Below are positions 1 to 64,000 of a stretch of 64,000 bases of DNA, piece after piece. Where the stretch lies: assembly GCF_000812875.1 (NCBI RefSeq), contig NZ_JSYK01000002.1, positions 372,001 to 436,000 on the forward strand, read 5' to 3'. The notes under the pieces are model-generated. The model made no database searches. It worked only from the letters and a program-made list of their open reading frames with translations, and was not told where the DNA came from. Origin of the DNA: Kaistella solincola (GTDB taxonomy: Bacteria; Bacteroidota; Bacteroidia; Flavobacteriales; Weeksellaceae). The translations under genes and the position numbers were made by a program. Every line of letters begins with the position of its first letter. Position 1 is the stretch's first letter.

Positions 1-1788
1 CAGGGAACATTTTTCGTCGACGTGCCGGATTTGGCGAGTTCGGCGTCGCAGATTATTATTCAGCGTGGCGTCGGAACTTCGTCGAATGGAGTTTCAGCTT
101 TCGGCGCAAGCGTGAATGTGATTTCGAAAAATCCGGAGGAAAAATTTTATGTGAAATCTGATAATTCTTACGGCTCTTTCAATACTTACAAATATTCCGC
201 GGAAGTTGGCAGCGGCAAATTCTGGAAAAACCGCCTTTCGGTGATGGGCCGTTATACCAAAATCCATTCAGACGGTTATATCGACCGTGCTTTTTCTAAT
301 TTAGATTCCTATAATTTTTCGGGGTTATTTGAGCAAAATAAAACGAAAATTCGATTGCTGGCTTTCGGCGGAAAAGAAAAAACGTATCAGGCATGGAACG
401 GAATCGACAAAAATACCTGGGAAACGACTCCGAAATTTAATTATTCCGGCGCTATTTACGATGAAAACTGGGAAAACATCGTTGGTTTTTACGACAATGA
501 AACCGACAATTACCGCCAAAATCATTACCAGCTTTTGTGGCAGCAAAACTTTAATGAAAACTGGAATTTAGAAACCACTTTCCATTACACTAAAGGCAAA
601 GGATATTATGAAAACTACAAGCAGGACGCGAAGTTTTCAAAATACAATTTACCGAATTTAACTACTGATAATCAAACCGTTAAAAGAACCGATTTCATAC
701 GTAAAAAATGGCTTGACAATAATTTTTACGGTGCAGTTTCTACGCTTTACGGAAAGTTCGATAATTTGGATCTGAATTTTGGACTTGTGGGAAATCAATA
801 CGACGGCAGACATTTTGGCAATGTTACCGGCGTTTATTTTCCGGAAATTAAGGAGCACGAATATTACCGAAATTCTTCGGTGAAAAACGAAGTTGCAGGT
901 TTTGCTAAAGGAATTTTGAAACTGAACCGAGTAGAATTGTACGGCGATTTGCAGCTTAGAAACATAAATTATGACACGAAAATCATACAGCAAGGTGATG
1001 ATGAAGGCGCGGATTTAGATAAAAATTGGCTGTTTTTTAACCCAAAATTTGGAATTAATTATAAGCTCAATTCCGGGAAAATATTCTTTTCCTATGCTCA
1101 CGCGCACCGCGAACCGAACCGCGATGATCTTTTTGCAAACCCGGAAATTCAGGCGGAAAAACTGCACGATTTCGAGGCGGGATTAGAAAAATCTTTCGGC
1201 GCGCTGTCTTTCACCACGAATCTCTATTATATGAATTACGAAAATCAGCTGGTTTTGAATGGTGAAATTAATGACATCGGCGAATTCATCCGCGTGAATT
1301 CTGGGAAAAGTTACCGAATGGGAATTGAAATCGGCGCGCTGGCAAAGCTTTCGGATAAATGGAATCTCGCCGGGAATTTGACGCTAAGCAGAAATGAAAA
1401 CATCGATTTTAAAAATGAAACGGTAAGCGGATTTGAAAATCTCGGAAACACTCCACTTTCCTTTTCACCAAACTTTATGGGAAATGTTTTGCTAAATTAT
1501 TCACCAGGAAAAATGTTCAGCTTATCACTTCAAAATCAATATGTTGGCAAACAATTTCTGGACAACACAAATAATAAAAATTACCGGCTAAACAGCTATT
1601 TTTTGACAGATTTTAATGCGAAATATTCTTTGGATCTAAAACGTACAGAAGTTGATTTTAAACTTTTGGTGAATAATATTTTCAACCAGAAATATGTGAA
1701 CAACGGCTTTGTGTATGACGGAGCGCCGTATTATTTCGCGCAAGCGGGCACGAATTTCATGTTCGGTATGTCCTTCAAGTTAAAGTAA
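1..1788 (+). CDS. TonB-dependent receptor, 5' end outside window
   Basis: Outer-membrane receptor that takes up a ligand with energy from TonB-ExbB-ExbD. The frame is open at base 1, so the signal peptide, TonB box and most of the plug lie outside; about 595 codons remain. The first visible residues (RGVGTSSNG, then FGASVNVIS) are the end of a plug domain. The rest is a beta-barrel rich in alternating aromatic residues, with the NPEIQAEKLHDFEAGLEKSF-type strand usual in these receptors and a hydrophobic last strand ending in FKLK. The in-frame GTG at 22 is inside the plug and is not the start. The substrate cannot be read from this part. A terminator hairpin follows. Confidence 0.88.
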   Translation, partial: QGTFFVDVPDLASSASQIIIQRGVGTSSNGVSAFGASVNVISKNPEEKFYVKSDNSYGSFNTYKYSAEVGSGKFWKNRLSVMGRYTKIHSDGYIDRAFSNLDSYNFSGLFEQNKTKIRLLAFGGKEKTYQAWNGIDKNTWETTPKFNYSGAIYDENWENIVGFYDNETDNYRQNHYQLLWQQNFNENWNLETTFHYTKGKGYYENYKQDAKFSKYNLPNLTTDNQTVKRTDFIRKKWLDNNFYGAVSTLYGKFDNLDLNFGLVGNQYDGRHFGNVTGVYFPEIKEHEYYRNSSVKNEVAGFAKGILKLNRVELYGDLQLRNINYDTKIIQQGDDEGADLDKNWLFFNPKFGINYKLNSGKIFFSYAHAHREPNRDDLFANPEIQAEKLHDFEAGLEKSFGALSFTTNLYYMNYENQLVLNGEINDIGEFIRVNSGKSYRMGIEIGALAKLSDKWNLAGNLTLSRNENIDFKNETVSGFENLGNTPLSFSPNFMGNVLLNYSPGKMFSLSLQNQYVGKQFLDNTNNKNYRLNSYFLTDFNAKYSLDLKRTEVDFKLLVNNIFNQKYVNNGFVYDGAPYYFAQAGTNFMFGMSFKLK

Positions 1789-1830
1789 ATACCAAAACGC
1801 AATTGCTGAAAGATAATTTTTTCGGTGCTA

Positions 1831-1858
1831 AAGACCGCCTTTTTCGCGGTTTTTTTTA
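1831..1858 (+). terminator. Rho-independent terminator after TonB receptor
   Basis: A short ACCGC/GCGGT stem with a pyrimidine loop is followed by a run of eight T. It ends the receptor transcript before the next start at 1898. Confidence 0.6.
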
Positions 1859-1897
1859 TTTGCATTACATTGTTCAAAAAACATAAATTTGCCCGAT

Positions 1898-2656
1898 ATG
1901 AATTTTTCCCAGCTTCTTCTCGAATTTTTAAAGAAAAACGGCAGCGTTTCTCTTGCGGGTTTCGGTACGTTTTTTCTGCAAACAATCAATGCAGCTCTCG
2001 ATGAAGAGGGAAAAAACCTTTTGCCACCAGGAACTGAAATTGGCTTTGATGCTTCAAAAAACGAAAATCCGGAAAAATTCATCCGTTTTTTAGCAGCTGA
2101 AAAAAACAGCAGTGAAAGTGCTGCGGAAGAAGAAATTTCGAAGCAAGTTGTCTATTGGAATTCTGCATTGGAAAAAAATGAAACGCTGCAAATTGAAAAC
2201 ATCGGAACATTTTATCTCGCAGACAGCAAATTGATTTTTTACGGAAACCGGCTGGAAAATCTTTCACCGGCTTTTTTCGGTTTGGAAGAAATCAATATTT
2301 ATGAAATAAAAAAAGGCTTCAGAAGCGGCAAGAAACCATACGCGTTCGTGAGAACAATTGCGTGGCTTTTACCTTTAATACTGATCGTTTCGGGACTTAC
2401 ATATATGGGAATTCAAAAACCCGACATGATTTTCGGTAAAAAATCTGATCTCACCAATCCGCCAAAAAAGGACGTTTTAACCGTTAAAAAAAATACACCG
2501 AAAGTCGATTCGCTTGCACCGGTTTTGGTACAAGATTCAACTTTAGCAGATTCCACAAACACAATTGTTGCGCCCGTAAAACCGGCAAAAAAGTGGACTT
2601 CGAAATCAAACAAAAACTCTAAATGGAAAAAATCAAAAAAGCGTCAGAATCGTTAA
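1898..2656 (+). CDS. Membrane-anchored HU-like (CCDC81-type) domain protein
   Basis: Protein of 252 residues. Residues about 1-70 and 75-140 look like two copies of the CCDC81-type prokaryotic HU domain (GFGTFF near residue 21, IGTFYL near residue 102). A single hydrophobic helix at about 153-172 follows, then a Pro/Lys/Thr-rich tail of about 80 residues. Related flavobacterial proteins end in a peptidoglycan-binding SPOR domain; here the tail is short and very basic (SKWKKSKKRQNR) and no SPOR fold is visible. The ATG at 1898 is preferred over the in-frame TTG at 1889. The last 34 bases overlap the next gene. DNA binding is inferred from the family only. Confidence 0.75.
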   Translation: MNFSQLLLEFLKKNGSVSLAGFGTFFLQTINAALDEEGKNLLPPGTEIGFDASKNENPEKFIRFLAAEKNSSESAAEEEISKQVVYWNSALEKNETLQIENIGTFYLADSKLIFYGNRLENLSPAFFGLEEINIYEIKKGFRSGKKPYAFVRTIAWLLPLILIVSGLTYMGIQKPDMIFGKKSDLTNPPKKDVLTVKKNTPKVDSLAPVLVQDSTLADSTNTIVAPVKPAKKWTSKSNKNSKWKKSKKRQNR

Positions 2657-3141
2657 CGGTCATGACCAATATCGTTTTGCCGAATGAAACCAACTCTTTA
2701 AGAAATTTATTCGGTGGTGAACTTCTGGCAAAAATGGACCGTTGCGCGTCGATCTCCGCCGCGCGACACTGCGAAAGACGCGTGGTTACGGCTTCTGTAA
2801 ATCACGTTTCTTTTGATTATCCGATTCCCGAAGGCGGAATCGTGGTGTTAGAATCCAAGGTTTCGCGTGCTTTTTCCACTTCCATGGAGATTTATGTGGA
2901 TGTTTGGTTGGATGATCCGATTAATCAGAAAAAGATTCATACCAATTCCGGTATTTATACTTTTGTTGCGGTAGACGAATTTAACCGTCCGATTCCGATC
3001 CCAAAGATGGAGCCGGAAACTGAAATTGAAGTGGAAAGATTTAATGCTGCATTGCGTAGAAAAGAACTTTCCCTGATTCTCTCCGGCCGAATGAAGGCTG
3101 CTGATTCAATAGAATTAAAAAAACTTTTCGCTTCAAATTAA
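2623..3141 (+). CDS. Acyl-CoA thioesterase, hotdog fold (YciA/YkhA type)
   Basis: A 172-residue single hotdog-domain protein that would hydrolyse acyl-CoA to free acid and CoA in the cytoplasm. The N-terminal half has the family pattern (N-LFGGELLAKMD, then the central helix), followed by VTASVNHVSFDYPI and the strand EGGIVVLESKVSRAF. Length is normal for the YkhA/YciA group. The ATG at 2623 lies inside the previous gene; a second ATG at 2662 would remove the overlap, but the extra residues look in register with the family. The exact acyl substrate is unknown. Confidence 0.88.
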   Translation: MEKIKKASESLTVMTNIVLPNETNSLRNLFGGELLAKMDRCASISAARHCERRVVTASVNHVSFDYPIPEGGIVVLESKVSRAFSTSMEIYVDVWLDDPINQKKIHTNSGIYTFVAVDEFNRPIPIPKMEPETEIEVERFNAALRRKELSLILSGRMKAADSIELKKLFASN

Positions 3142-3150
3142 AATCTCCGC

Positions 3151-4086
3151 ATGAAAATCCTGCTTTTAGATAAAAACCATCCACTGATTACCGAACAGCT
3201 TTTCAAAAATGGTTTTGTTCTGGAAGAAGATTTTACCTCAACTTACGACGAAGTTCGAGCAAAAATTTCGGGCTACGACGGCATTATTATCCGCAGCAGA
3301 ATTCCGCTGGACGCCAATATTTTAAAGCACGCGACCAAACTCAAATTTATTGCGAGAGTTGGCGCCGGAATGGAAAATATTGACGTTGATTTTGCCCAAA
3401 AAAATAATATTGCACTAATCAGTTCACCCGAAGGAAACCGCGACGCCGTTGCTGAACAGGTTCTGGGAATGCTGCTGGTTTTAATGAACCGATTATTTAT
3501 CGCTTCAGAAGAGGTAAAAAACGGAATCTGGAAGCGCGAAGAAAACCGTGGTGAAGAATTACTTGGCAAAACCGTAGGCCTTCTGGGTTACGGCAACATG
3601 GGAAAAGCTGTAGCCCAAAGACTTTCGGGTTTTGGTTGCAAGGTGATTTTTTATGATATATTGCCAAATATCGGCGATGAATTTGCAACGCAGGTAAGTT
3701 TGGAAGAATTACAAAATGAAGCGGACATCATCAGCCTTCACCTACCGATTACAGAAAAGACGCATTATATAATTGATGAAAATTTTATTAAAAAAGTCCG
3801 AAAAAATTTCTACCTCGTCAATACCGCGCGCGGGAAAAATGTAAAAACTAAAGATTTAGTTTCGGCTATAAAATCAGGGAAGATAAAAGGCGCCGCGCTG
3901 GATGTTCTGGAATTTGAAAAGTCATCATTTGAAAATCTGGAATCTCAAAATCCGGACTTAGAATTCGTGCTTCACTCCGAAAAAGTTTTGCTTACACCGC
4001 ATATTGCCGGCTGGACCATAGAAAGCAAAGAAAAACTTGCGCAGGTAATTGTTGACAAAATCTTAGCGCAGTTTCCGCGACCTTAA
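3151..4086 (+). CDS. D-2-hydroxyacid dehydrogenase (SerA-like, no ACT domain)
   Basis: NAD-dependent dehydrogenase of 311 residues in the D-2-hydroxyacid family. The Rossmann signature G146-Y-G148-N-M-G151 and the catalytic set R227 (NTARG), E254 (DVLE) and H284 (TPHIAG) are all present, so it should be active. The C-terminal ACT domain of regulated phosphoglycerate dehydrogenases is missing. It could be a short 3-phosphoglycerate dehydrogenase or act on another 2-hydroxy/2-keto acid; no serC or serB neighbour is present to decide. It starts 9 bases after the thioesterase and is probably cotranscribed with it. Confidence 0.85.
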   Translation: MKILLLDKNHPLITEQLFKNGFVLEEDFTSTYDEVRAKISGYDGIIIRSRIPLDANILKHATKLKFIARVGAGMENIDVDFAQKNNIALISSPEGNRDAVAEQVLGMLLVLMNRLFIASEEVKNGIWKREENRGEELLGKTVGLLGYGNMGKAVAQRLSGFGCKVIFYDILPNIGDEFATQVSLEELQNEADIISLHLPITEKTHYIIDENFIKKVRKNFYLVNTARGKNVKTKDLVSAIKSGKIKGAALDVLEFEKSSFENLESQNPDLEFVLHSEKVLLTPHIAGWTIESKEKLAQVIVDKILAQFPRP

Positions 4087-4169
4087 CAAATGTTTATGAT
4101 TTCGGTCTTAAGCAATTTTGGTAAAATCTCTTATCTTGCGGTGATTTTTTAAAGCAAAATCCTTTTTTA

Positions 4170-5429
4170 ATGAAATTTTTCCGCCTTTTTTTCTGTTTTT
4201 TTCTTTTTTCTACCGTCGTAATTTCCTGTAATAAAGAAGGTTCAGATTCTCAAACTCAAGAAACTTCCCTGCCGAACTTCGGAAACGTAGAGCTGGACAA
4301 CATTTTCGAAGGAAAAGACAATAAGCTTGCGAATAAAGATTCTGTCGTCGCGGTTCTGGACCTATACTACAAAAAAGTGTGGGAAGACGGTGATTTATGG
4401 GGCGGTTTTTTGGTGGCAAAAGGCGATGAAATTCTGTACGAAGGTTACCGCGGATTTGCACAGGCCAATAATACAGAACCAATTAATGATACAGTTGCCC
4501 TGCACGTTGCTTCGGTTTCTAAAACATTGACCGCAATGGCGGCGCTGAAGTTGGTGGAAGCCGGAAAAATTAAGCTGCAGGATCCACTAACCAAATTCTT
4601 CCCGGGTTTTCCCTATCCAAAAGTAACGGTTTTCACTTTGCTGAGCCAGCGCAGTGGACTCCCGAAATACGAGTATTTCATTGACAAAATTCAGCCTGCG
4701 CCAGCGGAAATGTCGAAAGAATATCTTACAAATCAGGATATTTTAAATATGTTGGTGAAGTATAAACCGGAGCTCGCGCGCGATACCGATACCGGTTTCA
4801 TGTATTGTAACACCAATTTCGCACTGCTCGCGCTTCTGATTGAAAAAGTCACCCAAACTCCGTTTCCGCAGGCAATGGACGAAATGATTTTTGAACCGTT
4901 AAAAATGGATCATTCCTATGTTTTAAAGGAAAAGTATATGGATAAAGCGGCCAAATCTTTCTACCAACGCGGCCCGAGAGTATATCCCTATGACCGGCTT
5001 GATTTGATCTACGGTGATAAAAATGTGTACACCACGCCGCGCGACTTGCTAAATTTCTCAAAAGCCTTATTTGCGAAAAATTTCCTTCGACCGGATTTAA
5101 AAGATCTGATTTTTGAGCCGTACAGCAACGAAAGACCTGGCGTAAACAATTACGGTTTGGGATTCCGCATGAAAGTTTTCAATGAAGACGAAAAACTTAC
5201 TTACCATAACGGTTGGTGGCACGGTACGAACTCGGTTTTCGGACATTTATTGAAGTCCCAGGTTACGATTATCGCCATTGGTAATAAATATTCGAGCAAA
5301 GTTTATACAGCGTTGGCGCTTTCAGGACTTTTTGAAAATTTCCCGTTTGAAAAGGCAAAAATTCAAAAAGAAATAAATGAGACCGACACTACCGCGGAAA
5401 AACTGAGCAACGCGGTGTACAGTGAATAA
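4170..5429 (+). CDS. Serine hydrolase lipoprotein, class C beta-lactamase fold
   Basis: Exported lipoprotein of 419 residues with a signal peptide and lipobox ending at C20 (VVISC). The penicillin-recognising fold motifs are all readable: S115-V-S-K118 (nucleophile and general base), Y212-C-N214, and H346-N-G348 in place of KTG. This fits the esterase/DD-peptidase-like family PF00144 rather than a resistance enzyme. It probably acts at the periplasmic side or surface. The next lipoprotein gene starts 28 bases after its stop, so the two are likely one transcript. The natural substrate is not known. Confidence 0.88.
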   Translation: MKFFRLFFCFFLFSTVVISCNKEGSDSQTQETSLPNFGNVELDNIFEGKDNKLANKDSVVAVLDLYYKKVWEDGDLWGGFLVAKGDEILYEGYRGFAQANNTEPINDTVALHVASVSKTLTAMAALKLVEAGKIKLQDPLTKFFPGFPYPKVTVFTLLSQRSGLPKYEYFIDKIQPAPAEMSKEYLTNQDILNMLVKYKPELARDTDTGFMYCNTNFALLALLIEKVTQTPFPQAMDEMIFEPLKMDHSYVLKEKYMDKAAKSFYQRGPRVYPYDRLDLIYGDKNVYTTPRDLLNFSKALFAKNFLRPDLKDLIFEPYSNERPGVNNYGLGFRMKVFNEDEKLTYHNGWWHGTNSVFGHLLKSQVTIIAIGNKYSSKVYTALALSGLFENFPFEKAKIQKEINETDTTAEKLSNAVYSE

Positions 5430-5457
5430 ATTTAGTAATTTTGCAGAAATCCGTTAC

Positions 5458-7134
5458 ATGAAAAGATTTCTCTTTCTCTTACTTTTTGGTTTTCTTTTCA
5501 CGTCGTGTGCCCGCGTGGGTTCGCCCGTTGGTGGTTCTCGGGACAGCATTCCGCCACAGGTAATCGGGAGTAATATTGACAGTCCGCGCACCAATGTATC
5601 GCGCAACATCAAAGAACTGCGCATTGATTTCGATGAATACATCAATTTAAAAGAAATCAGCCGCCAGCTTATTATTTCTCCACCGATTAAAAAAATTAGC
5701 AAAATTTTACCTTCCGGTATCGCGAATAAATTTCTGCTGATTAAATGGGACGATACTTTACAGGAAAATACCACGTATAATTTCAATTTCGGAAATGCTA
5801 TTGTAGATAATAACGAGGGAAACGCGCTCGGATATTACAATTTTGCCTTTTCTACCGGCGAAAAAATCGACAGTTTGTTCATCAGCGGAGATGTAAAAAA
5901 ACTTTTAACCGACACCGAAAAAGGTGGTGAATCGAAAAATATTGTGGTCGGATTGTATCAGCAAAAAGATTCGATGGATTTCCGCCAAAAACCCTATTAC
6001 ATCACAATGGCGGATCCGGACGGCTATTTTGAACTGAATTATCTGGCACCAGGAAAATATAGAGTTTTAACCTTCGAAGACAGCAACGCGAATTCCGTGT
6101 ACGATCCGGGGAAAGAGCAGGTCGGTTTTTTGGCTGAGAATGTTAATCTGGACAAAAGCATTTCCGGGCTGCAGCTGAGTTTGGTTCCTTCCCAGAAAAG
6201 CAACAAATATTTGGAAATGAATGAAGTTCCGGGCGGAATTTTGATGACTTTTGAAGGAAATCCGGAAAAAGTGGAAGTTTTATCTCTCGATGAAAAGCTG
6301 AAAGATTATAAAATAACGCACGCGCCAAAATCCGATTCGGTTTTTGTCTGGTTTAATGCAAAACAGCAAAATATCGGAATTGAAAGCAATGAAAATTTAA
6401 AATTCAGCTACGACAACGGAATTAAGCAGGACACCGTTTCAGTTTTTTACCGGTACAACACGAAAAATGAAATGTTGCTGACCAACGCGCGCGGAAATCT
6501 TTTACCGCCGCAAAAAGATTTCGTCATCCGCAGCAATTATTATATCGATAAAATTTCTCCTGAAAAATGGACTTTATCTTCGGACAGCATTCAGCAAAAT
6601 TTTACCGCTGAAATAGCGAAAGAAAATCCGTTTGAAATTCATGTAAAATCAGATTTCAGCGAAGGAAAAAAATATTCGCTCACCATTCCGAAAGAAACCG
6701 TTTCGTCGTTTTACGAAAGCGTAGCAAAATCATATCGTTTTGATTTTGAATCGGATAAAACCGAAAACTACGGTTCATTTTCATTAACGCTCGTAAATAT
6801 GCCGGTGAAAAAATTCTGGACACAACTTATAAGTGCAAATGGCGAAGTAGCTTATTCAAAATACGGAACAGATTCAAATATCAATTTTTCGGGCTTAAAA
6901 CCGGAAAAATATCAGCTTCGGATTTTGGTTGACGAAAATGAAAACGGCGTTTGGGACAGAGCAAATTTTGCTGAAAATATTTTCGCAGAACCTGTTTATA
7001 CTTTCGAAAAAGCTGTAGAAATCCGGCCACTTTGGGAAATAAAAGAAACCTGGACGTTGCCGACAAACAGCGAAACATCAACTTCAGAAATTCCGGAAAA
7101 AATGCCCGAAAAGCCGGTAATAAATAAACCATGA
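5458..7134 (+). CDS. Ig-like (Big_5) domain lipoprotein
   Basis: Lipoprotein of 558 residues. The signal peptide MKRFLFLLLFG ends in a lipobox at C17 (FLFTSC). Next comes a Big_5-type Ig-like domain at about residues 30-130 (PPQVIGS, LRIDFDEYINL, FNFGNAIVDNNEGNAL), then further beta-rich repeats with LAPGKYRVLTFEDSNANSVY and LVDENENGVWD patterns. Such proteins are common in Flavobacteriia and are thought to sit on the cell surface; the function is unknown. The ATG at 5458 is chosen because the longer frame from GTG 5422 would put 12 residues before the signal peptide. It overlaps the next gene by 4 bases. Confidence 0.82.
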   Translation: MKRFLFLLLFGFLFTSCARVGSPVGGSRDSIPPQVIGSNIDSPRTNVSRNIKELRIDFDEYINLKEISRQLIISPPIKKISKILPSGIANKFLLIKWDDTLQENTTYNFNFGNAIVDNNEGNALGYYNFAFSTGEKIDSLFISGDVKKLLTDTEKGGESKNIVVGLYQQKDSMDFRQKPYYITMADPDGYFELNYLAPGKYRVLTFEDSNANSVYDPGKEQVGFLAENVNLDKSISGLQLSLVPSQKSNKYLEMNEVPGGILMTFEGNPEKVEVLSLDEKLKDYKITHAPKSDSVFVWFNAKQQNIGIESNENLKFSYDNGIKQDTVSVFYRYNTKNEMLLTNARGNLLPPQKDFVIRSNYYIDKISPEKWTLSSDSIQQNFTAEIAKENPFEIHVKSDFSEGKKYSLTIPKETVSSFYESVAKSYRFDFESDKTENYGSFSLTLVNMPVKKFWTQLISANGEVAYSKYGTDSNINFSGLKPEKYQLRILVDENENGVWDRANFAENIFAEPVYTFEKAVEIRPLWEIKETWTLPTNSETSTSEIPEKMPEKPVINKP

Positions 7135-7589
7135 AAGTTTTCCTCAACATTATTTATTGGTTTTTAATTGTAATCGCGCTGATACAGTTTATTCCGGTAA
7201 ACCGCGTAAATAAACCTGTAGATGCGAAAGCTGATTTTGTTAAAATTTACAATACGCCAAAAAACGTGACGCAAATCTTAAAAAAAGCTTGCTACAACTG
7301 TCATTCCAACGAAACGGTTTATCCGGATTACGCGTACGTCGCGCCAATTTCGTGGTCGATTAAACATCACGTAAACGAAGGCCGCGAACATTTAAACCTT
7401 TCAGAATGGGGAAACATCAATAAAGATTTGAAAAAAGATATGCTTGAAAATTCGGTTCATTCGGTGAAAGGTTACACCATGCCGATGCCGGGATACATTT
7501 CAAAACATCCGGAAGCCAACCTTACAAAAGCTGAGCGCACTTTGGTTGCAAACTATTTTGAGCAGATTTTAAAAACAAAAAACTATTAA
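7131..7589 (+). CDS. Haem-binding domain protein (single c-type haem)
   Basis: A 152-residue protein with one N-terminal membrane helix (IIYWFLIVIALIQFI) and a periplasmic haem-binding domain. The haem attachment site is C54-Y-N-C57-H58; downstream KGYTMPMPGY could supply an axial methionine. It resembles the PF14376 haem-binding family of Bacteroidota. Its ATG overlaps the stop of the lipoprotein gene (ATGA), so translation is probably coupled. The redox partner is unknown. Confidence 0.85.
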   Translation: MKVFLNIIYWFLIVIALIQFIPVNRVNKPVDAKADFVKIYNTPKNVTQILKKACYNCHSNETVYPDYAYVAPISWSIKHHVNEGREHLNLSEWGNINKDLKKDMLENSVHSVKGYTMPMPGYISKHPEANLTKAERTLVANYFEQILKTKNY

Positions 7590-7622
7590 TCTTTAAAAGA
7601 AAAATAGTTTTTAAGTAAATTT

Positions 7623-7650
7623 ATTTGCCGCTAAAAGCGGCAAATTTTTC
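7623..7650. terminator. Bidirectional terminator hairpin
   Basis: A perfect 9-bp stem ATTTGCCGC/GCGGCAAAT with loop TAAAA, flanked by A- and T-rich runs, sits between the convergent genes ending at 7589 and 7668. Confidence 0.75.
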
Positions 7651-7667
7651 GTTTTTATTAAACTGAA

Positions 7668-7997
7668 TTATCCGCGTGTTATTTTCGGTCTTGAGAAGAT
7701 CGACATTAAAACACCGCCAAATAATCCGATGGTTTTAATAACCGCAACCTGAGAATCCGGACGCATAAAAGCGCCTACAATACAAAGTCCCGCGGCGATA
7801 TACATCGGATAAATTAAATTTTTATTGGTTAAAGTGGGCGCCTGAAGGACAAAACTTGCCCCGATCAGCACGTAAAATAGCCGGTGGTACAGAAAATCAT
7901 TGACGTTCTGCGGAAAAAGGTTGAAAAACCCAATGACGATACAGATTAACGCACCGATTGATAAAATACCCTGCAGGGTTGTAGTGTTCATGTTCAT
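7668..7997 (-). CDS. Small conserved membrane protein, unknown
   Basis: I do not recognise a family. The 109-residue product has about four hydrophobic segments (near residues 8-27, 40-55, 63-80 and 88-103) with short loops and no conserved metal ligands or catalytic motifs. Its start overlaps the last base of panB on the same strand, so it is translated from the panB transcript. Nothing visible links it to pantothenate synthesis. Confidence 0.72.
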   Translation of the reverse strand: MNMNTTTLQGILSIGALICIVIGFFNLFPQNVNDFLYHRLFYVLIGASFVLQAPTLTNKNLIYPMYIAAGLCIVGAFMRPDSQVAVIKTIGLFGGVLMSIFSRPKITRG

Positions 7998-8812
7998 TAG
8001 TAACTTTCGTTTTGGTTAGGGAAATCTCCGGTTTTCACATCTTTTACAAAGCTGGAGACTGCGCCTGTAATTTCGGTATATAAATCGAGATATCGGCGGA
8101 GGAATTTGGGTGAAAAACCTTTGTTCATGCCGACCATATCGTGGTAAACGAGAACCTGACCGTCGCAGCCCGCGCCAGCGCCAATTCCGATGGTTGGAAT
8201 TGAAATGCTGTCTGAAACTTTTTGGGCCAAATCAGCCGGAATTTTTTCCAAAACCAAGGCGAAGCAACCCAATTCTTCAAGCAATTTCGCATCATTGATG
8301 AGCTTTTCTGCTTCTTCATCTTCTTTCGCGCGAACTTTGTAAGTCCCGAATTGGTAAATGGATTGCGGCGTTAAACCGAGATGTCCCATCACGGGAATTC
8401 CAGCGTTTACGATTTTTGAAATTTCCTGTTCGATTTCTTTGCCGCCTTCAATTTTGACGGCGTGTGCGCCACCTTCTTTCATCATTCTTACGGCAGATTC
8501 CAACGCTTTTTCGGGATTACTTTGATAACTTCCAAAAGGTAAATCAGCAACAATTAAAGCGCGCTCAATTCCGCGCGTAACACATTGCGTATGATAAATC
8601 ATTTGGTCCAGCGTAATGGGCAAAGTGGTTTCGTGACCTGCCATTACATTGGCTGCGGAATCACCAATCAAAACCGCATCTACGCCACCCGCGTCCACCA
8701 TTTTCGCGGTGGTAAAATCGTACGCGGTAAGCATGCTGATTTTTTCTTTGTCGAATTTCATTTTTCGCAAAGTTTCAGTGGTGATTTTTCTTATTTCTGA
8801 GTGTACAGACAT
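7997..8812 (-). CDS. panB: 3-methyl-2-oxobutanoate hydroxymethyltransferase
   Basis: First committed step of pantothenate (CoA precursor) synthesis: transfers a hydroxymethyl group from methylene-tetrahydrofolate to 2-oxoisovalerate. The 271-residue TIM-barrel protein has the family signatures LIGDSAANVMAGHETT (metal and substrate site), AHAVKIEGG, VMGHLGLTPQ and IGIGAGAGCDGQVLV. Length is normal. The ATG at 8812 begins MSVHSEIRKITTETLRKMK, as in homologues. panC and panD are not adjacent. Confidence 0.95.
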   Translation of the reverse strand: MSVHSEIRKITTETLRKMKFDKEKISMLTAYDFTTAKMVDAGGVDAVLIGDSAANVMAGHETTLPITLDQMIYHTQCVTRGIERALIVADLPFGSYQSNPEKALESAVRMMKEGGAHAVKIEGGKEIEQEISKIVNAGIPVMGHLGLTPQSIYQFGTYKVRAKEDEEAEKLINDAKLLEELGCFALVLEKIPADLAQKVSDSISIPTIGIGAGAGCDGQVLVYHDMVGMNKGFSPKFLRRYLDLYTEITGAVSSFVKDVKTGDFPNQNESY

Positions 8813-8851
8813 AATTTTCGTAATTGCAGGTTGAGTAACTTGCTGTAGTTT

Positions 8852-9565
8852 TTATAAAGTAACGTGACCAAGACGAACCAGTTTTTCGTGGTTCAAAATT
8901 TTAATATTCCGGCCTTCAACTTCGATTAATTTATCCTGTTTAAACTCCGAAATCAAACGGATGGCACTTTCTGTCGCCGTTCCGATGATGTTCGCAATTT
9001 CTTCGCGCGTCAATGAAATTTTAATAAAACCTTCCGGATCTGTGCCCAGTTTCTGTTCTAATAAAAGCAGAATTTCGGCAAGTCTTTCACGAACGGTTTT
9101 CTGTGCTAAAAAAGTCACGGTATTCGAAGATTCTCCAAGCTCAAAGGCTATTTTTTGCAACATTACAAAAGACAGCGCGGGCATTACTTCCAACAAATGA
9201 AGAAACAGATCCGAAGGTAAAAAAGTGGCTTCGATGTCGGTCATCGCTTCGGCGGCAGCCTGGAAATTTTCACCACAAAGAATGGCGCGGTAACCAATCA
9301 TGTCGCCTTCTTTGATAAAGCGTAAAATCTGGTCCTTTCCGTAAACGCCCTGTTTAGATAATTTTGCGGTTCCTTTGTTCAGAAAATAAACGCCGTCCGG
9401 TATTTCGCCGTCTTCAAAAAGAATCCCGCCTTTATGGAAATTAAGGGTCTTTTTTTGGATTAAATAAGCGTTAAAATCTTCCGGTGATAAAGATTCTTTA
9501 AAGGTTTGATCATTAAAGACTTGCCGAAGCCGCTCCTCGATCATTGTATGTTTCTCTAAGGACAT
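8852..9565 (-). CDS. Crp/Fnr family transcription regulator
   Basis: A 237-residue regulator: cyclic-nucleotide-type beta-roll (about 20-130, KGGILFEDGEIPDGVYFLNK), dimer helix, and a C-terminal winged helix-turn-helix. The recognition helix TREEIANIIGTATESAIR keeps the Glu and Arg that in Fnr/Crp contact TGA/TCA half-sites, but has Ile where Fnr has Ser. There is no N-terminal cysteine cluster, so it is not an oxygen-sensing Fe-S Fnr. ATG 9565 is chosen (ATG 9544 also possible); the longer frame from TTG 9616 would begin in the predicted -33 element. It is divergent from the cbb3 oxidase locus and is its likely regulator, by inference. Confidence 0.88.
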   Translation of the reverse strand: MSLEKHTMIEERLRQVFNDQTFKESLSPEDFNAYLIQKKTLNFHKGGILFEDGEIPDGVYFLNKGTAKLSKQGVYGKDQILRFIKEGDMIGYRAILCGENFQAAAEAMTDIEATFLPSDLFLHLLEVMPALSFVMLQKIAFELGESSNTVTFLAQKTVRERLAEILLLLEQKLGTDPEGFIKISLTREEIANIIGTATESAIRLISEFKQDKLIEVEGRNIKILNHEKLVRLGHVTL

Positions 9566-9572
9566 AGTTATA

Positions 9573-9584
9573 TGACATTTATCA
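9573..9584. promoter_or_regulatory. Candidate Crp/Fnr operator TGA-N6-TCA
   Basis: TGACATTTATCA has the spacing of an Fnr/FixK site (TGAT-N4-ATCA with one half degenerate). It covers the predicted start of transcription of the regulator gene and lies about 60 bp before the predicted ccoI start. Motif seen in sequence; binding is inferred. Confidence 0.5.
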
Positions 9585-9585
9585 G

Positions 9586-9616
9586 CAAAAATAGGGTATT
9601 TAAGTGCCAGACCCAA
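9586..9616 (-). promoter_or_regulatory. Predicted promoter of the Crp/Fnr gene
   Basis: On the minus strand, TTG (9616-9614), 20 bases, then TATTTTTG (9593-9586) matches the Bacteroidota TTG-N17-23-TAnnTTTG promoter. Transcription would start near 9582, about 17 bases before ATG 9565. Confidence 0.55.
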
Positions 9617-9627
9617 ATATAATTTTA

Positions 9628-9635
9628 TAATTTTG
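9628..9635 (+). promoter_or_regulatory. Predicted -7 element of ccoI promoter
   Basis: TAATTTTG matches TAnnTTTG; no TTG lies at the -33 distance, which would fit a promoter that needs an activator. Predicted start near 9639; the coding start TTG is at 9656. Confidence 0.5.
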
Positions 9636-9655
9636 CACCCCTAATAAAGATTACA

Positions 9656-12046
9656 TTGTCAGAAAACTGTTTTCACTGCGGTCAAACGATTGACAGGGAG
9701 CGCATCACCTTCGATAACAAAGCCTTTTGCTGCAACGGGTGCAAATCGGTATTTGAAATTCTGAATATGAACGATTTAGGCAACTTTTATGAAATGAATA
9801 AAAGTTCCGGAATCCGGCCGAATGATGAAAATATCGCACAGTTTGATTATCTGGACACGCCCGAAGTTTTCACCAAAGTCACCGCTTTTTCTGAAGGCAA
9901 CACCACGCTGGTAACTTTTAAAATTCCGGTTATCCATTGTTCATCGTGTATTTGGCTGCTGGAAAGTCTGCAAACTTTGAATGAAAACATTAACTATTCG
10001 CAGGTAAATTTTACCCGCAAAAACGTGCAAATTTCTTTTAATCACAACGAGCTGAAATTAAGCGAACTCGCAAAATTTCTTACCAATCTAGGTTATAAAC
10101 CAGTTGTGAATTTAGAAACTGCAGAGAAAAAGGAGGAATTTTTAGATAAAACTTTGCTTGTAAAACTCGCGATTGCAGGTTTTGCTTTTGGAAACGGAAT
10201 GTTCCTGAGTTATCCGGAATACGCCGAACAGGTCATGGGAACCACCGATTTCTGGATGGAAACGTACAAAGATCTTTTCCGCTTTATCATGTTTTTATTG
10301 GCAACACCGGTGGTTTTTTATTCCGCTTCGGATTATTTTAAATCTGCCTGGTTTGGCTTGAAAAATAAAATTGTAAACATTGATGTTCCGATTGTTTTGG
10401 GAATTTTAATGCTTTATGGCCGAAGTATTTACGAAGTTTTAACCGACTACGGACCGGGATATTTCGATACGCTTTGTGGTTTACTTTTTTTCATGCTTTT
10501 GGGCAAACTTTTTCAAAAACGCACGTACAGCGCTTTGTCCTACGATCGCGATTACAAATCTTTTTATCCCATTGCGGTTACGAAAATCGATTTTAATGGA
10601 GAACAGAAAAATATCCTGCTAAACGAGCTAAAAATTGGTGATCGCATCATGGTGCGAAATCAGGAAATTATCCCGGTGGACGTGATTCTTATTAAAGGTG
10701 AAGGAAACATCGATAACAGTTTTATTACCGGTGAAAGTGCCTCCATTCCTAAAGAACCAGGCGATAAAATTTTTGCCGGCGGAAAACAAATCGGTTCTGT
10801 GCTGGAACTTGAGGTAATAAAAACCGTAAACCAAAGTTACCTGACGCAGCTTTGGAACAAAGAAGCTTTCAAAAAATTTGAAACGGGTCTGGACACGATT
10901 ACGAATGACATCAGCAAATATTTCACCTTCATCATTTTAGGAATTACGCTGATTGCAGGAATTTACTGGGCGCAGGTGGATTTCGAAAAAATGTTTCAGG
11001 TTGTTGCTGCGATTTTAATTGTGGCTTGTCCGTGTGCGCTTGCGCTTTCGGCGCCGTTTACTTTAGGCCATATTATGCGGATTTTAGGCCGGAATAAATT
11101 CTACGTAAAGGATACGCTGACTATTGAAAAACTGGCAAAAATCGACACGCTAGTTTTTGATAAAACCGGAACAATTACGCACAATAAAGAAGCGAATATT
11201 AGCTATGAAGGGGAAACGATTTCAGAATTTGATCTGATTAACCTGAAAAGTCTCTTGAAAAACTCAAACCATCCGCTTTCGAAAACTTTATACCAGCATC
11301 TGGAAGTGGGTGAAGAATATCTACCGGTTGAAAATTTTGTGGAAACAGCCGGAAAAGGTTATTCCGGAACTGTTCGCGGAGAAATTTATAAAGTTGGTTC
11401 GGCTTCGTTTAATAATCAACCTTCAAAAAACCTGGAAACAGCGGTGTATATTTCAAAAAAAGACCGTTTTATGGGGAAATTTATTTTCACCAATGAATAC
11501 CGTGAAAATATGTCGGAAATGTTCGCGCAGCTGAAAAATTTCCCGATCCATGTTTTGAGTGGTGATAATGCTTCTGAAGAAAGTTCGTTAAAAAGTTTAG
11601 TTCCGGATATCGCGGGAATGAAATTTAACCAAAGCCCGGAAAACAAGCTGAATTATATTAAAGAACTTCAGGAAGAAAACCAAAAAGTGGCGATGCTGGG
11701 CGACGGTCTGAACGACGCCGGCGCGCTGAAACAAAGTAATGTAGGAATAGCTGTGGCAGACGATACGCATTCATTCACGCCGTCGTCGGACGTGATTATG
11801 GCTGGAGAAAAGATGCGCTTTTTAAAGGATTATTTTGATTTGTCCAAGGACGCAATAAAAATCGTAAAATTTACGTTTGGAATAAGCTTCTTTTACAATA
11901 TCATCGGTTTGAGCTTCGCAGTAACGGGTCATCTTTCACCTTTGGTGGCAGCTATTCTGATGCCGATCAGTTCGATTACAGTGGTAATTTTCACCTCAGT
12001 TGCAACGTGGACGCGTTCCGGTAAATACTTTAAAACCAATAAATAA
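9656..12046 (+). CDS. ccoI: Copper-exporting P-type ATPase for cbb3 assembly (CcoI/FixI)
   Basis: P1B-type ATPase of 796 residues that moves Cu(I) across the inner membrane for cbb3 oxidase assembly. N-terminal zinc-ribbon-like cysteines (C5, C8, C24, C25, C28), then a heavy-metal domain with H94-C95-S-S-C98. The transport motif C458-P-C460 in its membrane helix, phosphorylation site D502-K-T-G-T and hinge G682-D-G-L-N-D687 are intact. The only plausible start is TTG at 9656: homologues begin at SENCFHCGQ and no ATG lies in frame upstream. It heads the cbb3 locus, which supports CcoI rather than a general copper-resistance CopA. Confidence 0.9.
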   Translation: MSENCFHCGQTIDRERITFDNKAFCCNGCKSVFEILNMNDLGNFYEMNKSSGIRPNDENIAQFDYLDTPEVFTKVTAFSEGNTTLVTFKIPVIHCSSCIWLLESLQTLNENINYSQVNFTRKNVQISFNHNELKLSELAKFLTNLGYKPVVNLETAEKKEEFLDKTLLVKLAIAGFAFGNGMFLSYPEYAEQVMGTTDFWMETYKDLFRFIMFLLATPVVFYSASDYFKSAWFGLKNKIVNIDVPIVLGILMLYGRSIYEVLTDYGPGYFDTLCGLLFFMLLGKLFQKRTYSALSYDRDYKSFYPIAVTKIDFNGEQKNILLNELKIGDRIMVRNQEIIPVDVILIKGEGNIDNSFITGESASIPKEPGDKIFAGGKQIGSVLELEVIKTVNQSYLTQLWNKEAFKKFETGLDTITNDISKYFTFIILGITLIAGIYWAQVDFEKMFQVVAAILIVACPCALALSAPFTLGHIMRILGRNKFYVKDTLTIEKLAKIDTLVFDKTGTITHNKEANISYEGETISEFDLINLKSLLKNSNHPLSKTLYQHLEVGEEYLPVENFVETAGKGYSGTVRGEIYKVGSASFNNQPSKNLETAVYISKKDRFMGKFIFTNEYRENMSEMFAQLKNFPIHVLSGDNASEESSLKSLVPDIAGMKFNQSPENKLNYIKELQEENQKVAMLGDGLNDAGALKQSNVGIAVADDTHSFTPSSDVIMAGEKMRFLKDYFDLSKDAIKIVKFTFGISFFYNIIGLSFAVTGHLSPLVAAILMPISSITVVIFTSVATWTRSGKYFKTNK

Positions 12047-12103
12047 CCCGGAAAAAAAGCAGTTATTTAGAAGGAATTTAAATTAACAAAACTTAACATC
12101 AGG

Positions 12104-12115
12104 TGAGGAATATCA
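12104..12115. promoter_or_regulatory. Second candidate Crp/Fnr operator
   Basis: TGAGGAATATCA repeats the TGA-N6-TCA pattern with the same ATCA half as the site at 9573. It lies about 50 bp before the ccoS start and upstream of two -7 boxes. Binding is inferred. Confidence 0.45.
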
Positions 12116-12126
12116 TAATTTTTAAG

Positions 12127-12156
12127 TAAATTTGACCGACATATTCCCTAAATTTG
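12127..12156 (+). promoter_or_regulatory. Tandem -7 boxes before ccoS
   Basis: Two identical TAAATTTG boxes at 12127-12134 and 12149-12156. The second would give a start at about 12160, making the ccoS message almost leaderless (ATG 12163). Confidence 0.45.
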
Positions 12157-12162
12157 CAGGAA

Positions 12163-12381
12163 ATGGAAATATTGTATTTAATGATTCTTTGCAGCGTTAC
12201 ACTGGCTGTAATTTTTCTAATCATTTTTATAGTAAGTGCAAGAAAAGGGCAGTTTGAGGATGATGAATCGCCGGCGGTACGGATACTGCTAGAGTCGGAA
12301 ATCATAAAAGAAAACGGAGAAAAAGAGAAATCTCAGCCGGAAAAAGAAAATAAAAATATAGAAGAAAAAGAGATTAGTTAA
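12163..12381 (+). CDS. ccoS: cbb3 oxidase maturation protein CcoS
   Basis: A 72-residue protein with one N-terminal membrane helix (YLMILCSVTLAVIFLIIFI) and the CcoS-type sequence KGQFEDDESPAVRIL after it, then a charged Glu/Lys tail. CcoS is needed to insert haem b and copper into CcoN. ATG 12163 is preferred to the TTG at 12154, which lies inside the -7 box. ccoN starts 1 base after the stop. Confidence 0.88.
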   Translation: MEILYLMILCSVTLAVIFLIIFIVSARKGQFEDDESPAVRILLESEIIKENGEKEKSQPEKENKNIEEKEIS

Positions 12382-12382
12382 T

Positions 12383-14662
12383 ATGGAGACACAAAAGTTT
12401 AGTTATGATAATAACATTGTGCGGGCCTTTCTTTATGCAACCGTAGTCTTCGGGATTATTGGTTTTTTGCTGGGACTTACCGCCGCTTTAATGTTATTTT
12501 ACCCCGAACTTCCTGAATATTTCTTTGGGACAGATGATGCTACCATCGTCAGTTTACAAAGCGGTAATCTTCAGGGTTTAATTAATACCCATGGCGCTTT
12601 CGGTTTCGGCCGTATCAGAATGCTGCATACCAGTGCTGTAATTTTTGCCTTTGTTTGTAACGGTTTTTTCGCCGGTGCATATTACTCTTTGCAGAGATTG
12701 CTGAAAACTAGAATGTACAGCGACACTTTATCGTGGATTCACTTCTGGGGATGGCAGCTGATGATCGTAGCGGTGGTTATTACGTTCTTAATGGGCATCA
12801 ACACTTCAAAAGAATATGCAGAGCACGAGTGGCCAATTGATATTTTAATCACGGTTATATGGGTTGTTTTCGGGATCAACATGTTCGGAACAATCATCAA
12901 GAGAAGAGTTAGACACTTATATGTTGCAATTTGGTTTTATTTAGGAACTTGGGTTGCAATTGCGATGCTTCACATTTTCAATAACCTCGAAGTTCCTTTA
13001 TCTTTCGCAGGTTGGAAATCTTACTCGGCTTACGCAGGTGTTAAAGATGCTTTGGTTCAATGGTGGTACGGCCACAATGCGGTAGCGTTTGTATTGACTA
13101 CGCCAATCCTTGGATTGATGTATTATTTCTTACCAAAAGCAGCAGACAGACCGGTATTTTCTTATAAATTATCGATTATCCATTTCTGGTCGCTGATTTT
13201 CGTCTATATCTGGGCAGGACCACACCACTTACAGTATACTGCGATTCCTGGCTGGGCTCAGGCTTTAGCAACCGGTTTCTCCATCATGCTTATTGCACCG
13301 TCTTGGGGTGGTATGCTTAACGGACTGCTTACATTGAGAGGTGCGTGGGATAAAGTGAGAGAAAATCCGGTATTAAAATTCTTCGTAGTAGCAATTACCT
13401 GTTATGGTATGGCAACTTTCGAAGGACCTTTATTGGCTACAAAAACATTAAATAAAATTGGTCACTATACCGATTGGGTTATTGGTCACGTTCATGTCGG
13501 AGCTTTAGGCTGGAACGGTTTCATGACTTTCGGGATGATTTATTATCTCCTGCCAATTATGTGGAGAACCAAACTGTGGTCTGTAAAATTGGCTAACTGG
13601 CATTTCTGGCTGGGTACTTTAGGAATCATTTTCTACGCCGTACCTTTATATATCGCTGGATTTACGCAAGGTTTAATGTGGAAACAGTTTAACCCAGACG
13701 GAACTTTAGTTTACAAAAACTGGTTAGATACTGTAACAGCGATTATCCCTTACTATCAAATGCGATTTGTGGGTGGTTTCCTTTACATTTCCGGAGCGAT
13801 CCTGATGTGTGTGAACCTTGTTGCTACCGTAAGAAGCGGATCATTCCAGAAAGAAGTTCCTGCAGAAGCACCAGCTTTAGCAAAAATCAGCAATAAAAGA
13901 AAAGAAGGCGAAGGACTTCACCTTTGGATTGAAAGAATGCCGACTTTGCTTACAGTACTTTCATTTATTGCCGTTGCAATCGGAGGTTTCCTAGAAATTG
14001 TACCGACACTTACCATTAAAGAAAATGTACCGACTATAGCCGCGGTAAAACCTTATTCACCACTTGAACTGGAAGGTCGTGATTTATATATCCGCGAAGG
14101 CTGTAACTCTTGTCACTCGCAGATGATCAGACCATTCCGAGACGAGGTTGTCAGATTCAACGGTAAAAACGGGCAATATTCCAAAGCAGGAGAATTTGTT
14201 TATGACAGACCTTTCCTTTGGGGTTCTAAAAGAACAGGTCCGGATTTGCACCGTGAAGGTGGTAAAAACCCAAGTTCATGGCACTATAAGCACATGCTGA
14301 ACCCGCGAGTAACTTCTGCAGGTTCCATCATGCCAAGATATCCATGGTTGATTTCTCGTGACCTTGACCGCAGCCAGATGGTAGCCAAAGTTGAGTTGAT
14401 GAAGAATACATTTGATGTTCCGTACACACAGGCACAAATTGATTCCGCAGACTCTTGGGCTGATAACCAGGCAAGCGCTATTGTAAAAGAAATCTATTCT
14501 GAAGCAGCTGACGTTAAAAAAGCTTACGAAGATAAAAAAGCCGCTGAGGGAGCCAATTTTACTCCTTTGGAGAAGAAAGAAATCGTAGCCTTGATTGCTT
14601 ATCTGCAAAGACTTGGTACGGATATTAAAACAACAGAGATTAAAACGGCTAGCACCAATTAA
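12383..14662 (+). CDS. ccoNO: cbb3 cytochrome oxidase CcoN-CcoO fusion
   Basis: A 759-residue fusion of the catalytic subunit I and the monohaem subunit II. The CcoN part (about 1-480, 12 helices) has the haem b and CuB ligands: H70 (NTHGAFGFG), H231 (YGHNAV), H281-H282 (AGPHHLQYT) and H369/H371 (GHVHVGALGWNG). The CcoO part starts with an anchor helix near 520 and has C574-N-S-C577-H578, with Met in SIMPRYPWL as likely axial ligand. The enzyme reduces oxygen at low concentration and pumps protons. Fused ccoNO genes are known in Bacteroidota; separate genes are the rule elsewhere. Confidence 0.95.
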   Translation: METQKFSYDNNIVRAFLYATVVFGIIGFLLGLTAALMLFYPELPEYFFGTDDATIVSLQSGNLQGLINTHGAFGFGRIRMLHTSAVIFAFVCNGFFAGAYYSLQRLLKTRMYSDTLSWIHFWGWQLMIVAVVITFLMGINTSKEYAEHEWPIDILITVIWVVFGINMFGTIIKRRVRHLYVAIWFYLGTWVAIAMLHIFNNLEVPLSFAGWKSYSAYAGVKDALVQWWYGHNAVAFVLTTPILGLMYYFLPKAADRPVFSYKLSIIHFWSLIFVYIWAGPHHLQYTAIPGWAQALATGFSIMLIAPSWGGMLNGLLTLRGAWDKVRENPVLKFFVVAITCYGMATFEGPLLATKTLNKIGHYTDWVIGHVHVGALGWNGFMTFGMIYYLLPIMWRTKLWSVKLANWHFWLGTLGIIFYAVPLYIAGFTQGLMWKQFNPDGTLVYKNWLDTVTAIIPYYQMRFVGGFLYISGAILMCVNLVATVRSGSFQKEVPAEAPALAKISNKRKEGEGLHLWIERMPTLLTVLSFIAVAIGGFLEIVPTLTIKENVPTIAAVKPYSPLELEGRDLYIREGCNSCHSQMIRPFRDEVVRFNGKNGQYSKAGEFVYDRPFLWGSKRTGPDLHREGGKNPSSWHYKHMLNPRVTSAGSIMPRYPWLISRDLDRSQMVAKVELMKNTFDVPYTQAQIDSADSWADNQASAIVKEIYSEAADVKKAYEDKKAAEGANFTPLEKKEIVALIAYLQRLGTDIKTTEIKTASTN

Positions 14663-14683
14663 TATCAATTAAACTGCATTGTC

Positions 14684-14875
14684 ATGATACCGCAGAGTGT
14701 AAAAGATATATTAGCAAACGGCGATAATGTTGGTCTTTACCAGACCATCGCCATGATATTGTTTATCATATTTTTCTTAGGTATTGTGTTCTACGTTTTT
14801 TCCAGACCGAAGAAGTACTACGAAGAAGAAGAGAATGCACCTTTAAACGATGATATTGAAGATAAAGATCTTTAG
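14684..14875 (+). CDS. ccoQ: cbb3 oxidase small subunit CcoQ-like
   Basis: A 63-residue protein with one membrane helix (TIAMILFIIFFLGIVFYVF) followed by SRPKKYYEEEENAPL and an acidic end, the layout of CcoQ/FixQ, which stabilises the oxidase complex. It lies between ccoNO and ccoP, where ccoQ normally is. Assignment rests on position and layout more than on strong sequence motifs. Confidence 0.82.
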   Translation: MIPQSVKDILANGDNVGLYQTIAMILFIIFFLGIVFYVFSRPKKYYEEEENAPLNDDIEDKDL

Positions 14876-14890
14876 AAAAACTAAACTATT

Positions 14891-15769
14891 ATGAAACAAA
14901 GAACACCCGTATACATTACCATACTTGTAATTCTTGTGATTTTATTCATCATTTATTACATGTTTGTGCAGGACTCCTCTTTCCTTTCGTCACCATATTT
15001 TTGGGGAACGGTAGCGATTGCAATCATCTTATCCATGATTCACAACACCATTGGAGATTTGATAGAGAATGACATGTTCAAAAAGCTGACGCCGGATCAG
15101 AAGACGGAATATCTTTCAGTTAAGAAACAGCCATATTTTAAGACTTTATATCAAAGTGCTTTCAAAAAGCAATCCGCTACCCAGGAGCAGGACATCTTAA
15201 TTGACCATGGTTTTGACGGAATTATGGAGTTGGACAATCAACTTCCAAAATGGTGGTTAGGATTATTTTATGCAGGTTGCATTTATTGTGTAATTTATAT
15301 GGTTTCATACTGGACAACAGATTTTGCACATCAGGTGCCGGAATACGACAGAGAATACATTGCGCAAACTGCAAGTATTGAGGAGTACATGAAAAACACT
15401 CCACCGCCAACAATAGAAAATGCAGTTTTCTCTCCGGATAATATTGCAGCCGGTGAAGAAGTATATAAAACCAACTGTGTATCTTGTCACAGTGACGGTG
15501 GAAAAGGAGGAATTGGACCAAATTTAACCGATAACAACTGGATTAACCAACCGGAGAAAACTTTATTTAAAAATGTCTTCCACATGGTGGAAAATGGAAG
15601 TCCGAATAATCCAGCGATGCAGGCCTTCGGTAAAAACGGTGTACTTACAGGATTTGATATCCAGAATGTAGCCGCTTATGTTTATCATATTAACCAGGAG
15701 CAATCACCTATTACACCTGCACAAGGTGGCGCAGCTCCACAGGGAACTACCGCCAACTGGGAGAAATAA
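14891..15769 (+). CDS. ccoP: cbb3 oxidase subunit III CcoP, single haem c
   Basis: Protein of 292 residues: two N-terminal hydrophobic helices (about 7-25 and 34-52), a third helix near 118-136 (WWLGLFYAGCIYCVIYMVSYW), then one cytochrome c domain with C196-V-S-C199-H200 and GIGPNLTDNNW. Classical CcoP has two CxxCH motifs; only one is present here over the full reading frame, so the electron-entry domain is monohaem. The last 25 residues are a Pro/Gln/Ala-rich tail. It passes electrons to CcoO. Confidence 0.92.
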   Translation: MKQRTPVYITILVILVILFIIYYMFVQDSSFLSSPYFWGTVAIAIILSMIHNTIGDLIENDMFKKLTPDQKTEYLSVKKQPYFKTLYQSAFKKQSATQEQDILIDHGFDGIMELDNQLPKWWLGLFYAGCIYCVIYMVSYWTTDFAHQVPEYDREYIAQTASIEEYMKNTPPPTIENAVFSPDNIAAGEEVYKTNCVSCHSDGGKGGIGPNLTDNNWINQPEKTLFKNVFHMVENGSPNNPAMQAFGKNGVLTGFDIQNVAAYVYHINQEQSPITPAQGGAAPQGTTANWEK

Positions 15770-15863
15770 ACATCAGACAAAAACAACACTACTATGAAAA
15801 CATAATTTGTTATCTTATACAACGGGATAGCGGATTATGTTTTTTTTAATTTGAGAAAAAAAA

Positions 15864-17312
15864 ATGTCAGAAGAAAAACACTATAGAGGTGGACAGGGGC
15901 AAGTTGTAGAAGCTGAAACTTTCAGAGATTCAGTAGGTACAATGGAGCAGTCTGGTAAGCGGAAATGGGTTTTCCCACGAAAACCTAAAGGCCGCTATAC
16001 CGACTACCGAACCTTAGTAGCCGTAATTTTATTATCATTATTTTTCGCCATTCCTTTTATTAAAATTAATGGCAACCCTTTATTATTACTAAATATCTTA
16101 GATCGCCAGTTTTTTATCGCTGGTCAGCCATTTTATCCACAGGATTTTTTCATCCTGGCAATGGGTGCTATAACTTCTATCGTCTTTATCATACTTTTTA
16201 CGGTGGTATTCGGGCGTATTTTTTGCGGATGGATCTGTCCGCAAACAATATTCTTGGAAATGATTTTCCGTAAGATAGATTATCTGATAGAAGGTGACAG
16301 AAACAAGCAGATGAAGCTGGACCGCCAGGAATGGAATGCGGAAAAAATAGGCAAAAGAGGCCTAAAATATTTTATTTTCGTAATCATCTCGCTGATCATT
16401 ACACACTGGATGTTTATGTACATCGTAGGACATCAGGAAGTGCTGAACATTATGCAGCAGGGACCGTTCGCTAACTTTTCGAACTTTTTGGTAATGATTC
16501 TTTTCACCGGTGCGTTCTATTTTACATTTGCGTGGTTCCGCGAGCAGGTTTGTACTTTGGTTTGTCCTTACGGAAGACTTCAGGGTGTCTTGATAGACAA
16601 GCAGACCATCAATGTTTACTACGATTTTAAAAGAGGTGAAAACCGTTCAAAATGGAGAAAAGGTGAAGACCGGGCTGCGGAAGGTAAAGGCGACTGTATC
16701 GACTGTAACCAATGTGTAGTAGTTTGTCCTACCGGAATTGATATCCGCGACGGGCAACAGTTGGAATGTGTAAACTGTACCGCTTGTATCGACGCTTGCG
16801 ACGAAGTAATGGTAAAAGTTGGTTTACCGAAAGGCCTTATCCGCTACGCAACCGAAGATGAAATTGAAAAGGAAGTGCCTTTCAAATTCACCAACAGAAT
16901 GAAAGCCTACTCCGCTGTATTAATTTTAATGGTCGGATTCCTTGGTTTTCTTCTAAGTAACCGCGGCGAAATGGAAGCGAAATTCATTAAACCTGCCGGC
17001 TCATCTTATTTTGTGCGTGACGGAAACATCACCAATATTTATAACTATACTTTCCTGAATAAATCTACAAAAGATCAGATTGTAACCGTTAAAATTATTG
17101 AACCTGAACACGGAAAAGTTACCTTGAGTGGAGAAGACAAAATAATGCTCAAAAAGGACCAAATAACCAAAGGGACTGTAAACATCAGCTTCCCGGAAAA
17201 AGAAGTTCAAGTTTCAAAACAAAAAGTAAAAATTGGCGTTTATGATACGTCAGGCAAATTATTGGATTCTTTCGACACGTATTTCGAAGGTCCATTTAAA
17301 ATTCAATTTTAA
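15864..17312 (+). CDS. ccoG: cbb3 oxidase accessory protein CcoG (polyferredoxin)
   Basis: A 482-residue membrane Fe-S protein. About five helices carry the cysteine motifs FGRIFCGWICPQ and CTLVCPYGRLQG. A ferredoxin-like domain follows with CIDCNQCVVVCPTGID and CVNCTACIDACDEVM, then a final helix near 350 and a periplasmic immunoglobulin-like domain. In other bacteria CcoG reduces Cu(II) to Cu(I) for cbb3 assembly. It is preceded by a 94-bp gap after ccoP and followed 8 bases later by ccoH. Confidence 0.93.
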   Translation: MSEEKHYRGGQGQVVEAETFRDSVGTMEQSGKRKWVFPRKPKGRYTDYRTLVAVILLSLFFAIPFIKINGNPLLLLNILDRQFFIAGQPFYPQDFFILAMGAITSIVFIILFTVVFGRIFCGWICPQTIFLEMIFRKIDYLIEGDRNKQMKLDRQEWNAEKIGKRGLKYFIFVIISLIITHWMFMYIVGHQEVLNIMQQGPFANFSNFLVMILFTGAFYFTFAWFREQVCTLVCPYGRLQGVLIDKQTINVYYDFKRGENRSKWRKGEDRAAEGKGDCIDCNQCVVVCPTGIDIRDGQQLECVNCTACIDACDEVMVKVGLPKGLIRYATEDEIEKEVPFKFTNRMKAYSAVLILMVGFLGFLLSNRGEMEAKFIKPAGSSYFVRDGNITNIYNYTFLNKSTKDQIVTVKIIEPEHGKVTLSGEDKIMLKKDQITKGTVNISFPEKEVQVSKQKVKIGVYDTSGKLLDSFDTYFEGPFKIQF

Positions 17313-17320
17313 GCAAAAAA

Positions 17321-17776
17321 ATGTTCAAAAAATTCAGCTGGGGTCACGGCATTGTCGTGGCATTAGCATCATTCATAGCGTTCATCTTATTTATGATTCT
17401 TATTTTTCCGGAAGGACAGCAAAATTCAGAGTTGGTTTCCGACGATTATTATCAGGATGAATTAAGTTATCAGACCGTCATCGATTCTAAAAAAAATGCC
17501 GATTTACTGGCAGAAAAACCAAGTTTTCAGCAATCGCCTGCGGGAATTAAAATTTTGTTTCCTGAAACGCTTACACCGGAAAACGGTAAAGTAAATTTTG
17601 AATTATACCGCACGGATGATTCCAACCTCGACGTGAAAAAAGAACTTTCCCTGGACGCAGCTCACGCCATTTTAATTCCTGCAAAAGTAATTTCGAAAGG
17701 TTCCTACACTTTAAAAATCAAATGGCAGCAGGATAAAAAACCGTATCAGGTAGATTACGACGTGTTATGGAACTAG
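17321..17776 (+). CDS. ccoH: FixH/CcoH family protein
   Basis: A 151-residue protein with one N-terminal helix (GIVVALASFIAFILFMILIF) and a periplasmic beta domain with DDYYQDELSYQ near residue 43, typical of FixH/CcoH, which helps assemble cbb3 oxidase and its copper ATPase. Its end overlaps the next gene by 10 bases, so the two are translated together. Confidence 0.9.
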   Translation: MFKKFSWGHGIVVALASFIAFILFMILIFPEGQQNSELVSDDYYQDELSYQTVIDSKKNADLLAEKPSFQQSPAGIKILFPETLTPENGKVNFELYRTDDSNLDVKKELSLDAAHAILIPAKVISKGSYTLKIKWQQDKKPYQVDYDVLWN

Positions 17777-18510
17777 CGCTAATACTTTCGGCATTGGGGC
17801 TGGGCTTCGCCTCGGGTTTTCACTGCATTGGTATGTGTGGCCCGATTGCGTTGTCGATGGGATTGACCAAAAAACAGTCTACCAATTTCTACCTTCAAAA
17901 TCTTACGTATCAATTTGGCAGAATTACCACCTATTCTATTTTAGGTGGAGTTTTGGGAATAATCGGTGAAGGATTTGAAATGGTTGGCTTCCAGCAGTAT
18001 CTCACCATCGCAGTCGGAATCCTTTTGATTGTGATGGCGGTTTTTTCATTTGGTGGAAAAGATTTTGCCTCTAAATTGCCCTTTTTATCAGCATTTTTAT
18101 TTAAGGTGAAAATGAAGCTCTCTAAGCTGCTTCAAAAAGCAGATTACCGCTCACGCTACGCCACAGGTTTGCTGAACGGACTTTTACCCTGCGGAATGGT
18201 TTACATGGCGCTCACCGCAAGTTTAGCTGCCGGCGGAATTTTACAGAGCGCAAGTTTTATGGCCCTTTTCGGCCTTGGTACTTTGCCTTTTATGTTTTTG
18301 GTCGTTTTAGTCGGTAATTTAATGACATCCGCGTTGCGCCTGAAAATCTTAAAAATTATACCGGTGATGATGATTATTTTGGGGGGTTTGTTCATTCTTC
18401 GTGGCATGGAACTAGGCATTCCGTACGTTTCGCCACAAAAAGCTTCGATGCAGGTCATCCACAACAATTCTATTGAACATCAGCACGGCAACCACGAAAG
18501 TTGTCATTAA
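17767..18510 (+). CDS. SafE/TauE-like membrane protein of the cbb3 locus
   Basis: A 247-residue protein with about six helices in the UreH/DsbD-like TauE-SafE group. The first helix carries H19-C20-I-G-M-C24-G-P, and the fourth has GLLNGLLPCGMVYMAL, so paired cysteines face each other in two repeats as in DsbD/CcdA-type transporters. The C-terminal tail is rich in His and ends HGNHESCH, a likely soft-metal ligand. Homologues follow ccoH in many Bacteroidota and are thought to help copper or haem supply; that role is inferred. Confidence 0.85.
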   Translation: MELALILSALGLGFASGFHCIGMCGPIALSMGLTKKQSTNFYLQNLTYQFGRITTYSILGGVLGIIGEGFEMVGFQQYLTIAVGILLIVMAVFSFGGKDFASKLPFLSAFLFKVKMKLSKLLQKADYRSRYATGLLNGLLPCGMVYMALTASLAAGGILQSASFMALFGLGTLPFMFLVVLVGNLMTSALRLKILKIIPVMMIILGGLFILRGMELGIPYVSPQKASMQVIHNNSIEHQHGNHESCH

Positions 18511-18582
18511 ACTTCTGAATTTTAACCTGTTCCGTATTTTGGTATCTATTTTGAAGCTCAACGAAATAGATATAAAATCAAG

Positions 18583-19365
18583 ATGATGAAAAAAATAGGG
18601 CTTTGGATTACTGCAGTTGGTCTAATCGCGCTTCAATCCTGCTCCGTTAACACAGAAACTACGTATTACAAAGATTCGGCATCTAGCATGGAGTCGAATA
18701 TTCTTATGGATAAAGGCATGCTCTCAATGATGAATATGATGAGCGGCGAGCAGTCCAAACCTGCAGCTTTATCAAAGCTTTCCACAGACTGGAAAAGCCT
18801 TTACGATATACAAAAAGACAACCTTTTAACGCTGAATAAAGATTCCACCAAAGTTTTGCAGAAGATGTTTGTAAAACTTAACAAAGACAAAGGCGAAATC
18901 TACGGTGTTTCATTAAAATACGATAAACTTTTGCCACAGGAGGTGACATCGCTTTTAAGCCAAAGTAAAGAACTGAAAAGACTACCGCTCCAAAATATCG
19001 CAAAATGGAATGGCAACACATTAACCATTGACACCGATAAATTTAATTCTACTTCCTTTTTAGATGCTATTGAAGACAGCGCTGAAAAGAAAGAAATTAA
19101 AAATCCGAAAACAAAAAGCGATTCTATTGAAGCTTACGGCAGACAAATGGCGCAAAGCGTAATGGGGATGATGAAAATGTTTCCGGTAAATTTTTCCAGC
19201 ACAATCAAATTTCAGAAACCGATAAAATCAATAGTTGGGAAGCACGATTTCGTTAAACAAATCGATAAGAAAACCATTCAGATCAACGTCCGCAGCGACG
19301 ATTTGCTGGATGATGGCAAAAAACTCACCAACAAAGACAAAAAAATAATCGTCACAACAGAATAA
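18583..19365 (+). CDS. Met-rich lipoprotein, unknown
   Basis: No family recognised. The 260-residue product has a signal peptide with lipobox (LIALQSC, C20 by the first ATG). Two Met-rich stretches stand out: GMLSMMNMMSG near residue 45 and MAQSVMGMMKMF near residue 188. The rest is charged, with TYYKDSASSM at the start of the mature part. It is 72 bases after the SafE-like gene on the same strand and ends at a strong terminator, so it may close the cbb3 locus. A second ATG follows directly (18586) and may be the real start. Confidence 0.75.
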   Translation: MMKKIGLWITAVGLIALQSCSVNTETTYYKDSASSMESNILMDKGMLSMMNMMSGEQSKPAALSKLSTDWKSLYDIQKDNLLTLNKDSTKVLQKMFVKLNKDKGEIYGVSLKYDKLLPQEVTSLLSQSKELKRLPLQNIAKWNGNTLTIDTDKFNSTSFLDAIEDSAEKKEIKNPKTKSDSIEAYGRQMAQSVMGMMKMFPVNFSSTIKFQKPIKSIVGKHDFVKQIDKKTIQINVRSDDLLDDGKKLTNKDKKIIVTTE

Positions 19366-19366
19366 A

Positions 19367-19395
19367 AAAAACCGCCTTATTAGGCGGTTTTTTTG
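19367..19395. terminator. Bidirectional terminator
   Basis: AAAACCGCC/GGCGGTTTT stem with loop TTATTA, A-run on one side and T-run on the other, between the convergent lipoprotein gene and serS. Confidence 0.85.
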
Positions 19396-19407
19396 ATTTT
19401 ATAAATT

Positions 19408-20676
19408 TTAGCTGATAAGGTCGAACCGCGCATATTCCGCGATTTTTGCTGGAATTTTTATTCCGCCGTCAACCTGATTATTTTCCAGAATTGCTGCCAT
19501 AATTCTCGGCAATGCCAATGCAGAACCATTTAATGTGTGTACCAACTGCGTTTTTCCGTCGCTTTTAAACCTGCATTTCAGGCGGTTTGCCTGAAAGTTT
19601 TCGAAATTCGAAACCGAAGAAACTTCAAGCCATTTTTCCTGAGCTGCGCTCCAAACTTCAAAATCGTAAGTCATCGCTGAAGTGAAGCCCATATCGCCGC
19701 CACACAGTCTTAAAATACGGTACGGAAGCTCTAAATCTTCCAAAAGCGACTGCACATGTTTCACCATTTCTCCCAGGGCTGCATAGGAATTTTCCGGTTT
19801 TTCCAAACGTACGATTTCTACTTTTTCAAACTGATGAAGACGATTCAAACCACGGACGTGCGCGCCATAACTTCCGGCTTCACGGCGGTAACATTGTGAA
19901 AATGCCGTGTTTTTTACCGGTAAATCTTTTTCCTCCAGAATTACATCGCGGTATATATTGGTCACCGGAACTTCCGCGGTCGGAATCAAATACAAATTAT
20001 CTTCAGCCGCAAAGTACATCTGGCCTTCTTTATCAGGCAATTGTCCGGTTCCATAAGCGGATGCTTCATTCACCACATGTGGCGGATTTACTTCCATATA
20101 ACCGGCGTCCACGTTTTTATCTAAAAAATACTGGACCAAAGCTCTTTGCAAGCGTGCACCTTTACCCAAATAAACAGGAAAACCGGCACCCGCTATTTTT
20201 ACACCGAGTTCAAAATCTATTAAATTATATTTTTTTGCCAACTCCCAGTGCGGAATGGCGCCTTCGCCCAAACCTTCAACTTCGTGAGATTGGTAAATAG
20301 TTTCGTTGTCATCCGCAGAAGTTCCGGCTTTCACCTTTTCATACGGGATATTCGGAATTAAATATAAAATTTCCAGCAGCTGATTTTCTACATCTTTCAG
20401 TTTTTGCTGTAATTCCTGCGAATTTTCTTTGTATGCCGCGGTTTTAGATTTCGCGTTTTCAGCTTCCTCTTTTTTACCTTCTTTCATCAAAATCCCGATT
20501 TCTTTCGAAATTTTTTTCATTTCCGCTAAATTTTGGTCAAGTTCAAACTGAATTTTTTTCCGCTGATCATCCGCAGCAATTGCTTCATCTACCAATTCAG
20601 TTTGTTTGAAATTTCGTTTTTGCAAACCGGCAAGAACGCGGTCTTTATTTTCGCGTAAAAAATTTACTTGTAACAT
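19408..20676 (-). CDS. serS: Seryl-tRNA synthetase
   Basis: Charges tRNA-Ser with serine. 422 residues: an N-terminal coiled-coil arm (about 30-105, rich in Lys/Glu/Gln) that grips the long variable arm of tRNA-Ser, then a class II catalytic core with NPPHVVNEASAYGTGQLP, TAEVPVTNIYRD, FSQCYRREAGSYG (motif 2) and LNGSALALPRIMAAILEN (motif 3). Normal length. A minus-strand -7 box lies at 20734-20727. Confidence 0.97.
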   Translation of the reverse strand: MLQVNFLRENKDRVLAGLQKRNFKQTELVDEAIAADDQRKKIQFELDQNLAEMKKISKEIGILMKEGKKEEAENAKSKTAAYKENSQELQQKLKDVENQLLEILYLIPNIPYEKVKAGTSADDNETIYQSHEVEGLGEGAIPHWELAKKYNLIDFELGVKIAGAGFPVYLGKGARLQRALVQYFLDKNVDAGYMEVNPPHVVNEASAYGTGQLPDKEGQMYFAAEDNLYLIPTAEVPVTNIYRDVILEEKDLPVKNTAFSQCYRREAGSYGAHVRGLNRLHQFEKVEIVRLEKPENSYAALGEMVKHVQSLLEDLELPYRILRLCGGDMGFTSAMTYDFEVWSAAQEKWLEVSSVSNFENFQANRLKCRFKSDGKTQLVHTLNGSALALPRIMAAILENNQVDGGIKIPAKIAEYARFDLIS

Positions 20677-20726
20677 AAGCTAAAAAAAATTGAGTTCTAA
20701 AACGGAAAAAAACCGTCAGTTAGCGG

Positions 20727-20734
20727 CAAATTTA
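20727..20734 (-). promoter_or_regulatory. Predicted -7 element of serS promoter
   Basis: TAAATTTG on the minus strand matches TAnnTTTG, just after the stop of the upstream lipoprotein gene. Predicted leader of about 47 bases. Confidence 0.4.
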
Positions 20735-20738
20735 CGGA

Positions 20739-21236
20739 TTATTTGGAGATTTTTACCACATTCAGCGCCTGATCGGTTTTGGTAAATTTCAGCACGTTGT
20801 TATACCAGATTTTTGAAACCTGAAAAATTTCCTGCCGCGATTCATATTGAATTTTCAGGGTGTCGTTGGTAACGAATCTCGTGGAATCATTGATTTTTTT
20901 CGTGAGTTCCAGCGCCAGCTTCGATTCATAAATTTGAAATGCTGCAGTTGAATCGATGGTGATGCGTTTTGCATCAGCAACATATTCCAGGTAAGTTACC
21001 GTGTCTGCGTCTTTCTTCAATGAAACAATAACCGGCGCGGTGTCGGTAACGCCGTAAACATCGTTTATTTTGATTTCGGTATAGGAACCGGGAATTTTCG
21101 AATTCAGCATGTCCTGTCCCGACGAATCAATATAAAGCTGAATAATCTGATCAATTCGCCGGATATTTTCGTCCTCGTTTCGGCACGATAATACAGCAAA
21201 ACCGCCGGTCATCAGAATAAAAAAAAGATTTTTCAT
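20739..21236 (-). CDS. Lipoprotein, unknown
   Basis: No family recognised. A 165-residue product with signal peptide MKNLFFILMTGGFAVLSC (lipobox cysteine at 18) and a mature part of alternating hydrophobic/charged residues (YTEIKINDVYGVTDTAPVIV), suggesting a small beta-rich periplasmic or surface protein. It lies 15 bases after the flippase gene on the same strand, but nothing in it points to glycan synthesis. Confidence 0.72.
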   Translation of the reverse strand: MKNLFFILMTGGFAVLSCRNEDENIRRIDQIIQLYIDSSGQDMLNSKIPGSYTEIKINDVYGVTDTAPVIVSLKKDADTVTYLEYVADAKRITIDSTAAFQIYESKLALELTKKINDSTRFVTNDTLKIQYESRQEIFQVSKIWYNNVLKFTKTDQALNVVKISK

Positions 21237-21251
21237 TACTACAAAGATAAT

Positions 21252-22502
21252 TTATTTTAAATCCTTCCAGTAAAGATAAAAGCTAAAAATAAGCAGAAAT
21301 CCGCCGATCAGCATGCTTAAAGTTAAGCTTACAGCCATTCCCATCACGCCAAATTTTCCAACCAGAAAGAATGAAAAGATCAGCAGCAAAAGCAGCGTAA
21401 AAAAGGAAATTAAAGTATTGGTTTTCATTAAACCAACCGCCGACAAAAGGTTTCCGTACAAATTCCGGAAAAGTAAATTCAGACAAAAGCCTGTAAGCAA
21501 AATGAAAAAAACAGGCGAATTAGCAACATATTTTTCATTAAAAAATAAATTTAAAATTTCTTGTCGAAAAATATATCCAACCAATAAAATTCCCGCACTA
21601 AGCGGAATAAAAATTTTATAATAATTGGTGATATAATTTTGTAGAAAACTTTTATTCTTAAAGTTTTTTGCAAGAAGCGGAAAATCACTCTGCATAAAAG
21701 CGAGCGCTAAAAATGTAATGTTTGCCGGAATTAAAATCGCAACTTTATAACTCGCGACTGAAACAGCATTCATCAGAAAACTTAAAAGCAAAACATCAGC
21801 GGAAAAAAGCGTATCCGAAAGCAGCGCCGTGCCCGCAGAAAACAGGCCGTATTTGCTCATTTCCTTATTTTTAAATTTTGCCGAAGGCAATTTTAGCGAA
21901 ACAAAATTTTCACGCCGAAAATAAAAAAGTGCCACAAATGGCGTAAGAGCTATGGCAAAAAGATAACCGCGAATTCCAAAAAAATAGGTAAAAAGCAGCA
22001 AAAAAATCAGTCCGGCGATATTTACGGTATTTGTAAGTTGTGCAAAGCGCATATTATTTCCGAAAATCCGCGCTTCCGACTGCAGATGATTTAGAAAATA
22101 AAACCCAATAAACCGAATGGAGAAAAACAGAAAAAACACCAAAATATCGCCGTATTTTTCAATGTAAATAAAAGCAACACCAAGAAAAATTACGCTCAGG
22201 AAAAGCTGCCGGTAAAAACCTTCTTTCAGTAAAAACGTCGAAAGCTGCTTTTTATCGAAGTCATTTTCCTGCAAAGCGCCGTAACGGAGAAGACTTTGCT
22301 GGCTGCCAAAACCGCTGAAAGGTAAAAAAATAGCGAAAACCGAAGCCACAATGCTGATCATTCCGAATACGTTTTCGGGTAATAATTTGATGATCAAAAG
22401 CGAGCCGGCAAAAGCGCAAATTTTTGTAACCAAAAGCGATAAAAAAACGTGCTGTCCTTTATTTTTAAAAAAATCGCTGATAAAGAGTTGCAGACTTTCC
22501 AC
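21252..22502 (-). CDS. Polysaccharide flippase (Wzx-like, MOP superfamily)
   Basis: Integral membrane protein of 416 residues with about twelve helices, in the oligosaccharide-flippase group that moves lipid-linked glycan units to the periplasmic face. The first helix region SLLVTKICAFAGSLLIIKLL and the GSQQSLLRYG motif are typical. The start is GTG at 22502, directly after the TAA of the asparagine-synthase-like gene, so translation is probably coupled. It belongs with the two upstream genes to a surface-glycan group. Confidence 0.85.
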   Translation of the reverse strand: MESLQLFISDFFKNKGQHVFLSLLVTKICAFAGSLLIIKLLPENVFGMISIVASVFAIFLPFSGFGSQQSLLRYGALQENDFDKKQLSTFLLKEGFYRQLFLSVIFLGVAFIYIEKYGDILVFFLFFSIRFIGFYFLNHLQSEARIFGNNMRFAQLTNTVNIAGLIFLLLFTYFFGIRGYLFAIALTPFVALFYFRRENFVSLKLPSAKFKNKEMSKYGLFSAGTALLSDTLFSADVLLLSFLMNAVSVASYKVAILIPANITFLALAFMQSDFPLLAKNFKNKSFLQNYITNYYKIFIPLSAGILLVGYIFRQEILNLFFNEKYVANSPVFFILLTGFCLNLLFRNLYGNLLSAVGLMKTNTLISFFTLLLLLIFSFFLVGKFGVMGMAVSLTLSMLIGGFLLIFSFYLYWKDLK

Positions 22503-24149
22503 TTAAAAAAAGAGTTTGAAAATGGCCAGAATATTTACAGCTTGTGATTTTGACAAAAAATCGCGCTGCGCGAAAAGTTCGGTAACATCCTTTTCCAGCT
22601 CCGAAAAACCGCTTAAACGGTGAATATTACTTTGAAAATATTCCGCATAATAACGCTGAATTTCCGGCTGCGAATCATAATAAAACTGATACGGATACAT
22701 GCTGGATTTTGCTGGTGTCTTGAGCACTTTTTCATTTAAAATTTTAAAGCCGCGCTTTACAAAACGGTCGCCAAATTTCGTTTTCCAACGCGCATCGGGT
22801 TTTAGCAAAGTTCTCTCCCAGCGGTACTTTGCGGCTTCGGGACAATATTTATTCAGCCATTCGAGATAGAAATTCTGATTATATTTCCATTTTTCCGGCA
22901 GCGAAATAGCAGTTTCCAGAAAATCTTTGGTCATAAACGGCGAAGTTTGATAGGCTTTTTGTTGGAAAACGTGCGCGCCAAAAATTGTTCGGTTAAAAGC
23001 TATGTTGCGGATCAAAAAAAGTTCTTCAGTTTCATAATTTTTCAGCGTTTCATGAAGCGAATTTTTGATTTTTGGCAGAAATTTTCGGTTTACCACCAAT
23101 TTAAAATCCGAAGGTTTTTTGCGGAACGGAGCGGAATTAAAACCGCCCACGATACCATCTCCAATTTGGCCGCTGTGAAAAAGACCAAAATCGCCAAATT
23201 TTAAATTTTTTACCGCATGCTGCACATGAATGGAGCCCGTGTACAGCACCATCCCCTCGGACAGTGCCACCATCTCATCAATCGTCTTTAAAAAATCACC
23301 GCCATCCAGCGGGATAAATTCGTAATTTATTTGTTGCTCTTTTGCTATTTTTTCCGAAATCGTATGATCGAAATACCTGGACTGTGAAAAGCACAGCGCG
23401 ATGTCCGGTTTCTGGTGATTTTTCATCGCATAAAACATCGCGATTCGGCTGTCCAGTCCGCCGCTTAAAAGACACAGGTGATTTTTACCAAGCTCGCAGT
23501 CTTTTTCATATTCCAAGCGAACGGATTCTGAGAAAACCTCGTGAATCCTTTCCAGCGCTTGTTCTTTGCTGCCGCTGAAAGTCGGAATTTTGGCTAAACT
23601 GAAATATTCGCGTTCGAGCAGTGAAGTTTCGGAAATATCGATGTCCAGAAAACGACCGTCCAAAAGTTTTTTTACCTGCTTTACGGGTGTTTTTTCTTCA
23701 GGTAAACTGGTGAAACACACCAGCTGATAAAGCGACTCTACATCGGGTTCAACTTTAAAATCTGCATTTTTTAATGATACTGTCAGCCGTTTTAAATCGG
23801 TATCGATGAAAGTGGAATTATTAAAAACCGAATAAAAAACGCGTTGCGTGGATGTGATGTTGGTAAAAACCAAAAGTCTTTTACGCTGTTTGTCGAAAAG
23901 AAAACCACGGAATTCGCCTTCAAAAAGTGAAAAAAAATGCCCGTTTTGCCTGGAATAAATTTTTCTGATTAAAGCTTCAAAATCTTTGGCCGCAAATTGC
24001 TGAAGAAGTTTTTGTCTATTCAGCAAAACACCTTCAAACATAAAATCAAAATTATCGGATTTAAGGTAAAAGTCATCGTATTCATCAGCTAAAAAAGAGC
24101 TGATTTCGATGTTTTGCGGAGTTATAGAAATGGAAAAACCTTTCGCCAT
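22503..24149 (-). CDS. Asparagine-synthase-related protein without N-terminal Cys
   Basis: A 548-residue protein with a degenerate class II amidotransferase-like N-terminal domain (about 1-200) and an asparagine-synthetase ATP-pyrophosphatase domain with the P-loop LLSGGLDSR near residue 230. True AsnB enzymes have Cys2 as glutaminase nucleophile; here the start is M-A-K-G, so glutamine hydrolysis by this residue is not possible. It lies between a GT4 glycosyltransferase and a flippase, so it may amidate or otherwise modify a surface glycan or its lipid carrier. A role in asparagine supply is less likely. Confidence 0.82.
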   Translation of the reverse strand: MAKGFSISITPQNIEISSFLADEYDDFYLKSDNFDFMFEGVLLNRQKLLQQFAAKDFEALIRKIYSRQNGHFFSLFEGEFRGFLFDKQRKRLLVFTNITSTQRVFYSVFNNSTFIDTDLKRLTVSLKNADFKVEPDVESLYQLVCFTSLPEEKTPVKQVKKLLDGRFLDIDISETSLLEREYFSLAKIPTFSGSKEQALERIHEVFSESVRLEYEKDCELGKNHLCLLSGGLDSRIAMFYAMKNHQKPDIALCFSQSRYFDHTISEKIAKEQQINYEFIPLDGGDFLKTIDEMVALSEGMVLYTGSIHVQHAVKNLKFGDFGLFHSGQIGDGIVGGFNSAPFRKKPSDFKLVVNRKFLPKIKNSLHETLKNYETEELFLIRNIAFNRTIFGAHVFQQKAYQTSPFMTKDFLETAISLPEKWKYNQNFYLEWLNKYCPEAAKYRWERTLLKPDARWKTKFGDRFVKRGFKILNEKVLKTPAKSSMYPYQFYYDSQPEIQRYYAEYFQSNIHRLSGFSELEKDVTELFAQRDFLSKSQAVNILAIFKLFF

Positions 24150-24196
24150 GAAACTTTTTGAAAGTTAAATTTAATGCAATTTTTTTTGTTTCAGCG

Positions 24197-25318
24197 TCAG
24201 TGCAGAATTTTCCGGTAAACTTCATCGAATTTGCGCGAAATGGTTTCCATCGAGAAACAATGTTCGATGTATTGGTGTAAAATTTCCGGTTTATCAAAGT
24301 CAATTTTCGTCAGTAAAACGGTTTTCATGGCGTCGTACAGTTCATCTTCCGAATTTCTAATCAGAATTCCATTTCTTCCATTTACAATTTCTTTAATTCC
24401 GCCGACATTAGTAGCTATTACAGGCGTTCCGGAAGATAAAGATTCCAAAAGTACGCACGGGAAATTTTCGTAATCGCTGAAAAGTACAAAGCAACTGCTT
24501 TCGCGCATTTTCTCCGCAACTTCTTCAATTTTTAAAGTAGAAAAAGTTTTTACAAAGTCTCCGGCTTTATGCCTTGAAATAATTCTGTTTAAATTTTCCA
24601 CCTCTCCGTCACCACCGATGTGCATTTCAAAATTGGTAAATTCTTTGCGAAGCCTTAACGCTGCAGCCAGAATTTTTTCCGGGTTTTTCAGCTGGATTAA
24701 ATTGGAAATATGAAGAAAGATAAATTTTTGCGGCTGATGTCTTTTCGGTGGAAACACATTCATATTTACCACGTTTTCCACCACATGGAAGCAACCCGTA
24801 AATCCCAAAATTTTCATATCATTCTGCAAACTTTTGCTTACCGGCAAGATTGCTGAGGCATTTTTTGCAATTTGGTGTGCCAGAAAAACTTTTAATTTCG
24901 ACCTTTTAGCACGGTTAATTTCTAAAAATCCGGACCAGTGTTCGCTAACAACGAAAGGAATATGATGTTTCCGTTTAAGATAAACGGCAAAAAGCACGGA
25001 ATTAAAAAGGATATTGGCATGCACCAGATCCGGTTTTTGCATTTGGGAAAAACCTCTTTGGTAAGCTTTCATGCGCCGGAAAAAATTCCGGGCTGGATTG
25101 ATGGATTTTTTGTAATAAACAATCAGCGTACGGATGCCGTTAATCTCCTGATCATCAACAATATAAAGTTCTTTTTGCGCTGGGTCGCCAATGGCGTGCA
25201 AAACTTCCACGTCATGCCGAAGCGCAACTGCTTCCGCATGTCTTTGCACAAAATTTCCATTTGTAGGTTCCAGTTTATTGGGAAACCAGGACGAAATAAA
25301 TAGAATTTTATAGCGCAT
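24197..25318 (-). CDS. Glycosyltransferase, GT4 family
   Basis: A 373-residue GT-B glycosyltransferase. The C-terminal nucleotide-sugar domain has the retaining-enzyme pattern FSDYENFPCVLLESLSSGTP followed by VIATNVGGIKEIV, where the Glu residues hold the donor; FLHISNLIQLKNPE marks the domain border. The N-terminal acceptor domain starts MRYKILFISSWFPNKLEPTNG. It should add a hexose to a lipid-linked surface glycan in the cytoplasm. The downstream gene starts 47 bases after the stop on the same strand. Confidence 0.9.
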   Translation of the reverse strand: MRYKILFISSWFPNKLEPTNGNFVQRHAEAVALRHDVEVLHAIGDPAQKELYIVDDQEINGIRTLIVYYKKSINPARNFFRRMKAYQRGFSQMQKPDLVHANILFNSVLFAVYLKRKHHIPFVVSEHWSGFLEINRAKRSKLKVFLAHQIAKNASAILPVSKSLQNDMKILGFTGCFHVVENVVNMNVFPPKRHQPQKFIFLHISNLIQLKNPEKILAAALRLRKEFTNFEMHIGGDGEVENLNRIISRHKAGDFVKTFSTLKIEEVAEKMRESSCFVLFSDYENFPCVLLESLSSGTPVIATNVGGIKEIVNGRNGILIRNSEDELYDAMKTVLLTKIDFDKPEILHQYIEHCFSMETISRKFDEVYRKILH

Positions 25319-25362
25319 AGCACAACTTCTAATGTAAATTTAAGCAATTAATTGCACAAAAA

Positions 25363-25394
25363 AAACCCTTGGACAACTTTATGTCAAAGGGTTT
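25363..25394 (-). terminator. Terminator of the mlaD/Fe-S operon
   Basis: AAACCCTT/AAGGGTTT outer stem, one mismatch, inner GACA/TGTC stem, loop ACTTTA, and a long T-run in the minus direction. Confidence 0.8.
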
Positions 25395-25415
25395 CAGCTT
25401 TATTTTTTTATATGT

Positions 25416-25907
25416 TTAATCTACATAAATTCCGGCCCAACTTCTTTTCAGCGGCAAAAGAAAATCGCTTAAAAATGCCACATAGGTATTTTTGGAAAAA
25501 TCGAAAACCTGAATGTCCTGAGAAATTGTACCGGTTTTTAAACCTGTTCTAAAATCCTGGAGTTTCAGGGTCTTAATTTCACCATTCTCCACAAAACTTG
25601 CTTTCATTCGGTCGAATAAGCCGAGGTTAAATTCCGCATCGATTTCGCGCATTACACCGCCCAATTCGTCGATAGAACAGCCGGAAGCAGCTTCTTTTTC
25701 TTCATCTACAGAAACAACGATAAATTGATTTTTTTCAATTTTAAATGACGCGGCCAAAGGTTTTCCGTGCGCCGCCCATGTTGCAAGAAAATCAAAAAGT
25801 TTTTCTGTAATTAGTTTGCTTTCTTTTGCGGTCAGCTGTCGTGACGCAGGATAAATTATAATTCGGTAATCGTTGGTTTCAACGATATTAGATTCTTCTA
25901 TTTTCAT
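25416..25907 (-). CDS. Conserved protein of unknown function
   Basis: A 163-residue soluble protein. I recall Flavobacteriia homologues carrying the label 'ABC transporter ATPase', but no Walker A or B motif or ABC signature is present, so that label is not supported. It has an N-terminal region SNIVETNDYRIIIYPASRQL and a Cys/Asp-rich middle (EKEAASGCSIDELGGVMRE). It is the last gene before the operon terminator, 42 bases after the CCG-domain protein, so it may be linked to the Fe-S pair. Confidence 0.75.
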   Translation of the reverse strand: MKIEESNIVETNDYRIIIYPASRQLTAKESKLITEKLFDFLATWAAHGKPLAASFKIEKNQFIVVSVDEEKEAASGCSIDELGGVMREIDAEFNLGLFDRMKASFVENGEIKTLKLQDFRTGLKTGTISQDIQVFDFSKNTYVAFLSDFLLPLKRSWAGIYVD

Positions 25908-25949
25908 TTCTTTTGATTTAAAAAATTAGCCGTTATAACGCCCGATTTT

Positions 25950-26732
25950 TTACAAATCTTCAGCTTCAGCTAAAAGTTCGGCGATGTCTTTAACCTGAAC
26001 TTCGGTATTGTTAAAGTGCTTTACACCGTCGGTAATCATGGTGTTGCAGAACGGGCAGCCAGTCGCAATGATATTCGGTTTTTCAGCTAAAGCTTCTTCG
26101 GTTCTTTCCACATTGATGTCTTTATCGCCTTTTTCGGGCTCTTTAAACATTTGCGCACCGCCGGCGCCACAGCACAATCCATTGGATTTGCATCTTTTCA
26201 TTTCCACCAACTCCGAATCGAGTTTTTGCAGCAACTGACGCGGTGCTTCGTATTCACCATTTGCGCGACCAAGATAACATGGATCGTGAAAGGTAATTTT
26301 CTTACCTGTGAAAGTTCCACCTTCAATTTTTAGACGACCTTCTTCCATCAGTTTACGAAGAAACTGCGTGTGGTGCATCACTTCGTAATTTCCGCCAAGA
26401 CCAGGATATTCGTTTTTGATGATGTTAAAACAATGCGGACAAGCGGTAACAATTTTTTTTACGCCGTAACCGTTCATAATTTCGATGTTGGTTAAAGCCA
26501 TCATCTGGAATATAAATTCGTTGCCGGCACGTTTTGCAGGATCGCCGTTGCAGGACTCCTCCTGACCGAGAACTGCAAATTCTACCCCTACTTTGTGCAA
26601 AATTTTGCATAATGCCTTGGTTACTTTTTTCGCGCGGTCATCAAAGCTTCCCATGCAGCCCACGAAAAATAAGACTTCCGGAGCTTTACCTTCGGCAGCA
26701 TATTCTGCCATTGTTTTTATTGTGAAATCCAT
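25950..26732 (-). CDS. CCG-domain (Fe-S) oxidoreductase subunit
   Basis: A 260-residue protein with two cysteine-rich CCG domains as in HdrB, GlcF and LldE. Readable ligands: FFVGCMGSFDDR, TACPHCFNI, HDPCYLGR, GLCCGAGGAQMF and ATGCPFCNTM. Such proteins hold a cubane or non-cubane Fe-S cluster and pass electrons, often together with a membrane partner. The partner here is the gene just upstream (gap 68 bases). The electron donor is unknown. Confidence 0.88.
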   Translation of the reverse strand: MDFTIKTMAEYAAEGKAPEVLFFVGCMGSFDDRAKKVTKALCKILHKVGVEFAVLGQEESCNGDPAKRAGNEFIFQMMALTNIEIMNGYGVKKIVTACPHCFNIIKNEYPGLGGNYEVMHHTQFLRKLMEEGRLKIEGGTFTGKKITFHDPCYLGRANGEYEAPRQLLQKLDSELVEMKRCKSNGLCCGAGGAQMFKEPEKGDKDINVERTEEALAEKPNIIATGCPFCNTMITDGVKHFNNTEVQVKDIAELLAEAEDL

Positions 26733-26800
26733 GTTATAGTTTACCAGTTTTCAGCACCGGAAAGCGAGGATTTTTTCGGTGCTATTTGCTAAGATTTTTG

Positions 26801-28132
26801 TTAATTATCATTTGCCCAGTTCAGGCGGTCGGCTTGATTATACTGCCACGGCGCGGCATTATTTTCCACATTGGTCATCATTAAATTAAGCTCCTGCGGC
26901 GCGGCGGACTGCTCCATGACCAAAAAGCGGCGCAATTCCACGATAATTGATAACGGGTCGATAAGCACCGGACAAGCTTCAACGCACGCATTGCAGGTTG
27001 TACAGGCCCAGATTTCTTCGCGCTGAATATGATCGTCTAATAATTTTTTACCGTCCTCTACAAATTTCCCGTTTTTATTGATGTTTTTTCCAACTTCTTC
27101 AATACGGTCGCGCGTATCCATCATAATTTTTCGCGGTGAGAGTTTTTTTCCGGTAATATTTGCCGGACAAACCGCGGTGCATCTGCCACATTCCGTGCAG
27201 GAATAAGCGTTGAGAAGCTGAACTTTATGTAAATCAAAAATATCGCTGGCTCCAAATTTTTCCGGAACTGCATTCGCGTCTTCTTCTGGCGGCGCCGCGT
27301 ATGGATCGGCATTCGGATCCATCATTAATTTAATTTCCTTGGTTACGGAATCTAAATTATTGAATCTTCCAAGCGGGCCGAGTTTCGCGTACCAGGTATT
27401 CGGGAAAGCCAAAAGGATATGTAAATGCTTGGAATAATACAGATAATTCATAAAGAAAAGAATCCCGATGAAGTGAAACCACCAGGCGCCACGTTCTAAA
27501 AACATCAAAGTAGAATCGCTAAAATTTGCCAAAAGAGGGGCGAAAAAAGATGAAGAAACGGGGAAGCTTCCGTGTGCGGCATAAGCACTGCGCTGCTGTA
27601 AAAGCCAATCAGAAGAATTCATGGTGAAAAATGCCATCATCAAAGCAAATTCAATAATTAGAATCCAGTTGGCGTCGTTTTTCGGCCAGCCGAAAAGTTC
27701 TTTCATTGTTAATCTTCTTACGCCGTAGAAATTTCTTCTGATGAAAAATATAACCACGGCAATAATCACCAAAATTGCTAAAATTTCTAAAGTTGCCGTA
27801 AAAGCAGAATAGAAAGAATTGCCCATTATACCGGCTAAAAAACGGTGTGTACCGAAAATACCGTCGATAATGATTTCGAGAAGTTCAATATTAATAATGA
27901 CAAAACCTACATATACGATAACATGCAGGATTCCCGCGATCGGGCGTTTGGTCATTTTGCTTTGTCCGAGGGCAACGCGCGCCATGGTTTCCCAACGTCT
28001 CGGCTTTTGGTCGTTGCGGTCTATTTCCCTGCCTAACTGAATATTTCGATAAATTTCTTTTAAACTTTTAAAGAAAAGTCCGAAGCCCACAACAAGGGCG
28101 ACAAAAAAAAGAATATTGTCAATATATTCCAT
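26801..28132 (-). CDS. Membrane (Fe-S) protein, HdrE/NarI-like plus 4Fe-4S
   Basis: A 443-residue protein. The N-terminal half has about five to six helices resembling the quinone-linked NarI/HdrE type, and the C-terminal half carries two 4Fe-4S motifs, CTECGRCTAVCPAN and CTTCNACVEACPVL. With the downstream CCG protein it would form a membrane-bound electron-transfer module between a soluble dehydrogenase and the quinone pool or the reverse. ATG 28132 is chosen; the frame extends to TTG 28165, which would overlap mlaD. Confidence 0.88.
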   Translation of the reverse strand: MEYIDNILFFVALVVGFGLFFKSLKEIYRNIQLGREIDRNDQKPRRWETMARVALGQSKMTKRPIAGILHVIVYVGFVIINIELLEIIIDGIFGTHRFLAGIMGNSFYSAFTATLEILAILVIIAVVIFFIRRNFYGVRRLTMKELFGWPKNDANWILIIEFALMMAFFTMNSSDWLLQQRSAYAAHGSFPVSSSFFAPLLANFSDSTLMFLERGAWWFHFIGILFFMNYLYYSKHLHILLAFPNTWYAKLGPLGRFNNLDSVTKEIKLMMDPNADPYAAPPEEDANAVPEKFGASDIFDLHKVQLLNAYSCTECGRCTAVCPANITGKKLSPRKIMMDTRDRIEEVGKNINKNGKFVEDGKKLLDDHIQREEIWACTTCNACVEACPVLIDPLSIIVELRRFLVMEQSAAPQELNLMMTNVENNAAPWQYNQADRLNWANDN

Positions 28133-28142
28133 AGGAAGGGTT

Positions 28143-29093
28143 TTAGTCTTTTGTATTCTTACCAAACACTGAGAAGTTCAAATATCTTTTCGGATTTGCT
28201 TTTAAGTCTTCCACCAAAAGATTAAGGTTTTCAGCAGTTTTATTTAAGTTCTGGTAAAGTTGCTCATCTTTTGCCAATTTACCAAGACTTCCTTCACCAT
28301 TTTGTATGCCGCTAATAACACCGTTTAATTTATCAGCCGTTGTGCTGAGTTTATCAATGGTGTTGTTTAGTTTTTGAACATCTACTTCGTCTGCAACCTG
28401 ACCGTATTTATCAATTGCGGTTTTCGCACTGATAGTCGCTAAATTCGCGTTATCCAACATTTTTTGGATGCGTGGATCGTTATTCGCTAAAAGTGCATTG
28501 GTCTGCTGCGAAGTTCTTTCAAAAGCCGTCACCGTTCTATTAAGATTGGTTAAAAGTGCATTAATTTGCTGACGGTTTTGATCATCAACGAGTTGGTTAG
28601 CATTTGTGACTAAAGAATCTACTCTTTTCAACACGACCTGCACCTGATCTTTCACCGGACCTACCTGTGAGGAAATGCTGTTCAGCATAGAAAGTTTGAA
28701 TTCGCCGGCTAAAGTATCACCATCTTTTGCCATCTCTCCGCCGTAAGCTAAATTCACGCGCATTTGCTTGCCAGACATTAATCCAGGTTCGAAAATTTCC
28801 AATTTAGATTTTTTCGAAAATTCGAAACTGTCATCAATGAGGACCTCAACTACGAAGTGTATTTTCCCGTCGGTTTCCGTAATGGGAATGATGTTATCCA
28901 CTTGCCCAACTTTCAAACCGTTAATAGAAACGGGGTTTGAGGCTTCTAAACCTTCGACATTATCAAATTTTGCGTAGAAAATATTATCGGTGGTAAAAAG
29001 ACTTTTACCTTTCATAAACTGGAACAAAAAGACAAAGCCAACAATGGCTAGAAGTGCTATAAGTCCTGCTTTTATTTCTTTTGTGAATTTCAC
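28143..29093 (-). CDS. mlaD: MCE/MlaD family lipid-transport protein
   Basis: Substrate-binding subunit of the Mla-type lipid ABC transporter. One N-terminal helix (AGLIALLAIVGFVFLFQFM), an MCE domain (about 35-115, NVEGLEASNPVSINGLKVGQV), and a long helical C-terminal region rich in Asn/Gln/Asp that should form coiled coil. The GTG at 29093 (KFTKEIKAGL follows) is chosen because a -7 box lies at 29122-29115; the ORF also runs to ATG 29126. Its permease and ATPase partners are not adjacent but sit near 38.9-40.4 kb of this window. Confidence 0.88.
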   Translation of the reverse strand: MKFTKEIKAGLIALLAIVGFVFLFQFMKGKSLFTTDNIFYAKFDNVEGLEASNPVSINGLKVGQVDNIIPITETDGKIHFVVEVLIDDSFEFSKKSKLEIFEPGLMSGKQMRVNLAYGGEMAKDGDTLAGEFKLSMLNSISSQVGPVKDQVQVVLKRVDSLVTNANQLVDDQNRQQINALLTNLNRTVTAFERTSQQTNALLANNDPRIQKMLDNANLATISAKTAIDKYGQVADEVDVQKLNNTIDKLSTTADKLNGVISGIQNGEGSLGKLAKDEQLYQNLNKTAENLNLLVEDLKANPKRYLNFSVFGKNTKD

Positions 29094-29114
29094 TTTTGTG
29101 TATTTTTTATGCGA

Positions 29115-29122
29115 CAAATATA
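29115..29122 (-). promoter_or_regulatory. Predicted -7 element of mlaD promoter
   Basis: TATATTTG on the minus strand. It lies inside the longest reading frame, downstream of ATG 29126, so it argues for the GTG start at 29093. Confidence 0.4.
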
Positions 29123-29172
29123 GCATATTTTAAATAAAGTGCTGTGAAAACCTTAGGTTCTAAAAACACAAA

Positions 29173-29192
29173 AAGCGACCGTAAAGTCGCTT
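29173..29192 (-). terminator. Terminator of ppiD-like gene
   Basis: AAGCGAC/GTCGCTT stem with loop of six bases; a T-rich run follows in the minus direction. Confidence 0.75.
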
Positions 29193-29212
29193 CCTATGTA
29201 TGTTACAAAGTT

Positions 29213-31360
29213 TTACTGTTGAGCTGAACGGTTGTACAATTCAATTCTGTAATCTTTAATCTTCGCATTGTCCTGTAGGCTTTTCAGGAAAAACTGTCCA
29301 AATTGCTGGGAATTTTGTCCTGCGATCGCTTCAGCCATTTGCTTCACGTCGCCCGGTTGTTTGTTGATGCTTTCACCTTTTTTCAAAACTACATAAACTC
29401 CGGTTAAACCTTCAACTGGTTTGGATAATTTATTTTTAGCTACACCAAACGCGGCTCCGGCAACTTTCGGCTCCATTGCACCGTTCACCTGTGGATTTAG
29501 CATATTTACCTGTGCAGACTGTTTGCTGGCTCCGAAAAGTTTTGCGATCTGGTCTAAATTTGAAGCATTAGCGCCGTTAATTTTTTCGGTAATTTTCTTA
29601 GCCAATAACTGGTTTCTGATAATTGGTTCCACCTGGTCGCGCACTGCTTCCGGATCTGCAGAACCTGCGTCCTGAATTCCATTTACATAAGCTACAACTC
29701 TATCTCCTGTTCCTTCTACAGTGAAAATATCAGTGTCACCTTTTTTGGTGTTTTTGTTAAATGCCCACGCGATGATATCTTCGTCCTTGTCCGTTCCAAG
29801 TCCCGGCAAAGTTCCCTGGAATCTGCCAACCTCTTTTGGATTGGTGAACATATAATTATTTTTCTTCGCTAAATTGGCGAATTCATTAAAGCTTTTACCC
29901 TGAACCTGCTGAATGAATTTCGTGGCTTTGGTATATACTTCGTTTTCCGTTTTATCCGATGGTTTGATGGCCTTAACAAGGTTTGCCACTTTATAACCCA
30001 TGGCACCACTTTTCTTATCTTCGATATTGATGATGTGGTAACCGTATTGTGTTTCTACAACTGCTGTTGCACCCTTACCGTTTGTTGCTAAAAAGTTCAG
30101 ATATTCCGGTACGAATGGCGTTTCCGGAGTTGTCCAGCCCACGCTTCCACCTTGAGCGGCAGAACCCGGATCAGCTGAATATTTCAGGAACTGTGCAAAT
30201 TTTGACGGATCAGCTTTTACTGCATTTCCAATAGAATCCGCTAATTTTTTCGCTTCTTCTTTTGAACGTGTTTCTGCACCGCCCGCCTGGTTTCCTTTAT
30301 AAGTCACCAAAATATGTCTTGAAAGTGTAGAATCCGAAGGCTTTTTATCTAAAAGCTTAGATACTACATAAAAATTCTGCTCTTTATAAGGACCAAATGT
30401 TGTCCCGATCGCTGCGGTTGCAACTTTGTCTTTAATTGCTGCCGGTAATTGTTCCGCAGGGAAATATTGTGGGTTGAAAGGCAAATCTGAATTCAAAGCA
30501 ATAAACATTGAATCGTTTTTCGTGTTCACGAAATTTTCATTTCCTTCGCTTGTAGGGCTTCCAACGGTCATCAATTTGTTCATTTCTGCCTGCATTGCAG
30601 CGTCATCTGCTGCGCTTGGCGCTGCCGGGAAATATACTACACCGATGTTTCTGCTGACGTCTCTTTTAAATACAGTCGGGTGAAGTTTAATATAATCCGA
30701 AATATCTTTAGAGGTTACTTTAACAGGATTTTTCTGCGCGAAAGCTTCATAATCCACTTTTACAAAATCAATATCAGCAAGCTGATCCCTTTCTTTCATA
30801 ATCTGCTCTGCTTCTTTTTTGCTTACGGTAATTCCGCTGCTTACATTAGCAAAAAGCTGACGCGCCATCATTCTGTATTCGATGGATTTTCTGGTTTTTA
30901 ACCAGTTATTGTATAATTCTACATTGCTGGATTTCAGCTGCGTAACTTGATTTTTAATTTCCTGAATTTTGAAGTTTCCTTTTTCGTCAAAATTCTCTTT
31001 ATTCTGGGCAAATAAAGGATCGAACTGAAGCTGGTTCCAGAACATATCTTCAGTAAGGGTAAGACCCATTTTTTTGAATTGCTGCTCGATCAGTTTAGAC
31101 TGAACCAACATTTGCCAAGCCTGCTCTTCCAAACCTTTGGTAGGCTGACCTTGCTGCTGTGCCTGCTGCTGAAGCATGAAAAGCTGATCATCAAAATCTT
31201 CTTTAGAAATCTCCTGGCCGTTTACTTTACCATAAATTCCGGGTTGTGCACCGAATAATTTTTCCAGACTGTCTGGGTTCACCACGAAAGCCAACATTGC
31301 TACCGCTATAATCCCCATTAAAAGCCAAGGTCTATTTCTAATTTCTCCTAAAATTGCCAT
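29213..31360 (-). CDS. PpiD/SurA-type periplasmic folding chaperone
   Basis: A 715-residue protein anchored by one N-terminal helix (WLLMGIIAVAMLAFVV). A SurA-N-like chaperone domain covers about 35-230, and one parvulin peptidyl-prolyl isomerase domain lies at about 345-455 (SRHILVTYKGN, AAQGGSVGWTTP, QYGYHIINIED). A second, divergent parvulin-like region follows. The layout is that of PpiD, which assists folding of proteins leaving the Sec translocon. Divergent from lon, another protein-quality gene. Confidence 0.88.
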   Translation of the reverse strand: MAILGEIRNRPWLLMGIIAVAMLAFVVNPDSLEKLFGAQPGIYGKVNGQEISKEDFDDQLFMLQQQAQQQGQPTKGLEEQAWQMLVQSKLIEQQFKKMGLTLTEDMFWNQLQFDPLFAQNKENFDEKGNFKIQEIKNQVTQLKSSNVELYNNWLKTRKSIEYRMMARQLFANVSSGITVSKKEAEQIMKERDQLADIDFVKVDYEAFAQKNPVKVTSKDISDYIKLHPTVFKRDVSRNIGVVYFPAAPSAADDAAMQAEMNKLMTVGSPTSEGNENFVNTKNDSMFIALNSDLPFNPQYFPAEQLPAAIKDKVATAAIGTTFGPYKEQNFYVVSKLLDKKPSDSTLSRHILVTYKGNQAGGAETRSKEEAKKLADSIGNAVKADPSKFAQFLKYSADPGSAAQGGSVGWTTPETPFVPEYLNFLATNGKGATAVVETQYGYHIINIEDKKSGAMGYKVANLVKAIKPSDKTENEVYTKATKFIQQVQGKSFNEFANLAKKNNYMFTNPKEVGRFQGTLPGLGTDKDEDIIAWAFNKNTKKGDTDIFTVEGTGDRVVAYVNGIQDAGSADPEAVRDQVEPIIRNQLLAKKITEKINGANASNLDQIAKLFGASKQSAQVNMLNPQVNGAMEPKVAGAAFGVAKNKLSKPVEGLTGVYVVLKKGESINKQPGDVKQMAEAIAGQNSQQFGQFFLKSLQDNAKIKDYRIELYNRSAQQ

Positions 31361-31529
31361 CTTTTTTTGTATAATTTTATCAGTGTGCGAAAATACACAT
31401 TTTTAGCAGATTAGAAAAAAAAATAAACTATTTATTTAAAAGCCCCAATCTTTCCTGTGCCAAATTTGTCTGCGTTTTTACGTGGCATAAACCTTGTCAA
31501 AATAAGGAAACCTTTTCGAAGGCCGAATT

Positions 31530-31548
31530 TTCTACCTGGAAGGTAGAA
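31530..31548. repeat. Palindrome TTCTACCT-GGA-AGGTAGAA upstream of lon
   Basis: Perfect 8-bp inverted repeat with a 3-base spacer, 49 bases before ATG 31597. Possible operator or mRNA hairpin; there is no T-run, so it is not a terminator. Confidence 0.6.
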
Positions 31549-31572
31549 TAAACGCCCTATTAATCTATTAAA

Positions 31573-31589
31573 AATGACAATTTGTCATT
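31573..31589. promoter_or_regulatory. Palindrome AATGACAA-T-TTGTCATT at the lon start
   Basis: Perfect 8-bp inverted repeat directly before ATG 31597. A third ATGACA arm follows at 31598-31603, so TGTCAT and ATGACA also pair across the start codon. Candidate heat-shock operator or mRNA structure. Confidence 0.5.
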
Positions 31590-31596
31590 CAACCAT

Positions 31597-33999
31597 ATGA
31601 CAGACTTTGAAGAAATGAAACTTGACGAAATTTTAGAAGACGGCTTCAGCATTGTAACTGAGGAAATAAATATAGCAGACATCGCCACCACCGAAGAAGA
31701 AGAAAACCAGCTGGTTTTCCCAATTTTGCCAGTACGAAATATGGTGATGTTCCCGAAAGTGATCATTCCGATAACAGCAGGACGGGAAATGTCCATCAAG
31801 CTTTTGGAAGAAGCGCAGAAAAACAATCAACTCATCGGGATTTTAAGCCAGAATAATTCGTCTATCGAAAATCCTGAAACTTCCGATTTGTACGAAATCG
31901 GGACTTTAGCGAAAATCATTAAAATCATTAAACTTCCCGAAGGAAATATTACCGCCATTACACGCGGTTTTCAGCGTTTTAAAGTAAAAAAATTCACGGC
32001 TAAAAGGCCATATTTTTTAGCGGAAATAGAAAAGCTGAAAGACGTTCCCACCAAAAAGAAAGAAGAGTACGAAGCTTTGCTTGAAAATATTAAAGCGCTT
32101 GCGCTGAAAATTATTGAGCTTGATCCAAACATACCGAACGCCGCGAATTTTGCGATAAGCAATATGTCGGATAATGAAGATTTGTTAAATTTTATCTGCT
32201 GTAATGCCAATTTTTTGTCAAATCAAAAACAGAAGCTTTTGGAAGAAAAAAGCCTGCTGATACGTGCCGAAAAATGTTACACGCTGATGCACGACGAATT
32301 TCGCAAGCTGGAATTGCGCAGCCAGATTCACCAAAAAACCTCGAAAGATCTAGACAAACAGCAACGCGAATATTTTCTGAATCAGCAAATTCGCACGATT
32401 CAGGAAGAACTGGGCGGCGGTCCGGAATCTGACGTTGAAGAATTACTGGACAAAGCCAAAAAAATAAAATGGAGCGAGGAAGTTGAAGAGCATTTCAAAA
32501 AAGAAATTAACCGTTTGCAGCGCCAAAATCCGAATTCTCCGGATTACAACGTGCAGCGAAATTATCTGGATTTTTTTACCGATTTACCCTGGAATAATTA
32601 CTCGAAAGACATTTTTGATATCGCTAAAGCCGAAAAAGTGCTCGATAAAGCGCATTACGGTTTAGAGGACATTAAAAAAAGAATTTTGGAACACATGGCT
32701 GTTCTGAAATTGAAAAATAATATGAAATCGCCGATTTTATGTTTGGTCGGTCCTCCCGGCGTCGGAAAAACCTCACTCGGCAAATCGGTTGCGGATGCTT
32801 TGGGTAGAAAATATGTAAGATTATCGCTCGGCGGACTTCATGACGAATCTGAAATCCGTGGTCACCGGAAAACTTATATCGGTGCAATGGCGGGACGAAT
32901 TTTGCAGTCCATTAAAAAAGCGGGAACCTCCAATCCGGTAATTGTTCTGGATGAAATCGATAAAATAGCGACCGGAATTCACGGTGATCCAAGCTCAGCT
33001 TTGCTTGAAGTTTTAGATCCGGAGCAAAACAATTCCTTCTACGACAACTTCCTGGAACTCGGTTATGATTTATCGAAAGTAATGTTCATTGCCACCGCAA
33101 ACTCTTTATCTACCGTGCAGCGTCCGCTTTTGGACCGAATGGAAATCATTCAGATTGCCGGCTACACTTTAGAGGAAAAAGTAGAAATTGCAAAACGCCA
33201 TTTAATTAAAAAACAGCAGGAAGAAAACGGTTTAGACACCAAATCATTTAAACTCGGAAATGCCGAGTTGAAACATATTATTGATGCACATACGTCTGAA
33301 AGTGGCGTGCGAAGATTGGAAAAACAAATCGCGTCAATAGCCCGCTGGGTCGCCCTGCAAACAGCCATGGAAAAAGAGTACAATCCAAAAATTTCCATAG
33401 AAAAAGTGGACGAAATTCTCGGCGTTCCGCGGCCGCGAAATTTGGCGGAAATCTCCGATGTTCCCGGTGTCGTAACAGGTTTGGCCTGGACCGAAGTTGG
33501 TGGCGACATTCTTTTCATCGAAAGTATTTTAAGCGAAGGCAAAGGAAATCTCACCATGACCGGAAATCTTGGGAATGTTATGAAAGAATCGGCGACTATC
33601 GCGTTGGAATATATTAAAGCAAAACACGACAAACTTGGCATTTCTGCAGAAGATATTCAGAAAAATAATATCCACGTTCACGTTCCGGAAGGCGCGACGC
33701 CGAAAGATGGTCCGTCCGCGGGCATCGCGATGTTAACCTCGATTGTTTCGAGTTTCAAAAATCAAAAAGTAAAACCTCATCTTGCGATGACGGGTGAAAT
33801 TACATTACGTGGAAAAGTGCTTCCTGTCGGCGGAATTAAAGAAAAACTTTTAGCCGCTGCGCGAGCCGGAATTAAAGAAATCATCCTCTGTGAAGCGAAT
33901 CGCAAAGATGTGGAAGAAATTAAAAAAGATTATCTGAAAGACCTGAAAATAAATTACGTAAAAACCATGAGCGAAGTCGTGGATTTAGCTTTAAAGTAA
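31597..33999 (+). CDS. lon: ATP-dependent protease Lon
   Basis: An 800-residue LonA protease that degrades damaged and regulatory proteins. Order: N-terminal substrate domain (about 40-240, VFPILPVRNMVMFP), helical linker (KQQREYFLNQQIRTIQEELG), AAA+ module with Walker A G385-P-P-G-V-G-K391-T and VLDEIDK, and the protease domain with S707 (DGPSAG) and K750 (second Lys of GGIKEK) as the Ser-Lys dyad. ATG 31597 is chosen; the TTG at 31582 lies in a regulatory palindrome. Confidence 0.96.
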   Translation: MTDFEEMKLDEILEDGFSIVTEEINIADIATTEEEENQLVFPILPVRNMVMFPKVIIPITAGREMSIKLLEEAQKNNQLIGILSQNNSSIENPETSDLYEIGTLAKIIKIIKLPEGNITAITRGFQRFKVKKFTAKRPYFLAEIEKLKDVPTKKKEEYEALLENIKALALKIIELDPNIPNAANFAISNMSDNEDLLNFICCNANFLSNQKQKLLEEKSLLIRAEKCYTLMHDEFRKLELRSQIHQKTSKDLDKQQREYFLNQQIRTIQEELGGGPESDVEELLDKAKKIKWSEEVEEHFKKEINRLQRQNPNSPDYNVQRNYLDFFTDLPWNNYSKDIFDIAKAEKVLDKAHYGLEDIKKRILEHMAVLKLKNNMKSPILCLVGPPGVGKTSLGKSVADALGRKYVRLSLGGLHDESEIRGHRKTYIGAMAGRILQSIKKAGTSNPVIVLDEIDKIATGIHGDPSSALLEVLDPEQNNSFYDNFLELGYDLSKVMFIATANSLSTVQRPLLDRMEIIQIAGYTLEEKVEIAKRHLIKKQQEENGLDTKSFKLGNAELKHIIDAHTSESGVRRLEKQIASIARWVALQTAMEKEYNPKISIEKVDEILGVPRPRNLAEISDVPGVVTGLAWTEVGGDILFIESILSEGKGNLTMTGNLGNVMKESATIALEYIKAKHDKLGISAEDIQKNNIHVHVPEGATPKDGPSAGIAMLTSIVSSFKNQKVKPHLAMTGEITLRGKVLPVGGIKEKLLAAARAGIKEIILCEANRKDVEEIKKDYLKDLKINYVKTMSEVVDLALK

Positions 34000-34006
34000 A
34001 AAAGAA

Positions 34007-34030
34007 AAAATGCCCTTTTTAGGGCGTTTT
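34007..34030 (+). terminator. Terminator of lon
   Basis: AAAATGCCC/GGGCGTTTT stem (one T-G pair), loop TTTTTA, followed by a T-run. Confidence 0.8.
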
Positions 34031-34190
34031 TTTTATTTCAAAAATGAACTTTTTGGAGATAAAAATTACGGAAATGCAAAAGCTTAAAAATTTGCCGTTT
34101 TAGCACCGAAAAATTTAGGTCTACATTTTTAGCAGAATTAAATGATAGAAAATCTCAGAACGTATTTTTTCCCGAGGTTTTATTTTTCCG

Positions 34191-34198
34191 TAAATTTG
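34191..34198 (+). promoter_or_regulatory. Predicted -7 element of pgi promoter
   Basis: TAAATTTG matches TAnnTTTG; predicted start near 34202 and a leader of about 45 bases. The rest of the 248-bp lon-pgi gap is AT-rich and I see nothing else in it. Confidence 0.5.
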
Positions 34199-34247
34199 CA
34201 CGACTTTATAATTCGCCGGGCTTTAATCACCATTAAAATTTAAAAAA

Positions 34248-35888
34248 ATGTTGCCTAAAATAAATCCAACGCACACCACTGCCTGGAAAAATCTCACCAA
34301 ACACTTTGCGGAAACCGATTTCGACCTTAGAACTTTGTTCGCGGAAAATACGGAAAGGTTTAAAGATTTTTCCGTTCAAAGAGAAAATTACCTTTTCGAT
34401 TACTCGAAGAATTTAATTGATCAAAAAACCTTTGGATTTTTGCAGGATTTAGCTGAAGAATGCGATCTGAAATCTGCAATAAAAGCCATGTTTAGCGGCG
34501 AAAAAATTAACGAAACTGAAGGCCGCGCAGTTTTGCACACCGCGCTTCGGGATTTTTCAGCTGACGAAATCTTGGTTGATGACGAAAACATCAAACCTGC
34601 GATCAGAAAGGTTTTGGATCAAATGAAAAAGTTTTCGGAAAAAATTATTTCCGGCGCTCACACCGGATTTTCCGGAAAAGAAATTACCGACGTTGTAAAC
34701 ATCGGAATTGGCGGTTCAGATTTAGGTCCGGTGATGGTTTGCTCGGCTTTAAAACATTTTAAAACGCGGCTAAACGCGCATTTTGTTTCGAATGTTGATG
34801 GCAATCACATCGCTGAAGTCCTCAAAAATCTAAATCCTGAAACGACGCTTTTCATCATCGCATCGAAAACTTTCACCACGCAGGAAACCATGACCAATGC
34901 AGAATCTGCCAAAACCTGGTTTCTAAAAAGTGGAAAAGAAACGGATGTAGAAAAACATTTCGTAGCACTTTCCACCAATGTTGAAGCGGTGAAAAAATTC
35001 GGTATTGCAGAGGAAAATATTTTCGAATTTTGGGATTGGGTTGGCGGCCGCTATTCGCTGTGGAGCGCGATAGGTCTCAGCATCGTGCTTTTCGTGGGTT
35101 ATGATAATTTCGAGCAACTGCTAAAAGGTGCACACGAAACTGATACACATTTCCGAACAGCAGATTTTAAAGAAAACGTGCCGGTTTTAATGGCGCTTTG
35201 CGGAATTTGGTATCGTAACTTTTTTGATGCCGGAACGTACGCTATTTTACCATATTCCCAGTATTTAGACCGTTTTCCCGCATATCTTCAGCAAGGCGAT
35301 ATGGAAAGTAACGGGAAATGTGTGGACCGAAACGGTGATTTTGTAGATTACGAAACCGGGCCGGTGATTTGGGGCGAACCGGGGACAAACGGTCAGCACG
35401 CCTTTTACCAGCTGATTCATCAGGGAACGCAGCTAATTCCGGCAGATTTTATCGCGTATGCAAAATCCTGCAACGTGGTTTCTGACCATCAAGAAAAATT
35501 ATTGGCGAACTTTTTTGCGCAAACTGAAGCTTTAGCTTTTGGTAAAACGCCGGATGAAGTTCGGGCAGAATTAGAAAAAACAGGCATTTCAGGGGAAGAA
35601 ATTGACGAGCTGGTAAACTACAAAGTTTTTCAGGGAAATACACCGACAAATTCCTTTATTTTCGAGGAATTAACGCCGTTTTCTTTTGGACAATTAATCG
35701 CGCTTTATGAGCACAAAATTTTCGTGCAAGGTGTAATCTGGAATATTTTCAGTTTCGATCAGTTCGGTGTGGAATTAGGTAAAGTACTCGCAGGAAAAAT
35801 TTTAGCAGAATTAAAAAGTTCCGAGCCGGTAAATTCTCACGATTCTTCTACCAACGGACTCATCAAATATTTTAAAGCGAAAAAATAA
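34248..35888 (+). CDS. pgi: Glucose-6-phosphate isomerase
   Basis: Interconverts glucose-6-phosphate and fructose-6-phosphate. 546 residues, the usual length of the long bacterial form. Family signatures: [15 protein letters not shown] (phosphate binding), [38 protein letters not shown] and [12 protein letters not shown]. Cytoplasmic. It stands as a single gene with its own promoter; folD begins 29 bases later and may share its transcript. Confidence 0.97.
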
Positions 35889-35917
35889 AGTTCTCATAAA
35901 AAACTAAAAGTAAAACC

Positions 35918-36802
35918 ATGGCACAAATTCTCGACGGACTGAAAGTTTCCAAAGAAATAAAAGAAGAAATCCGCATCGAAGTTGAAAAAATTGTTCAAAA
36001 CCACAGACGTCCGCCACATTTAGTCGCTATTTTGGTCGGCAAAAACGGCGCCAGCATGACGTATGTAAATAACAAGATTAAGGACTGTCACGAGGTGGGC
36101 TTCCGCTCTTCTTTGTTAGAATTTCCGAGCACCGTTTCTGAAGCCGAACTGTTAGAAAAAATCGATGAGCTGAATAAATCCAAAGAAGTGGACGGTTTTA
36201 TTGTTCAGCTGCCTTTGCCACCGCAAATCGATCAGGAAAAAATCATCATGGCAATTGATCCCAGAAAAGATGTGGATGGTTTTCACCCTGAAAATTTCGG
36301 AAAAATGGCGCTGGAAATGGATACTTTTTTACCGGCCACGCCGTTTGGAATTTTAACTTTATTGGAAAGATATCAAATTGATACGAAAGGAAAACATTGC
36401 GTAATTATCGGCAGAAGCCGAATTGTAGGAAAACCGATGAGCATTTTGATGGGAAGAAAAGATTTCCCGGGAAATTCTACGGTAACATTAACGCATTCTT
36501 ACACGCCGCACATTGAACAGTACACGCTTAAAGCGGATATTGTAATTACGGCGTTGGGCGACCCGAACTTCCTTAAAGCAAATATGATCAAGGACGGCGC
36601 CGTTATCGTAGACGTAGGAATTACGCGCGTAGAAGATGATTCCAAAAAAGGTTACCGACTTGTTGGCGATGTCGATTTTGAGAGCTGTAACGACAAAGCC
36701 AGCTGGATTACTCCAGTGCCGGGCGGTGTAGGCCCGATGACCAGAGCGATGTTGATGAAAAACACGCTGCTGGCTTACAAAACATCTGTTTATAATGACT
36801 AA
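35918..36802 (+). CDS. folD: Methylene-THF dehydrogenase/cyclohydrolase
   Basis: Bifunctional enzyme that oxidises 5,10-methylene-THF and hydrolyses methenyl-THF to 10-formyl-THF. 294 residues. The catalytic region MTYVNNKIKDCHEVGF contains the Tyr and Lys needed for both activities; VDGFHPENFGKM, GRSRIVGKPMSILM and TPVPGGVGPMTRAML are the standard signatures. The last 8 bases overlap queE. Confidence 0.96.
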   Translation: MAQILDGLKVSKEIKEEIRIEVEKIVQNHRRPPHLVAILVGKNGASMTYVNNKIKDCHEVGFRSSLLEFPSTVSEAELLEKIDELNKSKEVDGFIVQLPLPPQIDQEKIIMAIDPRKDVDGFHPENFGKMALEMDTFLPATPFGILTLLERYQIDTKGKHCVIIGRSRIVGKPMSILMGRKDFPGNSTVTLTHSYTPHIEQYTLKADIVITALGDPNFLKANMIKDGAVIVDVGITRVEDDSKKGYRLVGDVDFESCNDKASWITPVPGGVGPMTRAMLMKNTLLAYKTSVYND

Positions 36803-37427
36803 AGAAGAAGAAAATATTTTATTGAAAGAAGGTAAAATGCTCCCTGTAATGGAGCATTTTTACACCATTCAAGGCGAAGGTGCCCACACCGGAAAAGCCG
36901 CATATTTCATCCGCCTTGGCGGCTGCGACGTCGGTTGCCACTGGTGCGATGTGAAAGAAAGCTGGAACCCGGATTTGCACCCACTTTTAAATGCTGAAGA
37001 AATTGCCCAAACAGCGGCGAAAAATTGTAAAACCATCGTGTTGACCGGCGGTGAACCGTTGATGTGGAATCTGCAGTTTCTGACTGCAAGGCTAAAAGAG
37101 CTCGGCTGTACCATACACATTGAAACTTCAGGAGCTTATGAAATGAGCGGACATCTGGATTGGATTACCCTTTCGCCAAAGAAAACCGGCTTACCAAAAC
37201 CCGCTATTTACGAGAGAGCAAGCGAGCTGAAAATGATTATTTTCAACAATAACGATTTTAAATTTGCCGAAGAGCAAGCTGCAAAAGTTTCGGAAAACTG
37301 TGTGCTTTATCTGCAAAGTGAATGGAGCAAACGCAATGAAATGTACCCGAAAATCACCGACTATATTTTGGCAAACCCGAAATGGCAGGCTTCTGTACAG
37401 ACGCATAAATATTTGAATATTCCATAA
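36795..37427 (+). CDS. queE: 7-carboxy-7-deazaguanine synthase
   Basis: Radical SAM enzyme making the deazapurine core of queuosine. 210 residues with the cluster motif GGCDVGCHWCDVKESW (C-x3-C-x2-C), the QueE start EHFYTIQGEGAHTG and VLTGGEPLMWN. The other queuosine genes are not next to it. It is translationally coupled to folD by overlap. Confidence 0.93.
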   Translation: MTKEEENILLKEGKMLPVMEHFYTIQGEGAHTGKAAYFIRLGGCDVGCHWCDVKESWNPDLHPLLNAEEIAQTAAKNCKTIVLTGGEPLMWNLQFLTARLKELGCTIHIETSGAYEMSGHLDWITLSPKKTGLPKPAIYERASELKMIIFNNNDFKFAEEQAAKVSENCVLYLQSEWSKRNEMYPKITDYILANPKWQASVQTHKYLNIP

Positions 37428-37461
37428 ATTATAGTAGATTTACGAGTAGCTTTCCTTTGCA

Positions 37462-38832
37462 ATGCAGAAAATCCGGTACTCGAGATATTTCCGACTTGTT
37501 TTTATATTGCTCGATATCCTGGTGATTTCGGCGGTTTTTATTTATTTCTATTTAAAGAACGACCAGGAACTTTTCGCTGATGTAACCACGGAACAAAATA
37601 TCCTGTCCATTACGGTGCTTATTTTTTTCTGGATCTTACTCAGCGGGCGCACAAAACTGTATTCCGTACCGCGAACCATAACGTACACGCTTTATTTAGA
37701 AAGACTCATAACGCATATATTACTCTTCATTTTCGGCGTGGTTTTGCTGGCAAAAGTTAGCAACAACGATTTTCTGAAACAGGACCGCGCCTGGATGGGA
37801 CTGAGTTTATTTTTCATTTTATTCTTCCTTAAATCAGCCATTTTTTTCGCTTTAAAATACATCCGGACTTTAGGTTGGAATTACCGGAACATTATGTTTC
37901 TAGTGGATGACACCTCGGCTAAAATGCTGAAAACCATTTTAAATGAGAGAAAAGATTACGGTTTTAAAAACTGGGAATATCCGCAAAGCGAAAATATAAA
38001 TCTGCAAAATCTGGTCAATTTCTGGCGAAGAAACGGGATTCACACCATGTATCTTTCCGCGGAATCCGCGGAATTATACCGCGATAAGGAAGATGAAATT
38101 TATGAACTTGCGGAAAAATATCAGGTCCGTATCAGCTTAATTCCGAGTGTCATCAATAATTTTTTTGAGTTTGACCTCAGCTATATCGAAACGCAGCCAG
38201 TTTTCGTACGGGTAAAATTCCCACTTGATAATCTGGTGAACAGTCTGATAAAAAGAACATTCGACCTGCTTTTTTCGGCGCTTGTTTTGATATTTATCTG
38301 CAGCTGGCTTTTTCCTATCATTGCTGTTATGATAAAAATGGGCGATAAAGGCCCGATTTTTTTTGTTCAGAAAAGATACGGTTTTCATGACCGCATTTTT
38401 AACTGTATAAAGTTCCGCTCGATGCGCGTGAACGGCGAATGTACCACGAAAACCACCGCGCCGGATGATGACAGAATTACCAAAATCGGCAGATTTTTGC
38501 GCAGAACAAGCTTGGACGAAATGCCGCAGTTTTTCAATGTTTTAAAAGGTGAAATGTCTGTCGTAGGACCGCGGCCACACATGCTTTTAATCGATGATTT
38601 TTACAAACCGAAAATCGGTCGCTATTCCGTTCGAAGTTTGGTAAAACCCGGAATTTCGGGTCTGGCACAGGTGAACGGTTTACGCGGCGACAATGGCTAT
38701 ATGGAAATTGCCATGAAAAAACGGATTTTGGCAGATAATTTCTACGTGAAAAAATGGACGATGAGTCTTGACATTGTAATCATCATCAAAACCATTATTT
38801 TGCTGATTGCCGGCGACAAGAACGCCCGCTAG
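37462..38832 (+). CDS. Undecaprenyl-phosphate sugar phosphotransferase (WcaJ-like)
   Basis: Membrane enzyme of 456 residues that starts a lipid-linked glycan by moving a hexose-1-phosphate to undecaprenyl phosphate. Four or five N-terminal helices, a cytoplasmic middle domain, another hydrophobic hairpin near 265-290, then the sugar-transferase core with FVQKRYGFHDRIFNCIKFRS, RRTSLDEMPQFFNVLKG and SVVGPRPHM. It may feed the glycan pathway whose flippase and GT4 are at 21-25 kb, though the genes are not linked. Confidence 0.9.
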   Translation: MQKIRYSRYFRLVFILLDILVISAVFIYFYLKNDQELFADVTTEQNILSITVLIFFWILLSGRTKLYSVPRTITYTLYLERLITHILLFIFGVVLLAKVSNNDFLKQDRAWMGLSLFFILFFLKSAIFFALKYIRTLGWNYRNIMFLVDDTSAKMLKTILNERKDYGFKNWEYPQSENINLQNLVNFWRRNGIHTMYLSAESAELYRDKEDEIYELAEKYQVRISLIPSVINNFFEFDLSYIETQPVFVRVKFPLDNLVNSLIKRTFDLLFSALVLIFICSWLFPIIAVMIKMGDKGPIFFVQKRYGFHDRIFNCIKFRSMRVNGECTTKTTAPDDDRITKIGRFLRRTSLDEMPQFFNVLKGEMSVVGPRPHMLLIDDFYKPKIGRYSVRSLVKPGISGLAQVNGLRGDNGYMEIAMKKRILADNFYVKKWTMSLDIVIIIKTIILLIAGDKNAR

Positions 38833-38874
38833 AGTTGATGAAATAAAAAAAATAAAAAACACTAATTTAGCCAA

Positions 38875-39627
38875 ATGTTAAAAAATCTGTTCAGCCAAGT
38901 TGGCGCGTACTTTATACTTTTAGGGAAAACCCTGAAAAGACCTCAAAAGTCTTCGGTATTTTTTAAACTTTTGATGCGTGAGATTTACGATTTGGGCGTA
39001 AATTCTTTTGGTTTAACGTTGTTTACTTCCACGTTTGTTGGCGCAGTTGTCGCGATTCAGATGTATAATAACTTTTCCGCCTCCACATTTCCGATTCCGA
39101 ATTCATTCATTGGATACGCGACGAAAGTCGTTCTTATTTTGGAATTTGCGCCGACGATTATTTCGGTAATTCTTGCCGGAAAAGTGGGTTCTTATATCGC
39201 TTCAAGTATCGGCACCATGCGTGTTACGGAGCAAATTGACGCTTTAGATATTATGGGCGTTAATTCACCCAATTTTTTGATTTTACCTAAAATTTTAGCC
39301 AGCGTAATTTTCAATCCGTTACTTATTGCCATCAGTATTGTTTTCGGAATTTGGGGCGGTTATCTTGCAGGACTTGCAACCGGAAGTTGGAGCAAAGCCG
39401 ATTATATCACAGGAATCCAAATGTATATGCCACAACATTTTATTTGGTACGCGTTTTTCAAGACTGCAGTTTTTGCCTTTTTAATTGCGACAATTCCGGC
39501 ATATTTTGGCTATAATGTGAAAGGCGGCTCACTGGAAGTTGGCCGTGCAAGTACGCAAGCCGTAGTATGGACGATTGTAGCGATCATCGTCATGAATTTA
39601 ATTTTAACACAAATGTTCCTCAGCTAA
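38875..39627 (+). CDS. mlaE: Lipid ABC transporter permease MlaE
   Basis: A 250-residue permease with about five to six helices and the MlaE family stretch LEFAPTIISVILAGKVGSYI followed by GTMRVTEQIDALDIMGVNS. It works with MlaF and the MCE protein MlaD to move phospholipids between the membranes. Its TAA overlaps the ATG of mlaF by one base. Confidence 0.93.
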   Translation: MLKNLFSQVGAYFILLGKTLKRPQKSSVFFKLLMREIYDLGVNSFGLTLFTSTFVGAVVAIQMYNNFSASTFPIPNSFIGYATKVVLILEFAPTIISVILAGKVGSYIASSIGTMRVTEQIDALDIMGVNSPNFLILPKILASVIFNPLLIAISIVFGIWGGYLAGLATGSWSKADYITGIQMYMPQHFIWYAFFKTAVFAFLIATIPAYFGYNVKGGSLEVGRASTQAVVWTIVAIIVMNLILTQMFLS

Positions 39628-40445
39628 TGATTGAAGTAAAAGACCTAAAAAAGCAGTTTGATGAGGTAGAAGTTTTAAAAGGTGTTACTACAACTTTCGA
39701 AACGGGGAAAGTAAACCTCATCATCGGGCAGAGTGGTTCCGGTAAGACCGTTTTCCTGAAGAGTTTGCTGAATGTTTATCAACCGACGTCGGGCGAAATT
39801 TTGTTTGACGGGCGTAACATCAATAAAATGTCGCGCGATGAAAAACAGTTGTTGCGTGCAGAAATTGGTACGGTTTTTCAGGGAAGTGCGCTTTTCGATT
39901 CCATGACGGTGGAAGAAAATATCACTTTTCCGCTGGATATGTTTACGAACCTTTCATTCCGTGAAAAAAAACGCCGCGCTTTCGAGGTAATTGGCCGCGT
40001 GCATCTGGAAAAAGCAAACCGTAAATTCCCGTCGGAAATTTCAGGTGGAATGCAGAAACGTGTCGCAATTGCGCGCGCTATTGTGAACAATCCGAAATAT
40101 CTGTTCTGTGATGAGCCAAACTCCGGTCTGGATCCTTACACATCAAATATTATCGATGATTTGCTGCTGGAGATTACTAAAGAATATAAAACCACCACGA
40201 TTATCAATTCCCATGATATGAATTCGGTGATGACGATTGGCGAGAAAATTGTATATCTGCGAAATGGTCTTAAGGAATGGGAAGGAGACAAAGATATCCT
40301 TATCAATGCAGGCAATAAAAATCTGATTGATTTCGTTTACTCTTCAGAATTATTCAAAGAGTTGCGGGACTATTTCCTGGAAACCAACAAAACCTCTATT
40401 GAAAACGTTATAACAAAACCTCAAACAAATGAAAAAAATTCTTAG
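39627..40445 (+). CDS. mlaF: Lipid ABC transporter ATPase MlaF
   Basis: ABC ATPase of 272 residues. Walker A G34-QSGSGK40-T, signature EISGGMQKRVAIARAI, Walker B YLFCDEPNSGLDP and the H-loop NSHDMNSV are intact. The ATG at 39627 is chosen over an upstream frame extension because MIEVKDLKKQF is the usual start and it couples to mlaE. The last 17 bases overlap the next gene. Confidence 0.93.
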   Translation: MIEVKDLKKQFDEVEVLKGVTTTFETGKVNLIIGQSGSGKTVFLKSLLNVYQPTSGEILFDGRNINKMSRDEKQLLRAEIGTVFQGSALFDSMTVEENITFPLDMFTNLSFREKKRRAFEVIGRVHLEKANRKFPSEISGGMQKRVAIARAIVNNPKYLFCDEPNSGLDPYTSNIIDDLLLEITKEYKTTTIINSHDMNSVMTIGEKIVYLRNGLKEWEGDKDILINAGNKNLIDFVYSSELFKELRDYFLETNKTSIENVITKPQTNEKNS

Positions 40446-41046
40446 TACTGTTCTTGTAGGCGCCAGCCTTCTGAGCACTGCACAGGTAACATTCGCGGGA
40501 AAAGCAAACTTGCTTTTTAAAACGGACTCGCCAAGCTGGAAAAATATAAAAAGCAGCGCGGTATCTGCATACGACCAATCTGGTAAAAACAATGTGGGCT
40601 TCAATGTAGGACTTTCTGCAAAAATTGATTTGCCAGCATCGCTTTTTGTGATGCCGGAAATTTATTACACCACTTTTAAAAATGAATTCACTGTCCCGGA
40701 AACTTCAACCACCATTGAAGCAAAAAGTAACCGCGTGGATGTGCCGGTGCTTTTAGGTTACCGACTTTTAGGTGATAATTTAGGCGTATTTATTGGGCCG
40801 GTTGCTTCATACAATCTTTCTTCAGACAACCAGTATAAAGATTTTAAAGAAAATGCACTAAAAGATTTCACTTTGGGTTACCAGTTCGGTGCACAGGTTC
40901 AAATTCAGAAATTGATATTGAACGCGAGATATGAAGGCGCTTTTACTGAAGATCAAAGAGAATTCATCAACAGCACGAATAACGAAGTAATTCGTTATGA
41001 CAGTCGCCCGAGCTTATTTATGGTCGGAATTGGTTACCAATTATAA
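40429..41046 (+). CDS. Outer-membrane beta-barrel protein (porin family)
   Basis: A 205-residue protein with an N-terminal signal peptide (MKKILSTVLVGASLLSTAQV) and an OmpA/PorT-like eight-strand barrel: VGFNVGLSAKIDL, FVMPEIYYTTF, VDVPVLLGYRLLGDN, LGVFIGPVASYNL, TLGYQFGAQVQI, ending FMVGIGYQL with polar end-loop. It starts inside the end of mlaF, so it is made with the lipid transporter; whether it takes part in lipid transport is open. Confidence 0.85.
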   Translation: MKKILSTVLVGASLLSTAQVTFAGKANLLFKTDSPSWKNIKSSAVSAYDQSGKNNVGFNVGLSAKIDLPASLFVMPEIYYTTFKNEFTVPETSTTIEAKSNRVDVPVLLGYRLLGDNLGVFIGPVASYNLSSDNQYKDFKENALKDFTLGYQFGAQVQIQKLILNARYEGAFTEDQREFINSTNNEVIRYDSRPSLFMVGIGYQL

Positions 41047-41068
41047 AAATACCTGCTTTTATGCGGGA

Positions 41069-41103
41069 AAAAATCCTCTGAATTAATAATTCGGAGGATT
41101 TTT
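41069..41103. terminator. 16-bp stem terminator overlapping two gene ends
   Basis: AAAAATCCTCTGAATT pairs with AATTCGGAGGATTTTT (one T-G pair) around a 3-base loop. It ends the beta-barrel transcript, and its right arm includes the stop codon of the convergent gene at 41083. Confidence 0.85.
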
Positions 41104-41406
41104 GTTATCATCAGTAACATAAGTTACATTTTGTTTTTTTGCCTGTTCAGCGGCTAATTTTTCCAGTTCTTCTTTTTCTTTCCGAAGCTGTTTCAGTTCG
41201 CGGCGCTTTTCTTCAGCTCGCAGCGCAGCGCCTTTGCTGGCGTAACCAACAATTCCACCGATAATTAAACCAATACCAATTCCGGCAAGAATTCCCATTA
41301 AACTCATCGGTTCGAAAAGTTTTACCGCGGAAAAATCGGGCAACATGTAGTAAAGCAAAAATGCCAAACCTAAAAGCAACAAACCGATAAAAGATAAATT
41401 TTTCAT
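41083..41406 (-). CDS. Small membrane protein with coiled-coil tail, unknown
   Basis: No family recognised. 107 residues: two hydrophobic segments (about 4-20 and 33-57, the second Gly-rich: GILAGIGIGLIIGGIVGY), then a strongly charged helix of Glu/Lys/Arg/Leu (about 62-92) likely to form a coiled coil, and a polar end. It may be a structural membrane protein. Confidence 0.72.
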   Translation of the reverse strand: MKNLSFIGLLLLGLAFLLYYMLPDFSAVKLFEPMSLMGILAGIGIGLIIGGIVGYASKGAALRAEEKRRELKQLRKEKEELEKLAAEQAKKQNVTYVTDDNKNPPNY

Positions 41407-41480
41407 AGCTGGATTTTAAAAGACCTTCCCAAATTTAGTAAAATTATGGGAAGGTCGGTTTATAAATGAATCTGTGATTT

Positions 41481-42290
41481 TTAAATTTTTCCGCCTGCAG
41501 CTTTATAATATTGTAAAGCTTTCGGCATGTGTTTCTCTAAATCTGCTCTTCGTGTATCCGGATTCGGGTGAGTTGAAAGGAATTCCGGTGGTCTGCTGCC
41601 GCTGGAAGCGCTTTCCATACGCTGCCAGAAAGGCTGAGCTTCGCGTGGATCATATCCCGCCATCGCCATCAGGTAAAGCCCCATTTCATCAGCTTCTAGC
41701 TCTTGGCTTCGTCCGTATTTCAAAAGGGCAACCTGCGCACCGATCGGATAAGCCTGTTGGAAAATTGCCGCCAGTTGTCCGTTAGAAATTGTACTTCCTA
41801 AAATTGCTCCACCATATTGAGCAACCATTGCCTGCGAAATTCTTTCGTTACCGTGACCTGCCAGGGCGTGAGAAATTTCATGACCTAATACCACCGCTAA
41901 ACCTGTGTCAGTTTTGGTAATCGGGAAAATCCCGGTATAAACGGCAACTTTTCCGCCTGGCATTGCCCAGGCATTAATTGCTTTATCATCGATGAGGTTA
42001 AATTCCCACTGATAATTCGCGATATCTGCTTCACGACCGATACCACGGTAATAATTAGTCGCTGCATTTTTAATTCTTAATCCTACATTAGTTACGCTTT
42101 TCGCCTGACTTGTGCCCGAAACAACTTTAGCTTTAGAAAGCGTTTCGCGATATTGTTGTAAAGCCATCGCCTGGATTTCCTGATCGTTGGCTAACTGAAG
42201 AGTTTTTCTGCCGGTAATCGGGTTCGTAGTACACGCAAACATCATCACAGAGACAATGCTGAGCCCGACGAATTTATTTAATTTTTTCAT
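41481..42290 (-). CDS. M48 family metalloprotease lipoprotein
   Basis: A 269-residue zinc protease of the M48/LoiP-BepA type. Signal peptide with lipobox VMMFAC, then TNPITGRKTLQL, zinc motif VLGHEISHALAGHGNER (HExxH) and the third ligand Glu in QELEADEMGLYLMAMAGYD; the end RPPEFLSTHPNPDTRR is typical. It probably acts at the outer membrane in protein quality control. ATG 42290 is chosen; the longer frame adds 11 residues before the signal peptide. Confidence 0.93.
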   Translation of the reverse strand: MKKLNKFVGLSIVSVMMFACTTNPITGRKTLQLANDQEIQAMALQQYRETLSKAKVVSGTSQAKSVTNVGLRIKNAATNYYRGIGREADIANYQWEFNLIDDKAINAWAMPGGKVAVYTGIFPITKTDTGLAVVLGHEISHALAGHGNERISQAMVAQYGGAILGSTISNGQLAAIFQQAYPIGAQVALLKYGRSQELEADEMGLYLMAMAGYDPREAQPFWQRMESASSGSRPPEFLSTHPNPDTRRADLEKHMPKALQYYKAAGGKI

Positions 42291-42453
42291 AGTGGTAATT
42301 GTTGATTTGTTTCCTTTAAACAATTTTTATTCCAAATGAAAATTAATAGAATTATTGCATAATTTTTGCTACCTGCTAATTTAAACGGCAAATATTAATA
42401 AATGTCGTAAAATATTGGAAAAACCAATACCTTTAAAACAAAAATATTCTCCT

Positions 42454-42987
42454 ATGAAAAATTTAATTACAATCCTCAGCTCTCTATTTATATTTATTTT
42501 TTTGGGTTCGTGCGGTACACAAAGTACCATTCCTTCGGAAAAAGTGCTGAGTTTGGTGGAAAGCGGCGAGTTTACCTTTATGGCAGAACACGCAAATCCC
42601 ACAAATTATGATGTAATCAACATCATGAATTCCTTCCCGACCGGCGGTTCTTCGCAAATGTTATCTTTGGACGCTGGCTACACCATCGAACTGAAAAAAA
42701 ATGAATTGGATGTCGTGATGCCTTACTTCGGCAGAATGTACACCTCATCAATGAAAAGCGATAATTCCTTTAGATTTACTTCAAAAGAATTTACGGTAAA
42801 CCGTGCAGAGGGCTCCAAAGGCAGTTCTGTCTTTGTCATCATGCCGACCGACCAGCAAATCGTTACCAAAATAGTGATGGAAGTTTTCAAAAACGGAAAA
42901 ACTTACGTTGCAATCCAGTCAACCGACCGACAACCGATTACCTACGATGGTTACATTACGGCGAATACGACTACAGCTGCTGATTAA
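42454..42987 (+). CDS. DUF4251 lipoprotein
   Basis: A 177-residue lipoprotein with signal MKNLITILSSLFIFIFLGSC and the DUF4251 pattern: FTFMAEHANPTNYDVINIMN, LDVVMPYFGRMYTS, FRFTSKEFTV. Such proteins are common in Bacteroidota and have no known function. The 3' end overlaps the 3' end of meaB by 4 bases on the other strand. ATG 42454 puts the signal peptide at the N terminus. Confidence 0.82.
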   Translation: MKNLITILSSLFIFIFLGSCGTQSTIPSEKVLSLVESGEFTFMAEHANPTNYDVINIMNSFPTGGSSQMLSLDAGYTIELKKNELDVVMPYFGRMYTSSMKSDNSFRFTSKEFTVNRAEGSKGSSVFVIMPTDQQIVTKIVMEVFKNGKTYVAIQSTDRQPITYDGYITANTTTAAD

Positions 42988-43967
42988 TTCTTCAGCAGTT
43001 CCTCAACAAATAATTTTGCTTCTGAACTCGGATTTACTTCCAGTTCGGAAGCCTTTTTTTTATGCGAATCATACAGCATTTCGCCGTCGTTGCCGGATTT
43101 TGTTTTCTGAAGAATAAATTCTTTCACCCAGTAATCAAAACGTTTTTCCGCCTGTTTTTTTCGGGTTGCTAAAAATGAAAAATTTGCGATTTTAAGGGCA
43201 ATAAATTCCTGAATCTTTTCATAGACCGCTTCCAAGCCTTTGTTTTCCAGCGCGGAACCAAGCAAAACGGGAACTTTCCAGTTTTTCTCTTTTTCGGGCA
43301 TGAAATGTAAAGCGCGCAGCAGTTCTATTTTGGTGTTTTTAGCAATCTGACGGTTTTGGTCTTCAACTTTATTAATGAAAATCAAATCCACCATTTCCAT
43401 GACACCGCGTTTAATTCCCTGCAGTTCATCGCCGCCGCCCACAATTTTCAGAAAGACAAAAACATCGGTAATGTCCGAAACCAAAACTTCGCTTTGCCCC
43501 ACGCCCACGGTTTCAATCAAAATATAATCGTAGCCGGCAGCTTCACATAAAAGCATACTTTCAAAAGTCGCGTTGGCGATTCCGCCTAAATATCCGGAAG
43601 TTGGACTCGGACGGATAAAAGCGTTTTTTTCGCGCGCCAATTCTTCCATCCGTGTTTTATCACCGAGAATTGAACCTTTGTTCAGCGAAGAACTCGGATC
43701 GATGGCGAGCACGGCAACTTTTTTACCTGCTTTAATGGCAATTTTTCCGAAATTTTCAATAAAGGTAGATTTTCCGGCGCCGGGAACGCCCGTAATTCCA
43801 ATACGGATGGAATTTCCGGTGAACGGCATTATTGCAGTCAAAATTTCTTCTGCCTGATCCCGATGTTCCGGCTTTTTACTTTCAACCAAAGTGAGGGCTT
43901 TGGCGAGCAATCTTTTGTCGCCAGCGCGCAAACCGTCGATTAATTGGGAGGTGGCGTACGTTTTCAT
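42984..43967 (-). CDS. meaB: Methylmalonyl-CoA mutase-associated GTPase
   Basis: A 327-residue G3E-type GTPase that guards methylmalonyl-CoA mutase and helps load its cobalamin. Walker A GVPGAGKSTFIE, AIDPSSSLNKGSILGDKTRM, IETVGVGQSEV (switch) and INKVEDQNR (base recognition) are all present. No mutase gene is in the window. A -7 box 7-14 bases upstream of ATG 43967 suggests a nearly leaderless message. Confidence 0.93.
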   Translation of the reverse strand: MKTYATSQLIDGLRAGDKRLLAKALTLVESKKPEHRDQAEEILTAIMPFTGNSIRIGITGVPGAGKSTFIENFGKIAIKAGKKVAVLAIDPSSSLNKGSILGDKTRMEELAREKNAFIRPSPTSGYLGGIANATFESMLLCEAAGYDYILIETVGVGQSEVLVSDITDVFVFLKIVGGGDELQGIKRGVMEMVDLIFINKVEDQNRQIAKNTKIELLRALHFMPEKEKNWKVPVLLGSALENKGLEAVYEKIQEFIALKIANFSFLATRKKQAEKRFDYWVKEFILQKTKSGNDGEMLYDSHKKKASELEVNPSSEAKLFVEELLKN

Positions 43968-43973
43968 CTACTT

Positions 43974-43981
43974 CAAAAATA
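43974..43981 (-). promoter_or_regulatory. Predicted -7 element of meaB promoter
   Basis: TATTTTTG on the minus strand, very close to the start codon at 43967. Confidence 0.4.
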
Positions 43982-44077
43982 CAAATTCTTTTCAGAAGAA
44001 ATCCTGCGGTTTCGGTTTTCTAAATATTTTAAATATTTGTTTAGTACTTCAAAAATTTAATTTAAAATGAAAATCGC

Positions 44078-44085
44078 TATTTTTG
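44078..44085 (+). promoter_or_regulatory. Predicted -7 element of cytochrome c gene
   Basis: TATTTTTG matches TAnnTTTG; predicted start near 44089 and a leader of about 23 bases. Confidence 0.45.
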
Positions 44086-44111
44086 AAAGACTGATAACAT
44101 AAAATTAAAAA

Positions 44112-44432
44112 ATGACTGAAATTAAAAATTTGAAAAAAAACACCCTTAAACCGGCAATTTTTTTAGCTTTTGCTTTTGCTGTAACCGCAACTACCATTTC
44201 GTGTACGCCGAAAGTTCAGGCTGAAGCGGACCAAAAATTTTCCACTGAATATTTAGCGCAGGGACAAACGATTTTCCATAATTCCTGTGCAAAATGCCAC
44301 GATTTACCAGATCCTTCGGAACATTCTGACGAAGCCTGGACCGGAATTTTAGCTGAAATGGCACCTAAAGCAAAACTCAATGTAACTCAGCACGAAATGG
44401 TGTACAATTATATTATTTCCGTAAAAAATTAA
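44112..44432 (+). CDS. Small monohaem cytochrome c
   Basis: A 106-residue exported protein with one membrane or signal segment (AIFLAFAFAVTATTISC, possible lipobox) and one haem site C-A-K-C-H in FHNSCAKCHDLPDP. MAPKAKLN could hold the axial methionine. It is a small electron carrier of the periplasm. It begins a run of four closely spaced plus-strand genes with gaps of 5-13 bases. Confidence 0.85.
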   Translation: MTEIKNLKKNTLKPAIFLAFAFAVTATTISCTPKVQAEADQKFSTEYLAQGQTIFHNSCAKCHDLPDPSEHSDEAWTGILAEMAPKAKLNVTQHEMVYNYIISVKN

Positions 44433-44437
44433 AATAA

Positions 44438-44779
44438 ATGACCAAACCTGAAATCACTTGGGCAGATTTTGAAAAATTGGACATCCGAACGGGCACCATT
44501 ACAGCGGTCGAGGATTTTCCGTTAGCAAAAAATCCTGCCTATCAGCTTGAAATTGATTTCGGTGAACTCGGAACCAAAAAATCTTCTGCGCAAATTACCG
44601 AGCTGTACACCAAAGAAAATTTGGTGGGAACGCAAATTTTAGCAGTTGTAAATTTCCCAAAAAAGCAAATCGCCAATTTTATGAGCGAATGCTTGGTGCT
44701 CGGGATTTACGGTAAAAACAAAGAAGTTATTTTGGTTTCACCAGCACAAAAAGTTCAAAACGGTTTGTGCCTCGGATAA
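44438..44779 (+). CDS. tRNA-binding domain protein, CsaA-like
   Basis: A 113-residue OB-fold protein of the CsaA/Trbp111 type: WADFEKLDIRTGTI, VEDFPLAKNPAYQLEIDFG, LVGTQILAVVNFPKKQIANF and ECLVLG. CsaA binds tRNA or acts as an export-related chaperone. Length normal. It lies 5 bases after the cytochrome gene. Confidence 0.92.
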   Translation: MTKPEITWADFEKLDIRTGTITAVEDFPLAKNPAYQLEIDFGELGTKKSSAQITELYTKENLVGTQILAVVNFPKKQIANFMSECLVLGIYGKNKEVILVSPAQKVQNGLCLG

Positions 44780-44790
44780 AATTTTAAAAA

Positions 44791-45498
44791 ATGCAGATTA
44801 TGATTCAAAATATTCCTTTAGAAAAAATTCTATTTTTAGATATTGAAACCGTGCCGCAAAGCGGTCGCTGGGAAGATTTACATGAAACAGACCAATATCT
44901 TTGGGATAAAAAAACACGTTTTCAGCGGAAGGACGAATTTACTCCGGCGGAATTTTACCACGAAAGAGGCGGCATCATGGCGGAATTCGGAAAAATTATC
45001 TGCATTTCGGTGGGAATTTTAGAAAAAAGCGAAAGACTTCTCATCAAAAGTTTCTACGGCGACGATGAAAAAAAGCTGCTGGAAGAATTCGGTGAAATTT
45101 TCAACCGCCCGAAATTGCGTGACGTGGTTTTATGCGCACACAACGGTAAAGAGTTTGATTTTCCGTGGATTGCGCGGCGCTTTTTAATCAACGGAATGCA
45201 GCCACCAAAACCGTTTCAGCTTTATGGCAAAAAACCTTGGGAAATTCCGCATCTGGACACGATGGAACTGTGGAAGTTTGGTGATTACAAATCTTTTGTC
45301 TCGCTGGAACTTTTAGCACATATCTTCGGAATTCCAACACCGAAAGATGATATCGACGGTTCACAGGTTTCCTCAATTTACCATATAGAAAAAGACTTAT
45401 TTAGAATCGTTCAATATTGTGAAAAAGATGTCTTAACTTTGGCAAATGTTTTCCGGCGCATGCGTCAGGAAGATTTATTAGACAAAATTGGAAGCTAA
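44791..45498 (+). CDS. 3'-5' exonuclease, DEDDy (PolB-like)
   Basis: A 235-residue nuclease with the DEDD acidic set: LFLDIETVP (Asp and Glu), CAHNGKEFDFPW (Asp) and QYCEKDVLTL (Tyr-x3-Asp, giving DEDDy). It resembles the predicted PolB-like exonuclease family of Bacteroidota and stands alone without a polymerase domain. A second ATG at 44800 could be the start. The next gene begins 13 bases after its stop. Confidence 0.9.
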   Translation: MQIMIQNIPLEKILFLDIETVPQSGRWEDLHETDQYLWDKKTRFQRKDEFTPAEFYHERGGIMAEFGKIICISVGILEKSERLLIKSFYGDDEKKLLEEFGEIFNRPKLRDVVLCAHNGKEFDFPWIARRFLINGMQPPKPFQLYGKKPWEIPHLDTMELWKFGDYKSFVSLELLAHIFGIPTPKDDIDGSQVSSIYHIEKDLFRIVQYCEKDVLTLANVFRRMRQEDLLDKIGS

Positions 45499-45511
45499 AG
45501 TTGAAATAAGA

Positions 45512-45838
45512 ATGAAATATACAGATGACCAGATAGCCGAAATTGGCGAAAATATTATTGTAAATCTTAAAACCGTGTACGACCCGGAAATTCCGGTGGA
45601 CATTTATGAATTGGGACTTATCTACGACGTACAGATTTCTGATGAAGGCGCCGTAAAAGTCATTATGACTTTAACAACACCAAACTGTCCGGTAGCGGAA
45701 AGTTTACCGGCTGAAGTTAGGGAAAAAGTCTCCGAGGTTGAAGGTGTGAAAGAAGTGGACCTCGACCTTACTTTCGAACCAGCCTGGAACAAAGATATGA
45801 TGAGTGAAGAAGCCCGCTTCGAACTTGGAATGATTTAA
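45512..45838 (+). CDS. DUF59/MIP18 Fe-S assembly protein (SufT-like)
   Basis: A 108-residue protein of the MIP18 (DUF59) family: LKTVYDPEIPVDIYELGLIY, then TLTTPNCPVAESLP with the conserved cysteine, and VDLDLTFEPAWNKDMMS. Homologues help mature Fe-S proteins. ATG 45512 is used; the frame also runs to TTG 45488. No suf genes are adjacent here. Confidence 0.9.
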   Translation: MKYTDDQIAEIGENIIVNLKTVYDPEIPVDIYELGLIYDVQISDEGAVKVIMTLTTPNCPVAESLPAEVREKVSEVEGVKEVDLDLTFEPAWNKDMMSEEARFELGMI

Positions 45839-45840
45839 AA

Positions 45841-45865
45841 AAAAAGCCGCTAAAAGCGGCTTTTT
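45841..45865. terminator. Bidirectional terminator
   Basis: AAAAAGCCGC/GCGGCTTTTT with loop TAAAA, between the convergent DUF59 and OsmC genes. The core CCGCTAAAAGCGG is the same as in the terminator at 7623. Confidence 0.85.
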
Positions 45866-45872
45866 TTGTGAT

Positions 45873-46280
45873 TTATAAATGTCCGTATTCAAACAGAACA
45901 GTTCGTTGAACATTCGGGTGAATGGAAAGCGCCACCGGGCAATTTAAAGCCGTTTCTTCGATGAATTTCTTTTCATTCTCCGTATAATTTCCAGGAAAAC
46001 GCACGATGCAGAAAATGGTGCCGATTCTTTTCGGTTGCGGATGCGTAGATTTTTTCAAGTCGCATTTCGCGCCGGTGATATCAATGCCACGTTCTTTTCC
46101 CAAAACAGCCACTGCCATCAGCATGGACTGTCCCAGCGAAATACCAAATAAATCCGAAGGTGAGAACATTTCAGAAGTTCCGCCTTCCCGCACGGGCGCA
46201 CAGGTAATGATTTCGGCGCCGGATTTTTCATGTTTCGAAACGATTTTTTTATCGCCCAAATAAGTAATTGTTGATGTCAT
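45873..46280 (-). CDS. OsmC family protein lacking first redox Cys
   Basis: A 135-residue OsmC/Ohr-fold protein. The pattern PSDLFGISLGQSMLMAVAVL and NCPVALSIHP is clear, but the first of the two redox cysteines is replaced by Ser52 (GQSML) while C114 stays. Peroxidase action by the usual two-Cys mechanism is therefore doubtful. Its paralogue at 46407-46814 keeps both. ATG 46280 is used (frame runs to 46322). Confidence 0.88.
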   Translation of the reverse strand: MTSTITYLGDKKIVSKHEKSGAEIITCAPVREGGTSEMFSPSDLFGISLGQSMLMAVAVLGKERGIDITGAKCDLKKSTHPQPKRIGTIFCIVRFPGNYTENEKKFIEETALNCPVALSIHPNVQRTVLFEYGHL

Positions 46281-46406
46281 AGCAGTGTTTTTTGTTCTTA
46301 TAAAGATACCAAAATAAAACACGCTTTGTTCTAAGAATCACCTAATTAATATCATAAAACCGAAAAATTCGCTGTTTTAAGCGCAAATTTTTTAATTTTA
46401 AAAATC

Positions 46407-46814
46407 TCAGCTGTCGTAGGTGAAACTGATGGTTTTCTTTAAATCTGAACTCAGCGACAAAGCCACTGGACAGTTGTACGCTGTTTCTTCGATGAATTTT
46501 TTCTCATCCTCGCTGAAATTTCCGTTCATGTGAACATCACAAACGATTTCTGCAATTTTTCGTGGCTTTGGGTTCATATTTTTCTGAACTTCCGCATAAG
46601 AACCATCGATGGAAATTCCGCGGTCTTTACCTAAAATCGCAATGGTTGTCAGCATACATTGCGCTAAAGAAGTCGCGCAAAGATCGGTTGGTGAAAACGC
46701 TTCACCTTTTCCGTGGTTATCTGTCGGCGCATCAGTATAAATGATGGTTCCGGACTGTAAATGTTCGGATTCGCAGCGTAAATCGCCGGAATAAATAACT
46801 TTTGAAGTTGCCAT
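46407..46814 (-). CDS. OsmC family peroxiredoxin
   Basis: A 135-residue OsmC-type hydroperoxide reductase with both redox cysteines, C53 (LAQCMLTTIAILGKDRGI) and C115 (AYNCPVALSL). The glutamate and other residues of the fold are in place. It is a tandem paralogue of the next gene on the same strand, 126 bases away, and acts on organic peroxides by family inference. Confidence 0.9.
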   Translation of the reverse strand: MATSKVIYSGDLRCESEHLQSGTIIYTDAPTDNHGKGEAFSPTDLCATSLAQCMLTTIAILGKDRGISIDGSYAEVQKNMNPKPRKIAEIVCDVHMNGNFSEDEKKFIEETAYNCPVALSLSSDLKKTISFTYDS

Positions 46815-46832
46815 GATTTTTAAAAAATTTGG

Positions 46833-47681
46833 TTAAAAATGGAAGATATTTTTGGCCCTGTTGTAAGCGCTTTCAAAATTGAGCAAGTTCAGCGAATGAT
46901 CAATCTTTTCGGAGGCCATAAAATTAATGATCTGCTCAGTCGGCATATTTCCTACGAGTTCGTCATTTGCCATGGGACAGCCGCCGATTCCTTTAATTGC
47001 TGAATCAAAACGACGGCAGCCACTGTCATAAGCCGCTTTTAATTTTGAATAAGAATCCTGATAGCGGTTGTGAAAGTGCGCACCGAAATCAATGTGCGGA
47101 TATTTTGGCGGAATTAAGGTAAAAAGCTGCTCAATGATTTCCGGTGTTCCCGTTCCGGTGGTGTCGGAAAGCAAAATATTTTTAATGCCGATGTCGCTGA
47201 AACGCTGCGCCCATTTATCAATCTCATCCGCAGTCCAAACATCGCCGTACGGATTCCCGAAAGCCATTGAAAAATAAACGTTTAAAATTCGGCCGTCTTT
47301 TTCCAGAAGCGCCGTAATCTTTTTGATTTCATTAAAGGCTTCTTCGCGGCTTTTATTGGTATTTCTGTGTTGAAAAGTTTCGGAAATGGAAAACGGAAAA
47401 CCCAAAATATCTACGGATTGATGTTTCAACGCTTTTTCGGCGCCGCGAAAATTTGCGACAATCACCGAAAGTTTTGTACTGGAAATTCCTTTATCGATTT
47501 CATCCAGAACACTTCCGGAATCCGCCATCTGCGGAATGCTTTTCGGTGAAACAAAACTTCCGCAGTCCAGCACATCAAAACCAACCGCCATGAGCGAATT
47601 GATATAATCAATTTTGGTTTGGGTCGCGATAAAATCTGGCCAACCCTGCATGGCGTCGCGCGGACATTCAGTTAGAAACAT
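46833..47681 (-). CDS. Hydroxymethylglutaryl-CoA lyase-like enzyme
   Basis: A 282-residue TIM-barrel of the HMGL-like group that splits HMG-CoA or a related acyl-CoA into acetyl-CoA and a keto acid. Catalytic pattern TECPRDAMQGW (Arg, Asp, Gln), the metal-binding HFHNRY (His-x-His) and the loop GGCPMANDELVGNMPTE with the catalytic cysteine are present. It could belong to leucine catabolism; no partner genes are adjacent. Confidence 0.9.
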   Translation of the reverse strand: MFLTECPRDAMQGWPDFIATQTKIDYINSLMAVGFDVLDCGSFVSPKSIPQMADSGSVLDEIDKGISSTKLSVIVANFRGAEKALKHQSVDILGFPFSISETFQHRNTNKSREEAFNEIKKITALLEKDGRILNVYFSMAFGNPYGDVWTADEIDKWAQRFSDIGIKNILLSDTTGTGTPEIIEQLFTLIPPKYPHIDFGAHFHNRYQDSYSKLKAAYDSGCRRFDSAIKGIGGCPMANDELVGNMPTEQIINFMASEKIDHSLNLLNFESAYNRAKNIFHF

Positions 47682-47839
47682 TTCAATTTTGGTTTTCTCA
47701 AATATACCAAAACTTTAAAAAACCGCTAAAAAGCGCCTAAAAAATTTTAATCCGCTGATCGTGTATATTTTAAGGCGTGTATCAACAAGCGCGCGGCAAA
47801 AATAATTCCTAAATCATGGGCAGGCTCAGGCTAAAATTT

Positions 47840-47847
47840 TAACTTTG
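47840..47847 (+). promoter_or_regulatory. Predicted -7 element of pepT promoter
   Basis: TAACTTTG matches TAnnTTTG; predicted start near 47851, about 13 bases before ATG 47864. Confidence 0.45.
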
Positions 47848-47863
47848 TTAAAAATACTTTATA

Positions 47864-49123
47864 ATGACAAGCATCGATTTTAATCTTGACTGGAAACTGA
47901 AGCTGCAAAACCGCTTTATCACTTATGCAAAAATATATTCAACCAGTGATCCTGAGAGCGAATCTACGCCATCAACTCCGCAACAGTGGGAGATCGCAAA
48001 TTATATTTTCGAAGAACTGAAAACCTTGGGTTTAAGCGATGTTTCGATTGATGAAAACGGTTATATTTATGCCTATGTTCCTTCAAATCTTGAAAATGAT
48101 GATGAACCTGTCGTAGGTTTTATCTCGCATTATGACACCTCACCAGACTTTAATGGAAAAGATGTAAAACCGCAAATTTGGGATGATTATGACGGAAAAG
48201 ATTTGGTTTTAAATAAAGAAACAGGTTTTACGCTTTCACCATCAAAATTTGAAACGTTAAAAGATTATATCGGGAAAACATTAATTACCACCGACGGAAC
48301 TTCATTGCTTGGCGCTGATGACAAGGCCGGTATTGCGGAAATCGTAACTGGCGCGGAATTTTTGCTTGCACATCCGGAAATTAAGCACGGAAAAATCGCT
48401 ATCGGTTTTACACCAGATGAGGAAATCGGGCGTGGCGCGCATAAATTTGATGTTGAAAAATTCGGTGCTGAATGGGCGTACACCATGGACGGTTCTGAAG
48501 TAGGTGAACTGGAATATGAAAACTTCAATGCTGCCGGTGCGGTGGTGAAAATTCACGGCTTAAGCGTGCACCCGGGATATGCTTATGGGAAAATGGTAAA
48601 TTCGGCCTTATTAGCGGCAGAATTTATTAAAATGCTTCCGGAAAATGAAACACCGGGAACTACAAGAGAATTTGAAGGTTTCTACCATTTAATGGAAGTT
48701 AAAGCTGATATTTCTGAAGCGAAGTTGCAATACATAATCCGTGACCATGACAGCGAAAAATTTGAAGCTCGCAAAAAATTCATCACCGACAAGGTGGCAG
48801 AATTTAATGAAAAATTTGGCGAGGGAACGGCAGAAATTGAGATTAAAGAGCAGTACCGCAATATGAAACAGCAGTTTGAAGGCAAGATGCATATCATCGA
48901 TATCGCTGAACAGGCGCTGAAAGACGCGAATATTGAACCTAAGATCAAAGCTATCCGTGGGGGAACTGACGGCGCGCAGCTGTCCTATATGGGTTTACCT
49001 TGCCCGAATATTTTCGCGGGCGGGATCAACTTCCACGGACCGTACGAATATGTCGCATTGGAATCAATGGAAAAAGCCGTAAAAGTGATTATTAATATCG
49101 CGAAGGCGGTGAAGAAGAAATAA
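47864..49123 (+). CDS. pepT: Peptidase T (tripeptidase)
   Basis: Zinc aminotripeptidase of the M20 family, 419 residues. Metal and catalytic residues: GFISHYDTSPDF (His, Asp), TSLLGADDKAG (bridging Asp), FTPDEEIGRGAHKFD (catalytic Glu pair), AYTMDGSEVGELE, and the last His in AGGINFHGPYE. Normal length. Cytoplasmic. A terminator follows. Confidence 0.96.
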   Translation: MTSIDFNLDWKLKLQNRFITYAKIYSTSDPESESTPSTPQQWEIANYIFEELKTLGLSDVSIDENGYIYAYVPSNLENDDEPVVGFISHYDTSPDFNGKDVKPQIWDDYDGKDLVLNKETGFTLSPSKFETLKDYIGKTLITTDGTSLLGADDKAGIAEIVTGAEFLLAHPEIKHGKIAIGFTPDEEIGRGAHKFDVEKFGAEWAYTMDGSEVGELEYENFNAAGAVVKIHGLSVHPGYAYGKMVNSALLAAEFIKMLPENETPGTTREFEGFYHLMEVKADISEAKLQYIIRDHDSEKFEARKKFITDKVAEFNEKFGEGTAEIEIKEQYRNMKQQFEGKMHIIDIAEQALKDANIEPKIKAIRGGTDGAQLSYMGLPCPNIFAGGINFHGPYEYVALESMEKAVKVIINIAKAVKKK

Positions 49124-49145
49124 TTTTAAAAGATATTTTGATGGG

Positions 49146-49174
49146 AAAACCTTCACCTTTTTGGCGGAGGTTTT
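49146..49174 (+). terminator. Terminator of pepT
   Basis: AAAACCTTC pairs with GGAGGTTTT (one T-G pair) and a T-run follows. The rest of the pepT-tRNA gap (49175-49315) is AT-rich and shows no gene. Confidence 0.65.
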
Positions 49175-49315
49175 TTTGGTTTAAAAAGCATTTATTTCCA
49201 ACCACAAAAGCCACAAAGTGTCATTTTAACGCTGCATAAGGAAAAGAACAAATAAGTTGCGTAAAAAATGGACTAAAGCTTTTAATTTGCCAGTTTACAA
49301 AGTTATATAAAACAA

Positions 49316-49343
49316 AAAACCATCACATTTCTGTGATGGTTTT
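49316..49343 (-). terminator. Terminator of tRNA-Asn
   Basis: AAAACCATCACA/TGTGATGGTTTT perfect 12-bp stem, loop TTTC, with T-run on the minus strand, 1 base past the tRNA. Confidence 0.85.
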
Positions 49344-49344
49344 G

Positions 49345-49418
49345 CTCCTCTTCTTGGGCTCGAACCAAGGACCCTCTGATTAACAGTCAGATGCTCTAAC
49401 CAACTGAGCTAAAGAGGA
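49345..49418 (-). tRNA. tRNA-Asn (anticodon GTT)
   Basis: 74-base cloverleaf on the minus strand. Acceptor stem TCCTCTT/AAGAGGA with G73, D-stem GCTC/GAGC with loop AGTTGGTTA, anticodon arm TCTGA-CTGTTAA-TCAGA giving GTT, and T-arm CTTGG-TTCGAGC-CCAAG. The 3' CCA is not encoded. Confidence 0.97.
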
Positions 49419-49493
49419 GTGTTTCTCTTTGCTGTAAGCGTTTGCAAATATAAAAACTTTTTTAATTCTGCCAAAATTATTTCAGATAATTTT

Positions 49494-50831
49494 TTAGAAT
49501 TTTCCGGTAATCCATTTTAAAATGTCATTTCCAAAAATTAGCACCATTAAGCCCAGTAAAAACACCACGCCGATCATCTGTGCATTTTCCAGAACTTTCT
49601 GCGGAACCGGTTTGCCGGTAATCATTTCCCAAAGTGTAAACATCACGTGGCCACCATCTAATCCCGGAATCGGAATTAGGTTAAGGAAAGCCAGCCACAC
49701 TGAAAACATGGCGGTAAAACTCCAGAAAAACTCCCAATTGATGGTTTCCGGCATCTGCTTGATGATCCCGATTGGTCCGGAAACTTTTTTATAGCCTTCG
49801 GTTTTGGTATTAAAGACAATTTTAAACTGCTTGATCTGCATTGTAAGCACATCAATTGTTCTGGTTAATCCGCGCGGAATTGCTTCTGCCCATGTATATT
49901 CTTTTTTAACGCGTGTTTTTTCGAATTCCTGCTGAATGATCGAGCTGTCTGCACCAAAACCTAATTCGCCTTTCGCATCAACTTTTACATTAATGTTTTG
50001 TCGCGAGTTATTCCGCTCCACATTGAGCACAATATCCTGATTTTTATTTTTGGAAAGTTCTGTCACCAACTCGTCAAAATATCGAACGGGCTGATCATTA
50101 ACACCCACAATTTTATCACCTTTCAGCAAGCCAGAATTTTTCGCTGCGCCATTTGGAAGCAGACTGTCCACTACTACCGGAAACCTGGGACTGAAATAAG
50201 CTTTCGCTTCGTTCTCGGCTAATATCTCGGCAACACCATCTTCATTAACAGGAAAAGTCACTTCTTTGCTATCGCGCAAAACTGTCACTTCATTGGCAAA
50301 AAGCATATTTATTGTGGAGGTTTCCATTCGGTCTGCCTTCTTTCCGTCAATTTTTAAAATTTTATCGCCGGTTTGCAAACCCATTTTTTTTGCCGCTGGA
50401 GAGGCAGAAATTCCATTTTCAAATTTAGAATTTTCGTGGAAAGTTTCCCCTTTAAAATAACTTAAAGAAGAATAGATCAGCCACGCCAGAAAAAAGTTTA
50501 CGGTAACACCACCCAGCATGATGATAAGTCGCTGCCATGCCGGTTTACTGCGGAATTCCCAAGGTTCTGCTGGTTTTTTCAGCTGCTCGGTATCCATACT
50601 TTCGTCCACCATTCCCGCGATTTTCACGTAACCGCCAAAGGGCAACCAGCCTATACCGTATTCGGTACCGCGGATTTTAATTTTTGCGAGGGAAAACCAG
50701 GGATCAAAAAAAAGATAGAATTTTTCCACCTTGGTTTTAAAAAGTTTGGCCGGGATAAAATGTCCTAATTCATGAAGGACCACCAGAATTGAAATACTGA
50801 GTATAAATTGAAATAACTGAATTAATGTCAT
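49494..50831 (-). CDS. rseP: RIP zinc metalloprotease RseP
   Basis: Site-2 intramembrane protease of 445 residues. First helix carries H20-E-L-G-H24; the last helices have IPIPGLDGGHV with the third metal ligand Asp. Two PDZ domains lie between (KMGLQTGDKILKIDGK and NSGLLKGDKIVGVNDQ). It cleaves anti-sigma factors or leftover signal peptides within the membrane. Four helices expected. Confidence 0.95.
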   Translation of the reverse strand: MTLIQLFQFILSISILVVLHELGHFIPAKLFKTKVEKFYLFFDPWFSLAKIKIRGTEYGIGWLPFGGYVKIAGMVDESMDTEQLKKPAEPWEFRSKPAWQRLIIMLGGVTVNFFLAWLIYSSLSYFKGETFHENSKFENGISASPAAKKMGLQTGDKILKIDGKKADRMETSTINMLFANEVTVLRDSKEVTFPVNEDGVAEILAENEAKAYFSPRFPVVVDSLLPNGAAKNSGLLKGDKIVGVNDQPVRYFDELVTELSKNKNQDIVLNVERNNSRQNINVKVDAKGELGFGADSSIIQQEFEKTRVKKEYTWAEAIPRGLTRTIDVLTMQIKQFKIVFNTKTEGYKKVSGPIGIIKQMPETINWEFFWSFTAMFSVWLAFLNLIPIPGLDGGHVMFTLWEMITGKPVPQKVLENAQMIGVVFLLGLMVLIFGNDILKWITGKF

Positions 50832-50894
50832 TGATAATTTTTAATAATATGTAAAGATTGCGAAGGTACGAATTCTCAAAAGTATGCCAAAAGA

Positions 50895-50921
50895 AAAAGG
50901 CTCTCAAAATGAGAACCTTTT
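50895..50921 (-). terminator. Terminator of beta-barrel gene
   Basis: AAAAGG-C-TCTCA pairs with TGAGA-A-CCTTTT with one internal mismatch; A-run upstream reads as T-run on the minus strand. Confidence 0.7.
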
Positions 50922-50942
50922 GTCTGAATTATCGTGCGTTTG

Positions 50943-51386
50943 CTATAAGTTAAACGAAACCCCAATGCTTCCGTTATTTCCAGCTTCAAGATAAAGACCG
51001 AAATTGTCGTTGAAGAAATATCTTACCCCCACGTGAGCACCAAAGTAAGTACCGCTTTTACCTAAAAGACCTAAATCAATACCTGGATAAATGTCCCAGT
51101 TTTCCGGTAAACCAAGTGGCTCCTGTAGGTGAAAGTTCAAACGACCGAATACACCGAAATCATCATCTGCATACTTATCGTTGTTATGATCGAAAAAGAA
51201 ATTCGCACCAGCTCCCAAAGAAATGATGTTAGACAATCCATAATCGTAAGTTCCCGTAATACCAGTACCATAGCCCCAACCGTTAAAACCTACCTGGATT
51301 TTTTGGTCGCCTCTACCGTTCCACGCTTGTGCGAATGCCATTTGCCCCATTAGGAGCATAGCGCATACTAAGACTAGCTTTTTCAT
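50943..51386 (-). CDS. Small outer-membrane beta-barrel protein
   Basis: A 147-residue protein with signal peptide (LVLVCAMLLMGQMAFAQA) and a run of amphipathic strands: KIQVGFNGWGYGTGITGTYD, ISLGAGANFFFDHN, FGVFGRLNFHL, TYFGAHVGVRYFF, GLYLEAGNNGSIGVSFNL. It ends in a typical barrel strand. Function unknown. A minus-strand -7 box lies at 51437-51430. Confidence 0.8.
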   Translation of the reverse strand: MKKLVLVCAMLLMGQMAFAQAWNGRGDQKIQVGFNGWGYGTGITGTYDYGLSNIISLGAGANFFFDHNNDKYADDDFGVFGRLNFHLQEPLGLPENWDIYPGIDLGLLGKSGTYFGAHVGVRYFFNDNFGLYLEAGNNGSIGVSFNL

Positions 51387-51429
51387 AATTTCTAAATTTT
51401 TAATGTTATTAATGATGATTTTCCTTATT

Positions 51430-51437
51430 CAAAAATA
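51430..51437 (-). promoter_or_regulatory. Predicted -7 element of beta-barrel gene
   Basis: TATTTTTG on the minus strand, giving a leader of about 40 bases before ATG 51386. Confidence 0.4.
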
Positions 51438-51504
51438 AGACCACTTTATGATTTTCTTAACTTTTTAACTTAAAAATCGTATATTTAGTTGAAATTGTAC
51501 TGTC

Positions 51505-52263
51505 GTGAATAATCTTAAAATATCCGCTCCGCACTTCGATATCATCTGGAAAGACAAAAATGCCAACTTCCGCAGCATCGAAGAAAAATTCGGTGCTATA
51601 GAGGCAGATATTTTGGTTTTGCCCGAAATGTTTTCCACCGGATTTTACATGAAACCTGAGGAAATTGCAGACCAAAATGAAGAAACATTAAAGTGGATGC
51701 AAAAGTTTGCAAAGGAAAAAAATACCGCCATTTGTGGCAGCGCCTCGGTGAAACAAAACTCTAATTATTTTAACCGGTTTTATTTTGTAGAACCGTCCGG
51801 AGCTTATCAATTTTATGATAAACGCCATCTTTTTTCTTATTCCGGCGAAGACAAGACCTATTCCGCAGGCAGCGAAAGAATCATTGTAAGTTATAACGGC
51901 TGGCGAATCCTTCTGCAGGTTTGCTACGATTTGCGGTTTCCGGTTTTTTCCAGAAATAACGGCGATTATGATGCAATTTTTTACGTCGCCAATTGGCCAT
52001 CCACAAGAATTGACGCCTGGAAAACTTTATTGAAAGCGCGCGCTATTGAAAATCAATCTTACGTTCTTGGCGTAAACCGAATTGGAATTGATGGAAATAA
52101 TCTGGAATATCCCGAAAGCAGCTATTGCTTTTTCGCGGATGGTGAAGAAATTTCTTCCGGCAAAAACGGCATTTTTTCTGCAAATTTAGACTCGGAAAAA
52201 CTGCAAAAAAACCGGCAAAAATTTCCCTTTCTTTCGGATCGTGACGAATTTAAAATTCTTTAA
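51505..52263 (+). CDS. Nitrilase-family amidohydrolase (omega-amidase-like)
   Basis: A 252-residue carbon-nitrogen hydrolase with the full catalytic triad: E41 (VLPEMFSTGF), K106 (FYDKRHLFS) and C140 (LLQVCYDLRFPVFSRN). Closest in layout to the YafV/omega-amidase group that repairs or hydrolyses alpha-keto acid amides. The start is GTG at 51505; no ATG is in frame nearby. It is convergent with trxA, leaving one base between the stops. Confidence 0.9.
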   Translation: MNNLKISAPHFDIIWKDKNANFRSIEEKFGAIEADILVLPEMFSTGFYMKPEEIADQNEETLKWMQKFAKEKNTAICGSASVKQNSNYFNRFYFVEPSGAYQFYDKRHLFSYSGEDKTYSAGSERIIVSYNGWRILLQVCYDLRFPVFSRNNGDYDAIFYVANWPSTRIDAWKTLLKARAIENQSYVLGVNRIGIDGNNLEYPESSYCFFADGEEISSGKNGIFSANLDSEKLQKNRQKFPFLSDRDEFKIL

Positions 52264-52264
52264 A

Positions 52265-52564
52265 TCAGGAGTATTGTTTAAGCAAATTGGTGAGTGTATT
52301 CACATCGTGCACGCCGCTTTCTTTCCAGAGCAACTGTCCATTTTTGAAAACCGCTAAAGTCGGAACACCGCGCACACCGTACTGTGACGCAATTGCTGGA
52401 TGCTGGTCCACATCTATTTTTACGATTCTGGCATCGTTGCCGATATTTTCTTTCACCGTCGTAAGAACCGACGACTGTACTTTACACGGTCCGCACCAGG
52501 TCGCGAAAAAATCAATAAGCACCGGGCGTTCAGAATTGATGAGTTCTTGAAATTTCTGTGACAT
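52265..52564 (-). CDS. trxA: Thioredoxin
   Basis: A 99-residue thioredoxin with active site W-C24-G-P-C27, cis-proline region RGVPTLAVFKNG and normal core length. As the last gene of the rhodanese/persulfide cluster it may reduce persulfide or disulfide products there, or simply be a general thioredoxin. Confidence 0.92.
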   Translation of the reverse strand: MSQKFQELINSERPVLIDFFATWCGPCKVQSSVLTTVKENIGNDARIVKIDVDQHPAIASQYGVRGVPTLAVFKNGQLLWKESGVHDVNTLTNLLKQYS

Positions 52565-52609
52565 AATTTTAAGTTTTTTTTGGTCAAAAAAGGAAATAAA
52601 AATTACCCT

Positions 52610-52810
52610 TTATTTCACCTCTTTTTTTGAAGGAATCTCGCAGGCTCCGCCGGCGCATCCTAATTTAAATAGTGCCATTACAGCAAAATACAATCCAAAA
52701 GGCATCATCCACCAAACTCTGTCATTTACTGCAATCAGGACAAAAAATATCCCGGAGCAGAAATAAAGCACCCTGCTCAGTGACCAGTTTTTAAAAATAT
52801 TTTTGTCCAT
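52610..52810 (-). CDS. Small membrane protein with C-x4-C, unknown
   Basis: A 66-residue protein with two hydrophobic segments (VLYFCSGIFFVLIAV and MMPFGLYFAVMALF) joined by NDRVWW, a layout like the YgaP membrane domain that accompanies rhodaneses. At the end of the second helix is G-C-A-G-G-A-C, a C-x4-C pair that could bind sulfur or a metal. It lies in the persulfide cluster, with 85 bases to the upstream gene. Confidence 0.72.
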   Translation of the reverse strand: MDKNIFKNWSLSRVLYFCSGIFFVLIAVNDRVWWMMPFGLYFAVMALFKLGCAGGACEIPSKKEVK

Positions 52811-52895
52811 TTTAAATTAAAAATTTAATATTAAAATCATTGAAAAATCCGTAAAATTTGCCCGAAAAGCGGCTAAAAAATTTATTTAAAAAATA

Positions 52896-53111
52896 TCAGG
52901 CTTTGATGTCCTTTTTTTTCGATTTTTCAAAAGTTGAAAACATCAGATAACCCATCATCATTCCGTATGCCGTGGAATTAAATGGTTTTGAAGTTATCGC
53001 GCAAGTGCCCGTGTTGCAACCAATAAAATGGTAATAGGCGAAACCTAAAATTCCACCCACCAAAACACCAACAATACTTAGTTTATATTTATTAAAAAAC
53101 TCCATCATCAT
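52896..53111 (-). CDS. Small membrane protein, DUF6132-like, C-x4-C
   Basis: A 71-residue protein with a helix VVGVLVGGILGFAYYHFI-type segment, then G-C-N-T-G-T-C-A-I (C-x4-C), and a second helix ending in a Lys-rich tail. I recall this as the DUF6132 type found beside rhodanese genes in Bacteroidota. It overlaps the cupin gene by one base, so the two are translated together. Confidence 0.72.
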   Translation of the reverse strand: MMMEFFNKYKLSIVGVLVGGILGFAYYHFIGCNTGTCAITSKPFNSTAYGMMMGYLMFSTFEKSKKKDIKA

Positions 53112-53410
53112 TACAATTCCTGCGCTACGGTAAATAAATTTTCCGCGGAAAGTCCGGTAACTTCGTGTTCTACACCAACCGGAATTTCGTACACATCAAA
53201 CTGGCGAAAATGAAACTGCTCATTTTCCATCACGAAATTTATTTCACCTTTTAATACCACCAAAGTTGAAGGGACCGGCGCTGTATGCTTTTTTAAAACG
53301 CCGTTTTTACCTAAAGCAACCGCAAAATATTTCAGTTTGTCGGTCTTTTTTATCGAAAAAACATTTGCTTTTTCGCTGCTGTAAGTGATATTTTCTGATA
53401 TATTCGTCAT
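53111..53410 (-). CDS. Cupin-fold protein
   Basis: A 99-residue single-domain cupin: HTAPVPSTLVVLKGEINFVM and FRQFDVYEIPVGVEHEVTGL keep the cupin strands, with His residues at the two usual metal positions only partly conserved. Its start overlaps the end of the rhodanese gene by 4 bases. A sensing or sulfur-linked role in the cluster is possible but not shown. Confidence 0.82.
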   Translation of the reverse strand: MTNISENITYSSEKANVFSIKKTDKLKYFAVALGKNGVLKKHTAPVPSTLVVLKGEINFVMENEQFHFRQFDVYEIPVGVEHEVTGLSAENLFTVAQEL

Positions 53411-53781
53411 TTCTTTTCGTTTTTAATGGCTTCTACGTTGTTTAATGTTTTCGCGTTGTACACGGTGTTCACGCCGTTTTTTTTCAAAATTTCTACAGCT
53501 TCACCGGCTTGTCTCCCGGAATTGCAAAAAACCACCACGTTTTTACCTTTCAGCAAACCGAGGTTGTTTTGAAGTTCCGCCAGAGGAATATTTATTGCGC
53601 CCTCAGCGCTTTTCTTCTCGAACTGTTCCGGAACTCTTACATCTACCAAAACGGTTTCGGAGTCCAAAACCATTGGTTTAATTTCAGTTCTGTCGGCATT
53701 TGACACTACTGCTTTTTGAGTTTGACATGATGCCACAAATGCGGATATCATCATCAATAACACTAACTTTTTCATCTTCAT
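53407..53781 (-). CDS. Rhodanese-domain lipoprotein
   Basis: A 124-residue exported lipoprotein with lipobox cysteine C19 (AFVASC) and one rhodanese domain; the active cysteine is C86 in VVVFCNSGRQAG. It would move sulfane sulfur in the periplasm. The start overlaps the last base of the persulfide dioxygenase-like gene (53781). Confidence 0.9.
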   Translation of the reverse strand: MKMKKLVLLMMISAFVASCQTQKAVVSNADRTEIKPMVLDSETVLVDVRVPEQFEKKSAEGAINIPLAELQNNLGLLKGKNVVVFCNSGRQAGEAVEILKKNGVNTVYNAKTLNNVEAIKNEKK

Positions 53782-55187
53782 TAAATTTTAGATTGGCAGA
53801 CAAAATTGCTTTTCGGAACTTTGGTTTCTTTAATCTTGGAAAAACCACCTTCAATCTCGGTAAAATTGCGGATTCCGCGGGAATTTAAAATACTAGCGGC
53901 AATCATGCTGCGGTATCCTCCCGCGCAGTGAACGTAAAAATGTTCATTTGGATTAATGGTAAGCGCCCAGTCATTAATTTCAACCAATGGTTTGCTGAAG
54001 GCTTCATTTACATGTTCCGCTTCATATTCCGATGGTTTTCTGACGTCTAAGACGACCGATTTTTCCGAAAATTCTTCTGCAAAAGTTTCTGCTGAAATCC
54101 TTTTAACCTTGTCTATTTCTTTCCCGGATTTCTCCCAGGATTCAAAACCACCTTGCAGATAACCAATTACATGATCAAAACCTACCCGCGCTAATCTGGT
54201 GATTGATTCTTCTTCGGCACCAACTTCGGTAACCAAAAGAATTGGCTGCGCAACATCAACGATCATGGCACCAACCCACGGCGCAAAATCGCCTTTTAAA
54301 CCGATATTTATTGAGTTTGGCACATAACCTTTGTGGAAGTGTGCAGCACTTCTTGTATCCAAAATTAGAGCTCCGGAATCTTCAGCAACATTCTCAAATT
54401 CTTCCGGTGAAAGCGGCTGTTTTCCTTTTTCTAAAATGGAATCGAAATCTTCGTAACCACCTTTATTCATGGCGACATTCATCCCGAAATATTTCGGTGG
54501 CGGCGCCAAACCGTCTAAAACTTCGGCAATAAAAGCTTCTTTATTTGGCTGATTAAGCGCGTAATTTGTTTTCTTCTGATTTCCCAGCGTGTCTACAGTT
54601 TCTTTTTGCATGTTTTTTCCGCATGCAGAACCCGCACCATGCGCCGGATACACCAAAATATCGTCCGGAAGCGGAATAATTTTTTGCTGCAGACTTTCGT
54701 ATAAAATTCCGGCTAAATCTTCCTGCGTGATGCTGCCGGCTTTTTGCGCCAGATCCGGTCTGCCGACGTCGCCCAAAAACAACGTGTCTCCACTGAAAAT
54801 TGCATTTTCCTTTTCATTTTCATCGATGAGCAGAAAAGTGGAACTTTCCATGGTGTGACCCGGAGTGTGCAAAACTTTAATTTTCACCTTTCCAACTTCA
54901 AAAATCTGTCCGTCGGTTGCAATTATCGCCTCGAAATGCGGTGTTGCTGTCGGTCCATAAATAATTGGAGCGCCTGTTTTCCTTGAAAGATCCACGTGAC
55001 CGGAGACAAAATCTGCATGAAAATGCGTCTCAAAAATATATTTCAATTTTACCTCATCTTTTTCCAAACGGTCCAGATAAGGTTTCGTTTCGCGCAGCGG
55101 ATCAATGATCACCGCCTCTTTTTCGGAAACGATATAATATGCGCCCTGCGCCAGACAGCCTGTATAAATTTGTTCTACCTTCATCAT
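53781..55187 (-). CDS. Persulfide dioxygenase-rhodanese fusion (CstB-like)
   Basis: A 468-residue protein: metallo-beta-lactamase domain (1-240) with H55-F-H57-A-D59 and H64, VLHTPGHTMES and FSGDTLFLGDVGRPDL, the Fe(II)-binding persulfide dioxygenase type. A first rhodanese-like domain (about 255-350) has no cysteine at its loop (LLVTEVGAEEE), and a second (about 365-455) has the active C421 in YVHCAGGYRS. This three-part build is that of CstB, which oxidises low-molecular-weight persulfides to thiosulfate. A second ATG follows at once (55184). Confidence 0.93.
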   Translation of the reverse strand: MMKVEQIYTGCLAQGAYYIVSEKEAVIIDPLRETKPYLDRLEKDEVKLKYIFETHFHADFVSGHVDLSRKTGAPIIYGPTATPHFEAIIATDGQIFEVGKVKIKVLHTPGHTMESSTFLLIDENEKENAIFSGDTLFLGDVGRPDLAQKAGSITQEDLAGILYESLQQKIIPLPDDILVYPAHGAGSACGKNMQKETVDTLGNQKKTNYALNQPNKEAFIAEVLDGLAPPPKYFGMNVAMNKGGYEDFDSILEKGKQPLSPEEFENVAEDSGALILDTRSAAHFHKGYVPNSINIGLKGDFAPWVGAMIVDVAQPILLVTEVGAEEESITRLARVGFDHVIGYLQGGFESWEKSGKEIDKVKRISAETFAEEFSEKSVVLDVRKPSEYEAEHVNEAFSKPLVEINDWALTINPNEHFYVHCAGGYRSMIAASILNSRGIRNFTEIEGGFSKIKETKVPKSNFVCQSKI

Positions 55188-55235
55188 TTTTGTTTTTAAA
55201 ATTTGAGATTTTTACCCGAAATAATCGGTAATTTT

Positions 55236-55622
55236 TTAGTCGGTTTTCGGGATTTCAAGATATTCAATGCTGTTTCCTTCAGCATCAGACAATTTTCCAC
55301 CGGTCCCGATCTTGCCTTCCCACATCCATTTCTCGTTGGTGAAAACAGGTTCACCTTTGCTGGATATTTTTTTCGCAACCAAAATCTGCTCCGGTTCACC
55401 TTCCTTTTCCATTTTCATGGCAACGTCGTTTCCCTGTGCAAAATACGTCACTTTCAACTTTTCGCCCTTAGAATTTTCCAGCTCTACCGCGTCCTGCATA
55501 AGACTTTCCTCTGTCGGATCGCTGGCTGCAACGGTGGAATTATTTTCCGTATTAACCCGCTCATTTTTTTGGCAAGCCATGAAAAGCGTGAAAGCAACTG
55601 CTGCAATTATTAGTTTTTTCAT
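55236..55622 (-). CDS. Small lipoprotein, unknown
   Basis: A 128-residue lipoprotein with lipobox C17 (LFMAC) and a mature part of beta-like strands (LKVTYFAQGNDVAMKME, MWEGKIGTGGKLSDAEG). It faintly recalls the MliC lysozyme-inhibitor fold, but I see no clear motif. A TAAATTTG -7 box about 113 bases upstream could drive it. It precedes the persulfide cluster on the same strand by 48 bases. Confidence 0.72.
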   Translation of the reverse strand: MKKLIIAAVAFTLFMACQKNERVNTENNSTVAASDPTEESLMQDAVELENSKGEKLKVTYFAQGNDVAMKMEKEGEPEQILVAKKISSKGEPVFTNEKWMWEGKIGTGGKLSDAEGNSIEYLEIPKTD

Positions 55623-55779
55623 TTTAATATTTTAAAAAAATCATTTTTGGTTTAAAAGCAACAGAAAAAATTCGGCCTTAAAAGCAGGTTTTTTTTGATT
55701 TTTTTCCGTTTTAATGTTTTAGCTTTAATTTTTACAAATTTACTTAAAATTTGCCGCAATACTTTATGACCTTGCGCAG

Positions 55780-57768
55780 CTAAAGACTGAAGTTTAAATT
55801 CAAATAAAAATTTCGTCCGGGGCGCGGCAAATGGTTCCAGTCCGCGTAAGAAGTGTAATATCGGTTGAATAAATTTTCAACACCGGCTTTCGCAAATAAT
55901 TTTGTTTTTCCAAAGTTGAAATTGTAGCCCGCGTTTAGATTTACAATAAAATACGCGGGCGTTTCATTTTCGCCATATTTTGCAGCAAAGTTTCTGTGTT
56001 TTGAATTTCCGAAAACGGAAACTTCGGAAGAAAATCTATTTCGCTCAAACCGCAGCGAACTCTGATAGCTGAGCGGACTCATAAACGGCAGATTTTCACC
56101 TTCGCTGTCTTTTCCACGCAGATAAACGATTTGCGAATTCCAATTTATAAGTTCCGAAAGCTGAAAATCCGCATTTAAGCTGATATTAAAAATGTCGGCA
56201 TTTTCCAGAGCGGAATATTTTTTTACACCGCGCGCGCCGATCGTCATCGGAACCAGACCTTGCACAATATTTCCGACGATATAATTGGAGATTTTGAAAT
56301 AAGATGACGCCAGTTTAAGTTTATAATTTTTCTGTTTTACACCTAAAAAGGCGTTAGCTTCGAGCGAAGATTCATTTCTCAAACTTGGGTTGCCAATATA
56401 ATCGTATTTCTCGAAACTGTTAAAAAGATAGAAACCGTAACCTTCGGAAACAGACGGCGCGCGGTCGCCATAACCCAAGCCAAAACCGGCTTCAAAGCCA
56501 TTTTTTTCGAAATTGTAATTTGCAGCTAAACTTTTTAGAAAGCGGGTTTTTTCGGCATTCATTTCGGGATAAAAAATCTGCAGGCTGCTTAATCCAAAAT
56601 CGCTTTCGACTTTGTTTTGATGCAATGTCGCAGATGCCGAAATTTTTAGGTTTGAATTTTCACTGACTTTAAATTTATCTTCCAGAAAAACCGCTTGCGA
56701 AAGTGTTCTCACCTCCGGCCAGGTCAGCATAAACATCAGTCTTTCGCTTTTGTCATTTGGATACATCGTCATTTCCGCGCGTGATTTATTGTAATATCCG
56801 GTACCGTTTAACAGAAAATTGTGCTGTTTAGCAGCGAATTTTAGTTGCGAATAATAACCAACGGTGGTGCTCCAGCCCGGCATATCCATGTGAATTTGCG
56901 TCTCCGGTCTTTTTGTATCGTCCATGCGGTGGGTGACGGTATTGAAATAAATCTTTGTTTCCCAACTTTTCAGAAAATCGCTTTGCGGTAAAACCTGGAA
57001 TTTCAACGAAGTAATGAGCGCTTCCGCAAGTGAAACATCCATTGGCAACGCCGGGTAACCGACATCGGTTGCTTTGTCATAAATTATTGAAGCTTCAAGC
57101 AGCTTATTTTCTGCTATTTTTGCGCCTGAAATGGCAGATATATTCATTTTTTTAAACTGCGAGTATGGAATTTCCTGGTTATTTCCGGCTTTATAATTTT
57201 CAGCATCGCGCAACATGAAATTGACATCGCTGTAAAATTTCGCGGATTTATATTTCACTCCGGTACCAAAAATTTTCTGAGAATTTACCGTTTCAAAACC
57301 GGTATTCAGGTTGAAATTCCACTGCTCTTTACCGAATACCGATTTATTTCTTTTCAGGTCAATCGCGCCGCCGATGGTGTTTCCGTGGCACGCACCGCCC
57401 TGCCCCGAACTGATTTCAGCTTCCTGCAAATTCGAAATTTCCACATAAGACGTGATTGGATCCATTTTGTCGGTACACGCACCGAAAATCCGCATTCCAT
57501 CGATGGTTACCAAAGTTCTTTCTGTGGGCAAACCGTTAATCAGCGGTTCCCAGGCATACGCGCCGCGTTTTATCATATCTACTTTCGCCGATTTCTGCAA
57601 ATATTCATCAATAGAACCCAAAGGTTTATTTTCTTTAGCGGAAAGTTTCGCAGTGCTAATAACAATTACTTCCTGAATGTGGTGAATATTGCCGGAATCC
57701 AGCTGCAGCTGCGCATTTATATTTAAAGAAAAAAGGGCAAAACAGGGCAAAAAAATTAAATTTTTCAT
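55780..57768 (-). CDS. TonB-dependent copper receptor (OprC/NosA-like)
   Basis: A complete 662-residue receptor with signal peptide (MKNLIFLPCFALFSLNINA) and plug (about 30-150). The plug carries G-A-C98-T-D-K-M102-D-P-I-T-S-Y; in the barrel T-H280-R-M282-D-D follows. This is the CxxxM plus HxM pair that forms the copper site of OprC, with almost the same spacing. GGACHGNTIGG adds a second Cys-His. The final strand is PGRNFYLNLNFSL. It follows a Met/His-rich lipoprotein gene by 120 bases, so import of copper ions is the best call; the ligand has not been tested. Confidence 0.88.
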   Translation of the reverse strand: MKNLIFLPCFALFSLNINAQLQLDSGNIHHIQEVIVISTAKLSAKENKPLGSIDEYLQKSAKVDMIKRGAYAWEPLINGLPTERTLVTIDGMRIFGACTDKMDPITSYVEISNLQEAEISSGQGGACHGNTIGGAIDLKRNKSVFGKEQWNFNLNTGFETVNSQKIFGTGVKYKSAKFYSDVNFMLRDAENYKAGNNQEIPYSQFKKMNISAISGAKIAENKLLEASIIYDKATDVGYPALPMDVSLAEALITSLKFQVLPQSDFLKSWETKIYFNTVTHRMDDTKRPETQIHMDMPGWSTTVGYYSQLKFAAKQHNFLLNGTGYYNKSRAEMTMYPNDKSERLMFMLTWPEVRTLSQAVFLEDKFKVSENSNLKISASATLHQNKVESDFGLSSLQIFYPEMNAEKTRFLKSLAANYNFEKNGFEAGFGLGYGDRAPSVSEGYGFYLFNSFEKYDYIGNPSLRNESSLEANAFLGVKQKNYKLKLASSYFKISNYIVGNIVQGLVPMTIGARGVKKYSALENADIFNISLNADFQLSELINWNSQIVYLRGKDSEGENLPFMSPLSYQSSLRFERNRFSSEVSVFGNSKHRNFAAKYGENETPAYFIVNLNAGYNFNFGKTKLFAKAGVENLFNRYYTSYADWNHLPRPGRNFYLNLNFSL

Positions 57769-57888
57769 AGGAAATGTCGTATAACTTTCCGCTGTAATTT
57801 TTGAAAAAAATGCTTCTAAAGCAGGAAATAAATTCCCGCATTTTAATTCAACGAAAAGATTAGTTTTGTAAAAAGTGTGTTCTAAATT

Positions 57889-58749
57889 TTAGAAATCAAG
57901 TTCAAAAAATAGAGAGCTCGCAGGATTAGCGTCTGTCACATCTTCACCTTTTAGCACTACTCCACTTTGATTCAGCAACTGTAAATTAATTTTCCAGTAA
58001 CCGGTCATTGTTAAAGATATTTTTCCTTTGTAAAGTCCGCCGGCGGCTGATTGTGTTGCTGCGACATTGTTCGGTGAACTGTGATTTCCCATTCCCGGCA
58101 TGCGCGGATCGAGTTTCACGCTGAGACCTTCTGCCACAGGATAACTCATCATGTCCTGCATTTTCCAGACACCGATTGTCACGTCATTTGTCGCCACTTT
58201 TGGTGAAATTGGCTCAACGTAAGCCACGATATATTTCACATTATCACTTCCAACAATTACATTCACTGTTTTTTTGGTTGAAGCTGGAACAGACAAATTT
58301 CCAGTTGCAGAAAAATCTGCAGTTCCAATCGAATAGTCGATTTTTAAATTCCAGAATTCCATATTATTTTCCGGCATTTGAAAAACCATATAACCGCCAT
58401 AAATTGTCGCGTCTTTCAATGTATTCTGCAATTCAGATTTCGGACAAGAATGTGTCATATTCATCATGTTCATCAGCGGTGTCCATTTTACATTCGCCGG
58501 TGTTTCGTACTGATTAGTTGCTTTGTTTTTAAAGCGAAGTTTCAAATCATTATAGCCCAATTGCGTGGTTCCGGTTTTGGAATAGAGTTCAATAATATGT
58601 GTATCGTTGGTGATTTCTTTGATTTTAAGAAAGCCGTTGAGCTCGGTGTTTGTGGTTGGAATTATTTCATCGGAATCTGAAGTCCGACACGAGAGAACAA
58701 GAAAAGCCAATGCCAGAAAGGCAAAAATATTTTTAAAGGAAAAATTCAT
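57889..58749 (-). CDS. YtkA-like Met/His-rich lipoprotein, probable copper binder
   Basis: A 286-residue lipoprotein with lipobox C21 (AFLVLSC). The C-terminal domain (about 195-285) resembles the YtkA/FixH-type fold: SVKLDPRMPGMGNHSSPNN, GGLYKGKISLTMTGYWKINL. Other soft-metal clusters are MNMMNMTHSCP near residue 94 and WKMQDMMSYPVAEG. With the CxxxM receptor downstream it probably captures or delivers copper at the outer surface or periplasm. The first ~90 residues are Thr/Asn-rich. Confidence 0.82.
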   Translation of the reverse strand: MNFSFKNIFAFLALAFLVLSCRTSDSDEIIPTTNTELNGFLKIKEITNDTHIIELYSKTGTTQLGYNDLKLRFKNKATNQYETPANVKWTPLMNMMNMTHSCPKSELQNTLKDATIYGGYMVFQMPENNMEFWNLKIDYSIGTADFSATGNLSVPASTKKTVNVIVGSDNVKYIVAYVEPISPKVATNDVTIGVWKMQDMMSYPVAEGLSVKLDPRMPGMGNHSSPNNVAATQSAAGGLYKGKISLTMTGYWKINLQLLNQSGVVLKGEDVTDANPASSLFFELDF

Positions 58750-58847
58750 TTTGAAAGCTTTTAATATAACATTAGGGAAAGCCGTTTTCTTTAATAAAAA
58801 GAAAATAGCTGCTTATTTTATAAGCAATGAAAAAACGGATGTTGATG

Positions 58848-59210
58848 TTATATTTGCGGCGGATGCGGCAATATTCCCAGAATAATTTCCGGGAGAAAAC
58901 CGTCGTGGTAAGAGAAGATGGAAATTATTGTCACAAAGCGCGGCTCTTTAGCAATAGAAAAATAAGCCACTTTAGCCGGTAAAATATTGAACTCAAAAGA
59001 GTATTTCACCAAACTGAAAAAATTAGCCGTTTTTTCGCCATTTTTTTTCATTTGACATTTTCCGTGGCAATCCATTTCCGGCTTGGCTTTATTGACGCAA
59101 TAAATTTCATAAAAATCCCGGTTGATTTTATAGTCCAGCATAAACAAACCATCGCCGAAACTTGCGCCGAAAATAATGATTGAAAGAAGTAAGCTTATTG
59201 CCGGTTTCAT
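58848..59210 (-). CDS. Small Cys-rich exported protein of the copper operon
   Basis: A 120-residue protein with an N-terminal signal or anchor helix (AISLLLSIIIFGASFGDGLF), then INRDFYEIYCVNKAKPEMDC and H-G-K-C, a C-x9-C-x3-C pattern seen in small Bacteroidota proteins beside TonB receptors. The C-terminal half is hydrophobic and aromatic (FFSLVKYSFEFNILP) and ends GILPHPPQI. Role unknown; metal binding is a guess from the cysteines and the context. First gene of the operon. Confidence 0.78.
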   Translation of the reverse strand: MKPAISLLLSIIIFGASFGDGLFMLDYKINRDFYEIYCVNKAKPEMDCHGKCQMKKNGEKTANFFSLVKYSFEFNILPAKVAYFSIAKEPRFVTIISIFSYHDGFLPEIILGILPHPPQI

Positions 59211-59217
59211 GATAGAG

Positions 59218-59225
59218 CAAATTTA
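59218..59225 (-). promoter_or_regulatory. Predicted -7 element of the copper operon
   Basis: TAAATTTG on the minus strand, 8 bases before ATG 59210, which would give an almost leaderless message. No -33 element is visible. Confidence 0.4.
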
Positions 59226-59343
59226 AGACTAAATGCTCTGAATTAAAAAATGACTTTCATCAGCACTCTTACTCCTAGTTTTGGTAACTGACCGAATTAA
59301 CTCTGTAATATTTTTTATCTTTAACAATTGAAAAATAAAAAAA

Positions 59344-60870
59344 ATGGCAGATAAAGCGAAATTTATAGCTGAACTTTCCGCGCGGTACACGCCGAAAGGC
59401 GAGTTTATTACCTTAGGAAAAGGCATGCTGGACGGCGAAGTAATTCCCGAAGTGAATGTGACGCTGCCACTGAAAACCATCAACCGCCACGGGCTGATTG
59501 CAGGCGCCACAGGAACCGGAAAAACCAAAACGGTACAGGTTTTCGCGGAACAACTTTCACATGCTGGAATTCCGTCGCTGGTGCTTGATATTAAAGGTGA
59601 TTTTTCCGGAATTGCAGAAAGAGGGACAGAAAATGACATCATCAAAGAGCGCTACGCGAAAACCCAACTCCCGTACGAACCGCAGGCTTTTCCGGTGGAA
59701 TTAATGACGATTTCCGGCGCGCCGGGCGTAAAACTTCGTGCCACGGTAACGGAGTTCGGACCGATTTTACTTTCCAAAATTTTAGAATTGAATGATACGC
59801 AACAAAGCATCATTTCCATCGTTTTTAAATATTGTGATGACAAAGGCTTGCCCCTCGTTGATTTGGATGACCTGAAAAAAGTACTGCAATATGTGACCGA
59901 TAATCCGCAGGGAAAAGCTGATTTAACGAATAATTACGGCTCCATTTCTTCTGCTTCTTTGGGCGCAATTTTACGGTCTATCGTCGCGATGGAACAGCAG
60001 GGCGCCGCGGAATTTTTCGGTGAACCGAGTTTTGACATCCACGATTTGATTCAGCAAAAAAATGGCAAAGGAGTCGTGAATATTTTGAGGGTTGATAATA
60101 TCCAGAGTAAACCGCAGTTATTTTCAACTTTCATGCTTTCGCTGTTCGCGGAAATTTATATGACTTTACCGGAAGAAGGCGATTCGGGAAAACCAAAACT
60201 GGTTTTATTCATCGATGAAGCGCATCTCATTTTCAAAGAAGCATCGAAAACACTTTTAAGCCAGATTGAAACTATGGTGAAATTAATCCGTTCCAAAGGA
60301 GTCGGAATTTATTTTATCACCCAAATTCCCGGCGACGTTCCGGAAAACGTACTTTCGCAGTTGGGTTTAAAAATTCAGCACGCGCTGCGCGGATTCACGG
60401 CGAAAGACCGGAAAGAAATTTCAAAAGCTGTAGAAAATTACCCGATTACCGAGTTTTATAATTCAAAAGAATTAATTCAGAATCTCGGAATTGGCGAAGC
60501 TTTTATCACGGCTTTAGACGAAAAAGGAATTCCGACGCCTTTGGTTCATACTTTTCTGATTTCGCCGGAATCAAGAATGGATATTCTTAACGCTGCAGAA
60601 ATCGCGGATCTCACAAGCCGTTCGGCTTTGGTGGCGAAATACGAAAATGATTTAAATAAAGATTCCGCTTACGAAATGCTGACCAGCAGAATGGAACAGG
60701 CGGTAAAAGAAGCACCGGTCACCGTGAAAACAAAGCCGGTGAAAGAAGAGCCCGGAGTTTTTGAAAGTGTGATGAAATCCCGAGCGGGACGAACTTTTAC
60801 GACGACACTCGCGCGCGAAGGCGCAAAATTTGTTTTGGGAATGTTCGGTTTAGGCGGAAGAAAAAGATAA
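59344..60870 (+). CDS. HerA-like ATPase, DUF853 (YjgR type)
   Basis: A 508-residue P-loop ATPase of the DUF853/HerA group. Walker A GATGTGKTKTVQ near residue 55, Walker B LVLFIDEAHLIF near residue 285, and ITQIPGDVPENVLSQLGLKI further on. The C-terminal 60 residues are Lys/Pro-rich with a hydrophobic end. Its cellular task is not known; translocation along DNA is proposed for relatives. 18 bases separate it from the next gene. Confidence 0.92.
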   Translation: MADKAKFIAELSARYTPKGEFITLGKGMLDGEVIPEVNVTLPLKTINRHGLIAGATGTGKTKTVQVFAEQLSHAGIPSLVLDIKGDFSGIAERGTENDIIKERYAKTQLPYEPQAFPVELMTISGAPGVKLRATVTEFGPILLSKILELNDTQQSIISIVFKYCDDKGLPLVDLDDLKKVLQYVTDNPQGKADLTNNYGSISSASLGAILRSIVAMEQQGAAEFFGEPSFDIHDLIQQKNGKGVVNILRVDNIQSKPQLFSTFMLSLFAEIYMTLPEEGDSGKPKLVLFIDEAHLIFKEASKTLLSQIETMVKLIRSKGVGIYFITQIPGDVPENVLSQLGLKIQHALRGFTAKDRKEISKAVENYPITEFYNSKELIQNLGIGEAFITALDEKGIPTPLVHTFLISPESRMDILNAAEIADLTSRSALVAKYENDLNKDSAYEMLTSRMEQAVKEAPVTVKTKPVKEEPGVFESVMKSRAGRTFTTTLAREGAKFVLGMFGLGGRKR

Positions 60871-60888
60871 TTTAAGACAGAAAAAAAA

Positions 60889-62115
60889 TTGTATTCAGTA
60901 ATCGATATAGAAAGTAACGGCGCAGGTTTCAGGCAGGAAAGCATTATTGAAATTGCAGTTTACAAATACGATGGTCATCAAATAGTTGATCAGTTTATTT
61001 CTTTGGTAAATCCCGATGGTCCGATTACACCTTTCGTGCAGAAACTCACCAAAATTTCGCCAAAAATGGTGCTTACAGCGCCGAAATTTCATGAAATTGC
61101 GAAGCGCGTGGTAGAAATTACGCAGAACACCACGTTGGTCGGTCATAATATTGAATTTGATTACCGAATGCTCAGACAGGAATTTCGCAGATTAGGTTAC
61201 GAATTCAAAATCAATACTCTAGACACCATTCCGCTCGCTAAAAAACTGATTCCAACCGCGGAAAGTTATTCGCTCGGAAAACTTGTAAAATCGCTCGGAA
61301 TTCCGCTCGTTGACCAGCACCGCGCTTCGGGCGACGCGCGCGCAACTTTGGAACTTTTCAAGCTTTTGATGATTAAAGATAAAGATTCGGAAATCATTCA
61401 GCAGCATCACGACGAGCTGAACGCGAAAACTTATCCGAATAAAATCCGCGATTTAACGCAGGATTTGCCCGGCGAAAAAGGAATCCTTTATTTTCAGGAT
61501 GAAAAAGGAAAAATTATTTTCAGCGATTTTGTAGATGATCTGAATAAATCTGCGAAAATAATTTTTAATGCAACTTCAAAAAAATGGCGTCCTATACAGG
61601 AAAAGACCGTGCAGGTTCATTATGAATTTACCGGAAGCGATATTCTGGCGAAACTCATGATGCGCACGAAAGGTTTAAAAAAAACCGAGGCGCTGCCGTT
61701 CGGACTTTATCATAAAAACGGCCGATATTTCGCGGATAAAATCACCAATCAACTGAGTGTTGAACCATTTTTACAGTTTAAATCTTTTACGCAAGGCAGC
61801 AAAGCCGTAAGTTTCATCAAAACAAAAGCAGAATTTTCAAATCCTGAAGAATTGAAAAATTTGCTTGAAATAGGGCTAAAAAATCCACTTTGGATTTCTG
61901 CGGGACGTGTTTTGGGTGAAAAATCATTTTTAATTTTTGAAGAAGGAAAACTTTCAGCGTATGGTTTCTTCGAACTTTTCACCCAAATCGATTCTTTAGC
62001 AAAACTTTCGAGCAACAAAATCGCTATCGATTTCAAGGTTGATGATTTTGAAAATGATTTAAAATTGGGCCTTTTACGGGGAGATTTTGAAATTATTCCG
62101 CTTCCGGAAAAATAA
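60889..62115 (+). CDS. DnaQ-like exonuclease with degenerate GIY-YIG region
   Basis: A 408-residue protein. Residues 1-165 form a DEDDh 3'-5' exonuclease: D6-I-E8, GHNIEFDYRML and the final QHRASGDARA. Residues about 195-280 (LPGEKGILYFQDEKGKIIF, then VQVHYEFTGSDILAKLMM) align in spirit with the UvrC/Cho-type GIY-YIG domain that follows DnaQ in other Bacteroidota, but the YIGK segment reads IIFSDF, so this nuclease half looks inactive. Start TTG 60889, as no ATG is available before the active-site strand. Confidence 0.85.
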   Translation: MYSVIDIESNGAGFRQESIIEIAVYKYDGHQIVDQFISLVNPDGPITPFVQKLTKISPKMVLTAPKFHEIAKRVVEITQNTTLVGHNIEFDYRMLRQEFRRLGYEFKINTLDTIPLAKKLIPTAESYSLGKLVKSLGIPLVDQHRASGDARATLELFKLLMIKDKDSEIIQQHHDELNAKTYPNKIRDLTQDLPGEKGILYFQDEKGKIIFSDFVDDLNKSAKIIFNATSKKWRPIQEKTVQVHYEFTGSDILAKLMMRTKGLKKTEALPFGLYHKNGRYFADKITNQLSVEPFLQFKSFTQGSKAVSFIKTKAEFSNPEELKNLLEIGLKNPLWISAGRVLGEKSFLIFEEGKLSAYGFFELFTQIDSLAKLSSNKIAIDFKVDDFENDLKLGLLRGDFEIIPLPEK

Positions 62116-62117
62116 AT

Positions 62118-62149
62118 TGTTCAGATTTAAATTAAAAAATATATTTTTG
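62118..62149 (+). promoter_or_regulatory. Predicted promoter of lysA leader
   Basis: TTG at 62118-62120, 21 bases, then TATTTTTG at 62142-62149. Predicted start near 62153, 19 bases before a small reading frame. Confidence 0.5.
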
Positions 62150-62171
62150 TCAAAAATTTAGCAAAAATAAA

Positions 62172-62249
62172 ATGTTGATTCTTAAATCTTCCAAACAGGT
62201 TAGCGCAAAGGGAAAGAAGTTTTTCTCTAAGCAAATTTTGGTGGATTAA
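62172..62249 (+). CDS. Possible 25-residue Lys-rich leader peptide of lysA
   Basis: A small frame of 25 codons with six lysines (MLILKSSKQVSAKGKK, then FFSKQILVD), placed right after a good promoter and before a terminator that precedes lysA. Lysine codons are at positions 5, 8, 13, 15, 16 and 20. The layout promoter, short Lys-rich frame, terminator, lysine-synthesis gene is that of an attenuator. It could also be an unrelated small protein or a structured leader RNA (CCAAA near 62191 can pair with TTTTGG near 62236). No clear anti-terminator is seen. Confidence 0.35.
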   Translation: MLILKSSKQVSAKGKKFFSKQILVD

Positions 62250-62275
62250 GAGCTCATGTTTTTTAACAATATTGT

Positions 62276-62303
62276 AAAGCAGACTCTTTTCGGGGTCTGC
62301 TTT
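62276..62303 (+). terminator. Terminator between leader frame and lysA
   Basis: AAAGCAGACTC pairs with GGGTCTGCTTT (one T-G pair), followed by a T-run, ending 20 bases before the lysA ATG. A stop here would keep lysA silent unless the hairpin is avoided. Confidence 0.75.
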
Positions 62304-62323
62304 TTTAATTCAAAAATTAATTT

Positions 62324-63523
62324 ATGACTGATAAAATCTTACTGAAAATTGCGGAAGAATTCGGCACGCCGGTGTATGTTTACGATGCGGAAAGCATTAA
62401 AATGCAATACGAAAAACTCACCTCCTCTTTTCACAAAAGCACGCGATTTTTTTATGCGGCGAAAGCGCTTACAAACATTAATATTTTAAAATATATTAAA
62501 AACCTCGGCGCAAACCTGGACTGTGTTTCGATTAACGAGGTGAAATTAGGTTTAAAAGCCGGATTTTCTAATGACAAAATTCTCTTCACGCCGAACTGTG
62601 TGGATTTGAAGGAAATTGAAGAAGCCATGGCGCTGAAAGTTCACATCAACATCGATAATATTTCGATTCTGGAACAGTTTGGAAACAAGTTTGGCAATTC
62701 TTATCCGATTTTTGTCCGCATCAATCCGCATATTTACGCGGGCGGAAACCACAAAATTTCTACCGGTCATATCGACTCAAAATTCGGGATTTCCATTCAC
62801 CAGCTTCGACATATAGAACGCGTGATGAAATCTACAAACCTTTTGGTGGAGGGCCTTCACATGCACACTGGAAGCGAAATTAAAGATGCGGATGTTTTTC
62901 TACAAGGCCTGGAAATAATGTTTGAACTGGCGGAACATTTTCCGGATTTAAAATACGTCGACATGGGAAGCGGTTTCAAAGTTCCGTATCAGGACGGCGA
63001 CCTGGAAACCGATGTGAAAGCTTTGGGCCGAAAAGTGGAAAAAGCTTTGACAGATTATCACAAAGAAACCGGCAGAAAATTTCAGCTTTGGTTTGAACCG
63101 GGAAAATATTTGGTGAGCACCAGCGGACATTTCGTGGTGAAATCAAACGTGATTAAGCAAACTACAGCCACCGTTTTTGTGGGAATTAATTCCGGATTTA
63201 ACCACCTGATCCGTCCGATGTTTTACGATTCTTACCACATCATTGAAAATCTTTCGAACCCGAAAGGCGCGGAACGAATTTATACCGTGGTCGGAAATAT
63301 CTGCGAAACCGATACTTTTGCCTGGGACCGAAAATTACACGAAGTTCGCGAAGGCGATATTTTGGTTTTCCGCAACGCGGGCGCTTATGGTTTTGAAATG
63401 AGCTCGAATTTCAATTCACGTTTAAAACCGGCGGAAGTCCTTTATTTAGATGGAAAAGCTCACCTCATCCGAAAAAGAGAAGAATTTGATGATTTGCTGA
63501 AAAACCAGATTGAAGTTATTTAA
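62324..63523 (+). CDS. lysA: Diaminopimelate decarboxylase
   Basis: Last enzyme of lysine synthesis: decarboxylates meso-diaminopimelate with pyridoxal phosphate. 399 residues, fold type III barrel plus beta domain. PLP lysine K47 in FFYAAKALTN; GLHMHTGSEIKD, YVDMGSGFKVPY, WFEPGKYLV and the substrate-binding VGNICETDTFAWDR are all in place. Confidence 0.96.
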   Translation: MTDKILLKIAEEFGTPVYVYDAESIKMQYEKLTSSFHKSTRFFYAAKALTNINILKYIKNLGANLDCVSINEVKLGLKAGFSNDKILFTPNCVDLKEIEEAMALKVHINIDNISILEQFGNKFGNSYPIFVRINPHIYAGGNHKISTGHIDSKFGISIHQLRHIERVMKSTNLLVEGLHMHTGSEIKDADVFLQGLEIMFELAEHFPDLKYVDMGSGFKVPYQDGDLETDVKALGRKVEKALTDYHKETGRKFQLWFEPGKYLVSTSGHFVVKSNVIKQTTATVFVGINSGFNHLIRPMFYDSYHIIENLSNPKGAERIYTVVGNICETDTFAWDRKLHEVREGDILVFRNAGAYGFEMSSNFNSRLKPAEVLYLDGKAHLIRKREEFDDLLKNQIEVI

Positions 63524-63590
63524 AAAAATTCGGTGCAAAAACATGCTTTTTTTTTAATTTTAATTAAAGTAAAGCGCCGAAATTGAAAAT

Positions 63591-63619
63591 AAAAACTTTG
63601 CACTTGCTGCAAAGTTTTT
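63591..63619 (+). terminator. Terminator of lysA
   Basis: AAAAACTTTGCA/TGCAAAGTTTTT perfect 12-bp stem with loop CTTGC and T-run. The rest of the 207-bp gap to the next gene is AT-rich. Confidence 0.85.
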
Positions 63620-63730
63620 TATATTTAAACCCAAAGCTAATTCATAAAAATTTCCCGTTAAAAGGCGGAATTTTTTGAATTTAAATTTAAAAGCAAATAC
63701 ATTTTTCCTGATCACTTAAATATATCGTCA

Positions 63731-64000
63731 ATGAAAATAAAATTTCTACTTCTTTTTTCGCTTTTCACTTTTTCAAATGCTTATTCGCAGGACATTTACG
63801 AAAGTTATCCGGAAGGTCAGCAAAGCTACATCGGAGGTGATGTGCAGTTCTATAAAGACTTCCATCAGGTTTTGGTTGATAAAAAACTGGAGCCGTGTGC
63901 AAATAAAGATGAAGCATTTTTCTTTCGCTTCGTGGTTTATCCGGACAGCACGGTGAAATATTTAAAAACCGATGATGTGGAAATGCAGGAGAAAAACAAA
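63731..64000 (+). CDS. Secreted protein, 3' end outside window
   Basis: Open frame from ATG 63731 to the edge, 90 codons. A signal peptide (MKIKFLLLFSLFTFSNAYSQ) is followed by SYPEGQQSYIGGDVQFYKDF and FFFRFVVYPDSTVKYLKTDD. The second half resembles the TonB C-terminal type repeat seen in many Bacteroidota secreted proteins (GGxxxFYKDF and VVYPDSTV), so an energy-transducer-like fold is possible. Too short to decide. Confidence 0.7.
   Translation, partial: MKIKFLLLFSLFTFSNAYSQDIYESYPEGQQSYIGGDVQFYKDFHQVLVDKKLEPCANKDEAFFFRFVVYPDSTVKYLKTDDVEMQEKNK

What the first reader, a model, noticed from the sequence alone, without database searches (positions are those of the whole stretch)
55780..57768. 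TonB receptor carries the OprC copper site (CxxxM plus HxM)
Seen: C98-T-D-K-M102 followed by DPITSY in the plug, and H280-R-M282-D in the barrel. Known: the copper receptor OprC of Pseudomonas binds copper through a CxxxM and HxM set; the spacing between the two motifs here is within two residues of that in OprC. Inference: this is a copper importer of a Bacteroidota, and a second plug motif GGACHGNTIGG may add a site.
Basis: partly seen in the sequence, partly recalled or inferred. Interest (0 to 1): 0.75.

Follow-up and report, generated by a model that had tools for sequence, protein, structure and literature searches.

The report
Copper importer for nitrous oxide reduction
This gene encodes an outer-membrane receptor carrying the same four copper-binding residues as the copper importer OprC of Pseudomonas; in this bacterial group it travels with a copper-binding-type lipoprotein and with the copper enzyme that destroys the greenhouse gas N2O, so it probably supplies that enzyme with copper.

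Summary
The 662-aa receptor (57768..55780, minus strand) carries C98xxxM102 in the plug and H280xM282 in the barrel, 182 residues apart (180 in OprC). OprC is its only sequence match in the PDB, and the first 28 fold matches of its model are OprC chains. The four ligands and a set of track methionines are invariant in 81 close homologues; the four ligands are also invariant in a wider set of 79, down to 24% identity. None of the 15 other TonB receptors of this genome has either motif.

New here: the receptor is the third gene of a conserved operon: small CxGKC protein, Met/His-rich two-domain YtkA/CrdA-like lipoprotein, receptor. A Crp/Fnr-type palindrome lies upstream. In Flavobacteriales this operon tracks clade-II nitrous oxide reductase (nosZ): 32 of 34 close orthologues lie in nosZ-positive genomes.

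Best reading: a Bacteroidota OprC/NosA-like importer of ionic copper, used to metallate NosZ. The motif in a Bacteroidota receptor was already noted in Bizionia (PMC11213822); the lipoprotein partner and nosZ link were not found in the papers searched. The second plug motif (C127-H128) is common but not invariant. Copper binding, transport and surface exposure are inferred, not shown.

The parts
55780..57768 (-). OprC-like TonB-dependent receptor, 662 aa
57463..57477 (-). codons of C98-T-D-K-M102, plug half of the copper site
56923..56931 (-). codons of H280-R-M282, barrel half of the copper site
57385..57390 (-). codons of C127-H128 (GGACHG); common but not invariant, role uncertain
57040..57042 (-). 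codon of M243, aligned to OprC M286 (silver site 2 of the methionine track)
56881..56889 (-). codons of M294-D-M296, aligned to the OprC MMPMPM stretch (M339/M341/M343)
56728..56772 (-). codons of M333 to M347, with M333, M335, M345 and M347 invariant in 81 close homologues; probable further part of the methionine track
57889..58749 (-). Met/His-rich lipoprotein with YtkA-like domain, 286 aa; two-domain beta protein, first domain resembles copper protein CrdA
58848..59210 (-). small membrane-anchored or exported protein, 120 aa, invariant C38...C48-x-G-K-C52; first gene of the operon
59251..59262 (.). palindrome TGA-N6-TCA upstream of the operon, Crp/Fnr-type site

Best explanation
The gene encodes an outer-membrane TonB-dependent importer of ionic copper that works like OprC. 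Copper is passed along surface methionines to a buried site made of Cys98 and Met102 of the plug and His280 and Met282 of the barrel, and is released to the periplasm when TonB pulls on the plug. It acts with a Met/His-rich lipoprotein encoded just before it, which probably binds Cu(I) at or near the outer membrane, and with a small CxGKC protein. A Crp/Fnr-type regulator probably switches the operon on at low oxygen, and the main client for the copper in this clade is probably the clade-II nitrous oxide reductase NosZ. Shown by computation: the residues, the fold match, the operon, the palindrome, the nosZ association. Inferred: copper binding and transport, surface position of the lipoprotein, the regulator, delivery to NosZ.
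For: OprC is the only PDB sequence match (2.8e-13) and fills the first 28 Foldseek hits (VIA Z 36.4, 2.6 A, 595 residues). Four ligands invariant in 79/79 and 81/81 homologues; M243, M294, M296, M333, M335, M345, M347 and M508 invariant in the 81. The lipoprotein gene is in 77 of the 80 fetched loci, next to the receptor in nearly all, and in all 16 further loci with more distant receptors; its profile and its model match the copper/silver protein CrdA. nosZ link: 31/31 nosZ-positive genomes of the genus carry an OprC-type receptor against 1/5 nosZ-negative; 32/34 orthologues of 56% identity or more are in nosZ-positive genomes (Fisher 1e-16); nos genes within the held flank in 31 of 80 loci; two separate co-losses on a marker tree. 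Palindrome in 62/70 loci, 3.9 expected, with spacers of 4, 5, 7 and 8 at or below expectation, and also upstream of this genome's own nos operon. A receptor closer to OprC replaces this one behind the same small gene in a relative, or sits divergent to nosZ.
Against: The whole protein scores 99 bits on NCBI's copper-receptor model TIGR01778, far under its cut-off of 472, and slightly higher on the heme receptor model TIGR01785. Here nosZ lies 375 kb away. Paralogues of 40-56% identity show no nosZ link (5/13) and some lie with MbnP, MbnH and SCO1 instead, so copper delivery need not be for NosZ alone. Eleven nosZ-positive genomes of the family had no receptor hit at 1e-30. Fisher values are not corrected for ancestry. 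No binding or transport data exist.
Confidence: 0.75

Rival explanations
1. A general copper importer whose copper mainly serves heme-copper oxidases (cbb3 or CuA oxidase); the nosZ association reflects a shared low-oxygen lifestyle rather than direct supply.
For: Related receptors of 40-56% identity show no nosZ link and some lie in operons with MbnP, MbnH and SCO1. YtkA domains serve CuA assembly in Bacillus (PMC13344008). OprC occurs in many non-denitrifiers (PMC8610252).
Against: The close orthologues follow nosZ in 32 of 34 genomes and are lost with it in the genus, although oxidases are widespread in these aerobes.
Confidence: 0.25
2. A receptor for a copper chelate or a copper-protein complex, not for bare ions, with the site binding copper only after release from its carrier.
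For: CrtA of Bordetella imports chelated copper (PMC12914433). A lipoprotein partner could present copper.
Against: CrtA is reported to lack conserved Cys and Met, while here the full OprC ionic site and methionine track are invariant.
Confidence: 0.1
3. A heme or siderophore receptor with a coincidental copper motif.
For: TIGR01785 (heme) scores 103.9 bits, a little above TIGR01778 at 99.3.
Against: Both are far below their cut-offs; only OprC is found in the PDB by sequence; the ligands are invariant; the partner lipoprotein is copper-type; none of the 15 other receptors has the motifs.
Confidence: 0.03

Closest known systems
OprC of Pseudomonas aeruginosa (PDB 6fok, 6z8q; PMC8610252)
   Same: Fold, CxxxM-HxM site at the same alignment positions with 182 against 180 spacing, methionines aligned to the track (M243 to M286, M294/M296 to the M339-M343 stretch)
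   Different: About 19-20% identity in the structural alignment; far below the NCBI equivalog cut-off; has a fixed lipoprotein partner and a small CxGKC protein; no copper data
NosA of Pseudomonas stutzeri (OprC orthologue proposed to serve NosZ)
   Same: OprC-type site and a link to nitrous oxide reductase
   Different: From a Proteobacterium and about 60% identical to OprC (PMC8610252); the present gene is a distant relative linked to the Sec-dependent, clade-II NosZ of Bacteroidota
Bizionia argentinensis receptor G2EC70 (PMC11213822)
   Same: Bacteroidota receptor with 21.8% identity to OprC and the CxxxM-HxM motif, reported in 2024
   Different: Table of that paper lists it near a P-type ATPase, CcoG and NosL; no lipoprotein partner or nosZ association is discussed in the passages read
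CrtA (BfrG) copper receptors (PMC12914433)
   Same: TonB-dependent copper import
   Different: No conserved Cys or Met; imports chelated copper; separate sequence cluster
CrdA of Helicobacter pylori and YtkA/CtaK
   Same: First domain of the partner lipoprotein superposes on CrdA (Z 13.5, 2.2 A, 103 residues); profile match to the second domain (E 0.0024)
   Different: Two such domains in tandem on one lipoprotein next to a TonB receptor

Membership tests
OprC-type copper receptor | CxxxM in plug and HxM in barrel at the aligned positions | tested here: met
OprC-type copper receptor | TonB-receptor fold closest to OprC | tested here: met
   (ZnuD 4rdt is close behind at Z 35.3)
OprC-type copper receptor | Methionine track leading to the site | tested here: met
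   eight further invariant methionines, of which M243, M294 and M296 align to OprC silver-site stretches by sequence; positions in space not measured
OprC-type copper receptor | Binds Cu(I)/Cu(II) at the four residues | not testable with these tools
   needs purified protein
NCBI TIGR01778 TonB-dependent copper receptor (equivalog) | Score over the curated cut-off of 472.45 bits | tested here: not met
   99.3 bits; so not filed as a member of this equivalog
CrtA copper receptors | No conserved Cys/Met; conserved His pair | tested here: not met
   Cys and Met ligands invariant; family description
NosA-like supplier of NosZ | Co-occurs or is linked with nosZ | tested here: met
NosA-like supplier of NosZ | Needed to load copper into NosZ | not testable with these tools
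   needs a deletion strain
YtkA-like family (partner lipoprotein) | Score over the Pfam PF13115 cut-off | tested here: met
   27.1 bits against 25.9

The most novel reading that the evidence does not exclude
A two-part outer-membrane copper capture system of Bacteroidota, built like BtuG/BtuB or SusD/SusC but for ionic copper: a surface-exposed two-domain CrdA-like lipoprotein catches Cu(I) and hands it to an OprC-type receptor, under Crp/Fnr-type control, to feed clade-II nitrous oxide reductase.
Probability: 0.4. Interest if true: 0.75.

Novelty: new variant of a known kind. Interest (0 to 1): 0.58.

Why it matters
Nitrous oxide reductase is the main known biological sink for N2O and needs many copper atoms. 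How clade-II N2O reducers, many of them Bacteroidota, bring copper across the outer membrane is not described in the papers found. This gene set gives a specific, testable route with named residues, and a lipoprotein partner not known for OprC.

Tried and rejected
Strict FNR boxes (TTGAN-N4-NTCAA) upstream of the operon: none in 70 loci; the looser TGA-N6-TCA palindrome was then found, with other spacers as controls. An earlier script for this found no loci because of a wrong pattern and was redone. Foldseek with the lipoprotein model gave only Ig-like domains at low TM-score; the second aligner found CrdA. NCBIfam gave nothing useful for the small protein or the lipoprotein. Searches for papers linking TonB receptors to nos clusters of Bacteroidota found none. 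A heme or siderophore role was considered and set aside. A search of the plasmid collection found only remote receptors.

Full report
Observation. The ORF at 55780..57768 (-) translates to 662 aa with C98-TDK-M102 and H280-R-M282 exactly as described. The spacing is 182 residues; the OprC ligands Cys143, Met147, His323 and Met325 (PMC8610252) are 180 apart. A pair with this spacing turned up in 10 of 20,000 shuffles. The 15 other TonB receptors of the genome hold no CxxxM and no HxM, and almost no cysteine.

Identity. Pfam finds only the Plug domain. NCBIfam finds several TonB models below cut-off, with TIGR01785 (heme, 103.9 bits) and TIGR01778 (copper, 99.3 of 472 bits needed) nearly tied; so it is not a member of the NCBI equivalog. 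But phmmer against the PDB returns OprC entries and nothing else, and aligns the four ligands one to one. An AlphaFold2 model (mean pLDDT 82, pTM 0.83) has OprC as its first 28 Foldseek hits and VIA Z 36.4 at 2.6 A over 595 residues, with the zinc receptor ZnuD close behind at 35.3. The distance between the ligands in the model could not be measured.

Conservation. In 79 homologues drawn from searches of 197 genomes of the family and 395 of the phylum, C98, M102, H280 and M282 never vary, down to 24% identity. In 81 closer sequences (plus the window) they are again invariant, as are M92, M243, M294, M296, M333, M335, M345, M347 and M508. M243 aligns with OprC M286 and M294/M296 with the M339-M343 stretch, which hold silver in OprC crystals; this is a conserved methionine track by sequence. 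They may tune the nos-linked clade but are not part of the core site.

Operon. Upstream on the same strand lie a lipoprotein (57889..58749) and a small protein (58848..59210). Of the 80 loci, 77 hold the lipoprotein gene, next to the receptor in nearly all, and about 70 the small gene before it. The lipoprotein pairs with the receptor also where the receptor is only 42-58% identical (all 16 loci). It has a weak YtkA match, 13 almost invariant Met, His and Cys residues including DPRMPxMxNHxSPNN, and a confident model (pLDDT 88) whose residues 41-154 superpose on the H. pylori copper protein CrdA with silver (Z 13.5, 2.2 A, 103 residues). A profile of the family matches CrdA in its second domain (E 0.0024; shared MPxM and M-x-G-x-W). 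So it is most likely a tandem copper-binding lipoprotein; binding itself is inferred. Most homologues begin CSSDDD or alike after the lipid cysteine, similar to the SDDDD/SDDFE surface export signals of Bacteroidota (PMC5080379); the window's own CRTSDSDE is less typical, so surface exposure is only a proposal. The small protein keeps C38, C48-x-G-K-C52 and a C-terminal PP in 71 sequences.

Link to nitrous oxide reductase. In Flavobacterium the operon often lies against nosZ, nosD, nosF, nosY and nor-type genes: 31 of 80 loci hold a nos gene in the DNA at hand, although many flanks are short. The window's genome has clade-II nosZ (TIGR04246, 933 bits) 375 kb away, with nosL, nosD, nosF, nosY and a Crp/Fnr-type gene (nosF and nosY by resemblance only). 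Over 197 genomes of the family, orthologues of 56% identity or more fall in nosZ-positive genomes in 32 of 34 cases (Fisher 1e-16), paralogues of 40-56% in 5 of 13 (no link), and the more OprC-like type near 25% identity in 16 of 24. Over 395 genomes of the phylum the link is weaker but present (27 of 48 against 101 of 347, p 4e-4). In the window's genus 31 of 31 nosZ-positive genomes carry one of the two types and 1 of 5 negative ones does; a tree of the neighbouring HerA gene shows two separate joint losses. HerA is itself a neighbour of the operon, so this tree is only a rough guide. The p values ignore ancestry.

Swap. In one relative (G048) a receptor closer to OprC, with ACPSRMDP and HSMG, takes the place of lipoprotein plus receptor behind the same small gene beside HerA. 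In another (G026) a small gene of the same kind and this second receptor stand divergent to the nosZ operon with palindromes in between. That receptor matches OprC at 1.4e-32 and TIGR01778 at 216 bits. Replacement of one CxxxM-HxM receptor by another at the same place supports a shared job.

Regulation. TGA-N6-TCA lies upstream of the small gene in 62 of 70 loci (3.9 expected from shuffles); spacers of 4, 5, 7 and 8 occur in 1-3 loci, at or below the expected 4. The window's copy is at 59251-59262, about 40 bases before the start codon, and a copy precedes this genome's nos operon. Genome-wide ATGA-N6-TCAT occurs 45 times against 14 for the reversed control. This fits a Crp/Fnr-type regulator; which one is not known.

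Paralogue context. In two loci with receptors near 45% identity (L048, L052), genes of the look of MbnP and MbnH follow the receptor. In L052 family searches confirm MbnP, an MbnH-like di-heme protein and SCO1, again copper genes. The family as a whole is therefore copper-related, with the close clade tied to nosZ.

Novelty. The motif in a Bacteroidota receptor was reported for Bizionia argentinensis (PMC11213822). NosA of P. stutzeri already gave the idea of an OprC-type receptor serving NosZ (PMC8610252). Not found in the papers searched: the fixed CrdA-like lipoprotein partner, the small CxGKC protein, and the tie to clade-II nosZ in Bacteroidota. The library holds open-access papers only. 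I class it as a new variant of a known kind.

Noticed in passing
L206:2186-4210 and L208:2426-4456: A second OprC-type receptor (ACPSRMDP, HSMG), closer to OprC, replaces or parallels the first one in the same genus, behind the same kind of small CxGKC gene and next to nosZ in some genomes.
   Followed up: partly
L052:2028-9011: Paralogous receptor in an operon with MbnP, MbnH-like di-heme protein and SCO1: a probable copper operon for oxidases.
   Followed up: partly
window 58848..59210: Small protein with invariant C...C-x-G-K-C shared by both receptor types; no Pfam or NCBIfam family; a candidate copper or thiol protein of unknown place in the envelope.
   Followed up: partly
window 52265..55187: Metallo-beta-lactamase/rhodanese fusion, rhodanese-like lipoprotein, cupin-like protein, DUF6132 protein and thioredoxin form a likely persulfide or sulfur handling cluster next door; it is near the operon in Weeksellaceae relatives.
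   Followed up: no
L128: Record titled Bifidobacterium breve MAG carries this Flavobacterium-type operon: almost certainly a mis-binned contig.
   Followed up: no
L170:14491-15702 and L118:4089-5327: Multi-pass membrane protein of about 400 aa (MRYKI...HSHFAFxGW) without an NCBIfam match, recurrent beside the Crp/Fnr gene of nos clusters.
   Followed up: no
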